Origin: Candidatus Kuenenia stuttgartensis | GTDB lineage: Bacteria; Pseudomonadota; Alphaproteobacteria; SMXS01 | Reading direction: 5' to 3' | DNA length: 64,000 nt | Assembly: GCA_943329845.2 (NCBI GenBank) | Contig: CALQFM020000013.1 | Coordinates: 1 to 64,000 of the forward strand | In this document: positions 1-64,000 of the stretch, one piece after another | How the letters are laid out: each line of letters starts with the position of its first letter | Position numbering within the stretch: the first letter of the stretch is position 1 | The notes under the pieces: model-generated | Told to the model about the DNA's origin: nothing | Database searches by the model: none | What the model saw: the letters and a program-made list of their open reading frames with translations, nothing else | Made by a program: the position numbers and the translations under genes

Positions 1-135
1 AATCGCCGTTTCTACCCATTCAACGCCTTCCGATCTTTGCTCGGCATTGCCAGTGCCGTTGAAGCCCCAACCTTCGCAGAACTCTACTCAGGTGACTGGA
101 ACCACCCCACTATATCTGGTGGGTGTCTGGCTTAA
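1..135 (+). pseudogene. Possible C-terminal fragment of a TonB-dependent receptor-like protein (truncated, start outside window)
   Basis: Frame 1 from base 1 reads NRRFYPFNAFRSLLGIASAVEAPTFAELYSGDWNHPTISGGCLA*; 'VEAPTFAELY' resembles the TBDR beta-barrel motif (G..kAPtf.ELY). Too short to be sure. Confidence 0.25.
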
Positions 136-450
136 GCGGATAGGCACGAGAGAAACTTGGCGCGTTCGGGTTCTCCCTGAGCAAGAGGGTTACCGTAGAA
201 TATAAGGTGACGCTTGATCAGGACGGACTAACGAAGCATGCCCTGTCATACGGTCGCTCGGCGGACCTGATTCGAAAAGACCTGGCCAAATTTAGAGGCG
301 GTGTAGCTTCGATTGTTTCGCCACATCTTAGAGATGGAAAGTTAACGGCATCAGCGCGGAGCTGGGCGCTAATCTATAATCGTTGAGCACGTACCGACCG
401 ATTGCGGACGTTCGGCAGTTTCGTCAGGCCGCGACGCTACCTCGCATATC

Positions 451-600
451 TGCGTCCGCTTTCCACCCATGTCGGTCATAGAGGCAGTTCCAGGCGTTGC
501 CCCATAGCCGACATTCGACCGTCTATCGTCCTACCTCCGCTTTCGGGGTGTGCCCGATACACGGTTCTACGTCTGCTATGGATGGTGGAAAGCGGACGCA
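451..600. repeat. 17-bp perfect inverted repeat (451-467 / 584-600) in gene-poor region
   Basis: tgcgtccgctttccacc at 451-467 and its exact reverse complement ggtggaaagcggacgca at 584-600. Confidence 0.7.
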
Positions 601-915
601 TAGGCACCGGCAAGACGACCAGCTATGGGCCTGAGTTAGCAAAGAGGCGTGCCTGTGGCTCTAAAAATTGGGGCTTATCCCGTGGGCGCACATTGGCCTG
701 GATCGCCCTTCGTTCTCGAAGGTATCCCCCCGGTCCATCGTGAAACAGGGCGCGGGTCCCTTTTCAAATCTACTCGCTAAGGGCGGTAGCGGAAAATCTA
801 CCGGACGCGGGCTTCATCCCAATGCCGAAGAAGATTATGCTGATTGCTATCTGATTGCTATCACGGGAGGGCGCGAACCCTCTTGCCGATAACCCCACTT
901 AACCCCTTGAAATCT

Positions 916-991
<76 letters not shown>

Positions 992-1063
992 TCACCAAGG
1001 AGGCGGCTTATACAAAAATGACCCCGCCGTGTCGACAAGGAAAACGCGGAAAAATCCGCGGGG

Positions 1064-2233
1064 TCAGAGCACCGTACCCTGGCGCCCCAATGGCACCGTG
1101 CCCTGACGCGACAGCACCACGTTCCGGTGCACGTAGACGTTCATCAGCAGGCCCATGCCGATCAGCAGCGTCATCATCGCCGAGCCGCCGAACGACACCA
1201 GCGGCAGCGGCACGCCGACCACCGGAATCAGCCCCATCACCATGGCGATGTTGATGAACACGTAGAGAAAGAACGTGGTGGTGACGCCCACCGCCATCAG
1301 CCGCGCGAAATGGTTGCGCGCCGACAGCGCGATCAGGAAACCGTAGCCGATCAGCACCGCGTAAAGCGTCACCAGGGTCACGCCGCCGACGAAGCCGAAC
1401 TCCTCGGCCAGCGCCGTGAAGATGAAGTCGGTCTGCTTCTCCGGCAGGAAGTCCAGGTGCGACTGGGTGCCCTGCATGAACCCCTTGCCGCTGACGCCGC
1501 CCGAGCCCAGCGCGATCTTCGACTGCTGGATGTGATAGCCGGTGCCGAGCGGATCGCTGTCCGGGTCTAGGAAGGTGAACACCCGGTCTCGCTGGTAATC
1601 GTGGAGCTGGTAGAAGCCCGCGACCGCGCCCAGCACGCCCACGACCGCGCCCACCAGGAATACCTTGCGGGGCACGCCGGCGACGAACAGCAGCGTGGCG
1701 CCGCCCGCTGCGATCAGCAGCATGGTGCCCAGGTCCGGCTGGCGCAGCACCAGCACCGACGGCAGGCCGATCAGCAGCGCCGGCTTGATCAGCGTCTTCA
1801 GGTTCTTCACCTCGTCGAGGGTCAGGCCGTGATAGTAGCGGGCCAGCGCCATCACCAAACCGATCTTCATGATCTCGGACGGCTGCAGCCGGACGAAGCC
1901 CAGATCGAGCCAGCGCTGGGCACCACCGCCGATGTCGCCGATGATCTCCACTGCCATCAGCATGACGAGGCCGACGCCGTAGATCGCGTAGGACAGCTTC
2001 CACCACCACCGGACGTGGACGAGCGCGATGGTGACCATGCAGGTGAAGCCGATGGCGAACACGATCATCTGGCGGCCGGCGAGCTTGCCGAAATCGCCCG
2101 ACGACACCGAATACAGCATGGCGAAGCCGATGCCGGCGATGCACAGCAGCACGATCATCATGCTGCCGTGCAGGTCCATGACCTTGGAGATCAGCAGCCG
2201 GTAGCGGTTGCGGGCGGCGCGCGCGTCAGCCAT
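1064..2233 (-). CDS. rodA: Rod shape-determining protein RodA (SEDS family)
   Basis: 389 aa multi-TM protein with SEDS features (GGAQRWLDLGFVRLQPSEIMKIGLV..., TDFIFTALAEEFGFVGG); next to mrdA/mreBCD. Confidence 0.95.
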   Translation of the reverse strand: MADARAARNRYRLLISKVMDLHGSMMIVLLCIAGIGFAMLYSVSSGDFGKLAGRQMIVFAIGFTCMVTIALVHVRWWWKLSYAIYGVGLVMLMAVEIIGDIGGGAQRWLDLGFVRLQPSEIMKIGLVMALARYYHGLTLDEVKNLKTLIKPALLIGLPSVLVLRQPDLGTMLLIAAGGATLLFVAGVPRKVFLVGAVVGVLGAVAGFYQLHDYQRDRVFTFLDPDSDPLGTGYHIQQSKIALGSGGVSGKGFMQGTQSHLDFLPEKQTDFIFTALAEEFGFVGGVTLVTLYAVLIGYGFLIALSARNHFARLMAVGVTTTFFLYVFINIAMVMGLIPVVGVPLPLVSFGGSAMMTLLIGMGLLMNVYVHRNVVLSRQGTVPLGRQGTVL

Positions 2234-4160
2234 GGCCGTCCTCGTCGTGGTCGTGGTCGTGATGATCGTGCCCGTCGAGGTGAAGCTCCTGCAGCGCCGC
2301 CTCGGCCAGCATGGGCCGGCCGCCGGTCAGGCCGCAGGGATCACGGATGAACGCCTCGCGCATGATGTCGCGGGCGATGGGCGCCGCCACCGCGGACCCG
2401 CCGCCGCCATGCTCGACGATGATCGCGATCGCATAGGCCGGGTTATCGATCGGCCCCCAGGCGATGAACAGCGCGTTGTCGCGCTCCTGCCAGGGCCGGC
2501 TCTCGTTCTTGGGCACGCCGCCCGCGCGCATGGCGGCGGTGATCGCGCGCACCTGCGAGGTGCCGGTCTTGCCGGCGAGGCCACGCGGCCAGTCGCGGAT
2601 ACGCGCGCGGCCGGCCGTGCCGTGTCCGCCTTCCATCACCGCGATCATGCCGTCCTGCGCCACCTTCAGCACCTCGGGCGCGACGCCCACCGGCGGAAAA
2701 TTGTCGGCGGCACGGCCGGGTTTGGCCTTGCTCTTGACCAGCGTCGGCGTCACTGCGTAGCCGCCATTGGCGATCCGCGAGGCCATCACCGCGAGCTGCA
2801 GCGGCGTGGCCAGCATGTAGCCCTGGCCGATCGACACGCTGAGCGTCTCGCCGTCGTGCCATTTCCGGTCGCGCTTGCGGGTCTTCTTCCAGGCGCGGGT
2901 CGGGACGAGGCCGTCCCGCTCCTGATCGATCTCGATGCCGTGGCGGTGCCCCAGCCCGAAGCGGTTCGCCATGTCGGCGATGGTGTCCACGTCCATGCGC
3001 CGGGCCAGCTCGTAGAAATAGACGTCGCAGGACTGCTCCTGCGCGCTCACCATGTTCACGGTGCCGTGGCCGCCCCGCTTCCAGCAATGGAACGTGCGGC
3101 TGCCGAACCGCATGGAACCGGGACAGAACACCGTATCCTGCGGGCTGATCAGCCCCGCTTCCAGCGCCGCCATGGCGACGATGGGCTTGAAGGTGGAGCC
3201 GGGCGGATACTGGCCCTGCACGGTCTTGTTCATCAGCGGCTTGCGCTCGTCCTTCAACAAGGCCTTCCAGGCGTCGGTCTTGATGCCGAAGTTGAAGTCA
3301 TTGGGATCGAATCCCGGCGCCGAGGCCAGGGTGACCACCTCGCCGGACTGGACGTTCATGACCACCACGGCCGCGCTCTGGTCGGCCAGGCGCTGCATGG
3401 TGAATCGTTGCAGGTCGGCGTCGATGCTGGTCACCAGATCCTGGCCCGGCGTGCCGTCGTCGCGGGTCAGTTCGCGCACCTCACGGCCCAGCGCGTTCAC
3501 CTCGACCCTGCGCAGGCCCGGCACGCCGCGCAGCGCCTTGTCGTGGTAGTGCTCCAGCCCGCGCTTGCCGATGCGGAACTCGGGCAGCATGTACAGCGGA
3601 TCGTCGGGCAACTCCTCCAGATCCTTGTCGGTGATCTGGCCCACATAGCCGGCCAGATGCGCGAACTCGGCCGGATAGGGGTAGAACCGGCTGCGGCCTG
3701 CGTCCGACTGCACGCCCGGAAGCTCGGGCGCGATGCTGTTGACCCGGGCAAACTCCTCCCAGGTCAGATTGTCCGACACGGTCACCGGCAGAAACCGGCG
3801 CGAGCGCGCCGCCTGGCGCAGCACGGCCTCCAGCTTCTGCGGCGGCAGCGGGATGATGCCGGAAAGCTGCGCCAGCGTGGCCTTGAAGTCGCCCGCCTGC
3901 TCCGGAATCACCGACACCCGGTAATTGAGCTGGTTGTTGGCGATCTCCCGGCCGTGCCGGTCCAGGATGCGGCCGCGCAACGGACTGATCAGCCGCAGAT
4001 CCACGCGGTTCTCCTCGGCCAGCAGCTTGTACTGGTCGGCGTTGATGATCTGCAGATGAACCATGCGCCCGACCAGCGTCAGCAGACCCAGCGCCTGCGC
4101 GCCGCCCAGGATCACGGCCCGGCGGCTCAGCTTGCGGTAGCGCTCGCCCTTGATGTCCAT
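2226..4160 (-). CDS. mrdA: Penicillin-binding protein 2 (peptidoglycan D,D-transpeptidase)
   Basis: Transpeptidase motifs PPGSTFKP (SxxK), SCDVYFYEL (SxN-like), KTGTSQV (KTG); start taken at MDIKGERYRKLSRRAVI inside the longer ORF; overlaps the rodA start by 8 bp. Confidence 0.95.
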   Translation of the reverse strand: MDIKGERYRKLSRRAVILGGAQALGLLTLVGRMVHLQIINADQYKLLAEENRVDLRLISPLRGRILDRHGREIANNQLNYRVSVIPEQAGDFKATLAQLSGIIPLPPQKLEAVLRQAARSRRFLPVTVSDNLTWEEFARVNSIAPELPGVQSDAGRSRFYPYPAEFAHLAGYVGQITDKDLEELPDDPLYMLPEFRIGKRGLEHYHDKALRGVPGLRRVEVNALGREVRELTRDDGTPGQDLVTSIDADLQRFTMQRLADQSAAVVVMNVQSGEVVTLASAPGFDPNDFNFGIKTDAWKALLKDERKPLMNKTVQGQYPPGSTFKPIVAMAALEAGLISPQDTVFCPGSMRFGSRTFHCWKRGGHGTVNMVSAQEQSCDVYFYELARRMDVDTIADMANRFGLGHRHGIEIDQERDGLVPTRAWKKTRKRDRKWHDGETLSVSIGQGYMLATPLQLAVMASRIANGGYAVTPTLVKSKAKPGRAADNFPPVGVAPEVLKVAQDGMIAVMEGGHGTAGRARIRDWPRGLAGKTGTSQVRAITAAMRAGGVPKNESRPWQERDNALFIAWGPIDNPAYAIAIIVEHGGGGSAVAAPIARDIMREAFIRDPCGLTGGRPMLAEAALQELHLDGHDHHDHDHDEDGHG

Positions 4161-4161
4161 C

Positions 4162-4674
4162 TCAGGCCTGCTGGTACAAGAGCTTGTCGATCTGGCGGAA
4201 GCCCACGGCCAGCGGCACATAGGCGGCCGTGCCCAGGCCCCAGTGGGCGATGAACGGCCAAACCGAAAAGGCATGGTCCCACCAGAGGCCGGCGATCGCC
4301 CAGGCCAGCACGGTCAGCGCCGCCGAGATCAGCGCGTACCCCATCCAGCCCACCGCGAAGGGCTGGGTCAGCAGCACCTGCCGCTGGCTCTCGATCACCC
4401 CGCGCGTGACCACCAGCATCAGCGCCATCAGGCCCAGCGGGCCACCGACCAGGATGTCCTGCCACAGCCCGATGGCGAAGGCGGCGGCCAGCGGCATGGA
4501 TTCGGGCCGGTACAGTGTCCAGTAGTAGACCAGCGGCAGGGTCAGCGACGGCATGATGACGCTGAATTCTGGCGAGCCATAGGGCACGAAGGACAGCACC
4601 GCCAGCAGCAGCCCCAGCACGAAGGGCACGCCGGTGCGCATGGCGATCGCCGCGCGGTGCAGCGTTGCCGCCAT
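4162..4674 (-). CDS. mreD: Rod shape-determining protein MreD
   Basis: 170 aa multi-TM; FAIGLWQDILVGGPLGLMAL signature; between mreC and mrdA. Confidence 0.85.
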   Translation of the reverse strand: MAATLHRAAIAMRTGVPFVLGLLLAVLSFVPYGSPEFSVIMPSLTLPLVYYWTLYRPESMPLAAAFAIGLWQDILVGGPLGLMALMLVVTRGVIESQRQVLLTQPFAVGWMGYALISAALTVLAWAIAGLWWDHAFSVWPFIAHWGLGTAAYVPLAVGFRQIDKLLYQQA

Positions 4675-5813
4675 CAGGTGCCTCCCTGGCTGGGTGGCGG
4701 GGTCTCGTCGGGGTTTTCCTCCTCGATCGGGCCTGCGGCGGCGGCGGGTTGGGCGGGCGTGCCTTCCGGCGGGGCTGGCACGGCGGGGAATGCGGGCGGA
4801 TCCGCCGGCACGGCCGGCCTCGGCGCCGGGACCAGTGACGGGCTGGGCAGCACCGGATCCGCGGGCGCGGCGAAGGCTGCCGGTGGCCGGTCCGCGCCGG
4901 TTTCGGCCGTCACCGACGACCCCTGCGGCAGCGTTTCGAGCGGCTGGGCCACGGCGCTCTGTTCAGGCTTCTCCAGCGGCACATAGGCCATGACGTTGAC
5001 GAAATCGAGCCGCGACAGGTCGGCGGCCAGTCTGACGCGCACGGTCGGGCCATCGACATAGTCGACAACTCCCACCGGCAGTTTCGCGGGGAAAATGCCG
5101 CCGTCGCCCGACGTGAACACCTCGTCGTCGATCCTGGCCGAGGATTGCATGGGCAGATAGGCCAGCTTGGGCCGGTCGCTGTTGTCGCCCACCAGGATGC
5201 CCCGGTCTCCGGTGCGGCGGATGAATACGGGAATGCGGCTGTTCAGGTCGGTCAGCAGCAGCGCCCGCGACGACTGTCGGCCCACGGTGACGATGCGCCC
5301 TACAACGCCCGCCTTGTCCATCACCGGCTGGAACTTGCCGACCCCCCTGCTGACACCCGCGTCGAGCAGGATGGCGCGTACGAACGGCCCCCCCGGATCG
5401 CTGACCACGCGGGTCGAGATGGACGGGATCTGCATCTCGTCGCTGACCCGCATCAGCGCGCGCAGCTGAGCGTTCTCGCCGTCGAGCCGCATGGCAACGT
5501 CGCGCCAGCGTCTCAGCCGCTCGTTCTCCGCGCGCAATGTCTCGACTTTCTTGGCGCCGTTCAGCGTGTCTGCGACGACGGTACCGAAGCCGCGGATCGC
5601 GGTGACAGGCTCGCCCAGCACGTCGACGACAGGCGCGGCCACGTCGATCAGCGCGCCCTGTACCTGATCGTTCAGCGTCGGATAGATTTTCGAGAAAATC
5701 AGCAGGCCAAGGGAGACAGCGATGAAGATGGCGAACGGAAGCCGCTGCGCCAGACCGCGCTCCGGATTCGCTGTGCGCGCCGCACGGCCGCCTGACCGTC
5801 TCACGGGCTGCAT
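4674..5813 (-). CDS. mreC: Rod shape-determining protein MreC, with long Pro/Ala-rich C-terminal tail
   Basis: 379 aa; N-terminal TM, coiled coil (LRAENERLRRWRDVAMRLDGENAQLRALM), beta domain with DLNSRIPV/GDNS; position in mre cluster. Confidence 0.9.
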   Translation of the reverse strand: MQPVRRSGGRAARTANPERGLAQRLPFAIFIAVSLGLLIFSKIYPTLNDQVQGALIDVAAPVVDVLGEPVTAIRGFGTVVADTLNGAKKVETLRAENERLRRWRDVAMRLDGENAQLRALMRVSDEMQIPSISTRVVSDPGGPFVRAILLDAGVSRGVGKFQPVMDKAGVVGRIVTVGRQSSRALLLTDLNSRIPVFIRRTGDRGILVGDNSDRPKLAYLPMQSSARIDDEVFTSGDGGIFPAKLPVGVVDYVDGPTVRVRLAADLSRLDFVNVMAYVPLEKPEQSAVAQPLETLPQGSSVTAETGADRPPAAFAAPADPVLPSPSLVPAPRPAVPADPPAFPAVPAPPEGTPAQPAAAAGPIEEENPDETPPPSQGGT

Positions 5814-5871
5814 CTCCCAGGTTAGGGCGCGGAAAGCGGCGTCACGCGCCGCCGTGGCCGTCCGCTAAATC

Positions 5872-6915
<1,044 letters not shown>

Positions 6916-7085
6916 CTATGTCCTGTTTGGTGCGGGAGTTGCCCCATAACTCGCGGGTTGATGTGTGCCCTTAGGGGTCGCCATCAGGCGAATCAGCCTT
7001 CGAGTGCGCGACTTTATACCATTTTCCTCAGAGGGGATTTGATTAAATCCCGCCCCGGAAAGGGCATTGACGTTCCCCTTTGGAT

Positions 7086-7117
7086 GAAACGGGTCCGCCC
7101 CTACTCAGACCCGTTTC
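7086..7117. terminator. Hairpin between the acyl-CoA ligase stop and mreB; possible terminator
   Basis: gaaacgggtc (7086-7095) / gacccgtttc (7108-7117), 10-bp perfect stem, no strong U-tract. Confidence 0.3.
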
Positions 7118-7203
7118 CAGCGCAGGCGGGGGTTTAGCGAATTCGACGGAACGGGGCAAGAGGGAAAGGCGGCGCGGCCGCGCGCAAGGGGACGCCCAGC
7201 CGG

Positions 7204-8817
7204 CTACGCCAGGCGCTCGCCCAGCGGCAGCTTCGCCAGGTCCGGCTTCCTGACCTTCGTCGTCGACATGGGCCATTCGGTCATGAACCGAACATGGCGC
7301 GGGATCTTGTAGCTGGCGATCTGGCCCTTGCAGTAGTCCACCAGCGCGCACGGCTCCAATGCCGCTCCCGGCACCAGCTCCACGAACGCCGCTGGCACCT
7401 CGCCCAGCCGCTCATCCGGCACGCCGATGACCTGGGCCAGCTTCACCGCCGGATGGGTCATCAGGTAGCTCTCGATCTCCACCGCGCCGACGTTCTCGCC
7501 GCCCACCTTCAGCATGTCCTTCACCCGGCCATGGAATCGGACCCGCCCGCCGTCGTCCAGCGAGCACAGGTCGCCGGTGTGCAGCCAGCCGTCGCGCAGC
7601 GTCTCGGCGGTCTTGGCCGGATCCTTGTAGTAGCCCGAGAAGATGGCGCCCGACCGGATCAGCAGCTCGCCCGGCACGTCCGGGCCCAGCGCCTCACCGG
7701 TTTCCTTGTCGATCACCCGCAATTCCACACCCGGCAGCGCCGCGCCGTTGCTGGTCAGCCGGTGCTCCAGGTCGTCCTCGGGCATGTTGGCGCAGACGAT
7801 GCCGCAGGATTCGGTGAGGCCATAGGCCGCCGTCTGCACCGCGCCCGGGAACGCCTCCTGGAACCGCTGCAGCAGGCCGCGTCCGCCGACCGCGTTGATC
7901 CGCTTCACCGACGACAGGTCGCGGCGGGAAAAGTCGGGATGGTTCATCAGGTCGGCGCAGATGGCCTCGAAGCTGGGCCAGATCCACGTCGCCCGCTCCT
8001 GCTCGATCAGACGCAGCGCCTCGCCCGCATCGAAATGCAGCTGGGAGATCATCGCGCCGCCGCCATGGGCCACGCACATGAACGGCAGCAGGTACGAAAT
8101 GTGGAACGCCGGCAGCGGGTCCCACATGCGGTCCGCAGGCCCGATCGAATAGCGGTAGCGCCACAGGTCCACGGCGCTGCCGACCAGAGCATGGTGCGGC
8201 ACCATGCAGCCCTTCGGATTGGCCGTGGTGCCGGACGTGTACATGATGATGCCGGTACCGGCCGGATCCACCGGCACGGGTAGTGAAACGGCATCATCCC
8301 GCGCGGCTTCGAACGCGGCCTGCCCGATGAACCCTGCAGGCGCGTCCTCGCCGAACATCACGATGGACCGCAGCGCCGGTGCTTCCTTCGGGTGCAGCGA
8401 CCTTGGATCGGCCTTGTGGGCCAGGTCCGGCAGCGCCGCCACCAGCAGATTCGCGAAATCCACATGCGGCTTGAGCGCGTCCGACGTCACCAGCACGGAC
8501 ACGTCGGCGTTCTCCAGCACATAGTGCAGCTCGCGCGCCTTGTAGCGGGTGTTCAGCGGCACCAGGACAGCGCCCAGCAGCGCCACGCCGTAAACAAGCT
8601 CGACGAACTCGACGCAGTTCGGCATCAGCAGGCCCACATGATCGCCCCGGCCCACGCCCAGCGCCGCCAGGCTGCGCGCCCGCTCATGGGCCTTCACCTT
8701 GAGTTCGGCATAGGTGCTGCGGCGATCGGGAAAGATCACCGCGTCGTTGCCGGGCCACAGCCGCGCCGCGCGCTCGAACAGTTCGGCGGCCGTATGGATT
8801 TCCTGTTGCACTGTCAT
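7204..8817 (-). CDS. AMP-dependent synthetase / fatty acid-CoA ligase family
   Basis: 537 aa ANL-family protein: GTGIIMYTSGTTANPKGCMVPH, AYGLTESCG, GWLHTGDLCSLDDGGRVRFHGRVKDMLKVGGENV. Confidence 0.92.
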   Translation of the reverse strand: MTVQQEIHTAAELFERAARLWPGNDAVIFPDRRSTYAELKVKAHERARSLAALGVGRGDHVGLLMPNCVEFVELVYGVALLGAVLVPLNTRYKARELHYVLENADVSVLVTSDALKPHVDFANLLVAALPDLAHKADPRSLHPKEAPALRSIVMFGEDAPAGFIGQAAFEAARDDAVSLPVPVDPAGTGIIMYTSGTTANPKGCMVPHHALVGSAVDLWRYRYSIGPADRMWDPLPAFHISYLLPFMCVAHGGGAMISQLHFDAGEALRLIEQERATWIWPSFEAICADLMNHPDFSRRDLSSVKRINAVGGRGLLQRFQEAFPGAVQTAAYGLTESCGIVCANMPEDDLEHRLTSNGAALPGVELRVIDKETGEALGPDVPGELLIRSGAIFSGYYKDPAKTAETLRDGWLHTGDLCSLDDGGRVRFHGRVKDMLKVGGENVGAVEIESYLMTHPAVKLAQVIGVPDERLGEVPAAFVELVPGAALEPCALVDYCKGQIASYKIPRHVRFMTEWPMSTTKVRKPDLAKLPLGERLA

Positions 8818-8822
8818 GCGCC

Positions 8823-9053
8823 TCAGCCGTCCAGGGCGATCCGCAGCCGCTCGGGCGATCCACCCACGCGTTCGAACTCCAGCGTCAGCGAGCGGTCCGC
8901 GTTCGCGGTCACCCTGAAATCCAGGCTCGCCCCGGCGCGTTCGCCGCCGCGCGCGTTCGACAGGGCAAGGCCGGCGCGGAACAGCACCTCCTCCAGCACC
9001 GAGCGGCCCCAGGTTTCCAGATCGGCGGTGTCGCCGCTTGCCGTCATCGTCAT
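8823..9053 (-). CDS. Small conserved protein, possibly DUF6285-like, linked to the phosphotransferase
   Basis: MTMTASGDTADLETWGRSVLEEVLFRAGLALSNARGG...RIALDG (76 aa); start overlaps the end of the upstream phosphotransferase ORF. Domain label is from memory. Confidence 0.55.
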   Translation of the reverse strand: MTMTASGDTADLETWGRSVLEEVLFRAGLALSNARGGERAGASLDFRVTANADRSLTLEFERVGGSPERLRIALDG

Positions 9054-10222
9054 CCTCCGAAGCTGTCCAGGGCCTGATGGTCGTCGATCGCCGCGCAGAT
9101 GCGCTCGATCATGGCGAGCGACATGCGCTCGGGCTGCATGTCGGGCAGCATGGGCGGCGGGCACAAGGTCGGCGTCCACATCAGCAGCGCCGTGAAGGTC
9201 TGCTGCCGGTAGGCGCGCAGGGCGTCCTCCCAGCCGATCTCGATGCCGAAGCCGTCGCGGACCCGGCGCAGATACCGGTCGATCAGGTCGTGCTCCCAGG
9301 CCCGCCGGCTCTCGACCGACAGCGCCGCGGTCAGCATATAGGCCACGTCGCGCGCCCACAGGCCACGGCAGACCCGTGCCCAGTCGCTCAGCCCCATGCG
9401 GCCGTCGCCGGTGATGTACCAATTGCCCAGATGCACGTCCGAATGGATCACGGTGCGAGGCTGATCCCCGTGGGCCGCCGCTGCCCGCGCCGCCGCCGGC
9501 CAGATCTCGCCGCGCCGCGCCATCAGCCGGTCCGGGATCACCGCCGCGGCCTTGGTCAGCGCCTTCTCGTGCCCGTCCTGGATGCCGCTGCGCCTCCCCG
9601 CCTCGAAGAACGCCTCGTAGGTGTTGAGCCAAGCCAGCGCATCCGTACCCGCTGCCTGCCTCAACGAGCCGTGCAGGGTCGCGAGGGTATCGATCATGCC
9701 CTCCACCTGCACACGGCCGATGACGGTATCCACCTGGCAGAAGCTCGCGCCCCGCGTGACCGTGAGATCGTCGAACAGATGCAGCGAGCGCCCGGAATCC
9801 GCATCCCGTCCCGAATAGCGGCAGACCGGCGCCTCGATATCGAGCGACGGCCGCACCTCCTTCAGGAAGCGCCCCTCGGACGGCGCGGCCATGCCCGCCG
9901 ACAGCCGGGTCGCCAGTGTCGGCGTCGACTTGGCGAACAGCCGCGCCGGCAGCCCGGCCGCGGCGCCCGCCTCGTTCCATTCCACCTGGATGCCGCGCCT
10001 GACGCTGGAGCCGTCATCGCCGCCGACGATGCGGACGCTCTCGGCCCGCGCTCCAGGCGCCGCGTCCGCGAACACCCCGGTTACCCATGGCGCGGTGATC
10101 GCTTCGGCATGGAACGGCACCGTGCCCGGCGCCGCCTCGGGCCGCGCCATCAGGTCCCACAGCGCATGCGCCGCGATCCGCGCCCGCGTGCGCAGCTGCC
10201 TCGCCGAGGCTTGTGGTTCCAT
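9050..10222 (-). CDS. Phosphotransferase family protein (APH/ChoK-like kinase fold)
   Basis: Brenner-like motif VIHSDVHLGNWYI plus MGLSDWARVCRG; start taken at MEPQASARQLR. Confidence 0.85.
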   Translation of the reverse strand: MEPQASARQLRTRARIAAHALWDLMARPEAAPGTVPFHAEAITAPWVTGVFADAAPGARAESVRIVGGDDGSSVRRGIQVEWNEAGAAAGLPARLFAKSTPTLATRLSAGMAAPSEGRFLKEVRPSLDIEAPVCRYSGRDADSGRSLHLFDDLTVTRGASFCQVDTVIGRVQVEGMIDTLATLHGSLRQAAGTDALAWLNTYEAFFEAGRRSGIQDGHEKALTKAAAVIPDRLMARRGEIWPAAARAAAAHGDQPRTVIHSDVHLGNWYITGDGRMGLSDWARVCRGLWARDVAYMLTAALSVESRRAWEHDLIDRYLRRVRDGFGIEIGWEDALRAYRQQTFTALLMWTPTLCPPPMLPDMQPERMSLAMIERICAAIDDHQALDSFGG

Positions 10223-10259
10223 GGAGCGCCGTTCCCCGTTGTCTTCCCCACACAACCTA

Positions 10260-10287
10260 CGTCATTCCCGCGCACGCGGGAATGACG
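10260..10287. repeat. REP-like palindrome
   Basis: cgtcattcccgcgcacgcgggaatgacg, near-perfect self-complementary intergenic sequence. Confidence 0.7.
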
Positions 10288-10307
10288 ATGGATTTGGGAT
10301 ATGTACA

Positions 10308-10337
10308 AACAAAAACCCCCGCCGTTGGGCGGGGGTT
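10308..10337 (-). terminator. Rho-independent terminator of ilvC
   Basis: aacccccgcc-gttg-ggcgggggtt hairpin just beyond the ilvC stop; minus-strand readthrough is T-rich (tttttgtttgt). Confidence 0.8.
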
Positions 10338-10363
10338 CGTGTCTCGCGGCCGAAACCGAAAGG

Positions 10364-11434
<1,071 letters not shown>

Positions 11435-11472
11435 TTAACGTCGTCGCGGCGGTTGCGCAAGGTTTAGAGTTG

Positions 11473-11985
11473 TTACATCGCCCCCGCGCCGCGCTTGATC
11501 GCGACCACGCCGGTGCGCGACACGTCGACCAGGCCGAGCGGCTTCATCAGCTCGACGAAGGCGTCGATCTTCTCCGAACTGCCGGTGATCTCGAACGTGA
11601 AGCTGTCCGTCGTGGTGTCGAGCACCCTGGCGCGGAAGGCGTCGGCGAGGCGCAGGCTCTCGACCCGCGGATCGCCGGTCGCGGCGACTTTCACCAGCGC
11701 CAGCTCGCGCTCGACCGCCGGCCCTTCGACCGTCAGGTCCGATACCTTGTGCACCGGGATCAGCCGCTCGAGCTGGGCCTTGATCTGCTCGATCACCGGC
11801 GGCGTGCCGCGCGTCACCACGGTGATGCGCGACAGGCCCTCGGCATGGTTGACCTCGGCCACGGTCAGGCTCTCGATGTTATAGCCACGGCCCGAGAACA
11901 GGCCGATGACGCGGGCGAGAACGCCGGCCTCGTTGTCGACGAGCACCGCCATGGTGTGCCGTTCGATCGGAAGTTGGGGTCGCAT
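11473..11985 (-). CDS. ilvH: Acetolactate synthase small subunit
   Basis: MRPQLPIERHTMAVLVDNEAGVLARVIGLFSGRGYNIESLTV ACT domain; start adjusted from the ORF track. Confidence 0.97.
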   Translation of the reverse strand: MRPQLPIERHTMAVLVDNEAGVLARVIGLFSGRGYNIESLTVAEVNHAEGLSRITVVTRGTPPVIEQIKAQLERLIPVHKVSDLTVEGPAVERELALVKVAATGDPRVESLRLADAFRARVLDTTTDSFTFEITGSSEKIDAFVELMKPLGLVDVSRTGVVAIKRGAGAM

Positions 11986-12019
11986 GGGTCGGCCTCTTCT
12001 TCTTGGAGCCTTGTTGTGT

Positions 12020-13786
12020 CTAGACCAGCGCCAGGTCGTCGGCGCGCTCGAGGCCCGCGTCCTTGGCGTTGAGCAGGATCTCGTTGTGCGCGGCGCCCGA
12101 CGGCACCATGGGGAAGCAGTTCTCCAGCTTCGCCACCTGGCAGTCGACAATCACCGGCCGCTTGATCGCCATCATCTCCTCGATGACGCCGTCGACTTCG
12201 TCGGGCTTGGTGCAGCGCAGGCCGACGCCGTGCATCGCCTCGGCCAGCTTCACGAAGTCGGGCAGCGAGTCCGAATAGGAGTGGGAATAGCGCCCCTCGT
12301 AGCTGATCTGCTGCCACTGGCGGACCATGCCCATGTACTCGTTGTTCAGGATGAACACCTTGATCGGCGCGTCGTGCTGCACGGCGGTGCTGAACTCCTG
12401 GATGTTCATCATGGTCGAGGCCTCGCCCGCCACGTCGATGACCAGCGCGTTCGGATGGGCGATCTGCACGCCGACGGCGGCCGGGAGGCCATAGCCCATG
12501 GTGCCCAGGCCGCCCGACGTCATCCAGTGGTTCGGCTCGTCGAAGCCGATGAACTGGGCCGCCCACATCTGGTGCTGGCCGACTTCCGTCGTGATGTAGG
12601 GCTTCAGGTGCCTGGTGAGGGCGTGCAGCCGCTGCAGCGCGTATTGCGGCATGATCACGTCCGTACTCGGCTCGTATTTCAGGCAGTCCTTGCCGCGCCA
12701 CTGGTCGATCTGCTTCCACCAGTCGGCGAGCGCCTGCTTGTCCGGGCGGTGCACGCCCGCCTTCCAGACCTTGATCATGTCCTCGAGCACATGGCCCGCA
12801 TCGCCGACGATGGCGACGTCCACATGCACGTTCTTGTTGATGCTGGACCGGTCGATGTCGACGTGGATCTTCCTGGAGTCCGGCGAGAACGCGTTCAGCC
12901 GGCCGGTGATCCGGTCGTCGAAGCGGGCGCCGATATTGATCATCACGTCGCAGTCATGCATGGCCAGATTGGCCTCGTAGGTGCCGTGCATGCCCAGCAT
13001 GCCCAGCCACTGCGGATCCGATGCCGGATAGGACCCAAGGCCCATCAGCGTCGTGGTGATCGGGAAGCCGGTCATGCGGACGAACTCGCGCAGCAGCTGC
13101 GAAGCGTTCGGGCCCGAATTGATGACGCCGCCGCCGGTGTAGAACACCGGCCGCTTGGCCGAGGCGATCAGCTCGACCGCCTGCCTGATGGCGTTGATGT
13201 CGCCCTTCACCTGCGGCAGGTAGCTGCGGTGCTTGGTCTTGGGCGAGCCGGTATAGGGTCCGGTCTCGACCTGGATATCCTTGGGCATGTCGATGACGAC
13301 CGGGCCGGGCCGGCCGTTGGTCGCCACGTAGAACGCCTCGTGCATCACCCGGCCGACATCGGCCACGTTCTTCACCAGGTAATTGTGCTTGGTGGCCGGA
13401 CGGGTGATGCCGACCGTATCGGCTTCCTGGAACGCGTCCGAACCGATCAGGTGGGTCGGCACCTGGCCGGTGATGCAGATGATCGGGATCGAATCCATCA
13501 GCGCGTCGACGAGACCGGTGACCGCGTTGGTCGCGCCCGGGCCCGAGGTGACGAGGACGACGCCCGGCTTGCCTGTCGAGCGGGCATAGCCTTCCGCCGC
13601 GTGCACGGCGCCGCCTTCCTGGCGCACCAGGATGTGACGGATGTGGTTCTGCTTGAACAGCGCGTCGTAGATCGGCAACACGGCGCCACCCGGGTACCCG
13701 AAGATGGTATCGACGCCCTGTTCCTTCAGCGCCCGGATGATCATCTCGGCGCCCGACATCATGTTGCCCTGTGCTTCCGGCGGCAT
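12020..13786 (-). CDS. ilvB: Acetolactate synthase large subunit
   Basis: 588 aa ThDP enzyme: GVDTIFGYPGGAVLPIYDAL, VLVTSGPGATNAVTGLVDA, VIDVAGEASTMMNIQEF. Confidence 0.97.
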   Translation of the reverse strand: MPPEAQGNMMSGAEMIIRALKEQGVDTIFGYPGGAVLPIYDALFKQNHIRHILVRQEGGAVHAAEGYARSTGKPGVVLVTSGPGATNAVTGLVDALMDSIPIICITGQVPTHLIGSDAFQEADTVGITRPATKHNYLVKNVADVGRVMHEAFYVATNGRPGPVVIDMPKDIQVETGPYTGSPKTKHRSYLPQVKGDINAIRQAVELIASAKRPVFYTGGGVINSGPNASQLLREFVRMTGFPITTTLMGLGSYPASDPQWLGMLGMHGTYEANLAMHDCDVMINIGARFDDRITGRLNAFSPDSRKIHVDIDRSSINKNVHVDVAIVGDAGHVLEDMIKVWKAGVHRPDKQALADWWKQIDQWRGKDCLKYEPSTDVIMPQYALQRLHALTRHLKPYITTEVGQHQMWAAQFIGFDEPNHWMTSGGLGTMGYGLPAAVGVQIAHPNALVIDVAGEASTMMNIQEFSTAVQHDAPIKVFILNNEYMGMVRQWQQISYEGRYSHSYSDSLPDFVKLAEAMHGVGLRCTKPDEVDGVIEEMMAIKRPVIVDCQVAKLENCFPMVPSGAAHNEILLNAKDAGLERADDLALV

Positions 13787-13923
13787 GCCCTGTCCTCACT
13801 CCTGCGCCGCCCGCGAGACGGGCTGGCGATCCAATCGCGGCCAAATAGCATCGTAAGGCAGGCCGCGCAACGCTTTCCCCGCCCCGTCCAGGAGCGAGAG
13901 GCGCGCACCGTACTGATGCTTTA

Positions 13924-14880
13924 TTACTCCGTCAACCCATTTACAGAAATTTTTGAAAAGATAATATCGATAAATCTTTCCGATTCTTTCTCATCGATGA
14001 CGCCCCAGTCGCGGCACTGGTTGCGGAACCAGGTCATCTGCCGCTTGGCGTATTGCCTGGTCGCGGTCTTGGCCAGAGCCACCGCGTCGTCCATGGCCAT
14101 CTCTCCCGTCAGCGCCGCGCGAAGCTGCGGCACGCCCAGAGCCTTCAGCGCCGTCAGGTTGGGATCGGCCTCCGGCAGCGCCGCGACCTCGTCCAGCGCG
14201 CCCGCCTCGATCATCAGGTCGAAGCGGCGGTGGCAGCGCTCGTAGAGCCAGTCGCGCGGCGGCAGCAGCACGAACTTGGCCACGCCGCCCTGCCGGTCGA
14301 GCCCAGTGAGCGGCCCGTCGACGGACGTCGCTTGCCAGGTCGCCAGTGAGCGCCCGGTCGACCGGATCACCTCCAGCGCACGCGCGACGCGCTGCCCGTC
14401 GCTGGGCCGTAGCCTTTCGGCCATGACCGGATCCTCGGCCGCGAGCGCCGCGTGGCCTGCGGCGGCGCCCGACGCCAGGACCAGTGCCCGCACCTCGCGG
14501 CGGATACCCTCATCGATCGTCGGCACCTCGGACAGGCCGCCGAGCAGGGCGCGGAAATAGAGCCCGGTGCCGCCGGCGACGATGGCCACCTTTCGCCTCG
14601 CCCGTATATCCTCAATGACCGCACCCGCCAGCTCGGCCCAGCGCGCAACCGAGAAGGGCTCCGCGACGCTGGCGACGCCGTACAGATGATGCGTGACCAG
14701 CGCCCTGTCGGCGGCATCCGGAGCTGCGCTGAGCAGCGGCAGTTCACGATATAATTGCATGCTGTCGGCGTTGACGATCTCGCCGCCCAGACGCCGGGCG
14801 AGAACCAGCGAGAGCGCCGATTTGCCACTTGCGGTTGGGCCGGCAATAAGAATAACTTGAGGCCGCGTCTCGGGTGTCAT
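13924..14880 (-). CDS. miaA: tRNA dimethylallyltransferase
   Basis: MTPETRPQVILIAGPTASGKSALSLVLARRLGGEIVNADSMQLYRELPLLSAAP; internal start chosen. Confidence 0.95.
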   Translation of the reverse strand: MTPETRPQVILIAGPTASGKSALSLVLARRLGGEIVNADSMQLYRELPLLSAAPDAADRALVTHHLYGVASVAEPFSVARWAELAGAVIEDIRARRKVAIVAGGTGLYFRALLGGLSEVPTIDEGIRREVRALVLASGAAAGHAALAAEDPVMAERLRPSDGQRVARALEVIRSTGRSLATWQATSVDGPLTGLDRQGGVAKFVLLPPRDWLYERCHRRFDLMIEAGALDEVAALPEADPNLTALKALGVPQLRAALTGEMAMDDAVALAKTATRQYAKRQMTWFRNQCRDWGVIDEKESERFIDIIFSKISVNGLTE

Positions 14881-14982
14881 CACACCATACTTCGGTAAAT
14901 ACTGAACGGGGACAAGACGCTGCTGACGATAGCAGGGAATCGCGCCAGCGTCGGGCCCCGGTCCTGACAGGAGAGGACAAAC

Positions 14983-15219
14983 ATGGCTAACATACTGACC
15001 TTCCAGGCCACGCCGGGCATTGCCCGCCTTACGCCGGTGCATCTGGAACTGGTTTCCGCCGCCCTGCTGCGCGCTGGCGCGTCGGGCTTGAAGCCCAGGT
15101 GGGTGACCAAGAACGTGCAGGCGGAACTGCGCTATGACGGCATCGAGGGCGACAAGGCCATCGAGGTCGCCAACGGCGCCGTGAAGGGTTCGGGTCTCGT
15201 GATCGCGAACAAGGACTAG
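14983..15219 (+). CDS. Probable separated N-terminal domain of phosphoserine phosphatase
   Basis: 78 aa MANILTFQATPGIARLTPVHLELVSAALLRAGASGLKPRWVTKNVQAELRYDGIEGDKAIEVANGAVKGSGLVIANKD*; length and layout match the N-terminal domain of alphaproteobacterial SerB; TAG stop overlaps the GTG start of the catalytic ORF. Confidence 0.65.
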   Translation: MANILTFQATPGIARLTPVHLELVSAALLRAGASGLKPRWVTKNVQAELRYDGIEGDKAIEVANGAVKGSGLVIANKD

Positions 15220-15857
15220 TGTCCGTCCGCCTGCTGATCGCGGACATGGACTCCACGATCATCGAAAACGAATGCATCGACGAACTGGCTGACGCCATCG
15301 GCATCAAGGATCAGGTCGCCGCCATCACCGAAAGGGCGATGCGCGGCGAACTTGATTTCGAGGCCGCGCTCCGCGAGCGCGTCTTCATGCTGAAGGGCCT
15401 GCCGGAAGCCTCGTTGCAGGAGGTCTATGACAGCCGCATCCGGCTGACCAAAGGCGCCCGCGAGATGACCGACGCGCTGCACGCCAGGGGCATCAAGTGC
15501 ATCCTGGTATCGGGCGGCTTCACCTTCTTCACCAGCCGCATCGCCAGGGCGGCCGGATTCGACGCCGACCATGCCAATACGCTGGGCATCGAAAACGGCA
15601 TGCTCGACGGAACGGTCGGCGAACCGATCCTGGGCGCCGACGCCAAGCTTTCGACCATGAAGCGCTATGCCGCAGACATGGGCATCGGGCTCGACGAGGT
15701 CATTGCCATCGGCGACGGCGCCAACGACCTGCCGATGATCCAGGCCGCCGGCTACGGCATCGGCTTCTGCGCCAAGCCGAAGGTGGCGGAAGCGGCCAAA
15801 TACCGCATCGACGAGCGCGACCTTACCAAGGTGCTGGATATCGCCGGACTGCGGTAG
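15219..15857 (+). CDS. serB: Phosphoserine phosphatase, HAD catalytic domain
   Basis: LLIADMDSTIIENECIDELADAIG (HAD motif I), ILVSGGFTFF (II), IGDGANDLPMIQAAGYGIGFCAKP (III/IV). Confidence 0.93.
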   Translation: MSVRLLIADMDSTIIENECIDELADAIGIKDQVAAITERAMRGELDFEAALRERVFMLKGLPEASLQEVYDSRIRLTKGAREMTDALHARGIKCILVSGGFTFFTSRIARAAGFDADHANTLGIENGMLDGTVGEPILGADAKLSTMKRYAADMGIGLDEVIAIGDGANDLPMIQAAGYGIGFCAKPKVAEAAKYRIDERDLTKVLDIAGLR

Positions 15858-15958
15858 CGGGTGTTCAACGGCGCGTTTGCAAACTGGCGCCTCTTTCAGT
15901 CACTTCCAGGAACAGCGACTTGATCTAGGCCTTGGATCTGGAAGCCCCACTTGAAAAC

Positions 15959-16213
15959 TTATTTCAGAAGCTCGTCCAGCGCGGCCTGCTCGGGGGCCAT
16001 CTCAGCCCGGTGCACCGCATCGATCACCACACTCGGCGCCTGATCGGTCGTTATGCTGCGGCGTGATGCAGCCAGCAACCAGTCATAGTGGTCGGCCGAC
16101 ATCAGCACCAACTCACGCCGGCCATGACGCGTGATCTCGACAGGTTCACGCATGGCCTTATGCTGGAAATCGCCAAATTTCCGCTGGAACTGCATCGCTG
16201 TCGTCGTCGCCAT
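15959..16213 (-). CDS. Phd/YefM-type antitoxin (no adjacent toxin ORF)
   Basis: MATTTAMQFQRKFGDFQHKAMREPVEITRHGRRELVLMSADHYDWLL, typical Phd/YefM N-terminal domain; no RelE/Doc-like ORF fits immediately downstream. Confidence 0.8.
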   Translation of the reverse strand: MATTTAMQFQRKFGDFQHKAMREPVEITRHGRRELVLMSADHYDWLLAASRRSITTDQAPSVVIDAVHRAEMAPEQAALDELLK

Positions 16214-16236
16214 TACCAAGTACCTCCAATAAACAC

Positions 16237-16269
16237 GACGGATTATACGAATTCTACGTATAATCCGTC
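16237..16269. promoter_or_regulatory. Perfect palindrome, candidate antitoxin operator
   Basis: gacggattatacg (16237-16249) / cgtataatccgtc (16257-16269), 13-bp perfect arms, 7-nt spacer, just upstream of the Phd-like gene and of the CMD-family gene. Confidence 0.65.
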
Positions 16270-16295
16270 AAGCCTTCGAACTGGGGAGATCCGCC

Positions 16296-16847
16296 ATGGC
16301 CCGCGTCCCGTACCTCGACAAGCACGACCTTCCAGCAGAATACCAGGATCTGCTGAACCGCAGCATCAACGTCACGCGGGCACTGGTGCACAGCCCCAGG
16401 GCGGCGCGCAAGTTCGGCGCGCTGGGCAACTACATCCGGCACGGCAGCACGCTGGATTCCCGACTCAGCGAGATGGCGATCATCCAGGTCGGCTACCTCA
16501 CCCGGCAGCCTTACGAATACTCGCACCACGTGAAGATCGGCATGGACATGGGTGTCAGCGAGGACGACATCCGCGCCATCGCCGCCGAGACGGCGGGCGG
16601 AACGTCGAGCCTTGACGCTCTGTCTAGCGCCGTGATCCGCGCGGCGCGCGAGATGACCACCGACCTGACGATCTCCGACGCCACCTTCGAGCTGTTGCGG
16701 GACGAACTCGGCACCGAGCGGCTGATCGACCTGATCCTGGCGATCGCCACCTATAACGGCGTCGTCCGCATCCTTGGCGCGCTGCAAATCGACGTCGAGG
16801 ACGACTACCTCACCTATCTCGAGCAGTTCCCGCTGCCCGGAATCTGA
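16296..16847 (+). CDS. Carboxymuconolactone decarboxylase family protein (AhpD-like)
   Basis: 183 aa; RLSEMAIIQVGYLTRQPYEYSHHVKIGMDMGVSEDDIRAIA typical CMD domain. Confidence 0.88.
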   Translation: MARVPYLDKHDLPAEYQDLLNRSINVTRALVHSPRAARKFGALGNYIRHGSTLDSRLSEMAIIQVGYLTRQPYEYSHHVKIGMDMGVSEDDIRAIAAETAGGTSSLDALSSAVIRAAREMTTDLTISDATFELLRDELGTERLIDLILAIATYNGVVRILGALQIDVEDDYLTYLEQFPLPGI

Positions 16848-16985
16848 GGTCAACCGCATCCGCGCCCAGGCTTGCGCCCCGGACTGCAGCGACGCGGCCA
16901 AAGGCCGTCAGGTCTGGTCGGACGCCTGACGGTTTACGAACGCGACGTTTATCGCCATTCTGCGGGCGAACGACGGAAAGGCTTC

Positions 16986-17528
16986 ATGTCCACGATACAC
17001 CAGATGCGGGTCGAGTTCGACCCGCCGGAAGACCGGCTGCTGATGTCCATCATCTCGAAGGACGGCAGGGAGTTCCGCATGTGGTTCACCCGGCGCTTCG
17101 TGAAGCTGCTGTGGCCCAACCTGGTGAAGCTGGCCGAATCGACGCCCGAGGCGGCGGCGCAGCAGTCGGACGCGGCCCGCAAGAGCATCGTCCGCTTCCA
17201 GCACGAGAAGGCGCTTGCCTCCAGCAACTTCACCGATAAATACGACAAGGACAAGGTGGTCAGCCAGTATTTCGGCGAGGCGCCGGTCCTGATCACCGAG
17301 GGCCGCATCAAGCGCATCGACAACCCGAAGGGACCGAACCAGGTGGCCTTCATGGCCAAGGACGGGCGGCCGGTGACGATGGCGCTCGACGACGTGCTGC
17401 TCCACTCCATGGCGCGCCTGATCCGCAACGCCGCCAGGAAGGCCGGCTGGGATCTGGATCTGGGCGCCCTCGCCGGCGATACGGCAGTCCCGAATGACGG
17501 CGAGACGGCATCGCGGGTGCTGAACTAG
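16986..17528 (+). CDS. Conserved hypothetical protein
   Basis: Intact ORF from MSTIHQMRVEFDPPEDRLLMSIISKDGREFRMWFTRRFVKLLW. Confidence 0.6.
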   Translation: MSTIHQMRVEFDPPEDRLLMSIISKDGREFRMWFTRRFVKLLWPNLVKLAESTPEAAAQQSDAARKSIVRFQHEKALASSNFTDKYDKDKVVSQYFGEAPVLITEGRIKRIDNPKGPNQVAFMAKDGRPVTMALDDVLLHSMARLIRNAARKAGWDLDLGALAGDTAVPNDGETASRVLN

Positions 17529-17562
17529 CCCCTGCGCCAAGCCTTTGGAATATCTGGGAAGC

Positions 17563-17637
<75 letters not shown>

Positions 17638-17948
17638 AGCGGGAGGGCTTATGCCAAGGAAACCGGGCGGTTGCAAGCGGTTTCGGCCAGTGACCGGGAT
17701 TTCCTGAAACGCCACCAAAAGCCAGATTAAACCCACGAAGTTTCCAGAAATTCTGGTGATTATCAGGGAGAATTTTTCCCGTCCCGATCCGGCGCAGAAG
17801 GCGCTCTGCGTCTGGGCATGGTGCAGCCTGTGGCGAGGATCGCGTTGCCGCCTCTCCCCTTCGGACGGCCGTCCGCGGACGCCACCTTGCCGCGTACGCG
17901 GCCTGAGCCTAATAAGGCAGTGGAAGTGAGTAGAAGGAGTTCCGCCCA

Positions 17949-18596
17949 ATGCCGAGGGCGCGTACCGACGCCGAAGTCTTGGTTTTTCGGGAGAATCTTT
18001 GCGCGGCCGCCACGCGCCGGTTTGCGGAACTTGGCTATGCCGGGGTGACCATTCGCGGCCTGGCGGCGGACGTCGGCTGCAGTCCCATGACACCCTACAG
18101 CTATTTCAGGGACAAGGAGGAAATCTTCGCGGCGGTGCGGGCGGCAGCGTTTCGGCGCCTTGCCGATGCCTGCGAGGATGCGGCGCGAAATGCCCCTGAT
18201 GATCTGACGCGGGCGGGCGCCCTGGGCCGCGCCTATCTGCATTTCGCACTGACCGAACGCGACGCCTACAAGATCATGTTCGAACTGACCCAGCCCGACG
18301 AGCACGCATTTCCGGATGTGGTGGCACAGGTCGAGCGGTGCCGGCGGTTCATGACCCAGCCAACCGAAATCATGGTTCGCGAAGGGGTACTATCCGGCGA
18401 CCCCAACAAGTTGTCGCAGATGTTCTGGGCAGGGATCCACGGCGCCATCGTGTTGCACATGACCGGCAAGCTCGTCCCGGGCACGAGCATCGAGGAACTC
18501 TACGCCATGATGCTGGCGACCCTGATGCGCGGTGCGCGGGGCCCGCGCTTCACCGAGGTGGAAGGGGCGCTGTTTTCCCGCCGGGACACCCTCTGA
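17949..18596 (+). CDS. TetR/AcrR family transcriptional regulator
   Basis: AATRRFAELGYAGVTIRGLAADVGCSPMTPYSYFRDKEEIFAAVRAAAF is a canonical TetR HTH. Confidence 0.92.
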   Translation: MPRARTDAEVLVFRENLCAAATRRFAELGYAGVTIRGLAADVGCSPMTPYSYFRDKEEIFAAVRAAAFRRLADACEDAARNAPDDLTRAGALGRAYLHFALTERDAYKIMFELTQPDEHAFPDVVAQVERCRRFMTQPTEIMVREGVLSGDPNKLSQMFWAGIHGAIVLHMTGKLVPGTSIEELYAMMLATLMRGARGPRFTEVEGALFSRRDTL

Positions 18597-18640
18597 CGGC
18601 TGCGGGCCGCACCCGCCTGAACGGGTCAGGCACTCCATTA

Positions 18641-18653
18641 TTTACATTGTAAA
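18641..18653. promoter_or_regulatory. Candidate operator/promoter palindrome upstream of carotenoid oxygenase
   Basis: tttaca-t-tgtaaa in a locally AT-rich spacer between the TetR gene and the oxygenase. Confidence 0.35.
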
Positions 18654-18736
18654 ATACATCTGCCAGAGTGTGTCATCACGTCGGCGGGGAGCTGGTCGCT
18701 TGCGCGCCGATCAACCTCGGAACAAGGCCAGTCAGC

Positions 18737-20158
18737 ATGAACAAGATCGTAGAGGTCAAGGCCCCCAACAATCCTTTCCTGAGAGGTAATTTCGCACCCG
18801 TCGACAATGAGCTGACGGAACGGTGCGTCGAAGTCGTCGGTGAAATCCCCAAGGAACTCGAAGGCGCGTTCCTGCGAATCGGCTCGAACCCGGTGTTCGT
18901 CGGCGACGTGGAAAAGTACCACTGGTTCGACGGTGACGGCATGATCCACGAGGTTCATTTCGAGGGCGGCAAGGCGACCTACCGCAATCGCTACGTCATG
19001 ACCAAGGGGTTGAAGGCTGAACTGGAAAAGGGCGACTGGATCTGGAAGGGTCTGAACTCGATGCCCGATTTCACCAACAAGTTGGGCCCGATGAAGAACG
19101 CCGCCAACACGGCGATGGTCTTCCACAACCGCAAGCTGTTGGCCCTGTGGGAAGGCGGCGCGCCGCACCATGTAACCCTGCCCGAACTCGAAACCGTGGG
19201 CGAGGTCGATTTCGACGGCAAACTCAACCATGCCTTCACCGCCCACCCGAAGCTCGACCCGGTGACGGGTGAGATGATCGCCTTCGGCTACAACATGTTC
19301 ATGAAGCCCTATTGCATCCATTGCGTCGTCGACAAGGACGGCAACATGACGCACCAGGTCGCGATCGACCTGCCGAAGGGCTGCATGATGCACGACTGCG
19401 CGATCACGGAGCACTACACGCTGATCCTCGACCTGCCCGTCACCGGCAACCTCGAAGCGTTCATGCAAGGCGGCCCGCCGCTCAGCTGGGATCCCGAGAA
19501 CGGAGCACGGATCGGTGTGCTTCCCCGGCATGGCGGCAGCAACGACGTTCGCTGGTTCACCATCAAGACCGGCTTCGTGTTCCATACGGTCAACGCCTAT
19601 GAAGAAGGCGACGAAGTGGTGCTCGAAGCCTGCCGGTCCAACAAGACCAACGTCGTGGGCGCGGACAGCAGCACCGATTCCGGCATGGAGGACGCCCCTT
19701 TCCTCTACGAATGGCGGCTCAACCTGAAGACCGGCGCCGTGCGCGAGCGCCTGCTCGATGGCCAGTACGGCAGCGAATTCCCGCGCATCAACGAAGCCTA
19801 TATGGGCCGCAAGCACCGCTACACCTACAATGCCCGTCTCGACATGACGGGTGCCGGCATGTTCGACGGCATCATCAAGTACGACCGTGCGAACGACACG
19901 GCCGAGCACGTTGCTTTCGGCCCGGGCCGTCATGGCGGCGAGGCGATCTTCGCCCCGCGGCCCGGCGGCACTGATGAAGACGACGGCTGGACCGTGAATT
20001 TCGTCTGGGACGAGAATGCCCAACGCAGCGAATGCGTCGTGATCGATGCGAAGAATTTCGCCGCCGGGCCGGTTGCCCGGATCATGATGCCCGGACGGGT
20101 GCCCTATGGCTTCCATGCCGCCTGGGTCGACAAGGACGGTATCGCAAGCCAGTCCTGA
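18737..20158 (+). CDS. Carotenoid oxygenase (RPE65/CCD/lignostilbene dioxygenase) family protein
   Basis: MNKIVEVKAPNNPFLRGNFAPVDNELTERCVEVVGEIPKELEGAFLRIGSNPVF...YHWFDGDGMIHEVHF; MMHDCAITEHYTLILDLPV; VPYGFHAAWV. Confidence 0.93.
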   Translation: MNKIVEVKAPNNPFLRGNFAPVDNELTERCVEVVGEIPKELEGAFLRIGSNPVFVGDVEKYHWFDGDGMIHEVHFEGGKATYRNRYVMTKGLKAELEKGDWIWKGLNSMPDFTNKLGPMKNAANTAMVFHNRKLLALWEGGAPHHVTLPELETVGEVDFDGKLNHAFTAHPKLDPVTGEMIAFGYNMFMKPYCIHCVVDKDGNMTHQVAIDLPKGCMMHDCAITEHYTLILDLPVTGNLEAFMQGGPPLSWDPENGARIGVLPRHGGSNDVRWFTIKTGFVFHTVNAYEEGDEVVLEACRSNKTNVVGADSSTDSGMEDAPFLYEWRLNLKTGAVRERLLDGQYGSEFPRINEAYMGRKHRYTYNARLDMTGAGMFDGIIKYDRANDTAEHVAFGPGRHGGEAIFAPRPGGTDEDDGWTVNFVWDENAQRSECVVIDAKNFAAGPVARIMMPGRVPYGFHAAWVDKDGIASQS

Positions 20159-20271
20159 GGTCGCGTCGCGGCGGATGCGCTGGAGTCCGGAACAGACGCG
20201 GATCGCGAGTCTGCGTGATCTTTCGGTCGCCGCATGCGGCCGCCGGGTCCAGAGGATCAAGCCGCCTGTAG

Positions 20272-20309
20272 CATGACAGGCCCCGCGCCTTGGCGCGGGG
20301 CCTGTCATG
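20272..20309. terminator. Long hairpin between convergent genes, candidate bidirectional terminator
   Basis: catgacaggccccgcgc-cttg-gcgcggggcctgtcatg, 17-bp perfect stem, 4-nt loop, between the carotenoid oxygenase (+) and the AhpC-like gene (-). Confidence 0.65.
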
Positions 20310-20315
20310 GGCGGC

Positions 20316-20927
20316 CTACTGGTACTTCACCGAGCACCCATAGGCCTTGGTCTGGGCCACCTGAACCGGCTTGCCGGCGGCGACCGCGTCATAGGCCGCG
20401 CGCACGTAATTGTCGGCTTTCGGGATGTCCGACGGCCTGGCCGACGGGATGCTGTCGATGGCTCCCATATAGGCGACGGTCTGCCGGGGTGTGATCACCA
20501 CCATCTGCGGCGTCGCGGACGCCCCATAGGCCATGCCGATCTTGCCGTCCTCGTCCAGGATCACGCCCGACGGCGCCGCGTCGCGCGATTTGGTCAGTTC
20601 ATTCGCCTGCGCCGCCGACACATGCCCCTGCTTGCCCGGCGCCGAGGAGACGACCGTCAGCCAGACCACGCCCTTGCCGGTCAGTTCCTTCTGCAGCGAC
20701 TGCATGTTGCCGCTTTCGTAATGCTTCTTTACGAACGGGCATTCATGGTTGGTCCATTCCAGCACCACGGTCTTACCCGAATAGTCGCCGAGGCTGACGG
20801 TCTTGCCCGCGGCGTCCTTGCCCGTGAACGCCGGCGCCGGCTGACCGATCTCCGGCGCCGCCTGGGCCGAAACGGCCACGCAAAGCGCCAATCCGCCGAC
20901 CAGCGCCGTCGAAAATCGTCCGATCAT
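20316..20927 (-). CDS. AhpC/TSA (thioredoxin-fold) family exported protein
   Basis: Signal peptide, then PEIGQPAPAFTGKDAAGKTVSLGDYSGKTVVLEWTNHECPFVKKHYESGNMQSLQ. Confidence 0.82.
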   Translation of the reverse strand: MIGRFSTALVGGLALCVAVSAQAAPEIGQPAPAFTGKDAAGKTVSLGDYSGKTVVLEWTNHECPFVKKHYESGNMQSLQKELTGKGVVWLTVVSSAPGKQGHVSAAQANELTKSRDAAPSGVILDEDGKIGMAYGASATPQMVVITPRQTVAYMGAIDSIPSARPSDIPKADNYVRAAYDAVAAGKPVQVAQTKAYGCSVKYQ

Positions 20928-20952
20928 CGCACACTCCCTGAGCTAAAAGGTC

Positions 20953-23067
20953 CTACCCCTCGGCCTGGCCGATGGCGTCCAGCACGATGTCCGGCGTGAG
21001 CAACTGGGGCAGCACGACGGCCTGGGCGCGACCAGGCGCAAAGTACAGATAGAGCGGCACGCCGCTTCGGCCATAGTTTGTCAATATTTCGGTAATCTTG
21101 GGGTCGCGGCGCGTCCAATCGCCTTTCATGTAGCGGATGCGCTTGCCGCGGAATTCGGCGGCGACCGCGTCGGTCGTCAGTGCGACCCGTTCGTTGGCAA
21201 GGCAGGTGATGCACCACGCCGCCGTCAGGTTGACGAACACAGGCTCGCCCGCGGCCCGGTAAGCTTCGAGCCTGGCCTCGTCGTAAGGCTCGGCGGCCAG
21301 CACGCCACCGTCGGCCGTGTTGGATGGCGCATCCTGCTCACCGGCGTACCAGACCAGCCAGACGCAGGTCGCCAGCGCGGCGGCCGCCAGCCCATGGCTG
21401 AACGCCTTGCCGAAGCCGTGCGCGCCCCGCGCGATCCGCCACAGCCAGATAGCGAACACAACCAGCATCAGGATGCCCAGCAGCGCGGCCACGGCGGTGA
21501 TACCGGCCTGCTGGCCCAGCACGGTCACCAGCCAGATCACCGTGGCGTAGACGGGAAACGCCAGGAACTGGCGGAACCGGTCCATCCACGGACCCGGCCG
21601 CGGCAGCAGGCGGCCGATGGCCGGCACCTCGCTGATCAGCAGCATGGGGAACGCCAGCCCGAAGCCCAGCGCGGCGAAGATCAGCAGCGATCCCAGCGGC
21701 GGCAGCAGCAGCGCCGCGCCCAGCGCCGAGGCCATGAACGGCGCCGTGCAGGGCGTCGCCACGATGGTGGCCAGCACGCCGGTCGCGAACGCGCCGACGG
21801 CGCCGCCCCGGTCGACCAGCCCCTGGCCAAGCCCGGTGAAGCTGCCGGCCAGTTCGAAATAGCCCGACAGCGACAGGCCGACCGCGAACAGGATCACCGC
21901 CAGTACCGCCACCACCTCGGGCGTCTGCAACTGGAAACCCCAGCCCACCGCTATGCCGCCCGCGCGGAACGCCAGCAACGCGCCCGCCAGCGCCAGGAAG
22001 CTGACCATCACGCCCGCCGTATAGAGCAGCCCCTCTATCCGCTTCTCACGCAGCGACAGGCCCGACGCCTTCACCACGGCGAGCGCCTTCAGCGACAGCA
22101 CGGGAAACACGCAAGGCATCAGGTTGAGCAGCACGCCGCCAAGGAACGCGAACAACACCGCCTGCCATATGGTCATCTGCGTGAGGCCAGTCGTCGATCC
22201 ACCACCAGGGCCGGCCGCGGTGCCCGGCGCATCGCCCTGAGCCATCCCCGGGATAGAGAACGTCCCGGGGCCGGCGCTGACCGAGTAGGCCTTGTCGCCG
22301 ACCCTGAGCACGCCGTCGATGGTCACGTCGGGCTTGCCGCTGCCCGTCGGAATCACGAGGACGCGCGCCTTGCCGTCGGCGCTCTCAGCTTGCTTGCCGC
22401 TATTGTTGATCAGCGTTTCGGCGAAGGGGAAAAAGCGAAGCGCGCCGGCCCCGGCATCCGTAAACCGCAACGCCAGGGTCTTGCCGTCGACCCGGAACTG
22501 GGCCGTACCCGGGAACGCCACCGGCAGCGCCTCGCGCGCCTTCCTGAATCCGGCGGTGTGCATCGGGTCTCGCACCGATTCCTTGGCAACCGGCAGCGTC
22601 AGTTCCAGGTCGGCGCCTTCGGGGATGCAGATTTCCTCGCACACCAGCCAATCGGCGCGGGCCTTCAGCGTCACGTCGCCCAAGGGCGCACCGACAGGCG
22701 GCGTCACCGTCACCAGCAGCCAGTGCTCGGCGTCATATCCGTAATTGGTCAGCGGGCCGAACGGCAGCGCCTTGGGCGCGGGCCAGTCGATATGGCTGGC
22801 CGTGAACCCCGCCGGCAGGGTCCATTCCAGCGAGGTCGCCAACCCGGAATCGCCGGGATTGCGCCAGTAGGTGTGCCATCGCTCGCGCGGGATCAGCTTC
22901 AACGCCACATGGAACGCCTCGCCGGGACTCACGGCCGCCATGTCGGCGACCAACTCGGCCTGGGCGTTCTCGGTTCTGACAGGCCCGGCGTCCGCGGGCG
23001 CGGCCAGCAACAGGCCAGCCAGAGCGGCCGCCACCCATCCCGCCCAGCGCAGCAGTGAAGACGTCAT
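20953..23067 (-). CDS. DsbD-like thiol:disulfide interchange / cytochrome c biogenesis protein
   Basis: N-terminal DsbD-alpha-like domain (ADWLVCEEICIPEGADLEL), CcdA-like TM domain (NLMPCVFPVLSLKALAVV, GVLATIVATPCTAPFM), C-terminal thioredoxin (VNLTAAWCITCLANE). Confidence 0.92.
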   Translation of the reverse strand: MTSSLLRWAGWVAAALAGLLLAAPADAGPVRTENAQAELVADMAAVSPGEAFHVALKLIPRERWHTYWRNPGDSGLATSLEWTLPAGFTASHIDWPAPKALPFGPLTNYGYDAEHWLLVTVTPPVGAPLGDVTLKARADWLVCEEICIPEGADLELTLPVAKESVRDPMHTAGFRKAREALPVAFPGTAQFRVDGKTLALRFTDAGAGALRFFPFAETLINNSGKQAESADGKARVLVIPTGSGKPDVTIDGVLRVGDKAYSVSAGPGTFSIPGMAQGDAPGTAAGPGGGSTTGLTQMTIWQAVLFAFLGGVLLNLMPCVFPVLSLKALAVVKASGLSLREKRIEGLLYTAGVMVSFLALAGALLAFRAGGIAVGWGFQLQTPEVVAVLAVILFAVGLSLSGYFELAGSFTGLGQGLVDRGGAVGAFATGVLATIVATPCTAPFMASALGAALLLPPLGSLLIFAALGFGLAFPMLLISEVPAIGRLLPRPGPWMDRFRQFLAFPVYATVIWLVTVLGQQAGITAVAALLGILMLVVFAIWLWRIARGAHGFGKAFSHGLAAAALATCVWLVWYAGEQDAPSNTADGGVLAAEPYDEARLEAYRAAGEPVFVNLTAAWCITCLANERVALTTDAVAAEFRGKRIRYMKGDWTRRDPKITEILTNYGRSGVPLYLYFAPGRAQAVVLPQLLTPDIVLDAIGQAEG

Positions 23068-23299
23068 CAGCTTCTCCGTGTGCCGCGCCTTTTCCGGCGC
23101 GGGCTGTTCTATGCATAATATGGTACTCGGCGCAGGTCCATGCGGACCATCTACGCGGTACGGGCGGGGAAATCGCAATGAACGAGATCGGCCACTTCGC
23201 CATGCAGGGCGGCACGACGGGGCGAAAGCCCCTCGCGTTGAGCTGCAACTGCAGCAATCTGCCGCCTGGGTTGGCACGCGGGACCGCATTGTAGCCGCG

Positions 23300-23452
23300 A
23301 TGCCGAAGCAGGATGACAAGCAGGGTCCAAACCAGGCCGAACACCAGCGCCGAGCCGCCGAGGCGCTGCGCGAGAATCTGCGGCGCCGCAAGGAGCAGCA
23401 GCGCAAGCAGGCCCCGAGGCCCGACCCGGAGGGGAAGGACGATCCCGCCTAG
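23300..23452 (+). CDS. Small basic protein with KR-rich 'ALRENLRRRKEQ' motif
   Basis: MPKQDDKQGPNQAEHQRRAAEALRENLRRRKEQQRKQAPRPDPEGKDDPA; resembles short ORFs seen upstream of murA in Alphaproteobacteria. Confidence 0.55.
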   Translation: MPKQDDKQGPNQAEHQRRAAEALRENLRRRKEQQRKQAPRPDPEGKDDPA

Positions 23453-23697
23453 TGGGAGATGTTCATATAGGAAATCGCGAACAGCGCCGCCCCGGCTGCC
23501 GACGTCGCCAGGCTGGTCGGCGTCAGGTAGGGCCCGCCCAGAGCGTGGATTTTCATGGCGAGCAGCGCTCCCATCGCGGCGCCGGCGATCCCGAAGCCCG
23601 CCGCGGTGATCGGCCGCGCAGTCTTTTCAACCGGATAAAAGAAATAAACCAATAGGCCTGTCACCAGACCGATGGAAAGCTTGGCTAACCACTCCAT
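23449..23697 (-). CDS. Small multi-TM membrane protein
   Basis: MEWLAKLSIGLVTGLLVYFFYPVEKTARPITAAGFGIAGAAMGALLAMKIHALGG...; internal start chosen. Confidence 0.5.
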   Translation of the reverse strand: MEWLAKLSIGLVTGLLVYFFYPVEKTARPITAAGFGIAGAAMGALLAMKIHALGGPYLTPTSLATSAAGAALFAISYMNISH

Positions 23698-23882
23698 GCC
23701 CGAAATCTCCCGGCGCCTGCCCGAGCGCCATTTGCCCAGGATAATCCTGTCATAATTTGCAATCCGAGTCAGCATTCCTGTCTTTACGCCTCCCGTATTC
23801 CACGGACATGCGCGCGGGCGTTGAGATACGCCATGCGGTCCATTAGAAGTGGTGTGCGCGTTCACCCCCGAAGAGTTCCTCC

Positions 23883-24437
23883 ATGGCCATCATGTCCGAC
23901 ATCTGGATCCGCGAGCAGGCCCTGGCCAACGGCATGATCGAGCCGTTCGTCGAGAAGCAGCAGCGCCAGGGCGTGATCTCCTACGGTCTCTCGTCTTATG
24001 GCTATGACGCGCGGGTGTCGGACGAGTTCAAGGTGTTCACCAATGTGGATTCGGTGATCGTCGACCCGAAGGAGTTCTCCAAGCAGAGCTTCGTCGACCG
24101 CCCAGGCGACGTCTGCGTCATCCCGCCCAATTCCTTCGCCCTCGCCACCACGGTCGAGTACTTCCGCATCCCGCGCGACATCCTGGTGATCTGCCTGGGC
24201 AAGAGCACCTACGCCCGCTGCGGCATCATCGTCAACGTCACGCCGCTGGAGCCCGAATGGGAAGGCCACGTGACGCTGGAGTTTTCCAACACCACGCCGC
24301 TGCCGGCCAAGATCTACGCCAATGAGGGCGCCTGCCAGTTCCTGTTCCTCAAGGGCAACGAGCCCTGCGAGACGTCCTACAAGGACAAGGCGGGCAAATA
24401 CATGGGACAGCGGGGCGTGACCCTGCCGAAGCTGTAG
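23883..24437 (+). CDS. dcd: dCTP deaminase
   Basis: 184 aa: [75 protein letters not shown]. Confidence 0.97.
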
Positions 24438-24439
24438 CC

Positions 24440-25732
<1,293 letters not shown>

Positions 25733-25745
25733 GGAAGATCCGTTC

Positions 25746-26159
25746 ATGAAACTACGCGCCGAGAACGCCGAGGACATCGCCGTGCTCGGCGGCTACCTGC
25801 AGGATGCCGCGCTCAAGGTGTCCGACCTGGCGTGGCTGCCGGCGGCCAACCGCTTCGCCCTGGTCTGCAACCGCTTCATGTGGGAGCGGCCCGGGCCGCC
25901 CCATTACCGCACCCGCGCCGGCCTGCATTTCGAAACCGTCATCGCCGCCAAGGTGCGCGGCGTGCCACAGCAGTCGAAGGACCATGTGCTGGAGTTGCTG
26001 ACCGTCCATGCGGTCGAGCAGCAGGGCCGCGCCCTGATTACCCTCACCTTCGCCGGCGGCGCCGACATCCGCCTGGAAGCCGAACTGGTCGAGGCCGGCA
26101 TGGACGATCTTGGCGAGCCCTGGGAAACGCAGAACCGCCCGGTGCACGAAGGCGCGTGA
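25746..26159 (+). CDS. DUF2948 family protein
   Basis: MKLRAENAEDIAVLGGYLQDAALKVSDLAWLPAANRFALVCNRFMWER; usual neighbour of murA/hisD in Alphaproteobacteria. Confidence 0.88.
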   Translation: MKLRAENAEDIAVLGGYLQDAALKVSDLAWLPAANRFALVCNRFMWERPGPPHYRTRAGLHFETVIAAKVRGVPQQSKDHVLELLTVHAVEQQGRALITLTFAGGADIRLEAELVEAGMDDLGEPWETQNRPVHEGA

Positions 26160-27211
26160 TGCCGATGCTCACGGGCTACCTGCGGCGCCAGGCCGCCACC
26201 TGCTACGAGCTCAAATCCGCGCTGACCGCCTGCCTCCTGCTGCGGATCGCCAATGACTGCGACGCCCAGGGGCCGTGCCGGGACCTGTTCGGCCATCGTG
26301 AGAGCGCGGCGTTGCCCAACAGCATGCTCGGCCCGCGGATCGCCGGCGCGATGCACAGCCTCGTCCTTGCCGGCCTCGCGCCCGAACTCGCCACCTTCTA
26401 CCCCACTGCCGGCGGATCGTTCGTCGAAGCAGGCTTCTGGGAACAGGCACTGGCGGTGTTGATGTCGAATATGGACTTCGTGAACGCCTATATCGAAAAC
26501 CCACCCCAGACCAACGAGGTCGGCCGCGCCGGCACCCTGCTCGCCGGCTTTTTGCTGGTCGCGCGCGAAACCGGCCTTCCACTGCGGTGTCTCGAGGCGG
26601 GCGCAAGCGCCGGCCTCCTGCTTCACTGGGATCGTTACCGATACGACCTTGACGGTGCGCACTGGGGTGACTCGTCAAGCCCGGTGCTGATCCGGAACCG
26701 CTGGCGCGGCACGCCCGCCGGCCTGCCCGCCCGCGTCAGCGTCTCCGAGCGCCGCGGTTGCGACCTCAATCCGGTGGATCTGGGCGATCCCGAGGAGACC
26801 CGGCGCCTGAGGTCGTACATCTGGGGCGACCACCCTGGACGGCTGGCCCGGCTCGACGCGGCCATGGCCGTGGCGGCGCGCGATCCGGCGCCGGTAGACC
26901 GCCAGGATGCCGCCTCGTGGATCGAGGCCCAGCTTGCGGATCCCCGGCCCGGCGTAGCGACGGTATTCTATACATGCTTCGCCTCGATGTATTTTGGCCG
27001 GGCCAGTGTCGCCGCTATCCGGGACGCTTTCTCCCGCGCCGCCGCAATCGCCACGCCAGAAGCGCCACTGGCCTTGCTTCAGCTCGAACGGACCAGCAAG
27101 GGCGGAACGCCAAGGCTGCAGCTGTCCCAATGGCCCGGCAATACGCACCGCATTCTGGCCGGAACCGACCTGCTTGGGCGAAGTACGACATGGGCGAAAG
27201 CCCGGCGCTAG
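26159..27211 (+). CDS. DUF2332 family protein, copy 1
   Basis: MPMLTGYLRRQAATCYELKSALTACLLLRIAND...FYPTAGGSF...NPPQTNEVGRAGTL...LRCLEAGASAGLLLHWDRYRYDLDGAHWGDSSSPVLI; TGATG coupling to DUF2948. Confidence 0.85.
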   Translation: MPMLTGYLRRQAATCYELKSALTACLLLRIANDCDAQGPCRDLFGHRESAALPNSMLGPRIAGAMHSLVLAGLAPELATFYPTAGGSFVEAGFWEQALAVLMSNMDFVNAYIENPPQTNEVGRAGTLLAGFLLVARETGLPLRCLEAGASAGLLLHWDRYRYDLDGAHWGDSSSPVLIRNRWRGTPAGLPARVSVSERRGCDLNPVDLGDPEETRRLRSYIWGDHPGRLARLDAAMAVAARDPAPVDRQDAASWIEAQLADPRPGVATVFYTCFASMYFGRASVAAIRDAFSRAAAIATPEAPLALLQLERTSKGGTPRLQLSQWPGNTHRILAGTDLLGRSTTWAKARR

Positions 27212-27212
27212 A

Positions 27213-28373
27213 TCACCCGCTGCCGGGCACGGACGGCTCTGCTCCCACATAGCGCGCCCTGGGCCGGATCAACGTGCCCGTCTCGGTCTGCTCGATCGCG
27301 TGGGCGAGCCAGCCTGCCGTTCGGCCGAGCGCGAAGATGGCGAACGCCGCCTCCTGCGAAAGCCCGAGCGTTTGTGCCAGCGCCGCCAGCGCGCCGTCCA
27401 CATTGAGCAACATGCCGCCAGCCGCCTCCGCGGCTTCTATTGTCCGCAGCAATGCCCCGTAGGGTTCATGGGCGGCCCTCAGCGCATGGGCACGGATGTC
27501 GCCGTCCGGATAGAGCGCGTGGTGCAGTCCCCAGATCGGCTCGCCGCGGACCAGGCGCGCGGCGAAAAATGCCGCCGGATCAGGCGCCGCGAGCGCCTCG
27601 GCGAACATGGCGACGGTGCGCATGGTCATGCCGCCGTGCCGGGGCCCGGTCAGCGCGGCGAGTCCCGCCATCAGTGCCGCCGGCAGGCTCGCGCCGGTCG
27701 ATGCCACCACGCGCACCGCGAAGGTGGACGCGTTCAGTTCATGATCGGCCAGCAGCACGAGCGCGCGGCGGACCAGATCCGCCCCCTTCGGCTTCAGCCT
27801 CCAGGCGGCGGCGGCGGCCTCTTGAACCGGGCCGGTGACCTCGCGGCCCAGCACCGTGCCGGCCAGCCCCCGAAACAGCGCCGCCCCCTCCACGACGATG
27901 GCTTGCCGGCTGCGGCCGAACATGGGCTGCGCCTCATTCATCGCCTGCGCCAGATAGTTGAACGAAGCGCCGATCCCGCTGCCGCTGGCGATCGGGGCCC
28001 GGGCCGCCGCCTGCGGCCAGGACGCAACGTCGCACAGCAGCGCCGCCGTTTCCTCGAGCGTGGCGTGTTCCGACCACGCGACGGCATCATGTCCCCGGTA
28101 GATCAGCCGTCCGCGCACCACCGTGGAAATCCGCGTCTCAAGAACTGGATCGCCCCAGTTGATCGCTTTGGCGGCGACCACCGGGCGGCTGCGCCCGGCC
28201 TTCTTGCGCGCGGCCAACGCATCCACCTCGGCCTCGCGGTAGAGGCTGCGGCGGGAATCCGCGCCATCTGCCGCCGCTTCCAGCAGGCCACGGCTGACAT
28301 AGGCGTAGAGCGTCTGCGGGCGGATCCCGAGACGTTGGCAAACCTCGTCGGCGGCGATCATTTTCACTGACAT
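27213..28373 (-). CDS. Citrate synthase family protein with N-terminal HTH (excisionase/MerR-like) domain
   Basis: N-terminus MSVKMIAADEVCQRLGIRPQTLYAYVSRGLLEA...SRRSLYREAEVDAL; C-terminus with CS-like GPRHGGMTMR, GLHHALYPDGDIRA, NVDGALAAL. Confidence 0.85.
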   Translation of the reverse strand: MSVKMIAADEVCQRLGIRPQTLYAYVSRGLLEAAADGADSRRSLYREAEVDALAARKKAGRSRPVVAAKAINWGDPVLETRISTVVRGRLIYRGHDAVAWSEHATLEETAALLCDVASWPQAAARAPIASGSGIGASFNYLAQAMNEAQPMFGRSRQAIVVEGAALFRGLAGTVLGREVTGPVQEAAAAAWRLKPKGADLVRRALVLLADHELNASTFAVRVVASTGASLPAALMAGLAALTGPRHGGMTMRTVAMFAEALAAPDPAAFFAARLVRGEPIWGLHHALYPDGDIRAHALRAAHEPYGALLRTIEAAEAAGGMLLNVDGALAALAQTLGLSQEAAFAIFALGRTAGWLAHAIEQTETGTLIRPRARYVGAEPSVPGSG

Positions 28374-28400
28374 ATATTGATTATATTGATCAATATTGAC
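28374..28400. promoter_or_regulatory. AT-rich palindromic divergent promoter/operator
   Basis: tatattgat-tatattgat tandem and perfect palindrome atattga|tcaatat (28383-28396) between the divergent CS-HTH (-) and DUF2332 copy 2 (+) starts. Confidence 0.5.
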
Positions 28401-28455
28401 GAACGCAACGACGTGGCGCCAGATGGTGGCCATCAACAGGCTCGGAAGCAGTCCC

Positions 28456-29550
28456 ATGAATACACCCATGATCGACCCCGGTCCCGACGGCCGGTCCGAC
28501 AGCGCCCTCGTCGCCGCCTTTGCTTTCCAGGCAAAGGCCTGCGAGCTGATTGGCTCGCCGCTCACCGCCCTGCTGCTGCGCGGCATGGTCGCCGACTACA
28601 AGGCGGGCGGCGTCACCCACACCATGCTCTCCGGCTGGGAAACCCGTGCACCCAAGGATGCTGTCCTCAGCCTGCGCATGGTCGGCGGCCTGCATTACCT
28701 GGTACTGACCGGCCGCGCCTCGGCGCTCGCCGCATTCTATCCCAGTGCCGGCGGCGCGTTCCGCGAGGACGGACTATGGGACGCCGCCGAGCCCGTCCTG
28801 CGCGCCGAGGGGCCGTTCTTCGAGCACTTCCTGCGCAACACGCCGCAGACTAACGAGGTGCGCCGCACCGGCGTGCTGATCGGCGGTTTCCTCACCGTCG
28901 CGAAGCAGACCGGCCTGCCGTTGCGCTGCCTGGAAGTCGGCGCCAGCGCTGGCCTCAACCTAAACTGGGACCGGTTTCGCTATGACTTCGGCAACGGCGC
29001 GACCTGGGGCGATCCGGCAAGCCCGGTACTGATTAACACCAGCTGGCGCGGCGATGCGCCCCACGCTGACGTGGCCGCCACCGTCGCCGAGCGCGCCGGC
29101 TGCGACATCAGCCCCATCGACCTGTCGCGGCCCGAGGCGGCGCTGCGCCTGAAATCCTATGTCTGGCCCGACCAGCTCGAACGCTTCCACATGCTGGAAG
29201 GCGCGCTGGCCGTGGCCGCCCTGCATCCGCCGTCGCTGGAAACCGCCGATGCCGGCAAATGGGTCGCGCTGCAACTGGCGGAGCCGCGCCCCGGCGTGGC
29301 GACGGTGGTCTATCATTCTATCGCCGCCCAGTATTTCAGCGCCGAGACCAAGGCTGCCATGAACGCCGCCTTGACCCGCGCCGGCGAACGCGCGACACCC
29401 GATGCGCCGGTCGCCTGGCTGCGCATGGAGGCGCCGGATCTTTCCGCCTGGCCCGAGGTGATCGTGACCCTCTGGCCCGGTGGCGAGGAACGGCTGCTCG
29501 GCACAGCCCATCCTCACGGCACATTCGTTGAGTGGAAGGAGACCCCATGA
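28456..29550 (+). CDS. DUF2332 family protein, copy 2
   Basis: Paralog of 26159-27211: FYPSAGGAF, NTPQTNEVRRTGVLIGGFL, LRCLEVGASAGLNLNWDRFRYDFGNGATWGDPASPVLI. Confidence 0.88.
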   Translation: MNTPMIDPGPDGRSDSALVAAFAFQAKACELIGSPLTALLLRGMVADYKAGGVTHTMLSGWETRAPKDAVLSLRMVGGLHYLVLTGRASALAAFYPSAGGAFREDGLWDAAEPVLRAEGPFFEHFLRNTPQTNEVRRTGVLIGGFLTVAKQTGLPLRCLEVGASAGLNLNWDRFRYDFGNGATWGDPASPVLINTSWRGDAPHADVAATVAERAGCDISPIDLSRPEAALRLKSYVWPDQLERFHMLEGALAVAALHPPSLETADAGKWVALQLAEPRPGVATVVYHSIAAQYFSAETKAAMNAALTRAGERATPDAPVAWLRMEAPDLSAWPEVIVTLWPGGEERLLGTAHPHGTFVEWKETP

Positions 29551-29843
29551 TCCTCGAAGCCGCCCAACTCACCATCAAGCCCGGCCGCGAAGCCGCGTTC
29601 GAAGCGGCCATGCGCCAGGCCCGGCCGTTGATCGAAGCCTCGCCCGGCTTCGGCGGCATCGAGGTCCGGCGCTGCATCGAACGCCCGAACGCCTACCTGC
29701 TGCTGGTCCGGTGGGAGACGCTGGAGGACCACACGGTCGGCTTTCGCGGCTCCGACCGGTACCAGCAGTGGCGGGCGTTGCTCCACGATTTCTACGATCC
29801 GCTCCCCACCGTCGAGCATTTCGCGCCGTCGTTCGTACGGTAG
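29547..29843 (+). CDS. Antibiotic biosynthesis monooxygenase (ABM)-like dimeric alpha/beta-barrel protein
   Basis: MILEAAQLTIKPGREAAFEAAMRQARPLIEASPGFGGIEVRRCIERPNAYLLLVRWETLEDHTVGFRGSDRYQQWRALLHDFYDP; ATGA overlap with DUF2332 copy 2. Confidence 0.85.
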   Translation: MILEAAQLTIKPGREAAFEAAMRQARPLIEASPGFGGIEVRRCIERPNAYLLLVRWETLEDHTVGFRGSDRYQQWRALLHDFYDPLPTVEHFAPSFVR

Positions 29844-29920
29844 GACACGAATCTTGGTGGCGTTGCCCCGACGTGGTGCTAGTTCATAGGCCACAGGCCA
29901 TCGCCGCCGGGGAGACCTCC

Positions 29921-30610
29921 TTGATCGCCATCCGACTGATTGCCGCCGCTGTCGTCCTGGGCATGGCCGTCGCCGGCTGCTCCTCCAAACCGCAGCGCAG
30001 CCCGTTGCCGAAGGATCGCAATGCCGTCGACCGGATCAGCGACGCCTATGTGCGCGCCGTCGACCTGCAGGCCGCGGGCGACTGCGAGAAGGCGAGCCGG
30101 CTGCTCTACCGTGTCGCCATGCAGGGGACCGGCTACGAGGATGCCCAGCGCCGTCTCGGCGAATGCACCATCGCCACGGCAAAGGGCGACCAGACCCGGT
30201 ACATGGATGGCATCGTCTGGCTGCGCCGCGCCGCCGAGGCAGGCTGGCCCGAGGCGCAAGGCTCGCTGGCCTACGAATACGCCACCGGCACCATGACCGA
30301 TCCTGTCGAGGCGGCGCGCTGGCTGACGCTCTACGAGAACAACCCGAAGATGAAGCGCCTGGGCTTCACGCCGTTGCCGGCCGACAAGCTGGCCCGCATC
30401 CGTGTCAGGATCACGCCCGAGCAACTCGCGAAGGGCCAGGCCGCCGCCGCCAGCTTTGTGCCCGTCACGTGGATACCGCCCGCCGCCGCCAAGCGCGACG
30501 CGGTCCTCGACCTGAAGGAAGGCGAAGCCGCCAAGAGCGGCTTCGGCCCGCACCGCGGCGGCGACAGCGATCGCCCCGTCGGCGGCGAGTTCCCGCAGCC
30601 GGGGCAGTAA
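29921..30610 (+). CDS. Sel1-like repeat-containing lipoprotein
   Basis: TTG start, lipobox VAGC, Sel1-like DGIVWLRRAAEAGWPEAQGSLAYEYATGTMTDPVEAARWLTLYENN. Confidence 0.65.
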   Translation: MIAIRLIAAAVVLGMAVAGCSSKPQRSPLPKDRNAVDRISDAYVRAVDLQAAGDCEKASRLLYRVAMQGTGYEDAQRRLGECTIATAKGDQTRYMDGIVWLRRAAEAGWPEAQGSLAYEYATGTMTDPVEAARWLTLYENNPKMKRLGFTPLPADKLARIRVRITPEQLAKGQAAAASFVPVTWIPPAAAKRDAVLDLKEGEAAKSGFGPHRGGDSDRPVGGEFPQPGQ

Positions 30611-30627
30611 CTCCTACCGGACACGAA

Positions 30628-31428
30628 TTACCGGAATACGGGCGTCCGCTTGTTGAGGAACGCGTCTACCGCTTCCTTGTGCTCGGCCGAAACGTAGCAT
30701 TCCTTCAGCAGCTCGCCCTCGCGGCGCTGGACCGCGTTCAGGTCCGACGCGGGACCGTGGTCGCGCAGCAGGCCTTTGATCAGCCGCAGCTGTCGGTCCG
30801 GGTTCGCCGAGATTTCGCGGCCGAGCGCCTTGGCCTTCGCCAGCAGTTCGTCCGCGGGCACCACATGATCGGCCAGCCGGATGCGGCCGGCCTCGCGGGC
30901 GTCGATCAGCCGCGCCGTCAGGCACAGCTCGTTGGCCGTGCCGAAGCCCACGCGGCGCTCGAGGAAGTGGGACGAGCCCAGTTCCGGCACCAGGCCCATC
31001 TTGACGAAGAACATGCCGAACTTGGCCTCCTCCGACGCGATGATCACGTCGAACGGCAGGATCATGGTCGCACCCACGCCGACCGACGCGCCGTTCACCG
31101 CCGCGATCAGCGGCTTGGAGCGGCGGCACAGATCGGCCCAGTCGGTCCCGCCCGGCATGCCGGTCTCTTCTTCCTGCTTGTCGCCCGCGCCGTCGATGCG
31201 CGCTTTGAACGCCTGCTCGATGTCCGCGCCGGCGCAAAAGCCCTTGCCCGCGCCGGTCAGCACGATCGCGCCGATGGCGCGGTCGGCATTGGCGCGCTCG
31301 AAGGCGTTCACCAGTTCCGTCGACATCACCCGCGTCCAGGCGTTGCGCCGCTCGGGACGGTTCAAGGTGACGACCGCGACCGGGCCGTCGGTTTCATAGA
31401 GGATGGTTTCGTAGGACATCGCATTCAC
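30628..31428 (-). CDS. Enoyl-CoA hydratase/isomerase family protein
   Basis: 266 aa crotonase: VAVVTLNRPERRNAWTRVMSTELVNAFERANADRAIGAIVLTGAGKGFCAGADI. Confidence 0.93.
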   Translation of the reverse strand: MNAMSYETILYETDGPVAVVTLNRPERRNAWTRVMSTELVNAFERANADRAIGAIVLTGAGKGFCAGADIEQAFKARIDGAGDKQEEETGMPGGTDWADLCRRSKPLIAAVNGASVGVGATMILPFDVIIASEEAKFGMFFVKMGLVPELGSSHFLERRVGFGTANELCLTARLIDAREAGRIRLADHVVPADELLAKAKALGREISANPDRQLRLIKGLLRDHGPASDLNAVQRREGELLKECYVSAEHKEAVDAFLNKRTPVFR

Positions 31429-31494
31429 CCCTGCTGGTTCAGGCCGCCGACATTAGGCGGCGGCTGCGACCCGATGCAAGTCCTAGCCCTTCAG

Positions 31495-31564
31495 CGTGTC
31501 CCCGAGCTTGTCGAGGGCTTGCATCAACACTCATGCAAAGCCCTTCGACAAGCTCAGGGACACG
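31495..31564. repeat. Dispersed-type inverted repeat (gagcttgtcga family)
   Basis: cgtgtccccgagcttgtcgagggcttgcat (31495-31524) paired with atgcaaagcccttcgacaagctcagggacacg (31533-31564), intergenic between divergent genes. Confidence 0.75.
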
Positions 31565-31617
31565 GATAGAGTGTGACCTGAAAACCCGCCTGTAAACGGG
31601 CGGAACGGAGGGGAAGC

Positions 31618-33018
31618 ATGTCATCTGAAGCGGCAGCGCTGCAGCGGTCATCGGCCATTCTGGCGCGGCTCGACCGGCTGCCCGGCACGAGGCACATCTG
31701 GCTGCTGATCGGCCTGCTGTCGCTGGGCGGCATGTTCGAATTCTACGACATGTTCATGACCGCCTATGTGATGCCCGGGATGGTCAAGGCCGGTCTGTTC
31801 GCCGACGTGAAGGTCGGCATCTTCACTGGTCCCGCCCTATTCGTCGCCTCGACCTTCACCGGCCTGTTCATCGGCACCTTCCTGTTCGGCTATGTGGCCG
31901 ATCGCTATGGGCGTCGTGCCATCTTCACCTGGTCCATGTTGTGGTACAGCGCCGCGACCCTGGTGATGGCCTTTCAGGACACCGGCCTCAGCATCAGTCT
32001 GTGGCGGCTGATCGCCGGCATCGGCATCGGCGTCGAGCTGGTGACCATCGATACCTATATCTCCGAGCTGGCGCCGAAGGCCGTGCGCGGCCGTGCCTTC
32101 GCCTTCAACCACGTGGTGCAATTCGCCGTGGTGCCGCTGGTGGCGTTCATTTCTTGGCTGCTGGTGCCGCTGTCGCCGCTGGGACTCGACGGCTGGCGCT
32201 GGGTGGCGATCATCGGCTCCGTCGGCGCCCTCGCCGTCTGGTTCATCCGGCGCGCCGTGCCGGAAAGCCCAAGGTGGCTGATCAACCAGGGCAGGCTGGA
32301 CGAAGCCGAAGCCGTCACCGCCGCCATCGAAGCGAAGGTGACCGCCGACCTGAAGGGCGCCCCGCTGCCGGAGCCCGCCACCCATTCGGTCGAGAAGCTC
32401 GAACCCCAGGGCCACCTGCGGGAGATCTTCGAGCCGCGCTACCGCGGCCGAACGATCATGCTGATGGTGTTCCAGTTCTTCCAGACCATCGGCTTCTACG
32501 GCTTCTCCTCGTGGGTGCCGACGCTGATCGCCCAGCAGACCGGGATCAATGTCGAGCGCAGCCTGCACTACGCGTTCATCATCGCCATCGCCGCGCCATT
32601 CGGCCCATTGCTCGCGATCGCCTTCGCCGACAGGGTCGAGCGCAAATGGCAGCTGGTCGGCGCAGCCGCGGCCGTCGGCGTGTTCGGCATGCTGTTCTCC
32701 GTGCAGAGCGCCATGGCGCCGCTGATCCTGTGCGGCGTGCTGATCACCCTGTCGAAGAACATCATGTCCTACGCCTTCCACGGCTATCAGGCCGAGCTGT
32801 ATCCCACGCGCATCCGCGCCCGCGCGGTCGGCTTCACTTACTCGCTCAGCCGGCTCAGCAACATCTTCTTCAGCTTCATGATCGGCTACATGCTGTATCT
32901 GGGCGGCACCCACGCCGTATTCGGGCTGATCGCCTTCGCCATGCTGATGGTCGTCATCTCCATCGGCGTCTGGGGACCGCGTACCCGCAAGCTGGAGCTT
33001 GAACAGATATCGCAGTAG
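31618..33018 (+). CDS. MFS transporter (sugar porter/aromatic acid-type)
   Basis: 466 aa 12-TM; GYVADRYGRRAIFTWSM, PESPRWLINQGRLDEA, ELYPTRIRARAVGFTYSLSRL. Confidence 0.92.
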   Translation: MSSEAAALQRSSAILARLDRLPGTRHIWLLIGLLSLGGMFEFYDMFMTAYVMPGMVKAGLFADVKVGIFTGPALFVASTFTGLFIGTFLFGYVADRYGRRAIFTWSMLWYSAATLVMAFQDTGLSISLWRLIAGIGIGVELVTIDTYISELAPKAVRGRAFAFNHVVQFAVVPLVAFISWLLVPLSPLGLDGWRWVAIIGSVGALAVWFIRRAVPESPRWLINQGRLDEAEAVTAAIEAKVTADLKGAPLPEPATHSVEKLEPQGHLREIFEPRYRGRTIMLMVFQFFQTIGFYGFSSWVPTLIAQQTGINVERSLHYAFIIAIAAPFGPLLAIAFADRVERKWQLVGAAAAVGVFGMLFSVQSAMAPLILCGVLITLSKNIMSYAFHGYQAELYPTRIRARAVGFTYSLSRLSNIFFSFMIGYMLYLGGTHAVFGLIAFAMLMVVISIGVWGPRTRKLELEQISQ

Positions 33019-33021
33019 CGC

Positions 33022-33594
33022 CTATGCCGCGTCGAGCTTCTGCGCCTTTGTCAGCGGTCGATAGTCCGGATGGCTCGGTCCGGTCATGCCGATCTGGTTG
33101 AGCATGCCCATGTCGCCGTCCATGGCGATCTCGGCCAGCGGTGAACCGCTGACCAGGATGTGCTTGCGGGCGATGATGCCCCACTTGCCGTTCCGCTTCA
33201 GCACCCGGTCCTTGTAGAAGCCAAAGAAGATGGCATAGGGCGCCTTGTCCGCCGGTGTCTCGTGCGGCAGCGACAGGCTGAGATTGTAGCTTTCCACGTC
33301 GGCCTCGTCGCCGTGCAGGTCCATCTTGAGCTGGCTGGTGAAGTGCCAGCGCCGGCCGACGCCGTGCTCCACCTCCATCAGCCGCGGCTTGAAGTCCTTG
33401 CCGCTGCCCTTGAAGAAGCCGTAGTCGATGTCGGCGTCGTCATAGAACACCGTGTCGAGCATGGCGTCGTCGAGCCAGTCCAGCGCCCGCGAATACCGCA
33501 CCAGCAGATCCTCGATGTCCCGCAGGTCCTTCTGCCGCTCCAGTTCCCGCTCAACCGCCACCAGCCGCGCCAGCACGTCGTCCAGATCGCTCAT
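33022..33594 (-). CDS. Nuclear transport factor 2 / SnoaL-like family protein
   Basis: MSDLDDVLARLVAVERELERQKDLRDIEDLLVRYSRALDWLDDAMLDTVFYDDADIDYG; internal start chosen. Confidence 0.75.
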   Translation of the reverse strand: MSDLDDVLARLVAVERELERQKDLRDIEDLLVRYSRALDWLDDAMLDTVFYDDADIDYGFFKGSGKDFKPRLMEVEHGVGRRWHFTSQLKMDLHGDEADVESYNLSLSLPHETPADKAPYAIFFGFYKDRVLKRNGKWGIIARKHILVSGSPLAEIAMDGDMGMLNQIGMTGPSHPDYRPLTKAQKLDAA

Positions 33595-33722
33595 GTCGCA
33601 CTCCCCTGTTTGAACCGCAAGCTTAGGAGCCGCGGGCCAACGGCGCAATGTGACGTCGCCCTCCGTCAGGCGACAGTACCTGGGAAACGGAAACGGGATT
33701 CCGGGGTTGCCGTCGGATCAGA

Positions 33723-34418
33723 TCACGCGGTCTTGACGGTCAATTCATTTCCCCGCCCAAGCTCGAACGCCAGCGGCAGCGAGAGATAACCGTTCCGGGG
33801 ATCGCGCACATACTCGATATACCCGCCCGCATCGGTGAGCGCATTCTCGCCGACAATGAGTGCGCCGGGTTTCAGGTGAGGCTCCAGCAACTTGAGAATG
33901 GGCAGATAGAGGGTGAACGCGCCGTCGAGCAGTACCATGTCGATGTCGCCGTCCAACCCGGTTTTGAGAGTGTCCCGGGCATCTCCAACCCGGATCTCGA
34001 CGAGGTCGGCCAGCCCTGCAGCCGCGACGTTCGACCGCGCCCTCTCCGCCTTGCTGGCCTCGAGATCGGTTCCGATCAGCCGTCCGCCGCCCATGTCGCG
34101 CAACGCCGCCGCCATATAGATGGCGGAAATTCCCATGGAGGATCCGAACTCGACGATGCGCCTGGCCTTGCAGCTGCGGGCGCACATGTAGAGAAACCGC
34201 CCGAATTCCGGAGAAACCGACAGGAAATTCCCGGCGAAGCCGCGATATAGCCCTATCAGATCCCTGTTCTCGGCTTCCACGACCTGTCGCAGCGCCTGTT
34301 CCATATCGGTCGCCCCCTGCTCCGCGAAGGTTTCCCCCAAGGACGCATCGGCTGCTTCCGCTTCCAGGTGGAGCCGGGCAAGCACGTCCGCGACCCGCCC
34401 GCTGCTGAGTGAATCCAT
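33723..34418 (-). CDS. Class I SAM-dependent O-methyltransferase
   Basis: RRIVEFGSSMGISAIYMAAAL (motif I), RLIGTDLEASK, DIDMVLLDGAFTLYLPILKLLEPHLKPGALIVGEN. Confidence 0.85.
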   Translation of the reverse strand: MDSLSSGRVADVLARLHLEAEAADASLGETFAEQGATDMEQALRQVVEAENRDLIGLYRGFAGNFLSVSPEFGRFLYMCARSCKARRIVEFGSSMGISAIYMAAALRDMGGGRLIGTDLEASKAERARSNVAAAGLADLVEIRVGDARDTLKTGLDGDIDMVLLDGAFTLYLPILKLLEPHLKPGALIVGENALTDAGGYIEYVRDPRNGYLSLPLAFELGRGNELTVKTA

Positions 34419-34571
34419 CGTTTTACTCCCCCTGATGTGCTGCCGTTCCGGAGTGTCAGCCTTCCCGCCAGCATATGGAATCGGCGATGCGCCCGCATCC
34501 GCGAAGACGCGACGAAGGGAGAAATCCGGGCGCTGACGCGCTCGACCGGGGATTTGGCTCGTTCCCCGTGA

Positions 34572-35768
34572 TCAGTTGACCAGGAATGGCAGGTTGGCGG
34601 TGGCGGCGGCGCCCCTTCCGTCCTCGACGGTGACGAACAGCCGGTACTGGCCGGGAGGCAGCGTGCCCAGCTTCGCGCCGGTCAGGTCCGAAGACACCAG
34701 CGCCTCGGCATAGTGGCGCGGCACGGCCTCGATGTCGCCGCCCTTGCGCAGGTCGGTGCTCTCGGCCATCACCGACCAGTTCACGGACATGACGTCGCCG
34801 TCGGGATCGGCCACCTCCAGCACGGCGCGGCCCGCCTCCATGTCGAAGCGGCCGATGCGCGGCGCGCTGTTGCCGCCCGGCGTGCGGCCGCCCCAGGCCT
34901 GCGCCATCGCTTCGGCGGTCTCGGTCCACGAGCCGTCGGGCAGCAGCAGGCTGTGCCAGGTGGGCGTGACCTCCTGCTTCTGGCCCCAGTAGAACAGGAT
35001 CTGGCCCTCGGTTGTGGGACCGAGGGCGGCGAGATAGCCGCGCAGCAGCGCCGCCTTGGCCGTGCTCGACGGCTCGATCATGGCGCCCCAGGGCTTGCGC
35101 TGGGCCTGCCACTGGCCGATGGCGCCCATCTCGGTGACGACGAGCGGCCCTTTCCAGCCCTGCGCCCGAACCCGTTGGGGCACGCTCGGCAGTGCGTCGC
35201 CATAGGAATTGATGCCGAGGACGTCCACGTCCGGCGCAGCCTTGATCAGCCTCGCGACCTTACCGCCACCCGCTTCCGCCAGCACCGCCATGACTGGATG
35301 CCTGGGATCGAGCTCGCGAACCAGCCGCGCCGCCTGGCCAATGCCGGGCCACACGGCGCTGTCATCATCCAGCTCCGCCTCGACCTCGTTGCCCACGCCC
35401 CACATCAGCAGCGCCGGATGGTCCCTGTAGCGTTTCACGAACGCCGCCAGCCGCTCAAGCTGCGCGTTGGCCTGAGCAGGGTCTCGGTAGTTGAAGCCGC
35501 GGCGGGGATGCTCCAGCCAGAAGCCCACGACCACCTTCAGCCCCAGCTTCTGCGCCTGATCGAGAATCGCGTCCGGCGGTTCGCCATAGGTTCGCACCAC
35601 CGTGGCGCCGAGTGGCTTCAGCAGATCGAGCCGCTGCTCGCCGCCCGCGCCGCGCACCTGGAAGGGCTTGCCGTCGACAAGAATCTCCTTGCCGGAGACG
35701 CGCACGTCGGCCAGTGCCGGGACGGCGTTGAAAATGACCAGGAGGAAAACGAGCGCGCGCAGGATCAT
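34572..35768 (-). CDS. Secreted glycoside hydrolase, TIM-barrel (GH2/GH5-like)
   Basis: Signal peptide; DGKPFQVRGAGGEQRLDLLKPLGATVVRTYGEP; LLMWGVGNEVE (acid/base NE); PLVVTEMGAIGQW (candidate nucleophile E). Confidence 0.75.
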   Translation of the reverse strand: MILRALVFLLVIFNAVPALADVRVSGKEILVDGKPFQVRGAGGEQRLDLLKPLGATVVRTYGEPPDAILDQAQKLGLKVVVGFWLEHPRRGFNYRDPAQANAQLERLAAFVKRYRDHPALLMWGVGNEVEAELDDDSAVWPGIGQAARLVRELDPRHPVMAVLAEAGGGKVARLIKAAPDVDVLGINSYGDALPSVPQRVRAQGWKGPLVVTEMGAIGQWQAQRKPWGAMIEPSSTAKAALLRGYLAALGPTTEGQILFYWGQKQEVTPTWHSLLLPDGSWTETAEAMAQAWGGRTPGGNSAPRIGRFDMEAGRAVLEVADPDGDVMSVNWSVMAESTDLRKGGDIEAVPRHYAEALVSSDLTGAKLGTLPPGQYRLFVTVEDGRGAAATANLPFLVN

Positions 35769-35841
35769 GGGAATGAAGATATGGCATGGCCCGCGCAAAA
35801 TCTTCAGCGATCGTCCTTTTCCAATTGGACGTCGGCCGCGT

Positions 35842-36348
35842 TCACGAGCCGCTCCGCCGCTTGATGACTTCCTTGAGCAGGGCGATCGCGGTTTCAGGCG
35901 TCGCGCCGTCGCCGGCCACGGAGACCTTCACCGCCACGGCTTCGCTGGTGATGGCGCCCGCCGCCCAGCCGTCAAACTCATGCACCACGAATCCGTCCGT
36001 GCCCACGTCCGGCAACGGCTTGTAGGTCGGATCCAGGTTGGGCGGCACGTGGTAGTCCTTCCCGAACACCGACACCATGACGTCGCCGCTGTCGTCCTTG
36101 GGCGGCCACTGGCAGCCGAGAGCCGAACCGGCGTTGACGCCCTCGGCCAGCGGCTCGCCGGCGTAGGTCTCGAGCTCGGCGGGAGTGAACAGCTTGCATT
36201 GCGGATTGTCGGCGGCGGCCATCTTGTCGTCGCCGGTCAGCGCGGCGGCGGTCTTCTTCGCCTCATCGGCGGCATCTGCGCGCGGCTCGTTGCACCCGGT
36301 GGCAGCGAGACAGGCGGCAAACGCCGCCACATGGATCATTCGGTTCAT
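35842..36348 (-). CDS. Hypothetical lipoprotein
   Basis: Lipobox AATGC near the N-terminus; KLFTPAELETYAGEPLAEGVNAGSALGCQW resembles DUF3558-type lipoproteins (weak). Confidence 0.55.
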   Translation of the reverse strand: MNRMIHVAAFAACLAATGCNEPRADAADEAKKTAAALTGDDKMAAADNPQCKLFTPAELETYAGEPLAEGVNAGSALGCQWPPKDDSGDVMVSVFGKDYHVPPNLDPTYKPLPDVGTDGFVVHEFDGWAAGAITSEAVAVKVSVAGDGATPETAIALLKEVIKRRSGS

Positions 36349-36419
36349 GGCGGAGCTTCCTCGGCTTGCGCCCCCGCCAGAAGGATATCATCCCCGCCCG
36401 CCGCCTGCCACGGGGTCAG

Positions 36420-38590
36420 TCATTCTGCCGCCCAGGTCGCCTCCGCCCGCGTGATGTTGACGGGAATGGCGCTCATCCGCGGCATGCCGGTGCGCGCGTC
36501 GAAATCCCGCGTCACGTCGGTCAGACGCCCGGTGTTCGAGCCGATGAAGAACAGCTGGTTGTCGAACTGGGGCGCGTCGCCGAACGAATGCGCCATGGAG
36601 ATCACGCCCGGCCGCACGTCCGCCGCCTCCTCGGCAACGCCGAGGATCGAGCCATGATCCGACGCGATGCGGATGACGTCGCCGGCGCGCAACCCCAGCG
36701 CCGCCAGGTCGCCCGGGTTCATGAACGCCGGGTTGTAGTGGTGGTTGCGGGTCAGCGCCGGCAGGTCCCGTCCCGACGAATTGTAGACGTCGTTGAGGCG
36801 CCGGCTGACAAGCTGGTAGCCGAAATCGGCCACCAGCGTGTGACCCGCGTCGTTCGTCTCAGGCTCGGCGAGCACGTCGGCCAGCTCCTGCATCATCTCC
36901 GGATGGCCGATATCCAGCTTCTCCTCCCAGTCCTCGTCCTTGGGCAGCACCATCATGTCCGGATCATCGAAGATGTGGCCGTGCGGATACTTCTTCACCT
37001 CGGACAGCGGGATGCGTGAGCCGCGGCAGATCATCTCGAACAGGTCGTCGGTGGTCGGCTTGTTCACCATGTCCACGTCCTGGCCGTTGATGCGCAGCTG
37101 CAGCCCAAGCCGCTGGCCGATGCCGTAGAAGACCTCCCATTCCTCCAGCACGTCCGCGCCCGCCGGCGGCTCGACCAGCTTGGGCTGATACTGGGCGTAG
37201 GGGTCCGGATAGCCGGTCGCCGAGCCGTAGAACCAGGCGTTCTCGTTGGAGATGGTGATAGCCGGCGCCTCGAGCCCCAGCGTCGCCGGCAGCACGTAAT
37301 GCGCCACCTTGGCGGTCGCCGACATCTTGATGTCGATGGTGGCCAGCAGCTCCAGCTTCTTCATCGCCTCGTAGGTGCGCATCTGGTCGGGCCATGCCGC
37401 CATCGGGTTGCCGCCGACGCACATCAGCGCCCGCACCTGGCCCTCGCCGTCCAGCAGGATCTCCTCGGCCAGCGCGGCGGGTGTCAGGCCGCTGGCGTTC
37501 TCGCCAAGCCCGCGCACGCGCAGCTGCTCGCCATAGCCCCACGGCTTCGGCTTCTTCTCGGCCTGCGCCTTGCCATGGCGTTCCGGGATCAGCACGAAGG
37601 GATTGGGCATCTTCTCGCCTTCACGCAGCCAGCGGCCGGCGATGGTGTTGATGGCCAGCACCAGATATTCCGTGAGCGTACCGCGCGGCGCCATGTTGGG
37701 ACCGGTGCCGGCGGTGATCATGCCGCGCCGAGCCGAGCCGAAGATGCGGGCCGCCTCGACGATCTGTTCGGCTGGGACGCCGGCGCGCCGCGCCACATAG
37801 TCAGGCGTGAACGGCGCGACGGCTGCCCTGAACGCCTCGAAGCCGTCGACTTCGGCGGCGAGGAACGCCTCGTCGATCATGCCTTCCTCGATCATCACAT
37901 GGGCGATGCCCGCGAGGATGGCCGGGTCCTCGCCGGGCTTGCACTGCAGGTGCAGGTGCGCCTTCTCAGCCGTCTCGGTCAGGCGCGGGTCGATCACCAC
38001 CAGCTTCTGGCCGTTCTTCAGCGCGTCGTGCAGGCGCTTGGCAGGGTTGTACTGGGGAATGCCGCCCATTTGGAAACCACTGGATTGGCGCCGACCAGGA
38101 TCCAGGCGTCGGACTCCGCATAGGGCTGCGGCCCCGCGTGCCAGCGGCCATGCAGCGCCATCGACATCGGCTTGCCCGGCTGGTCGATGGTGGCCGAGGT
38201 GAAGCGCATGGGCGATCCGATCGCGTCCATCAGCGCCATCGCCATGGCCCGGCCCGCCGGATAGGGGAAGGTATATGTGGCGGCATAGAGCGCCACCGAA
38301 CGCGGACCGTGCTCGGCGATCAGCCGGCCGATGGTGGCGGCGATCTCATCGAGCGCCGCCTCGGACGCGATCCGCTCGTGGCCGTTGCCGACGCGGCGCT
38401 GGGCATGCAGCAGCCGCTCCGGGTTGTCGTGCTGGGCGGGCAACTGGCGGCCCTTGACGCAGGTATAGCCGAAATACATCGGGTTATCCTTGTCGCCCAC
38501 CACCTTGACGGCCTTGCCGTCCTCGATCGTCACCTTGATGCCGCAGAAGGAATGGCAGAAGCGGCAGATCGCCGTCTTGATCTCGGCCAT
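36420..38590 (-). pseudogene. Molybdopterin oxidoreductase (formate dehydrogenase alpha-like), interrupted by a frameshift near 38067-38072
   Basis: ORF 38018-38635 (MAEIKTAICRFCHSFCGIKVTIEDGKAVKVVGDKDNP...WILVGANPVVSK|WAAF) and ORF 36420-38069 (MGGIPQYNPAKRLHDALKNGQKLVVIDPRLTETA...) are consecutive pieces of one protein in different frames; one extra A in the coding-strand AAA run would join them. Confidence 0.85.
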
Positions 38591-38644
38591 GGTCTTGTCC
38601 CCTTTTCTCGCAACGCCCGGAAAGCATAGCAGCACGGCGCGAAA

Positions 38645-38680
38645 ACGAAAAAGGCCCGGACGTTTCCGCCCGGGCCTTTC
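38645..38680 (-). terminator. Rho-independent terminator downstream of thiolase gene
   Basis: aaaggcccgg (38650-38659) / ccgggccttt (38670-38679) stem followed on the minus strand by a T-rich run (ttttcgttttc). Confidence 0.75.
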
Positions 38681-38701
38681 CGAACCGTTATTCCGGCAGA
38701 T

Positions 38702-39847
38702 CTAGTTCTGCAGGATCGTGCAGGCCGACAGGCCCGGTGCGCCATACACGTGGGTGTAGCCGCTCTTCGGGTTGTTCTGTACCTGGCGGGCGCCCGCCTC
38801 GCCGCGGAGCTGGAGGACGACCTCGTAGACCTGGCGCAGGCCCGAGGCGCCGATTGGCTCGCCATTGGCGATGCAGCCGCCATCCGTGTTCATCGGCATG
38901 CGGCCGGTGATCTCGGTGGCGCCTTCACGCAGCAGCTTTTCCTGCTCGCCATCCTTGCAGAAGCCGTTCTCGGCCATGTGCATGATCTCGGCGCCCGACT
39001 CGGTGTCCTGGATCTGGATGACATGCATGTCCTCCGGGCCCAGTCCGGCCATTTCATAGGCGGCCTTCGACGCGAACACGGTCGGCGCCGGGGCGCGCTG
39101 CAGCGCCAGGTACGGGCTGAACACCTCGAACGAGCCGTAGTGGCGGGTCTTCATGGAGACGGCGCGCAGGAACACCGGACGGTTGGTGTAGCGGCGGGCA
39201 ACCTTTTCACTGGCCAGGATCAGCGCGACGCCGCCTTCGGCCGGCGAGCAGAACATGTACTTGGTCAGCGGGTCCGACAGCATCTCGGAGTTCATGATGG
39301 TGCCGAGGTCGACTTCCTCGCGGCGCCATGCGTTCGGGTTGAGCTTGCCGTTGCGGAACGCCTTCTGGGCCACAAGACCAAGGACTTCCGGCGAGAGGTC
39401 GTAGTCGTGCAGGTACTTCTGGATCTTCATGCCGAAGAACTGGGTCGTCAGCATCAGGCCGGTCTCGCCGTACCAGGTCTCAAGACCCGACGACTTCGGG
39501 TCGGCGTTGAACGCGCCGCGCGGATGCTTGTCGAAGCCGACCGCGACGCCCACGTCGTACTGGCCCGCCTTGATGGCCGAATAGGCCGACAGCAGGGCCG
39601 AGCCGCCCGTGGCGCAGCCATTCGACACGTTGACGAACTGGATGCCGGTCAGGCCCAGCTCGTTGACCAGCGAGTCAGCGTTGCCGCCGGCGGCCGAGCC
39701 GCCGAAAGCGAACTGGATGTCCGGCCATTCCAGGCCGCAATCCTTCAGCGCCTCGCGCACCGCGAACGCGCCCTGCTGGCGGCCGCTCATGCCGTCCGTG
39801 CGGCCGAACTTGTGGATACCAATACCGATGATGCAGACGTCCGTCAT
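38702..39847 (-). CDS. Thiolase family protein (acetyl-CoA acetyltransferase / SCP-x thiolase-like)
   Basis: 381 aa; CIIGIGIHKFGRTDGMS, FVNVSNGCATGGSALLSAYSAIKAGQYDVGVAVGFDKH, NTDGGCIANGEPIGASGLRQVYEVVLQLRGEAG. Confidence 0.9.
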   Translation of the reverse strand: MTDVCIIGIGIHKFGRTDGMSGRQQGAFAVREALKDCGLEWPDIQFAFGGSAAGGNADSLVNELGLTGIQFVNVSNGCATGGSALLSAYSAIKAGQYDVGVAVGFDKHPRGAFNADPKSSGLETWYGETGLMLTTQFFGMKIQKYLHDYDLSPEVLGLVAQKAFRNGKLNPNAWRREEVDLGTIMNSEMLSDPLTKYMFCSPAEGGVALILASEKVARRYTNRPVFLRAVSMKTRHYGSFEVFSPYLALQRAPAPTVFASKAAYEMAGLGPEDMHVIQIQDTESGAEIMHMAENGFCKDGEQEKLLREGATEITGRMPMNTDGGCIANGEPIGASGLRQVYEVVLQLRGEAGARQVQNNPKSGYTHVYGAPGLSACTILQN

Positions 39848-39871
39848 GTCCCGTCTCCTCTATATGTCCGC

Positions 39872-40300
39872 TCAGCCCTTGACCGGGGCGAACGCGAAAG
39901 TGACTACCTCATTGCCCTTCTCGTCTTCACGGAATGGAATGATGGTCATTTCCATCTCCATGCCGATCTTCAGATCCTTGGGATCGGCCGTGGTCAGGCG
40001 CGATTCAACGATCACCTCGCCCGGCAGCTCGATATAGCCGACGCCGTAGGGCTTGAAGGTCTCGACCGTCTCCGGGCCCTTGTAGGGCGGATTCTTCGGC
40101 AGGAAGCCCTGGATGGTCCAGGTGTAAAGCTTGCCGCGGGTGCCAAGCAGCACCTCTTCGGAATCCTCGTCGGCGACGTAGTTGTGGATGGCCGGAAAGT
40201 ACACGCGGCCCGTCTTCTTCTCCCGCCGCGCGATGAGCTGCGGGTTGTCGGACGGCCATGTGAACAGACCTTCCTGGACCGGAACTTGCTGCTTGGCCAT
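39872..40300 (-). CDS. DUF35-type OB-fold domain protein, thiolase partner
   Basis: MAKQQVPVQEGLFTWPSDNPQLIARREKKTGRVYFPAIHNYVADEDSEEVLLGTRGKLYTWTIQGFLPKNPPYKGPE...VGYIELPGEVIVESRL; typical OB-fold DUF35. Confidence 0.82.
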   Translation of the reverse strand: MAKQQVPVQEGLFTWPSDNPQLIARREKKTGRVYFPAIHNYVADEDSEEVLLGTRGKLYTWTIQGFLPKNPPYKGPETVETFKPYGVGYIELPGEVIVESRLTTADPKDLKIGMEMEMTIIPFREDEKGNEVVTFAFAPVKG

Positions 40301-40495
40301 TGAACGGCTCTCCCCTTGAAGCACGATAAAAGTCACGCGCGATCCTAGAGAGGAAGGCGCGGAGCGGCAAGCCATGAAGCTCACCCGTTTCGGGTGCGAG
40401 GATAACAGAGATTTCCGGAGAGGGAACGGTGGGATTCCAATGTCGGTCGATGGTATTTGATGCGTAACCGCGTTCGGTCGGGCCACGTTGTCACA

Positions 40496-41272
40496 ATGAG
40501 TAGCTCAATGAATTTTCGTTTCCTCCTTGCCCCGCTGTTACTACTGGCGCTGAGCGATACGGCAAGCGCCCAAACCGAAGACAGCGAAGCACCCGCGCCC
40601 GCGGCAGCCGCCGAGGCACCCGTGGCCAATGACTCGTCACCGGCCGACGAGCAATCCCCCGGCACATCTCCGTCCGAAACATCCGTGCACGCGGCCGATG
40701 CCGCGCCCATCGATCCCAATACCTGCGAAATCCATGTCTGGGCCAGCCAGCTGATCGGGGGCTACTCGACCGGATGGGCGGTTGCGCTAGGTCCAATTGC
40801 GGCCGCCGCCGAGGTGGAAGGCAGAAAGGATTTCAACACCATCAAGCGCGAGCAAATCACCGCAATTCTAACACCGCAGGTTCAGTTCAATGCGATCGGC
40901 AAGGTCGATTTCTCCCGGATCGTCGGCGGCAAGTCCTATCGGCTGATACCTGAGGCCAGCCCTGTCGACATCAAGACGGTGGAGAAGGACAAGGCACGCA
41001 AAACCGCTTCGGCACACGGGTGTTACTACGAGTTGGTCGTTCTCGCGGTCAACTACTATAAGGCCGCCCTGTATAGCGGCCGACTTTATACCACTTTGAC
41101 GCTGCGCAGGTTTGGCGACGCAGCGGAGATGACGAGCGCCACCAGTTCCAACAATGTGGTCAGCCTGGACGTCTTCACGTCGGGGATCGTTGAGGTGACC
41201 CCGGAAGCGGCTGAGGAGGTGCGCAATGCATTCAACACCTCGGTGAGCAAGGTGCTCGGCAAGATGAAATAG
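40496..41272 (+). CDS. Hypothetical exported protein
   Basis: Signal peptide NFRFLLAPLLLLALSDTASAQ, Pro/Ala-rich linker, then globular domain. Confidence 0.6.
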   Translation: MSSSMNFRFLLAPLLLLALSDTASAQTEDSEAPAPAAAAEAPVANDSSPADEQSPGTSPSETSVHAADAAPIDPNTCEIHVWASQLIGGYSTGWAVALGPIAAAAEVEGRKDFNTIKREQITAILTPQVQFNAIGKVDFSRIVGGKSYRLIPEASPVDIKTVEKDKARKTASAHGCYYELVVLAVNYYKAALYSGRLYTTLTLRRFGDAAEMTSATSSNNVVSLDVFTSGIVEVTPEAAEEVRNAFNTSVSKVLGKMK

Positions 41273-41275
41273 AGA

Positions 41276-42088
41276 CTAATCCTTCACCGCCCGTAGCGTA
41301 TACATCATCGGCATGTTCGGACGGTCCGGCGGCGCGCGCCAGTGGCGGTCGTCACCCTGCACCATGAACGTGAATTTCTGCATGTAGCTGGCGTCGGATT
41401 CCCGCAGTTCGCGGATCGTCAGCCCGGCGCGGATCAGCGCCGTCACCACCGATCCCAGATCGTGGTTCCATTCGATGGTGTCGTTGTGGGCGGTCGCGGC
41501 ATCCGCCTGCGCATAGGAGCCGTCGACGGCCAGGCGTTCGCCCTCCGGCCGGGTGAAGTAGTCGTACCGGATTTCCGGCACGCCGGTGACCTGGTTCGGC
41601 TCCAACCCCCAATTGGCGGGATGGAATTCCACGAGATAGAGCTCGCCGCCGGGCCGCAGCAGGTCGGCCACCACCTTGGCCCAGCGTTCGATGTCCGGCA
41701 GCCAGCACAGCGCGCCAATGCCGGTGTAGACGATGTCGAAGCCGCCGCCCAACAGAGCCGGCGCGTCGTAGAGATCGCCCTGCACGAAATGGCCGCGCAG
41801 GTCCGTCTCCCAGGCCAGGGTCCGCGCCGCATCGACGGCCGGTTCGGAGAAGTCGAGCCCGGTGACGTCCGCGCCGAGCCGTGCCCAGGACAGCGTATCC
41901 AGCCCCAAATGGCACTGCAGGTGCACCAGCCGCTTGCCCAGCACGTCGCCGAGGTCGCGCACCTCGTCGGGGCCGAGCGAAATCCTGCCGGCCCTGAAGC
42001 CTTCCACGTCATAGAAGCCCGAGCTCACATGGATCGGCACGCGCTCGTCCCAGAACCGGCGATTGAGGTTTTTCGCGTCGTTGGACAT
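41276..42088 (-). CDS. Class I SAM-dependent methyltransferase
   Basis: RLVHLQCHLGLDTLSWARLGADVTGLDFSEPAVDAARTLA; FDIVYTGIGALCWLPDIERWAKVVADLLRPGGELYLVEFHP. Confidence 0.9.
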   Translation of the reverse strand: MSNDAKNLNRRFWDERVPIHVSSGFYDVEGFRAGRISLGPDEVRDLGDVLGKRLVHLQCHLGLDTLSWARLGADVTGLDFSEPAVDAARTLAWETDLRGHFVQGDLYDAPALLGGGFDIVYTGIGALCWLPDIERWAKVVADLLRPGGELYLVEFHPANWGLEPNQVTGVPEIRYDYFTRPEGERLAVDGSYAQADAATAHNDTIEWNHDLGSVVTALIRAGLTIRELRESDASYMQKFTFMVQGDDRHWRAPPDRPNMPMMYTLRAVKD

Positions 42089-42240
42089 CTCTTCGCTCCC
42101 CGGCAGCACGATCATATCGGGCGGACGGCAATGCAAGCGCCGGCGTTGATTTCCGCGGCTTTCGCCACTAAACCTTGCCGCGCGCGGAACACGGCCCAGT
42201 TAGGGCACCCAACGACACACGAGAAACAGCGGAAACGACC

Positions 42241-42909
42241 ATGAGCGCGACGGACCCGATCGTCATGGCCCTGCCGAAAGGGCGCATCCTCAAGGAGGTG
42301 CGGCCCCTGCTGCAGGCGGCGGGCATCGTGCCCGAGCCGGACTTCGACGACGAGAACTCGCGCAAGCTGCGTTTCGCCACCAACGATCCCGGCCTGGAAA
42401 TCATCCGGGTGCGCAGCTTCGACGTGGCGACGTTCGTGGCCTTCGGCGGCGCCCAGCTCGGCGTCTGCGGCAACGACGTGCTGATGGAGTTCGACTATGA
42501 CGGCATCTACGCCCCGCTCGACCTCGACATCGGCCACTGCCGCCTGTCCGTCGCCGAGCCGGTCGAGCTGAGCGAGACCGACGATCCGCGCACCTGGAGT
42601 CACGTGCGCGTCGCCACCAAGTATCCGAACATCACCCGCGCCCATTTCGCCGCCCGCGGCGTACAGGCGGAATGCATCAAGCTGAACGGCGCCATGGAAC
42701 TGGCGCCGGCGCTGGGCCTGTGCCGCCGCATCGTCGATCTGGTGTCGACCGGCGTGACCCTGAAGGCCAACGGCCTCGTGGAGATCGAGCGGATCGCCGA
42801 GATCAGCTCGCGCCTGATCGTCAACCGCGCCGCGTTCAAGACACGCCCCGGAGAGATCGCCGCCCGCATCGAACGGTTCCGCGAGGTGGTCAATGCCAAA
42901 GCGGCTTGA
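42241..42909 (+). CDS. hisG: ATP phosphoribosyltransferase (short form)
   Basis: 222 aa: [31 protein letters not shown]-like [36 protein letters not shown]. Confidence 0.95.
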
Positions 42910-44182
42910 CGCCAGCGACCTGAATTTCGAGCCGGCGTTCGAGGCGCTTCTCGGCCTGAAGCGCGAATCCGATCCGGACGTGGCGGAAATCGTCGCCGAG
43001 ATCATCGCCGACGTGCGCGCGCGCGGCGACGAGGCGCTGTTCGAGTACACGTCGCGCTTCGACCGCATCGACATGTCGGCGGAGACGATCCGCGTCCGGC
43101 CGCAGGAAATCCTGGAAGCCCGCGAGGCGGTGTCCAACGAAGCGCTCGCCGCGCTGAACCTTGCGGCCGAGCGCATCCGGTTCTTCCACGAGAAGCAGAA
43201 GCCTGAAGACCTGCTCTACACCGACGATGCCGGCTTGGTTCTCGGCTATCGCTGGACCCCCATCGACGCTGCCGGCCTCTACGTGCCCGGCGGCACCGCG
43301 GCCTATCCCAGCTCCGTGCTGATGAACGCCATCCCCGCCAAGGTGGCCGGCGTGCCGCGCATAGCCATGGTCGTCCCGGCGCCCGACGGCATCCTAAATC
43401 CCATGGTCCTTGCCGCCGCCAGCACGGCCGGCGTAGGCGAGATCTACAAGGTGGGCGGCGCCCAGGCCGTGGCGGCGCTCGCCTACGGCACCGAGAGCAT
43501 CGCGCCGGTCGACAAGATCGTCGGTCCCGGCAACGCCTTCGTCGCCGCCGCCAAGCGGCAGGTTTTCGGCACCGTCGGCATCGACATGATCGCCGGCCCC
43601 TCGGAAATCCTGGTGGTCGCCGACGGCCAGAACGATCCGGCGTGGATCGCCGCCGACCTGCTCAGCCAGGCCGAGCACGACACCGCCGCCCAGTCCATCC
43701 TGATCACCGACGACGCGGCCTTCGCCGATGCCGTCGAGCGCGCGATCGAGATTCACCTGCAGAGCCTGAGCCGAACCGAGATCGCGCGCGCCTCGTGGAA
43801 CGCCAACGGCGCGGTCATTGTCGTGCGTAAGCTCGACGACGCCGCCCCCCTCGTCGACCGGATCGCGCCCGAGCACCTGGAACTGGCGGTCGAGGACCCA
43901 GGGCGCCTCGCCGGCATGGTCCGCCACGCCGGCGCCATCTTCCTGGGCCGCCACACGCCCGAGGCCATTGGAGACTACATCGCCGGCCCCAACCACGTGC
44001 TGCCCACGTCGCGCACCGCGCGCTTCGCCTCGGGCCTGTCGGTGCTCGACTTCATGAAGCGCACCTCGCTGATCTCGTGCGACGCGAAAAGCCTCGCCGT
44101 CATCGCCCCGGCCGCCGAGGCGCTAGCGCATCTGGAGGGCCTCGACGCCCACGCGCTGTCGATGGAAATCCGGCGCAGATAA
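42893..44182 (+). CDS. hisD: Histidinol dehydrogenase
   Basis: 429 aa: [65 protein letters not shown]. Confidence 0.98.
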
Positions 44183-44189
44183 ATATTAC

Positions 44190-44277
44190 TGTCATCCCGG
44201 CGAAAGCCGGGACCCAGTGATCGTAGTCCGCCATCGCCGCCGAAAAGGTCTGGGTCCCGGCTTTCGCCGGGATGACA
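44190..44277. repeat. 28-bp perfect inverted repeat (gtcatcccggcgaaagccgggac family)
   Basis: tgtcatcccggcgaaagccgggacccag (44190-44217) and its exact reverse complement (44250-44277), between hisD and the UPF0262 gene. Confidence 0.85.
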
Positions 44278-44336
44278 AGAGCTGGCAACCAACCTTTCCC
44301 GTTTCGCAAACTATCGTTCCGCTTTAGCGTGCGGGC

Positions 44337-44801
44337 ATGCCAGGCGACATCATCAGGATCAAGCTCGACGAGAAATCGATCGTCCGCCGTAACGCGGACA
44401 TCGAGCATGAGCGCAAGGTGGCGATCTTCGACCTGCTCGAGGACAACCAGTTCGGCCTGAAATCGGTGCCGGGTCCCTACGATCTGGTCCTGCGCCTCGA
44501 GGAGACGCGGCTGATCATCGAGGTGCGCGACGACGGCGCCAATCCGCTGGAAGAGATCCGGCTGCAGGTGTCGCCGTTCCGCCGGATCATCAAGGACTAC
44601 TTCATGGTCTGCGAAAGCTATTTCAGCGCCATCAAGACCTCCAGCCCGTCGCAGATCGAGGCCATCGACATGGGCCGCCGCGGCCTGCACAACGAGGGAT
44701 CGGAGATGCTGCGCGAGCGGCTGGCCCAGCAGGTCGACATGGATCTGGCCACCGCGCGCCGGCTGTTCACGCTGATCTGCGTCCTGCATATCCGGGGCTG
44801 A
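44337..44801 (+). CDS. UPF0262 family protein
   Basis: 154 aa: IIRIKLDEKSIVRRNADIEHERKVAIFDLLEDNQFGL...GPYDLVLRLEETRLIIEVRD; typical hisD-infA neighbour. Confidence 0.92.
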   Translation: MPGDIIRIKLDEKSIVRRNADIEHERKVAIFDLLEDNQFGLKSVPGPYDLVLRLEETRLIIEVRDDGANPLEEIRLQVSPFRRIIKDYFMVCESYFSAIKTSSPSQIEAIDMGRRGLHNEGSEMLRERLAQQVDMDLATARRLFTLICVLHIRG

Positions 44802-44807
44802 CGCCGC

Positions 44808-45269
44808 ATGAGCGAAGCCCGGCGCGCCGAGGATCTGCCCGACAGCGTGCTGTTTGCCTGCAACCTCAACGCCGTGCGCTCGCCCATGGCGCTGGGGATC
44901 GCGCGCTACCTGTTCGGCAAGAAGATCTTCTTCGATTCGGCGGGCGTCCGAGCCGGCGAGACCGACCCGTTCATGGTGGCGGTGCTCGACGAGATCGGCA
45001 TCGACATGGAAAAGCACAAGCCCAAGAGCTTCGACGACCTGGAGGACAGCTCGTTCGACCTGGTCATCACCCTGACGCCCGAGGCCCAGCACAACGCCAT
45101 GGAGCTGACCCGCACCATGGCCTGCGACGTGGAATACTGGCCGACCATGGACCCGACCCTGATGGCCGGCAGCCGCGAGCAGATCCTCGACGCCTACCGC
45201 GAACTGCGTGACACGCTGATGCACAGGATCAAGCAACGGTTCTCGACCGGATACGCCCCTTCGGGCTAA
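44808..45269 (+). CDS. Low-molecular-weight protein tyrosine phosphatase family protein
   Basis: VLFACNLNAVRSPMALGIARYLFG (C-x5-R-S P-loop variant); cluster position. Confidence 0.85.
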   Translation: MSEARRAEDLPDSVLFACNLNAVRSPMALGIARYLFGKKIFFDSAGVRAGETDPFMVAVLDEIGIDMEKHKPKSFDDLEDSSFDLVITLTPEAQHNAMELTRTMACDVEYWPTMDPTLMAGSREQILDAYRELRDTLMHRIKQRFSTGYAPSG

Positions 45270-45300
45270 ATAGGCCGACCGTTCCACACCGGAGACGCCC

Positions 45301-45630
45301 ATGCCGCGCGCCACCCGTTTTGGCCTTGCCCTGTTGCCCGTCCTGCTGGCCGCCTGCGGCAGCGGCGACGACAGCGTGCTGGTCGATGCCTGTGTCAAGC
45401 AAGGCGGCGACAAGACGTATTGCAGCTGCCGCGCGGACTCGCTGGTCGCCGACACCAGTGACTCGGACCGGGCGCTGCTGGTCAAGATGACCCGCATGCA
45501 GATGGACGAGAACATCGGCGCCGAGGAAGCCCAGGAAAAGCTGTTCAAGGAAGAAGGCCCCGCCCGCCTCATGGCGTTCCAGTTCGCGCTGATGGCGCCC
45601 CTCATGAAGGCGGAGGAAAAGTGCCGCTAG
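45301..45630 (+). CDS. Small Cys-motif lipoprotein, copy A
   Basis: MPRATRFGLALLPVLLAACGSG lipobox; CVKQGGDKTYCSCRADSLV motif. Confidence 0.7.
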   Translation: MPRATRFGLALLPVLLAACGSGDDSVLVDACVKQGGDKTYCSCRADSLVADTSDSDRALLVKMTRMQMDENIGAEEAQEKLFKEEGPARLMAFQFALMAPLMKAEEKCR

Positions 45631-45956
45631 GCCGGCGCGCCGCGCTGCTGGCCGCGGCCGTGCTGCTGGCGTCGTGCTCGCCGGACTACGAGGAAGTCGT
45701 TGTCGCCGAATGCCTGAAGGACGGCGAGAGCCGCAATTACTGCGTATGCCAGGCCGACGGCATGAAGCAGGCGCTGGGCGTCGCCCGTTACGCGGTTTTC
45801 ACCGACTTCATCCTGCTGGGCGGCACCGGCAAGGCGACCCGCGACGACGTATTGCGGTTGATCGACCGGCACAAACTGGCGCCCGAGGAGCTGGCCGCCA
45901 CCCAGACGGCGATCAACGAGGCGATGCCGCTGGTCCACGCCCACTGCGTGCGGTGA
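45621..45956 (+). CDS. Small Cys-motif lipoprotein, copy B
   Basis: MPLGRRAALLAAAVLLASCSPD lipobox; CLKDGESRNYCVCQADGMK motif similar to copy A; GTG start overlaps the copy A stop by 10 bp. Confidence 0.7.
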   Translation: MPLGRRAALLAAAVLLASCSPDYEEVVVAECLKDGESRNYCVCQADGMKQALGVARYAVFTDFILLGGTGKATRDDVLRLIDRHKLAPEELAATQTAINEAMPLVHAHCVR

Positions 45957-46058
45957 CCCGCGGGCAGCCCTGCTCCAGCGCCAAAACCCTTGCATATCCG
46001 CGCCGGCTCGCTCATTTATACGCCACCTTGATACTAGAAAAGGCTAGAACACCCGCCC

Positions 46059-46277
46059 ATGGCGAAAGAAGAACTGCTCGAGTTTCCCGGTACCGTGATC
46101 GAATTGCTGCCCAACGCGATGTTCCGCGTGAAGCTGGACAATGAGCACGAGCTGCTGGCGCACACCGCGGGCAAGATGCGCAAGCACCGCATCCGCGTGC
46201 TGCAGGGCGACAAGGTGCTGGTCGAGATGACCCCCTACGACCTGACCAAGGGTCGGATCACCTACCGATACAAGTAA
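46059..46277 (+). CDS. infA: Translation initiation factor IF-1
   Basis: 72 aa: [72 protein letters not shown]. Confidence 0.99.
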
Positions 46278-46283
46278 TCCGCC

Positions 46284-46898
46284 GTGGCCACGCCCGGCGG
46301 CACCCATCCGACGGCCCGCCTGGTGCTCGCCAGCGCCTCGCCCCGGCGCAGGCAGCTGCTTGACCAGGTGCTGCTGCCGCCGGACGCCGTATCACCCGCC
46401 GATGTGGATGAAACGCCGCGCAAGGGCGAATTGCCACGCCCGCACGCCGGACGACTCGCCGACGAAAAGGCCGCCGCCGCCGCGCCCGGCCATCCCGGCG
46501 ATTTCGTGCTCGCCGCCGACACGGTCGTCGGCGTCGGCCGCCGCATCCTGCCCAAGGCCGAGACCGAAGCCGATGCACGGCGCTGCCTCGAGCTGCTGTC
46601 CGGCCGCCGCCACCATGTTTTCACCGGCGTCACCCTGATCGGCCCGGACGGCAAGGCGCATCGCCGCACTGTCGACACGGCCGTCACCTTCAAGCGCCTC
46701 GGCGAGACCGAACTGGCGGGCTACATCGCATCCGGCGAATGGCGCGGCAAGGCCGGCGGCTATGCCATCCAGGGCCTCGCCGCCGCCTTCATCCAGGCGC
46801 TGAACGGCTCCTATACCAACGTGGTCGGCCTGCCGCTGTTCGAGGTTGTCTCGCTGCTGGCGGGCGCCGGCTACGGACCGGCCCGGCGCCTCAGATGA
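46284..46898 (+). CDS. maf: Maf family nucleotide pyrophosphatase
   Basis: 204 aa: RLVLASASPRRRQLLDQVLLPPDAVSPADVDETPRKGE; GDFVLAADTVVGVGRRILPKAET. Confidence 0.95.
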   Translation: MATPGGTHPTARLVLASASPRRRQLLDQVLLPPDAVSPADVDETPRKGELPRPHAGRLADEKAAAAAPGHPGDFVLAADTVVGVGRRILPKAETEADARRCLELLSGRRHHVFTGVTLIGPDGKAHRRTVDTAVTFKRLGETELAGYIASGEWRGKAGGYAIQGLAAAFIQALNGSYTNVVGLPLFEVVSLLAGAGYGPARRLR

Positions 46899-48367
46899 CC
46901 CGGGACGTGAACCGGGAATTGCTGATCGACGCGGTGCCCGGCGAGGTGCGCGCCGCCCTGATCGAGGATGGCGAGGTGGCCGAGATCCATATCGATCGCG
47001 AGGGTCACCAGAGCCTGATCGGCACCATCTACCTTGGGCGGGTCGAGGCGGTCGAGCCGGCGCTGCAGGCCGCGTTCGTGGCCCTCCCCGGCGTCGCTGC
47101 GCCCGGCTACCTGTCGGCCAAGCACGCCGGCGCCCTGGTCGATGCCGAAGGGCCGCGCCGCATCGAGCGCCTCCTGCACCAGGGCCAGCTCGTGCTGGTC
47201 GAGGTCACCCGCGATGCCGTCGGCGACAAGGGCCCGGGACTGACCACGCTGGTGACATTGCCCGGCCGGCTGCTGGTCTATCACCCGTTCCGCAGCGGCA
47301 ACGTGCTGTCCGGCGCGATCCGCGACGAGACCCAGCGCCTGCGCCTGGAAGATGCGGCAAGGCGCGCCGTCGAGGGCATCGGCGCAGGCGGCTTCATCGT
47401 CCGCACCTCGGCCCAGGCCGCGGACATTCCCGCCCTGCTGCGCGAGGCCCGCGATCTGCATTTCCGCTGGGAGGCGCTGCGCCAGGACGCCGCGCGCGCC
47501 GCCGGGCCGGTATGCCTGCAGCAAGACCTCCCGCCGCTGCAGCGGACCCTGCGCGACCTGGCCCGGCCCGGTCTGACCCGTATCGCCGTCGAAGGCCACG
47601 CCCTGTTTGCGGAAGCCAGGGCCTATCTGGCGGCCAACAACGAGGACCTGCTGGACCTGCTGCAGGTGCACGCCGCACCGACGCCGCTGTTCGAGGCGGC
47701 CGGCGCCGAGGCCGCCATCGAGTCCACACTGGAAACCAGGCTGGACCTGCAGGGCGGCGGTTGGGTGACCATCGAGGCCGTCGAGGCGCTGACCGCCGTC
47801 GACGTCAACTCGGGCGACGCGACGAGCGAGTCGAGCCGCGAGCAGACCAGCTTCACCACCAACCTGCGCGCGGTCGACACCATCGCCCGCCAGCTGCGGC
47901 TGCGCGATACCGGCGGCATGGTGCTGGTGGACTTCATCCACATGGAAAGCCCCAAGCACCGCGACCGGGTGATCGACGCCCTGCGCGACGCCCTTGCCCG
48001 TGACCGGTCGCCCTGCTCGGTGCTGGGCTGGTCGCGCATGGGCCTGTGCGAGCTGACCCGCAAGCGCAGCCGCGCAACCCTGCCCGATTTCCTGGCCGCA
48101 CGCCCGGACCCGGCCCGCAAGCGCCGCCGCAAGTCGGTGGAATCCGCGGGCTACGACGTCATGCGCCGCCTGCGCGCCGAGGCCGCCGCCCGCCCAGGCG
48201 CGACGCTCGCCGTGACCGCCCATCCGGATGTGGTGGACTGGCTGAACCTCGCCGGCCGCCCCGCGGCGCTGGCGGAAATCGCCGGCAAGCCGCCCGCGCT
48301 CGAGGCCGACCCGGCGTGTCCGGTAGATGAACCGCAGATCCAGGCCCATATCCGAGCGATGTCGTGA
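46895..48367 (+). CDS. rng: Ribonuclease E/G family protein
   Basis: MTRDVNRELLIDAVPGEVRAALIEDGEVAEIHIDREGHQSLIGTIYLGRVEAVEPALQAAFV; AVDVNSGDATSESSREQTSFTTNLRAVDTIARQLRLRDTGGMVLVDFIHM. Confidence 0.94.
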   Translation: MTRDVNRELLIDAVPGEVRAALIEDGEVAEIHIDREGHQSLIGTIYLGRVEAVEPALQAAFVALPGVAAPGYLSAKHAGALVDAEGPRRIERLLHQGQLVLVEVTRDAVGDKGPGLTTLVTLPGRLLVYHPFRSGNVLSGAIRDETQRLRLEDAARRAVEGIGAGGFIVRTSAQAADIPALLREARDLHFRWEALRQDAARAAGPVCLQQDLPPLQRTLRDLARPGLTRIAVEGHALFAEARAYLAANNEDLLDLLQVHAAPTPLFEAAGAEAAIESTLETRLDLQGGGWVTIEAVEALTAVDVNSGDATSESSREQTSFTTNLRAVDTIARQLRLRDTGGMVLVDFIHMESPKHRDRVIDALRDALARDRSPCSVLGWSRMGLCELTRKRSRATLPDFLAARPDPARKRRRKSVESAGYDVMRRLRAEAAARPGATLAVTAHPDVVDWLNLAGRPAALAEIAGKPPALEADPACPVDEPQIQAHIRAMS

Positions 48368-48374
48368 GCCCGCC

Positions 48375-48566
48375 ATGAACGAAATGTCCGATCCCCACAA
48401 GCATATCCGCCCCTGCCCGATCTGCCGCAAGCCGGCGGTCGACCGCTATGCGCCGTTCTGCTCCAAGCGCTGCGGCGACGTGGACCTGGGCCGCTGGCTG
48501 CACGGCCACTATGTCGTGGAGAGCAACGAGAGCCCGGCCGGGGAAGACGGCGAAAACCAGGGCTGA
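48375..48566 (+). CDS. yacG: DNA gyrase inhibitor YacG (zinc-binding)
   Basis: RPCPICRKPAVDRYAPFCSKRCGDVDLGRWLHGHYVV, C4 zinc motif. Confidence 0.93.
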   Translation: MNEMSDPHKHIRPCPICRKPAVDRYAPFCSKRCGDVDLGRWLHGHYVVESNESPAGEDGENQG

Positions 48567-48666
48567 AAACGCAACCGGGAAAAACCCCTCTGGCATCTGG
48601 ACAAGCCGGAACGCAGGCCCTATAAACCGCCGTCCCGGGCCGGAACCAAGCGGCCCCGATGCGTGG

Positions 48667-48742
48667 GCCCAGGTAGCTCAGTTGGTAGAGCACGTGACTG
48701 AAAATCACGGTGTCGGTGGTTCGATTCCGCCCCTGGGCACCA
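48667..48742 (+). tRNA. tRNA-Phe(GAA), CCA encoded
   Basis: GCCCAGGTAGCTCAGTTGGTAGAGCACGTGACTGAAAATCACGGTGTCGGTGGTTCGATTCCGCCCCTGGGCACCA. Confidence 0.96.
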
Positions 48743-48854
48743 TTTCCCCCTCCGCCCTTGGCACCATCACTCCCCCATCTGCCCTTTTGCCACGGCCATT
48801 GACCTTCAGCTCGTGGTCGTTGTTACACTGCCGCATCGATTGAGGGAGAATCCC

Positions 48855-49166
48855 ATGCGCCGGTTGCTGACCGTTCTGATGCTGACATTGCTGCCCGTCT
48901 CAGCACACGCCGCCGTGCCGGACGGCAAATGGCTGTGCTCCTACAAGGATCCCAACCAGAAGCAGCAGGTGAAGCTGCATTTCGTCTCCGGCAAGCTGAT
49001 CTTCGATCGTGGCGCCGGGCGCGAGATCGTCGCCGACATCGTCATGAGCGACGATTACGTGTTCTGGAAATCGGGCCTGGAGTTCGAGTTCTTCCCGAAG
49101 GAGAACCGAATGACGCGCACCACCGGCAATGGCACCGACGAACTCACCTGCGCCCGGCAGCCCTGA
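48855..49166 (+). CDS. Small exported hypothetical protein
   Basis: Signal peptide MRRLLTVLMLTLLPVSAHAAVPDGKWLCSYKDPNQKQQVKLHFVSGKLIFDR; ends ELTCARQP. Confidence 0.6.
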   Translation: MRRLLTVLMLTLLPVSAHAAVPDGKWLCSYKDPNQKQQVKLHFVSGKLIFDRGAGREIVADIVMSDDYVFWKSGLEFEFFPKENRMTRTTGNGTDELTCARQP

Positions 49167-49190
49167 TCCCGGCCTCCGGAATTCCGGCTA

Positions 49191-49481
49191 TCAGCTTTTG
49201 GCGAGCAGCCTTGCCCGGCGCCGATAGAGCGCATCGAGCGACTGCTCGTATTCGGTCACCGTCGCTTCGGCGATGGCGCGCGCCGGCCCTTCGCAGTCGG
49301 CGAGTATCGCGCGCTGCCGCGACAGGCTCGCCTCGTCGCGCCTGATGTAGTCTTCCAGCCGACGGAGACCGGCGGCATTCGACGGCTTGAGCAGCCGGCT
49401 ATCGGTCCAGGCGCCGCTCGCTTCGGGGAACGATTGGCCGCTATCCATTTCGGCGAAGCTGGCGCGATCGATTCTGGTCAA
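49191..49481 (-). CDS. Hypothetical protein
   Basis: 96 aa predicted coiled/helical: [56 protein letters not shown]. Confidence 0.5.
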   Translation of the reverse strand: MTRIDRASFAEMDSGQSFPEASGAWTDSRLLKPSNAAGLRRLEDYIRRDEASLSRQRAILADCEGPARAIAEATVTEYEQSLDALYRRRARLLAKS

Positions 49482-49639
49482 CCCGAAAAGGCCCTTGTTC
49501 TGGATGGCTCAGAAACAGGTAGGGCCGGATGTTGTTCCCGCCATGGCCCGTCTGGGAATTTTTCGTGCGCGACCCCGCGCCACCGTCCTTCAGCGCGGCG
49601 TGATGGAGCGCGGGCAGGCCCTGCCAGACGCGCTGGGCC

Positions 49640-50572
49640 TTATGGCTTGGGAAGCTCCACTTTCGGCGGATCGGGCCCGAACAGCATCTCGACCCGGTCG
49701 TCCTCGATACGTTCCAGCGTCCTGTTGAACGATGCGGCGGCCCGTCGCAGGTCCGTCGCGAATGCGGAGATCGCGGGAAGGCCCGACGTAAATCCCGAGA
49801 ACGACGCACGTTTCTCCGCCACGGCCGCGTCGAGATCCAGGCTGAGCTGTTGCATGCCCTTCGTGGTTTCCCGCAGGCTGGCGATCTTCGCCGGCAGCGT
49901 TTCCGCCGACATGGTCTCCCACTCGGCCGTGAACCGGTTGAGTTCGGCCATCCCGTCGCGGGCATCCAGGATCGCCTGCTTGTAGCCGCCGCTCTTCTTC
50001 ACGTAATCGCCGGACTGGATTTCGATGCCCTCCAGCGTGGCCGTCAATTTGGCGATGTTCTCGTCGCTCATATACCTGGCGGCGGCATCGAGCGTCCGCA
50101 TCGTCGAGGCGAGGATCTCAGCCGCCGAACGCTGCGCGCCTGCGGCACCGCGGCGCGCCGGGATGATCGCATAATCGTCGTCGTCGGCGATGACGATCGG
50201 CAGCCCCGGCTTGTTGTCCTTGTCGTCGTTGAGCAGCTGGATGAACGACACGCCGGTAAATCCCATGGCCTCCAGTGTGGCGACCGTATCGGTGGTCACC
50301 GGCGTGCTCGCATAGGTCCTGATCGTCACCACGACCCGACCCGGCTTCTTGAGGTCCATCGCGATGTCCCGCACCTCGCCGACGAGCAGACCATTGAACC
50401 GCACCTCGCCGGCCCGCGCCAGGCCGCTGACCGGGCGGTCGAAATAGATGCTGTAGTAGGTGTACTCCTTCTTGAAGTCGGCGCGCACGATGAGGAACAG
50501 AGCCACCAGGCCGATCGCGGTCACGACCAGCACCACGGCGCCGACCAGGGCATGGAATTTGCGGGTTTCCAT
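49640..50572 (-). CDS. MlaD/MCE domain protein (ABC lipid transport periplasmic component)
   Basis: METRKFHALVGAVVLVVTAIGLVALFLIVRADFKKEYTYYSIYFDRPVSGLARAGEVRFNGLLVGEVRDIAMD typical MCE domain; helical C-terminal region. Confidence 0.88.
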   Translation of the reverse strand: METRKFHALVGAVVLVVTAIGLVALFLIVRADFKKEYTYYSIYFDRPVSGLARAGEVRFNGLLVGEVRDIAMDLKKPGRVVVTIRTYASTPVTTDTVATLEAMGFTGVSFIQLLNDDKDNKPGLPIVIADDDDYAIIPARRGAAGAQRSAAEILASTMRTLDAAARYMSDENIAKLTATLEGIEIQSGDYVKKSGGYKQAILDARDGMAELNRFTAEWETMSAETLPAKIASLRETTKGMQQLSLDLDAAVAEKRASFSGFTSGLPAISAFATDLRRAAASFNRTLERIEDDRVEMLFGPDPPKVELPKP

Positions 50573-50944
50573 CTGTTGGCCTACGTCTCCGACCTCTACT
50601 GGATGCTGGGTTCGATCGTTGTATGGAGACCCGGGAAAATCAGATTGCCCATGCCCATCGTTTTCCCGCCCTCCTGCGGCGGCGGCTACATCTTGGGCGT
50701 TCCCCGCTCCGGACGATAGTGAAAATACTGTCCGCGCCACACCCCGGATGCCGAGTTCGCGATGTCCGACAACTTTGCTTTCGGCGGCATCAAGACATCG
50801 CTTATCCTTGGGCGGTATTAGCAGGATCCCCGGCAAGCGGCCTTGCGGTTCCCCGGCGGGATCCGCGGCCCCTGTGGGATACGCGCCTCGGGGCGGTTGC
50901 CTGCGCCGGCGCGACGGATGTTCATCGCATCGAGGGGACACGAC

Positions 50945-51412
50945 ATGGGCAACTTTTCACTGGGCAAGAAGTCGCTGGCCGAACTGAACGGCGTCCACGC
51001 CGATCTGGTGGCCGTGGTCAAGCGGGCCATCGAGATCACGGTGCAGGATTTCGCCGTGCATGACGGTATCCGGACTCAGCAGGAACAGAGGCGGCTGGTG
51101 GAAGCAGGCGCCAGCCAGACACTGGATTCCCGGCACATCACCGGCCACGCCGTTGACCTGGTTCCCTTCATCAACGACAAGCTGCGCTGGGAGTGGGAGC
51201 CGATCTACCGCATCGCCGACGCAGTCCGGATGGCCGCGCGGGAGCTGGGCATCAGCCTGCGCTGGGGCGGCGCCTGGGATATCGATTTCACCGCCAGCCA
51301 GGACTCGCCGGAAGACATCGTCGCCGACTACGACGCACGCCGCCGCGCCGAAGGCAAGAAGGCCTTCCTCGATGGCCCGCACTACGAGCTTCCGAAGGCG
51401 AAATATCCCTGA
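50945..51412 (+). CDS. M15 family peptidase, phage L-alanyl-D-glutamate endopeptidase-like
   Basis: FAVHDGIRTQQEQRRLVEAGASQTLDSRHITGHAVDLVPFI (SxHxxGxAxD zinc motif), LRWGGAWDIDFTAS...DGPHYEL (xDxPHxE motif). Confidence 0.88.
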   Translation: MGNFSLGKKSLAELNGVHADLVAVVKRAIEITVQDFAVHDGIRTQQEQRRLVEAGASQTLDSRHITGHAVDLVPFINDKLRWEWEPIYRIADAVRMAARELGISLRWGGAWDIDFTASQDSPEDIVADYDARRRAEGKKAFLDGPHYELPKAKYP

Positions 51413-51507
51413 GCGGACCGGCATATTTTCGGTGACAACGAGTTGCCGTCCGGGCACACATTGGGCCGCGCCGGATTCGGCGGCCATGAATGATCTGGAG
51501 GGAACCC

Positions 51508-52464
51508 ATGGAAGAACGCTTACTCGGAAATTCCGGCCTCAGGGTTTCCACGCTCGGCCTCGGCTGCAACAATTTCGGCTGGCAGATCGATGTGCCGGCC
51601 TCCAAGGCCGTGCTGCACAAGGCGCTCGACCTTGGCGTGACCCATCTCGACACCGCCGACATCTATGGCGACGGCACCCAGGAAAACAATTCGGAGGCCT
51701 ATCTCGGCCAGCTGCTGGGTCCGCGCCGCAAGGACGTGGTGATCGGCACCAAGTTCGGCCTGAAGACCATGAACCCGGCCGACGGCCTGAACGGCGTCTC
51801 GCGCCGCTACATCCAGCTGGCGGTCGAGGCCAGCCTGAAGCGGCTCAACACCGACTGGATCGACATCTACTACCTGCACATCCCCGACGGCATCACGCCG
51901 ACCGAGGAGACGCTGCGCGCCCTCGACGAACTGATCAAGCAGGGCAAGATCCGCTACGCCGCCTGCAGCAACTTGTCGCCCTGGAAGGTCACCGAGGCCC
52001 ACTGGACCGCCAAATACCACAACCTGAACGGCTACATCGCGTCGCAGAACCAGTACAGCCTGGTCGCCCGCGACGTCGAAAAGGAACTCGCGCCCGCGCT
52101 GGAAGCGGCGGGCATGGGCCTCGTTCCCTATTTCCCGCTCGCCTCGGGCTTCCTCACCGGCAAGTACAAGCGCGGCGAGGAAAGCGGCAAGGACACCCGC
52201 TTCGGCCGCCTTGCGGGCCTTGGCAACGCCTATGCCACCGATGCCAACTGGGCGATCGTCGAGAAGCTGGTGCCGTTCGCGCAGAGCCGCGGCAAGGAAC
52301 TGCTCGACCTCGCCTTCGCCTGGCTGCTGGCCAAGCGCGGGGTGGCGAGCGTGATCGCGGGCGCCACCAAGCCCGAGCAGGTCGAGCGCAACGCCCGGGC
52401 GGTCACCTGGAAGCTGACCCCGGACGAAGTTGCCCAGGTCGACGCGTTGTCGAGCAAGGGGTAG
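51508..52464 (+). CDS. Aldo/keto reductase
   Basis: MEERLLGNSGLRVSTLGLGCNNFGWQIDVPASKAVLHKALDLGVTHLDTADIYGDGTQENNSEAYLGQLL. Confidence 0.94.
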   Translation: MEERLLGNSGLRVSTLGLGCNNFGWQIDVPASKAVLHKALDLGVTHLDTADIYGDGTQENNSEAYLGQLLGPRRKDVVIGTKFGLKTMNPADGLNGVSRRYIQLAVEASLKRLNTDWIDIYYLHIPDGITPTEETLRALDELIKQGKIRYAACSNLSPWKVTEAHWTAKYHNLNGYIASQNQYSLVARDVEKELAPALEAAGMGLVPYFPLASGFLTGKYKRGEESGKDTRFGRLAGLGNAYATDANWAIVEKLVPFAQSRGKELLDLAFAWLLAKRGVASVIAGATKPEQVERNARAVTWKLTPDEVAQVDALSSKG

Positions 52465-52522
52465 GAGGCCGCGGCTGCATCCGCCACGCGGCGAAAACCA
52501 GCCGCGAAAATCATCAGGCGCG

Positions 52523-52547
52523 CGGACCCGCTCTCAGCGGGTCCGCC
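52523..52547. terminator. Hairpin between convergent genes, candidate terminator
   Basis: gcggacccgct-ctc-agcgggtccgc, 11-bp perfect stem. Confidence 0.5.
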
Positions 52548-52557
52548 ACTTCGCCCC

Positions 52558-52782
52558 TTAGTTGGCGAGCGCCAGTTCGCGCATGCTCCGCCGCTGTTCG
52601 AATTTCGCGACGGCCCTGCTGGGAAGCATGTCCAGCGTAATGACGCCGCGCGCCACCAACACTTCGATCAGATCCTCCAGAACCCTGATGAACTCCTGAT
52701 CCTGGTCTTCCATGACGCGCCCGAAAAAGTGCTGAGGCACCTGTTTTCCTCCGTTTGCTTTGTGGCCCCCACAGCCCGGCAT
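52558..52782 (-). CDS. Small hypothetical protein
   Basis: 74 aa; HFFGRVMEDQDQEFIRVLEDLIEVLVARGVITLDMLPSRAVAKFEQRRSMRELALAN; start uncertain. Confidence 0.45.
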   Translation of the reverse strand: MPGCGGHKANGGKQVPQHFFGRVMEDQDQEFIRVLEDLIEVLVARGVITLDMLPSRAVAKFEQRRSMRELALAN

Positions 52783-52976
52783 CAGGGTACCAGCAGCCGA
52801 CTCCGCAGAAAAGTACTGGCATGAATTTTATTCAAATCCGGACAGATCGCGCCTTCGCCGGTTGTCCGCCTGCGTCGGCCATCGCCGACCGATGATACCC
52901 ACCCGCGGCAGCCTGAACTTGCGCTACTCTATTGGCTTGAACCGCAAGGGTGACCCCGCCGGATGACAGGTCCGAG

Positions 52977-54499
52977 ATGACAGCGATTGACCGCCCCTGG
53001 TGGTCGCATCCGGGTTACGCCGCCGTCCTCATATTGCTGATGGCGGTGCCGCTGCTCTCACCCGCCTTTCCCCCGCTGAGCGATTTGCCGGTGCATATGG
53101 GCCGTTACCGTATCCAGGCGGGCATGGAGGGCGCGGCGACCTTGGCCGGGACTTTCTCCATCCACTGGATGCCCGTCGGCAATCTGGGCGTGGACGCGCT
53201 GGTGCGGCTGCTGGGGCCGGCGCTGGGGATCGAGCCTGCCACCAAGGTCGTCGTGCTGCTGATCCCGGTGCTGACGGCGGCGGGCATGCTGTTCGTCGCC
53301 GCCGAGATCCATGGCCGCCTCCCGCCCACGTCGGCGTTCGCGCTGCCGCTGGCCTATGGCTATCCGTTCCAGTTCGGGTTCGTGAACTACGCGCTGTCCG
53401 TGGCGCTGGCACTGCTCGCGTTCGGGCTGGCGCTGCGCCTCGCCCGCCGGGAGAAATGGCACGCGCGGACCGCCCTCCTGCTTGGCGGCGGCATCGCCAT
53501 CTATTTCTGCCACGTCATGGGCTGGGTCGTGTTCGGCCTCCTGTGCCTGACGGAAGCGGCGGCGCGGCGCGCAAGGCAGCCGGGCGGCTTCTGGCCTGCG
53601 GCGCGGGACATCGCCACCGATTGTCTGCCGCTGGCGGCGCCATTACTGTTCATAGTGATTTGGCGCAGCGCCGACGGCGGCGGCGCGACCTCGGCGCTTT
53701 TCGATCTCCGCGCCAAGTGGGGCGGTATCGAAAGCGCATTGCGCGAGCGCTGGGTCGGCTGGGACGGCTATTGCGCGCTCGGCCTGCTCGGCGTCTTTCT
53801 GGTTTGCGCGGCGCGGCCGTTCGCGGTGGACCGGCGCCTCGGCCTAGCGCTCGCCGCGCTCGCCATCCTCTATCTCTGCATTCCCTACGCCTTCTTCGGC
53901 CTGCTCTATGCCGACACCAGGCTTGCCCCGCTCCTGCTCGCCGTGGCGCTGCTGTCTCTCGGTCCACGCGACGGCCTGGGCAACCGGATCATGGGTCTCG
54001 CCGCCGTCGCCGCGCTGGCCTTCTTCGTCGCCCGCATCGCCGTCACCACAATCAGCATGGGCCTTTATGCCGAAGAGCAAGGCGCAACCTTGAAGCGCTC
54101 GCGGCGCTGCCGGCAGGATCGCGGGTGGTGGCGCTGGTCGATCTCGGCTGCCCGCGCGGCTGGGCGCCGCCGCGCATCACCATCGCCAGCATGGCGATCG
54201 TCCGGACGGACTCCTTCGTCAATGACCAGTTCAGGATGCCCGGCGCCCAGCTTGTCCGCGTCGCCCCATCCGTTCCACGCGATTTCGCCTATGAGGATTC
54301 CGGGCGCATCCGCCTGCCCGGCTGCGACAGGCCGGAACCGCTGCTGGCGGACCGGCTCGCGGCGATCCCCCGCGACCGTTTCGACCATGTCTGGCTGCTG
54401 GGGGTGCCGCGCGGCCAGCAGCCGCATGCAGCCTGGCTTCATCCCCTGTGGGCCAACGAAACGAGCGCACTCTACCGGATCGTGCCGCCCGGCGGTTGA
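52977..54499 (+). pseudogene. Polytopic membrane protein (about 10 TM plus C-terminal soluble domain) interrupted by a frameshift near 54080-54095
   Basis: Frame of ORF 52950 carries the TM region to ...VARIAVTTISMGLYAEEQGAT; the plausible continuation NLEALAALPAGSRVVALVDLGCPRGWAPPRI...FDHVWLLGVPRGQQ...LYRIVPPGG* lies in the frame of ORF 53000-54499. Confidence 0.7.
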
Positions 54500-54505
54500 C
54501 GCGGA

Positions 54506-55510
54506 TCAGGCCCTGCCGCTTCCCGCTGACTCGCGCGCCGGCGCGGCGTCGAACGCCTCGGATGGCACGTCGAAGTTGATGCGCTCGCGCTCGGTCACAT
54601 AGGGCCGGTTCTGCACGGTGGTGTGGACCGAGCCGATATACTCGCCGATGATGCCCAGCGCGATGAGCTGCACCGCGCCCAGGAAGAACAGTCCGATCAC
54701 GACCGGCGCCAGGCCGAGTTCGAACTGGGTCCAGAAGAACACCTTGTAGAGCAGGTAGCCGAGCGCCACGGCGAGCGAGCCGGCCGCCGTCAGGAAGCCG
54801 AGCCCGGCCACGAGCCGAAGCGGCACCTTCGACAGGTTGGTGATGCCGAGCATCGCCAGGTCGTAGAGCGTGTACCAGTTGTTCTTGGTGATGCCGCTCT
54901 TGCGGCCAGGCTGGTCGTAGGGGATTTCGAAGCGCTGCAAGCCGATCTCGGCGATCATCCCGCGGAAGTAGGGATATGGATCGCCGAAGCGGCGCACTTC
55001 CTCGATCACCTGCCGATCGTAGAGGCCAAAGCCGGTGAAATTCTGGATGGTCTCGATCGACGACAGCCGCTCGACCAGCGCGTAGTAGCGCTTGCGCAGC
55101 CAGAACATCAGCGGGGATTCCTCGCTGGCGCGCTTGATGCACAACACGACCCGAAAGCCTTCCTCCCATCTGGCGATCAGCTGTGGAATGAAGGACGGCG
55201 GATCCTGCAGATCGGCGACCAGCGAGATGATCGCTTCGCCGCGCGCCTGCAGGATCGCATGCATGGGCGAGCGGATGTGACCGAAGTTCCGTGCGTTGAC
55301 GATGATCTTGACGTTGCGGTCGGCTGCGGCCAGCCGCTTGAGCACGGCCACCGTGCCATCGGTCGAGGCATTGTCGATGAAGATGTGTTCGTAGTCGTAG
55401 CGGCCGACCGCCTCGAACTGTTCCCGCACCTGGCGGTACAGTTCCTCGACGTTGCCTTCCTCGTTGAAGCAGGCGGTGACCACGCTCAGCAGGCGCCGCT
55501 TCTGGCTCAT
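54506..55510 (-). CDS. Family 2 glycosyltransferase with C-terminal TMs (GtrB/DPM-like)
   Basis: MSQKRRLLSVVTACFNEEGNVEELYRQV; HIFIDNASTDGTVAVLKRLAA; SLVADLQDPPSFIPQLIARWEEGFRVV; LGIIGEYIGSVHTTVQNRPYV. Confidence 0.93.
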   Translation of the reverse strand: MSQKRRLLSVVTACFNEEGNVEELYRQVREQFEAVGRYDYEHIFIDNASTDGTVAVLKRLAAADRNVKIIVNARNFGHIRSPMHAILQARGEAIISLVADLQDPPSFIPQLIARWEEGFRVVLCIKRASEESPLMFWLRKRYYALVERLSSIETIQNFTGFGLYDRQVIEEVRRFGDPYPYFRGMIAEIGLQRFEIPYDQPGRKSGITKNNWYTLYDLAMLGITNLSKVPLRLVAGLGFLTAAGSLAVALGYLLYKVFFWTQFELGLAPVVIGLFFLGAVQLIALGIIGEYIGSVHTTVQNRPYVTERERINFDVPSEAFDAAPARESAGSGRA

Positions 55511-55684
55511 CGGACAACCGCCCCGGCTGACGCCGGTATCGCACGGCGCGAATGCCCAGGCGCTCCGGCATGCCCCAATCTGCCCATTACGTGAATAGCC
55601 TCGGCTCCAGCTTTCACGGACGCAGGGTCGCGCCCGTATCCAACAGCTTAGCCGCAAGTCCCCGCCTTACAAGCGGGAAAGCGC

Positions 55685-56068
55685 CTAGCCGCCGCTGCCA
55701 TAGGGCCGGGTGATCGCCTCGAGGACATGGCCGTCCGGATCGAGGAAATAGACGCCGCGGCCCCCATCGTTGTGGTTGATCTCGCCCGGCCTGCTGCGCG
55801 CCGGATCGGCCCAGTAATCGAGCCCCTTGTCCCTGATGCGCCCGAAGATGGTGTCGAACTCCGCCTCGCTGACGAGGAACGCATAATGCTGGACCGAGAA
55901 GTGGCCGCCGTTCTCGGCGTAGTCCAGGGATATGCCGTTGTCCATGTCCACCACATCGAAATGGGCGAACTTGGAAGGCTTGGGCCGTCCCAGCATCTCC
56001 GCGAGGAAGTTCGCGGACTTCACCTGGTCCTTGCACCAGACGATGGTGTGGTTGAGTTGGATGCTCAT
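55685..56068 (-). CDS. VOC family (glyoxalase/dioxygenase) protein
   Basis: MSIQLNHTIVWCKDQVKSANFLAEMLGRPKPSKFAHFDVV...GGRGVYFLDPDGHVLEAITRPYG. Confidence 0.9.
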   Translation of the reverse strand: MSIQLNHTIVWCKDQVKSANFLAEMLGRPKPSKFAHFDVVDMDNGISLDYAENGGHFSVQHYAFLVSEAEFDTIFGRIRDKGLDYWADPARSRPGEINHNDGGRGVYFLDPDGHVLEAITRPYGSGG

Positions 56069-56168
56069 CGGATGCTCCTGCGTCCTGCCATGCCGATGAG
56101 ATGTGATCCGCGCCGAACGAGTCAACCCGCCGTCGAAATGCTATCATGGCGGCTTCGGGGAGGATGCC

Positions 56169-57461
56169 ATGCGGGAATTCGACGTTATCGTCGTCGGCGC
56201 CAGCGGATATACCGGCCAGCGCGTCTGCGAATATCTGGCTGGACGCGCCCGCGAAACCGGGCAGCGCTGGGCCGTTGCCGGACGCCGCGCCGAGGTGCTG
56301 GCGCCGCTCGCCGAGATGCACGGCGCGTCGGGCTTCATCGCCGCCGACTGCACGGTTCCCGGCGAAGCGGCCGACCTTGCGGCGCGCGGCGCGGCCATCG
56401 CCAACCTGGCCGGTCCCTATTACGGCCGCGCCGAAACCCTGGTCGGCGCCTGCGCGGCGGCAGGTAGCCACTATCTGGACCTGACCGGCGAACTGGTGTT
56501 CGTGCGCGGCATCATCGACCGCTTCCACGAAACGGCGCGCGAAAGTGGCGCCCGGATCGCGCCCGTCGCCGGCTATGAAGCCCTGCCTTTCGACCTGATG
56601 GCGCTCGCCCTGCTGGAAGCCTTTATGGCCAGGCACGGGGCAAGTCCGGCGCGCATCGACCTGCTGGCGGGCGCCATGCAGCCGCCGCCCGGCGTCACCG
56701 GCCTGAGCGAGATGATCTCGGGCGGCACCGCCGAGACCATGCGGGTCATGCTGGAGAACGATTTCTCGGGCCTCGCCGACGACCCCACGGCGCTCAATCC
56801 GTCCGACGACCCGGACCGCGACGAGATCAGGCGCGCCATGCCCTACGACATGACGCCCAGGCCCGACGACCTGGAGCCGTGGTCCATGCCGATCTTTCCC
56901 GGGCCTTATCTCCATCCCGCGGTGGTCAACCGGACCTTCGCCCTGCTGCGGCGCGAGCAGGTGCCCATCTCCACCGCGCTGCGCTACCGCGAGAGGCTCA
57001 GCATGGGTGGCCGCGCCGGCGCGTTCCAGGCGCCCGCCGCATATCTGATGTCGGCCAACGCCTCCGTGATGGGCTGGCTGATGAACACGCCGCACAAGGC
57101 GCCGCGCCAGATCATGAAGTCGGTCGCCGACCGCTTCTTCCCCAAGCCGGGAATGGGCCCAAGCCTGGAGAACCTTGATAATTGGCACTGGACCATCACC
57201 GGCCGCGCTTCCGGCCCGGCCGGCGCCGTCGACATGCGGCTCGACGCCGACGGCCACCCCGGCTATCGCACCACCGCCAACATGATCGCCGAAGCCGCGC
57301 TGATCCTGGCCGATCCCGCCGCGAGGAAGCCGGACCGCGCCGGCGTCCTGACCCCGGCCCTGGCGCTGGGTACGGCCGAACTAGGCCGGTTCGCGGCGGC
57401 CGGATTGCGGTTCTCCGAGGTCGAGGCGAGCCAGCGGCCGCTTGTCACCGCCCGTCCCTGA
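56169..57461 (+). CDS. Saccharopine dehydrogenase-like NAD(P)-binding protein (trans-acting enoyl reductase-like)
   Basis: MREFDVIVVGASGYTGQRVCEYLAGRARETGQRWAVAGRRAEVLAPLAE; ANLAGPYYGRAETLVGACAAAGSHYLDLTGE. Confidence 0.88.
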   Translation: MREFDVIVVGASGYTGQRVCEYLAGRARETGQRWAVAGRRAEVLAPLAEMHGASGFIAADCTVPGEAADLAARGAAIANLAGPYYGRAETLVGACAAAGSHYLDLTGELVFVRGIIDRFHETARESGARIAPVAGYEALPFDLMALALLEAFMARHGASPARIDLLAGAMQPPPGVTGLSEMISGGTAETMRVMLENDFSGLADDPTALNPSDDPDRDEIRRAMPYDMTPRPDDLEPWSMPIFPGPYLHPAVVNRTFALLRREQVPISTALRYRERLSMGGRAGAFQAPAAYLMSANASVMGWLMNTPHKAPRQIMKSVADRFFPKPGMGPSLENLDNWHWTITGRASGPAGAVDMRLDADGHPGYRTTANMIAEAALILADPAARKPDRAGVLTPALALGTAELGRFAAAGLRFSEVEASQRPLVTARP

Positions 57462-57537
57462 GCGCATTGGCTCGGATGTACTTCCGCCGCATGCAATGTT
57501 AGTTTGGTTGAATGACCAACTTAACGGGGATAGGTCC

Positions 57538-58773
57538 GTGTCCATCGCCGCCCAGTTCGATCCGGCCGGCAAGCCGTTCGATGACGTCTATGCCTCGTTC
57601 CGCCTGGCCCGCGAGGATGCGCCGGTTTTCTATTCCGACCGCTACAAGGTCTGGGTGGTCACCCGCTACGACGACATCATGCGGGTGCTGCGCGACGAGA
57701 ACCTGACCGTGAAGGGCTCGCTCGAAGCCGTGCAGGACGGCGGCTACTGTCCCGAGGCCCGCGCCGTGCTGGCGAGGGGCGTCGACTGGATGACCACGAA
57801 GCATGTGGCCGCGGACGACGGCCCGGACCATGCCCGCTTCCGCAACGCACTCCGCAGCGTGTTGACGGCGAAGCGCTTCAACAGCCTCGAGCCCGCCACC
57901 CGCGAGACCGCCATCAGCCTCATCGAAGGCTTCAAGGCCCGCGGCCGGTGCGAGTTCGTCTCCGAATACGCCTACCCGCTCGCGATGCTGACCACGCTCA
58001 ACCTCGTCGGCTTCGACGAGGCTCGAAACGACATGGACAAGCTGCGGGTCTGGATCACCGACACCTTCAAGATGCTGCTCGCCGCCATGAATCCGCAGGA
58101 GCAGGTCGCCGCCGCGACCAACGCCGTCGCCTTCCAGGATTACATCCGTGCCCACATCGCAAGCCGCCGCGCCAAACCGTCGGACGACCTGATGAGCGAG
58201 ATCCTGGAGAATCTGGCGACCGGCAAGGCGCAGCTTTCGGATGACGAACTGGTGATCATGTTCACCCACAGCTTCGTCGGCGCCGGCCAGGAAACCACCA
58301 AGCTGGCCATGACCAACATGATGTTCCAGCTGCTCTCCCACCGGCAACGCTGGGAGGAGACGAAGGCCGCCCCCGACAAGGCCGAAGCCTTCATCGACGA
58401 GTGCCTGCGGCTCGACCCGCCGCTGATGGTGTGGTTCCGGGTCGCCGCCGCGGACACCGAGGTCGGCGGCACGGCGATCCGCAAGGGCGAGCGCGTCGCC
58501 ATGGCGCTGGGCTCGGGCAATCACGACGAGGCGAAGTTCACCGATGCGGAGTCGTTCTGCCCGTTCCGCGAGGGCGCGCCGCCCATGCTCACCTTCAGCA
58601 GTGGCAAGCACTTCTGTGTCGGCGCGCCGCTTGCGCGCATGGAGCTGAAGGTGACGCTGGAAGAATTCGCCCGGCGCCTGCCGGGCGTCAGGCTCAAACC
58701 CGGCCAGCCCTTCGACTATCTCCCGAATCTCGGCCACCGCTCCCTGCCGAATCTCGAGCTCGAGTGGGATTGA
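57538..58773 (+). CDS. Cytochrome P450 (first copy)
   Basis: I-helix SFVGAGQETTKLA, ExxR-like ECLRLDPP, heme loop FSSGKHFCVGAPLARMELKV; exact start uncertain (57442, 57499 or 57538). Confidence 0.92.
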   Translation: MSIAAQFDPAGKPFDDVYASFRLAREDAPVFYSDRYKVWVVTRYDDIMRVLRDENLTVKGSLEAVQDGGYCPEARAVLARGVDWMTTKHVAADDGPDHARFRNALRSVLTAKRFNSLEPATRETAISLIEGFKARGRCEFVSEYAYPLAMLTTLNLVGFDEARNDMDKLRVWITDTFKMLLAAMNPQEQVAAATNAVAFQDYIRAHIASRRAKPSDDLMSEILENLATGKAQLSDDELVIMFTHSFVGAGQETTKLAMTNMMFQLLSHRQRWEETKAAPDKAEAFIDECLRLDPPLMVWFRVAAADTEVGGTAIRKGERVAMALGSGNHDEAKFTDAESFCPFREGAPPMLTFSSGKHFCVGAPLARMELKVTLEEFARRLPGVRLKPGQPFDYLPNLGHRSLPNLELEWD

Positions 58774-58785
58774 CCGCCCCGCCTG

Positions 58786-59784
58786 TCAGCGTATGTCCAG
58801 GGTCAACGTGTCCTGGCCTTCCTCGACAGCCTCCGTCACCAGCTCATCGATGACGAAACGGCCGCGCTTCTCCAATCCGTCGGGCCATTTCGCCAGGTAA
58901 TAGTAGGTTCCCTGGTCCAAGGTCAGGGGCTGCGTCACGGTCTCCCACCAGCGGCATTGCTCCGGCGACCATGCGTCCTCGGCCCGCTTGGCGCAGACCG
59001 TGAAATAGAATTCCGGCAGGATGCGAAGACCCTCATAAGGTGGCTCGGTGACGAGGGTTACCGGCCGTCCCTCGGCGGTGCAGCCGCCCGACAGGTCGAT
59101 GACAACCAGAATGTCCTTCGTCTTGCCGCTTTTGTGCAGATCGAACAATTGTTGGTTGATCGCCGCGATCGACTCCCGGTCGCCTTCCAGATCGCGGAAG
59201 TCGGCGGGCAGCGCCAAGGGCTTCACCTTCTCGCGCTCCAGGGCGACCTCGAAACGCGCCTGGTCCATATATTGCTGCGCCGAGCCTTCGTCATAGTCGT
59301 TGGGAATACCAAGCGCCGCGCCCACATCGGCGCCGCAGCTCTCCGCCACCAGCACCTTGACCTTGCCCATGGCGCGGATCGCCTCACGGATGTCGGCGGG
59401 CACCTGCTGCTCGACGAGTTGCAGGCTGGACTGGGCCAGTTCGGCGGTCGCCTCGGCGTCGGAGGGTTTCAGATAGTCGGGCAGCAACGCGACCGGCTTC
59501 GCCAGCAGCGTGTCGGCGTCCGCCGGCGCGAACCGGGCCAGCGCCTGCTGATCGGTGTCGTCGTCGGTGGTCACCTCGTGCTTCATCAGCGCGACCAGCG
59601 CGGCATCCTCGTCGAGCCCGGCAAGGTCGACCGGCGGCGGTGGCGGCGCCTCCGCCTGGGGCGGCACTTCCTTGACGTGCGGGGCGGACTTCACCGGCGG
59701 CGGCGCCGGCGGCGGCTTGGGTTCTTCCCTGCCGCAGGCCGTCAGAGCCAGCACGACAATCAGCCCGAGCAAGGCTCGCGCCAT
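58786..59784 (-). CDS. Hypothetical lipoprotein with Pro-rich N-terminal linker
   Basis: Lipobox LTACG; PKPPPAPPPVKSAPHVKEVPPQAEAPPPPPVD linker. Confidence 0.65.
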   Translation of the reverse strand: MARALLGLIVVLALTACGREEPKPPPAPPPVKSAPHVKEVPPQAEAPPPPPVDLAGLDEDAALVALMKHEVTTDDDTDQQALARFAPADADTLLAKPVALLPDYLKPSDAEATAELAQSSLQLVEQQVPADIREAIRAMGKVKVLVAESCGADVGAALGIPNDYDEGSAQQYMDQARFEVALEREKVKPLALPADFRDLEGDRESIAAINQQLFDLHKSGKTKDILVVIDLSGGCTAEGRPVTLVTEPPYEGLRILPEFYFTVCAKRAEDAWSPEQCRWWETVTQPLTLDQGTYYYLAKWPDGLEKRGRFVIDELVTEAVEEGQDTLTLDIR

Positions 59785-59857
59785 CGCATCCCCCTCTTGT
59801 GAACGTTGCGTCGCGCGTCAGCCTATGGCGTGCCGATACGACAGGCAAGCAGGGCGG

Positions 59858-60466
59858 TCAGAACGGCCACCAGCTGTCGTCGTCGTCGTGCGACGGCGGC
59901 GGTGGCGGCACGCAGCGTCGCTCGCCGGTGTCGCACAGGTAGCCTGGCGCGCAGTGGTCACTGGTCGCACAGGTGTTGCGGCAGCGCCCGTCGATATAAT
60001 TGCAGGCATAGGGCGCGCAGCTTTCGGTATCGCCGTCCCCATTGGCCGAGGTGCCCACGTCGCGGCAGAGGAAGGTGGAGCGGGACGACATGCGGCGAAG
60101 CTGCTCCTCCAGGGTAGCGACCCGGCTCTGCAACGCCACAACGCTCTTGCGCAGCGACATCACCCGGTTCTTCAGCAGCCGGTTCTCGTCGATGGCCGCC
60201 GCCTCAGGCCGCCCGCTGAAATCCTGCGGGCGCACGGTGCTGCCCGATGGCTCGGTGCGTTGCGGACCTTCGACACGCCGCTCGTATTGCGGGCGTACAT
60301 ACTCGCCCTGCCGGTACTGCTGCGGCTGCTGGTATTGCTGCGGCTGCTGGTCCTGATCGTCGCGCTCGTATTGGCCGGGCGGACGCATCAACTGGTAATT
60401 CTCGGCGAGCGACGCCGATGGAAGGGTGGCGATCAAGCAGCCGATCAAGAAGACGAACATCCGCAT
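59858..60466 (-). CDS. Exported Cys-rich protein with Gln/Tyr-rich and coiled-coil segments
   Basis: Signal peptide; QQPQQYQQPQQYRQGEYVRPQYERR; LLKNRVMSLRKSVVALQSRVATLEEQLRRM; CAPYACNYIDGRCRNTCATSDHCAPGYLCDTGERRC. Confidence 0.65.
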   Translation of the reverse strand: MRMFVFLIGCLIATLPSASLAENYQLMRPPGQYERDDQDQQPQQYQQPQQYRQGEYVRPQYERRVEGPQRTEPSGSTVRPQDFSGRPEAAAIDENRLLKNRVMSLRKSVVALQSRVATLEEQLRRMSSRSTFLCRDVGTSANGDGDTESCAPYACNYIDGRCRNTCATSDHCAPGYLCDTGERRCVPPPPPSHDDDDSWWPF

Positions 60467-60553
60467 GGGCGTTCTCCCGTCTGTACTCCGCCATCATACA
60501 CGGTTTCGCCCGCCCCCGCGCTCGGCTAACATCGGCGCGGGGAGGAGACGCGC

Positions 60554-61996
60554 ATGGAGTCCATCTGTCCTTTCGCCAGCACGCTGGCCGACGCCATCGG
60601 CCAGGAGTTCGGCGCCGGTCCGCCGTCCGGCGACATTCCGCTGATGCCGCTGGGCCAGGCCGCCGACATGGGCCACGCGCCCGACGGCACGCCGCTGATC
60701 GATCCGCGGCTGTTCAGCTCGGCCGAGTACAATCGAAACCCCTACCCGTATTTCCGCATCCTGCGCGACCACTACCCGGTGTTCCACGACGAGTTGCACA
60801 ATTGCTACTACGTCACCCGGTTTGACGACGTGAAGACCTGCGCCAATGACGAGGTCGTGTTCAACACCGTCGCCAAGGGCGCGTCGAATACGGTGCTGGG
60901 CAACACCCAGCTCGAGCTGAGCGGCCCCGAGAACCGCCGCCGCCGGAATCTCTACGGCCAGCACCTGGTCGGCCAGGCGCTGAAGCTGCGCACGCCCGCG
61001 ATCACCCGCATCGCCAATGAGTTGATCGACTCCTGGGACACGGCGAACGATCCCACCGTGTGTCATGACCGCAACGGCGTGCGATCGGTCGCCCTGGGCA
61101 AGGGCTTTGCCAACCAGTTCCCGATCCGCGTCGTCGGCTACCTGCTCGGCCTGCCGGACGAGGCGCGCGGCAATTTCTACTTCTGGTACAACGCCATGAT
61201 GAACGGCTTCGGCGGCGCGACCGAAACCCACGGCCTGGGCCTCGCGGCACGGCAGGACCTGGAGGACTACGTCGAGGAACTGGTCCGCGTCCGCCGCGAA
61301 AGGCCGCACTTCCTCCATGACGAGGCCGGCAATCCCATCGGCAAGGACATCATCACCTCGCTGTGCGACACGCGGATCGACGGCGACTATCTGTCGACCG
61401 AGGAGATCACCTCCAACATCGCGCTGCTGGTCGGCGGCGGTGGCGAGACGACCCGCGGTGCGATCATGAACATGTGGTACCTGTTGCTGCAGCACCCGGC
61501 CCAGCTCGACGCGGTGCGCGCCGACGAAAGCCTTTGGCTCGCCGCGTTCCACGAGGGCCTGCGCTGCGCCATCCCGGCCGGCGGCGCCCAGCCCAAGAAC
61601 ACCACCTACGACATCGAGATGCACGGCGTGAAGATCCCGGCCGGCTCGCTGGTGCTGATGGTGAACCATGCCGCCAACCGGGACGACCGCGTGTTCCGCG
61701 ACGCCGACAGCTTCAATATCCTCAGGGACGACCTCTACAGCGGCAAGCTGCTGCGCAGCGGCTACAGCGACGGCCGGAAGTCCAGCCACATGTCGTTCGG
61801 CGTCGGCCCGCATTTCTGCCCGGGCGCGTGGATTTCCGAGCAGGAGGCGACGCTGGGCTCGAGCGTGCTGCTCCGGCGCATGAAGAACGTGCGGATCAAG
61901 CACGACGCCATGCCCAGGGACATCGACGGCGTCACCCTTGCTCCCATCGGCCTGGTGCCCATGCGGGAGCTGTGGGTGGAATACGACATCGACTGA
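60554..61996 (+). CDS. Cytochrome P450 (second copy)
   Basis: 480 aa: I-helix LVGGGGETTRGAIMN, heme loop MSFGVGPHFCPGAWISEQEATLG. Confidence 0.92.
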   Translation: MESICPFASTLADAIGQEFGAGPPSGDIPLMPLGQAADMGHAPDGTPLIDPRLFSSAEYNRNPYPYFRILRDHYPVFHDELHNCYYVTRFDDVKTCANDEVVFNTVAKGASNTVLGNTQLELSGPENRRRRNLYGQHLVGQALKLRTPAITRIANELIDSWDTANDPTVCHDRNGVRSVALGKGFANQFPIRVVGYLLGLPDEARGNFYFWYNAMMNGFGGATETHGLGLAARQDLEDYVEELVRVRRERPHFLHDEAGNPIGKDIITSLCDTRIDGDYLSTEEITSNIALLVGGGGETTRGAIMNMWYLLLQHPAQLDAVRADESLWLAAFHEGLRCAIPAGGAQPKNTTYDIEMHGVKIPAGSLVLMVNHAANRDDRVFRDADSFNILRDDLYSGKLLRSGYSDGRKSSHMSFGVGPHFCPGAWISEQEATLGSSVLLRRMKNVRIKHDAMPRDIDGVTLAPIGLVPMRELWVEYDID

Positions 61997-62060
61997 ACGC
62001 GCTTACGCCCGTCACGGCAACCGGTTAGGCTAGAGGCTGCCATCTCCGGAGAACCTCCCC

Positions 62061-62243
62061 ATGCTCGACTTTCCCTATTCCGGCCTGCTCGGCCTCATCA
62101 TCCTCGTACTCGACATCTACGCCATCATCCGGGTGGTGCAGAGTGGCGCGGGCGCGCTGTCCAAGGCGATCTGGATCGTCATTATCCTGCTGCTGCCGGT
62201 GCTCGGCCTGATCCTGTGGGCGCTGCTCGGCCCCAAGAAATAG
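62061..62243 (+). CDS. Small two-TM protein, PLDc_N-type
   Basis: MLDFPYSGLLGLIILVLDIYAIIRVVQSGAGALSKAIWIVIILLLPVLGLILWALLGPKK. Confidence 0.85.
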   Translation: MLDFPYSGLLGLIILVLDIYAIIRVVQSGAGALSKAIWIVIILLLPVLGLILWALLGPKK

Positions 62244-62336
62244 GCTGCGTTGCCAGCGCGGCCGCGGAACCATGGGCTGCTTGTAGCGTCCTATGCTCTC
62301 GCATACCGTTGCACCGAACCAGTTCGGGAGGATTCC

Positions 62337-63191
62337 ATGCGTTGGCGCGGCCGCCGCGAGAGCGGCAACATCGAGGACATGCGCGGCCAAGGCGGCATGG
62401 GCATGGGCGGCTTCCGCCTGCCCGGCGGCGGCGGCGGCGGCAAGCTGGGCATTGTCGGGACCATCGTCGTCGTGCTCGCGGGCCTGTATTTCGGCGTCGA
62501 CCCGTCGGTGTTCCTCGGGGGCGGCTCGCCGCAGGCGCCGACCCAGGCCGTCGACACCTCGACGCCCGACGCGCAGGAGAAGCGCGCCTTCGTCGCGACC
62601 GTCCTCGCCGACACGGAGGACACCTGGCATACCCTCTTCGGGCAGATGGACCGTACCTATGAGGAGCCCAAGCTGGTGCTGTTCAGCGGCGCGGTGGAGT
62701 CGGCCTGCGGCTTCGCTCAATCGGCGAGCGGACCGTTCTATTGTCCCGGCGACCGCAAGGTATACCTGGACACGGGATTCTTCGACGAGCTGGGTCAGCG
62801 CTTCGGCGCCCCGGGCGATTTCGCGCAGGCCTATGTGATCGCCCACGAGATCGGCCATCACGTACAGACGCTGCTCGGCATCTCCCAGCAGATCCGGCCC
62901 GGGGACAATGCCATGTCGGTCAGGCTGGAGCTGCAGGCCGACTGCTTCGCCGGCGTCTGGGCCAATCACGCCCAGCGCAGCCGCGACATGCTGGAAGCGG
63001 GTGACGTGGAGGAGGCCCTCACCGCCGCAACCGCCATCGGCGACGACCGGCTGCAGAAGCAGTCGCAGGGCTACGTGGTCCCCGACGCGTTCACCCATGG
63101 CAGCTCGGCGCAGCGGGTCCGCTGGTTCCGGCAGGGCATGCAGGCCGGCACGCTCGAGGCTTGCGACACCTTCAACGCACGGGATCTCTAG
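62337..63191 (+). CDS. Neutral zinc metallopeptidase (YpfJ family)
   Basis: MRWRGRRESGNIEDMRGQGG N-terminus; FYCPGDRKVYLDTGFFDELGQRFGAPGDFAQAYVIAHEIGHHVQTLLGI (HExxH); ELQADCFAGVWAN. Confidence 0.95.
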   Translation: MRWRGRRESGNIEDMRGQGGMGMGGFRLPGGGGGGKLGIVGTIVVVLAGLYFGVDPSVFLGGGSPQAPTQAVDTSTPDAQEKRAFVATVLADTEDTWHTLFGQMDRTYEEPKLVLFSGAVESACGFAQSASGPFYCPGDRKVYLDTGFFDELGQRFGAPGDFAQAYVIAHEIGHHVQTLLGISQQIRPGDNAMSVRLELQADCFAGVWANHAQRSRDMLEAGDVEEALTAATAIGDDRLQKQSQGYVVPDAFTHGSSAQRVRWFRQGMQAGTLEACDTFNARDL

Positions 63192-63306
63192 CCGGCGAAC
63201 GGAACCTGGCCGCCTCCACGGCGTTGCTGATCCGCCGGTCGGATAGTTGCGGGCGGATGCGGTCCGTGCTGGTATTGTGCCGTTCCTCCAACCGGTCCCG
63301 AACCCG

Positions 63307-64000
63307 ATGACGCCAACGTCGCCCCCGACCGAGAAGCTGCAGCGCTGGGCACATATCTCGCTCATCGGGTTGTTCATCTGCGCGGTCATCGCTTGCCTCT
63401 ATTTCGCGGCCGACGTGTTCATTCCGCTGGTCGGGGCGATCCTGATGGGATTTACCTTCGCGCCGTTGATCCGTCCGCTGGCGCGGCGCGGCGTGCCCTC
63501 GCCGCTGCTTGCCGCCGTCGTCCTCGCGGCGCTGATCGGTGTCGCCGCGCTGGCGGTGACCGCGGTCAGCAAGCCGGCCGCCGACTGGATCGAGCGGGCG
63601 CCGCAGATCGCCAAGCAACTCGACCGGAAATTCCGCCCTGTGCGCGAGTCCGTGGCCACGGTGCAGAAGGCATCGACCGACGTCATGAACCTGACCAACG
63701 CCGACCGGAAGAAGCGGACGACCACGGTCGTCGCCGCCTCGCCATCGATCATGGAGCGCATGGTCGGCGGCATCCAGCATCTCGGCATCAACCTCGCCAT
63801 GATGCTGGTTCTGCTGTACTTCCTGCTTGCCGCCGGCGACATGTTCAAGGAAAAGACCGTCCGGCTGATGCCGACTTTCCACGACAAGCGCGCCGTCGTG
63901 TCGATCATCAACAACATCGAGCGCGAGGTGTCGGCCTACCTGCTCACCATCCTGGTGATCAACGCGGCACTCGGCGCGATCATCGGCGGCGGGCTTTATG
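63307..64000 (+). CDS. AI-2E family transporter (truncated by window end)
   Basis: MTPTSPPTEKLQRWAHISLIGLFICAVIACLYFAADVFIPLVGAILMGFTFAPLIRPLARRGVPSPLLAAVVL...; open at the right edge. Confidence 0.85.
   Translation, partial: MTPTSPPTEKLQRWAHISLIGLFICAVIACLYFAADVFIPLVGAILMGFTFAPLIRPLARRGVPSPLLAAVVLAALIGVAALAVTAVSKPAADWIERAPQIAKQLDRKFRPVRESVATVQKASTDVMNLTNADRKKRTTTVVAASPSIMERMVGGIQHLGINLAMMLVLLYFLLAAGDMFKEKTVRLMPTFHDKRAVVSIINNIEREVSAYLLTILVINAALGAIIGGGLY

Follow-up and report, generated by a model that had tools for sequence, protein, structure and literature searches.

An HTH-citrate synthase with the look of an enzyme recruited as a metabolic switch, facing a DUF2332 gene

Enzyme folds that serve as DNA-binding sensors are already known from MocR, BirA and PutA, while our literature search found no HTH-citrate synthase (HTH-CS) reported as a regulator. 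The adjacent citB/citC pair of Caulobacter crescentus (CCNA_03757/03758) comes from a study in which an E. coli delta-gltA strain was complemented by CitB, but not by CitC; in the available part of that study, citC is given only as a citrate synthase (CS) paralogue inactive in E. coli, and neither an HTH nor an operator is mentioned (PMC7083601). C. segnis and C. radicis have similar adjacent CS pairs, one of the two genes being an HTH-CS with the candidate operator described below, and by analogy CitC may be the HTH member of the C. crescentus pair. Here we describe a locus in the window (the whole 64,000-nucleotide stretch of DNA analysed) in which such a protein, facing DUF2332, appears to be an enzyme that has become a metabolic switch.

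The locus and its HTH-citrate synthase

The four ORFs, their coordinates and their overlaps are as described in the initial annotation, and Pfam agrees with it (Table 1). The end of DUF2948 and the start of DUF2332 copy 1 overlap in a TGATG, copy 1 is separated by 1 bp from the HTH-CS gene on the opposite strand, and DUF2332 copy 2, which is divergent from HTH-CS and occupies a matching position in five further species of its genus, overlaps the ABM-like ORF in an ATGA.

Table 1. Features of the HTH-CS locus
Feature	Position	Strand	Remarks
DUF2948 (PF11164)	25746-26159	+	Pfam 1e-40; downstream of dcd-murA; conserved flank, outside the unit
DUF2332 copy 1 (PF10094)	26159-27211	+	Pfam 6e-93, full-length profile match
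HTH-CS (PF00285 + HTH_17)	27213-28373	-	Pfam 1.2e-53 (PF00285), 3e-7 (HTH_17)
HTH-CS protein layout	residues ~9-57; 63-74; remainder		HTH_17/MerR-like domain; linker; then citrate-synthase-fold domain
Candidate operator GTCAATATTGATCAATATAATCAATAT	28374-28400	-	core TCAATATTGAT-N7-ATCAA at 28377-28399; overlaps putative HTH-CS promoter
Putative HTH-CS promoter	28380-28408	-	-35 TTGCGT 28403-28408; 17-bp spacer; -10 TATAAT 28380-28385; by eye
DUF2332 copy 2 (PF10094)	28456-29550	+	Pfam 1.5e-106, full-length profile match
ABM-like ORF (PF03992)	29547-29843	+	Pfam 8e-14

The N-terminal HTH that had been read into the citrate synthase-like protein is real: HTH_17 lies above its own Pfam cut-off, and the HTH is also present in the AF2 model; MerR HTH models stay under their Pfam cut-offs (21.6 vs 28.2 and 19.5 vs 21.6 bits). 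The model (pLDDT 92) matches CS structures in Foldseek with an E-value of 2.7e-15, and the CS motifs quoted earlier are found in the protein, the key residues of its CS domain being His211/His246/His285/Arg294/Asp326/Arg351/Arg372. The catalytic residues, whose loss had been named at the outset as evidence against the initial reading, are conserved on alignment with 61 homologues: the equivalents of His274, Arg329, Asp375, Arg401 and Arg421 are invariant in the family, those of His320 and His238 are kept in 60/61 and 59/61, and the catalytic His274/His320/Asp375 and the oxaloacetate arginine set are complete in the citrate synthase superfamily test.

With all catalytic residues kept, HTH-CS may be an active enzyme in addition to, or instead of, a sensor, which we count against a regulatory role. 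We nevertheless regard it as unlikely that the main role of HTH-CS is enzymatic, as a citrate or acyl-citrate synthase, with autoregulation in addition, in the manner of PutA or BirA; this is the dual role of catalyst and switch that the initial annotation suggested. The complete catalytic and oxaloacetate-binding set speaks for such an enzyme, as pure sensors often lose these residues, and so does the pairing with a CS paralogue, with which mixed dimers might form; however, the small domain is shorter than that of GltA, and, if CitC of C. crescentus is the HTH member, the HTH-CS type is not an efficient citrate synthase, going by the available part of the complementation study (PMC7083601).

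A candidate operator at the putative HTH-CS promoter

The divergent region 28374-28456, which the initial annotation had put forward as a gel-shift target, holds a strictly conserved, HTH-CS-specific candidate operator, with the consensus TCAATMTTGAT-N7-ATCAA directly upstream of the HTH-CS gene and a palindromic sequence logo. Its sole perfect match in the 3.68-Mb genome is at the HTH-CS promoter (0.0005 expected). The site was found at 23/24 alphaproteobacterial HTH-CS loci (control 0) and, across Alpha-, Beta- and Gammaproteobacteria, at 77 of 80 named HTH-CS genes (0/80 for the reversed control). Three Caulobacterales members, L181, L216 and L231, lack it, an absence that we also count against a regulatory role. 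Perfect matches in 385 alphaproteobacterial genomes number 30 (control 0), and 26 of them adjoin an HTH-CS gene.

Because the site recurs at 77/80 HTH-CS genes and is near-exclusive to them, HTH-CS would most likely be a local autoregulator of the divergent promoter. We consider it very improbable that the site instead serves an unrelated global regulator, or is simply an element of the promoter that has been conserved: although it overlaps the -10-like TATAAT, and its binding by the HTH is predicted only, sites of either kind would recur within a genome, whereas essentially one site per genome is seen, at HTH-CS, and neither an HTH-CS nor a CS gene lies near the remaining four perfect matches in the 385 genomes. 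The geometry of the putative promoter is matched in three relatives; an automatic scan for promoters between the two divergent genes, under a stricter -35 rule, found none. The HTH-CS transcript is predicted from the sequence to begin at the ATG or right beside it, i.e., to be leaderless; as the site takes up the promoter spacer and the -10 box of this apparently leaderless gene, self-repression is probable.

Divergent partners and the place of DUF2332

HTH-CS is usually partnered by a second CS gene rather than by DUF2332: at 54/80 loci, the divergent gene is a CS. In Luteimonas and Pseudoxanthomonas it is prpB-prpC (above NCBIfam cut-offs), and at several other loci a class-III CoA-transferase (CoA-transferase III), all of these partners belonging to acyl-CoA/tricarboxylate chemistry. 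The proposed divergent target in the source genus is a (cupin-)DUF2332-ABM operon.

The expectation that DUF2332 and HTH-CS co-occur in other genomes held for adjacency in three lineages, namely the source genus, another family and one Alphaproteobacteria MAG, in which DUF2332 is linked to HTH-CS or to HTH-CS/CS; it did not hold as a general association, which is not significant outside the genus (Fisher p = 0.09). Most HTH-CS genes have no DUF2332 link, and most DUF2332 genes have no HTH-CS link, the latter being a further observation counted against the regulatory reading. It is, in our view, rather unlikely that the adjacency is a coincidence, HTH-CS having inserted next to DUF2948, in front of a DUF2332-ABM pair that was already there, and regulating only itself. 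Such a coincidence would agree with the weak co-occurrence and with the sister genera, which have murA-DUF2948-DUF2332 without HTH-CS, one of them (g2) with the DUF2332-ABM pair; but in 17 genomes of the other family, arranged as HTH-CS<>CS>DUF2332, DUF2332 lies directly downstream of the CS partner, with the genes overlapping in some, as it likewise does at L245, and the DUF2332s of the linked lineages fall into separate clades in a tree covering two of the three.

The two DUF2332 copies, the only ones in the genome, are 45% identical over 338 residues. None of the five relatives whose locus is intact has copy 1, which sits on a long branch and has lost the HPHG and YHS motifs; judged by sequence comparison, it is a divergent paralogue limited to this species and no conserved member of the unit. 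The full claim of the initial annotation, that HTH-CS and both paralogues make up a single conserved cassette, fails on these grounds and is scarcely credible, despite the tight packing and the 1-bp gap.

Our literature search on DUF2332 found no paper. DUF2332 may be a methyltransferase, as the motif I resemblance raised in the initial annotation suggested, but that copy 2 is a carboxyl-methyltransferase acting on citrate, 2-methylcitrate or aconitate isomers is an improbable guess of ours. In the comparison with a glycine-rich motif I following a beta strand, the E-x-G-x-S-x-G segment of DUF2332 is near-invariant, and the model has a strand at 156-161; hhalign paired this segment with motif I of a methyltransferase from the window at an E-value of 0.0098, but with a probability of 4%, and gave no match to LCM methyltransferases. 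The AF2 model (pLDDT 69) was built from 4 sequences only, because viral contigs yielded no relatives; Foldseek of this model against PDB and BFVD gave no significant match, with weak methyltransferase matches (E >= 0.37) in the first ranks, and sequence searches against PDB, single and as a profile, gave none.

Proposed mechanism and comparison with known systems

From the observed fold, conserved residues, candidate operator and neighbourhoods, we think it fairly probable that HTH-CS is an enzyme-derived one-component regulator that autoregulates and controls the divergent gene, with DUF2332 copy 2 under its control here. The CS-fold domain would most likely sense short-chain acyl-CoA, oxaloacetate or (methyl)citrate; the N-terminal HTH would bind the protein's own promoter at the palindrome ATMTTGAT-N7-ATCAATAT; and the protein would probably repress itself and control the divergent gene. 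The ancestral divergent gene may have been another CS. Since this partner would have been lost in the source genus, where the divergent transcript would now be (cupin-)DUF2332-ABM, DUF2332 copy 2 would come under HTH-CS control; we propose it as the target gene, and DUF2332 may be tied to small-acid/CoA metabolism.

More tentatively, and with somewhat less than even confidence, HTH-CS may represent an undescribed metabolite-sensing regulator family derived from a catalytically complete CS (at least nearly 600 GTDB loci), with a private operator across Alpha-, Beta- and Gammaproteobacteria, switching local acyl-CoA/tricarboxylate genes (CS, prpBC, CoA-transferase), and DUF2332 a new enzyme in this pathway. 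HTH-CS genes pass for surplus citrate synthases, possibly including Caulobacter citC; the operator allows regulon prediction by sequence search, and DUF2332, a family without known function, gains its first recurring functional neighbours.

CS and 2-methylcitrate synthase (PF00285; e.g., M. tuberculosis CitA 8s9d, PrpC 3o8j) have the fold in common with nearly the whole length of HTH-CS, as well as the catalytic His/His/Asp and the oxaloacetate arginines, whereas HTH-CS adds an N-terminal HTH and its own putative operator, and scores far under the cut-off of every NCBIfam CS model. Xanthomonas citri PrpR, which represses prpB-prpC in Xanthomonadales, was weighed as a candidate HTH-CS but discarded, as its binding motif differs (GTTGCAA-N2-TTGCAAC); the paper aligns this PrpR with Salmonella PrpR (PMC12153269). 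The MerR family resembles HTH-CS in its MerR/excisionase-like HTH and in a site within the promoter spacer, but its spacer is long, 19-20 bp vs 17 bp, and HTH-CS has no short effector domain. The MocR family has a different HTH type and a different enzyme fold, and no homology is claimed, but the principle is alike: a GntR-type HTH is fused to an aminotransferase-fold sensor with a local operator (PMC5320631).

Upstream regions of HTH-CS genes

On re-examination of the window, the initial annotation proved correct in its ORFs, in their coordinates and overlaps, and in the families it named; it had proposed that two DUF2332 paralogs, an ABM-like gene and a citrate synthase (CS)-like gene with an N-terminal HTH domain (HTH-CS) form one candidate cassette. 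The 3.68-Mb genome contains one other citrate synthase, a gltA, and no DUF2332 genes besides these two, with HTH-CS separated from DUF2332 copy 2 by 82 bp.

Alignment of upstream regions revealed that GTCAATMTTGATCAATATAATCAATAT, composed of the palindrome ATMTTGAT-N7-ATCAATAT and one additional left half-site, adjoins the start of nearly all HTH-CS genes. Allowing up to 3 mismatches, the site was found at 23/24 alphaproteobacterial HTH-CS loci and at 77 of the 80 named loci, Cupriavidus, Pandoraea, Duganella and Pseudoxanthomonas among them, while the reversed control motif yielded 0 in both sets. The window genome has a single perfect match (0.0005 expected) and, elsewhere, one match with 2 mismatches; a search of 385 genomes gave 30 perfect matches, and none to the reversed control. 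Of the 30, 26 adjoin an HTH-CS gene and the remaining four have no CS gene alongside. We regard the conserved palindrome as a candidate operator private to HTH-CS. In the window it spans the putative promoter (an automatic scan with a stricter rule reported none in this upstream region), a position that would suit autorepression, the sign of regulation being inferred.

Three Caulobacterales HTH-CS genes (loci L181, L216 and L231) have no operator, and the L181 protein also lacks His320. At L181 and L216 the divergent gene is cation-efflux-like, not CS, and a cupin of the same family as in the window's genus lies 1.4-3.5 kb away.

Coordinates of features in the window and in related loci
Feature	Position	Remarks
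murA, DUF2948	24440-26159	order kept across whole family
DUF2332 copy 1	26159-27211 (+)	
HTH-CS	27213-28373 (-)	ATG start codon at 28373
Putative HTH-CS promoter		-35 TTGCGT, 17 bp, -10 TATAAT; predicted start, the ATG itself; read by eye
Perfect operator match	28377-28399	
DUF2332 copy 2	28456-29550 (+)	
ABM-like ORF	29547-29843 (+)	
Methyltransferase	33723-34418	
Split molybdopterin-oxidoreductase-like gene	36420-38590 (-)	overlapping ORFs 38018-38590 and 36420-38069
Same gene, G007 and G005	L077:1059-3230, L080:15287-17458	single 723-aa ORF
Cupin between operator and DUF2332	L080:9554-10042, L076:5075-5623, L078:8373-8858	three species of the window's genus

Divergent partners and the DUF2332 connection

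A second, HTH-less CS is the divergent gene at 54/80 loci (NCBIfam NF009005 in Caulobacter radicis). Loci without it carry a divergent methylisocitrate lyase gene with 2-methylcitrate synthase behind it (Luteimonas and Pseudoxanthomonas; equivalogs above cut-off), CoA-transferase family III genes (two members by Pfam, the rest from N-terminal similarity), or an MFS transporter (Caballeronia, with a similar gene in Burkholderia sp.). Because these genes share the theme of short-chain acyl-CoA and tricarboxylate metabolism, the CS domain is probably the sensor of a compound of this type. At L222 and L240 (Luteimonas, Pseudoxanthomonas), HTH-CS, divergent from prpB-prpC, occupies the place expected of a prp regulator, and in these genera it may control the methylcitrate cycle. 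Several HTH-CS/CS pairs (L125, L127, L130, L212 (Reyranella), L245) lie beside pyrB/pyrC-like genes, and at L245 an ORF that is isochorismatase-like by its N-terminal sequence only adjoins HTH-CS.

No CS partner is left in the window's genus. In the five relatives whose locus is intact, dcd-murA-DUF2948 is followed by HTH-CS, which is divergent from DUF2332-ABM. In three of them a cupin gene separates the operator from DUF2332; it shares 65% identity with a cupin close to a Caulobacterales HTH-CS and is absent from that place in the window's species. Of two sister genera that have no HTH-CS, one has DUF2332 directly after murA-DUF2948; in the other a single gene intervenes, and ABM comes after DUF2332. 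HTH-CS was therefore apparently inserted ahead of a pre-existing DUF2332(-ABM) unit. murA and DUF2948 may form a functional pair. The split of the molybdopterin-oxidoreductase-like gene is possibly a frameshift or assembly error.

DUF2332 is not linked to HTH-CS as a rule: outside the genus, the neighbors of the DUF2332 loci fetched are varied, and co-occurrence, seen in 9 genomes, falls short of significance (p = 0.09). Adjacency, however, is recurrent. In the family of genome G329, DUF2332 lies directly behind the CS partner in 17 genomes, and the full order, HTH-CS divergent from CS-DUF2332, is visible wherever the sequence fetched was long enough (a contig break in G329 was bridged by an exact 141-bp overlap); the link is missing from seven genomes of another genus of this family. 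At L245, from Alphaproteobacteria bacterium 65-37, a distant DUF2332 (PF10094, 8.7e-65) overlaps the CS end. As adjacency recurs in these two lineages and in the window's genus, the connection arose at least three times, a recurrence that, in our informal judgement, chance would rarely give.

Properties of the encoded proteins

HTH-CS matches HTH_17 above the Pfam cut-off and PF00285 at 1e-53 (Pfam); MerR models fall below their cut-offs, and all NCBIfam CS models score far below theirs. Active-site residues, loss of the catalytic ones having been named as a refuting outcome, are kept among 61 aligned members: equivalents of His274, Arg329, Asp375, Arg401 and Arg421 (pig CS numbering) are invariant, that of His320 is present in 60 and that of His238 in 59. 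The AF2 model (pLDDT 92), in which residues 63-74 form a flexible linker, has Foldseek matches to M. tuberculosis CitA and Salmonella PrpC. Judged by alignment and predicted structure, HTH-CS has the fold of citrate synthase and retains a complete active site.

Near-invariant motifs of DUF2332 are T-N-E-x-x-R, E-x-G-x-S-A-G-L, W-x-D and H-G. E-x-G-x-S-x-G, preceded by a strand in the prediction, looks similar to motif I of methyltransferases, as the initial annotation had suggested, and hhalign placed it, not significantly, onto motif I of the methyltransferase encoded in the window; fold searches with the DUF2332 model, a mediocre one, were negative. One guess, which would fit its neighbors, is that DUF2332 might methylate a carboxyl group of some stray tricarboxylate, much as trans-aconitate methyltransferase does. 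Copy 1, present in the window's species only, is an accessory paralog: the YHS and HPHG motifs are missing from it, having been lost, and within the DUF2332 clade of the family (support 97/88, weak inside) it is the outermost branch, a long one.

Relation to known systems

Among the papers searched, none describes a regulator of the HTH-citrate synthase type or the operator belonging to it. Enzyme-derived one-component regulators are an already known kind, of which the citrate-synthase-based variant appears undescribed. The nearest experimental record (PMC7083601) is that of the adjacent Caulobacter paralogs citB and citC, where CitB replaced E. coli GltA and CitC did not. Since in both C. segnis and C. 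radicis an HTH-CS gene faces CS divergently and the operator is present, CitC is probably the HTH-CS of its Caulobacter species.
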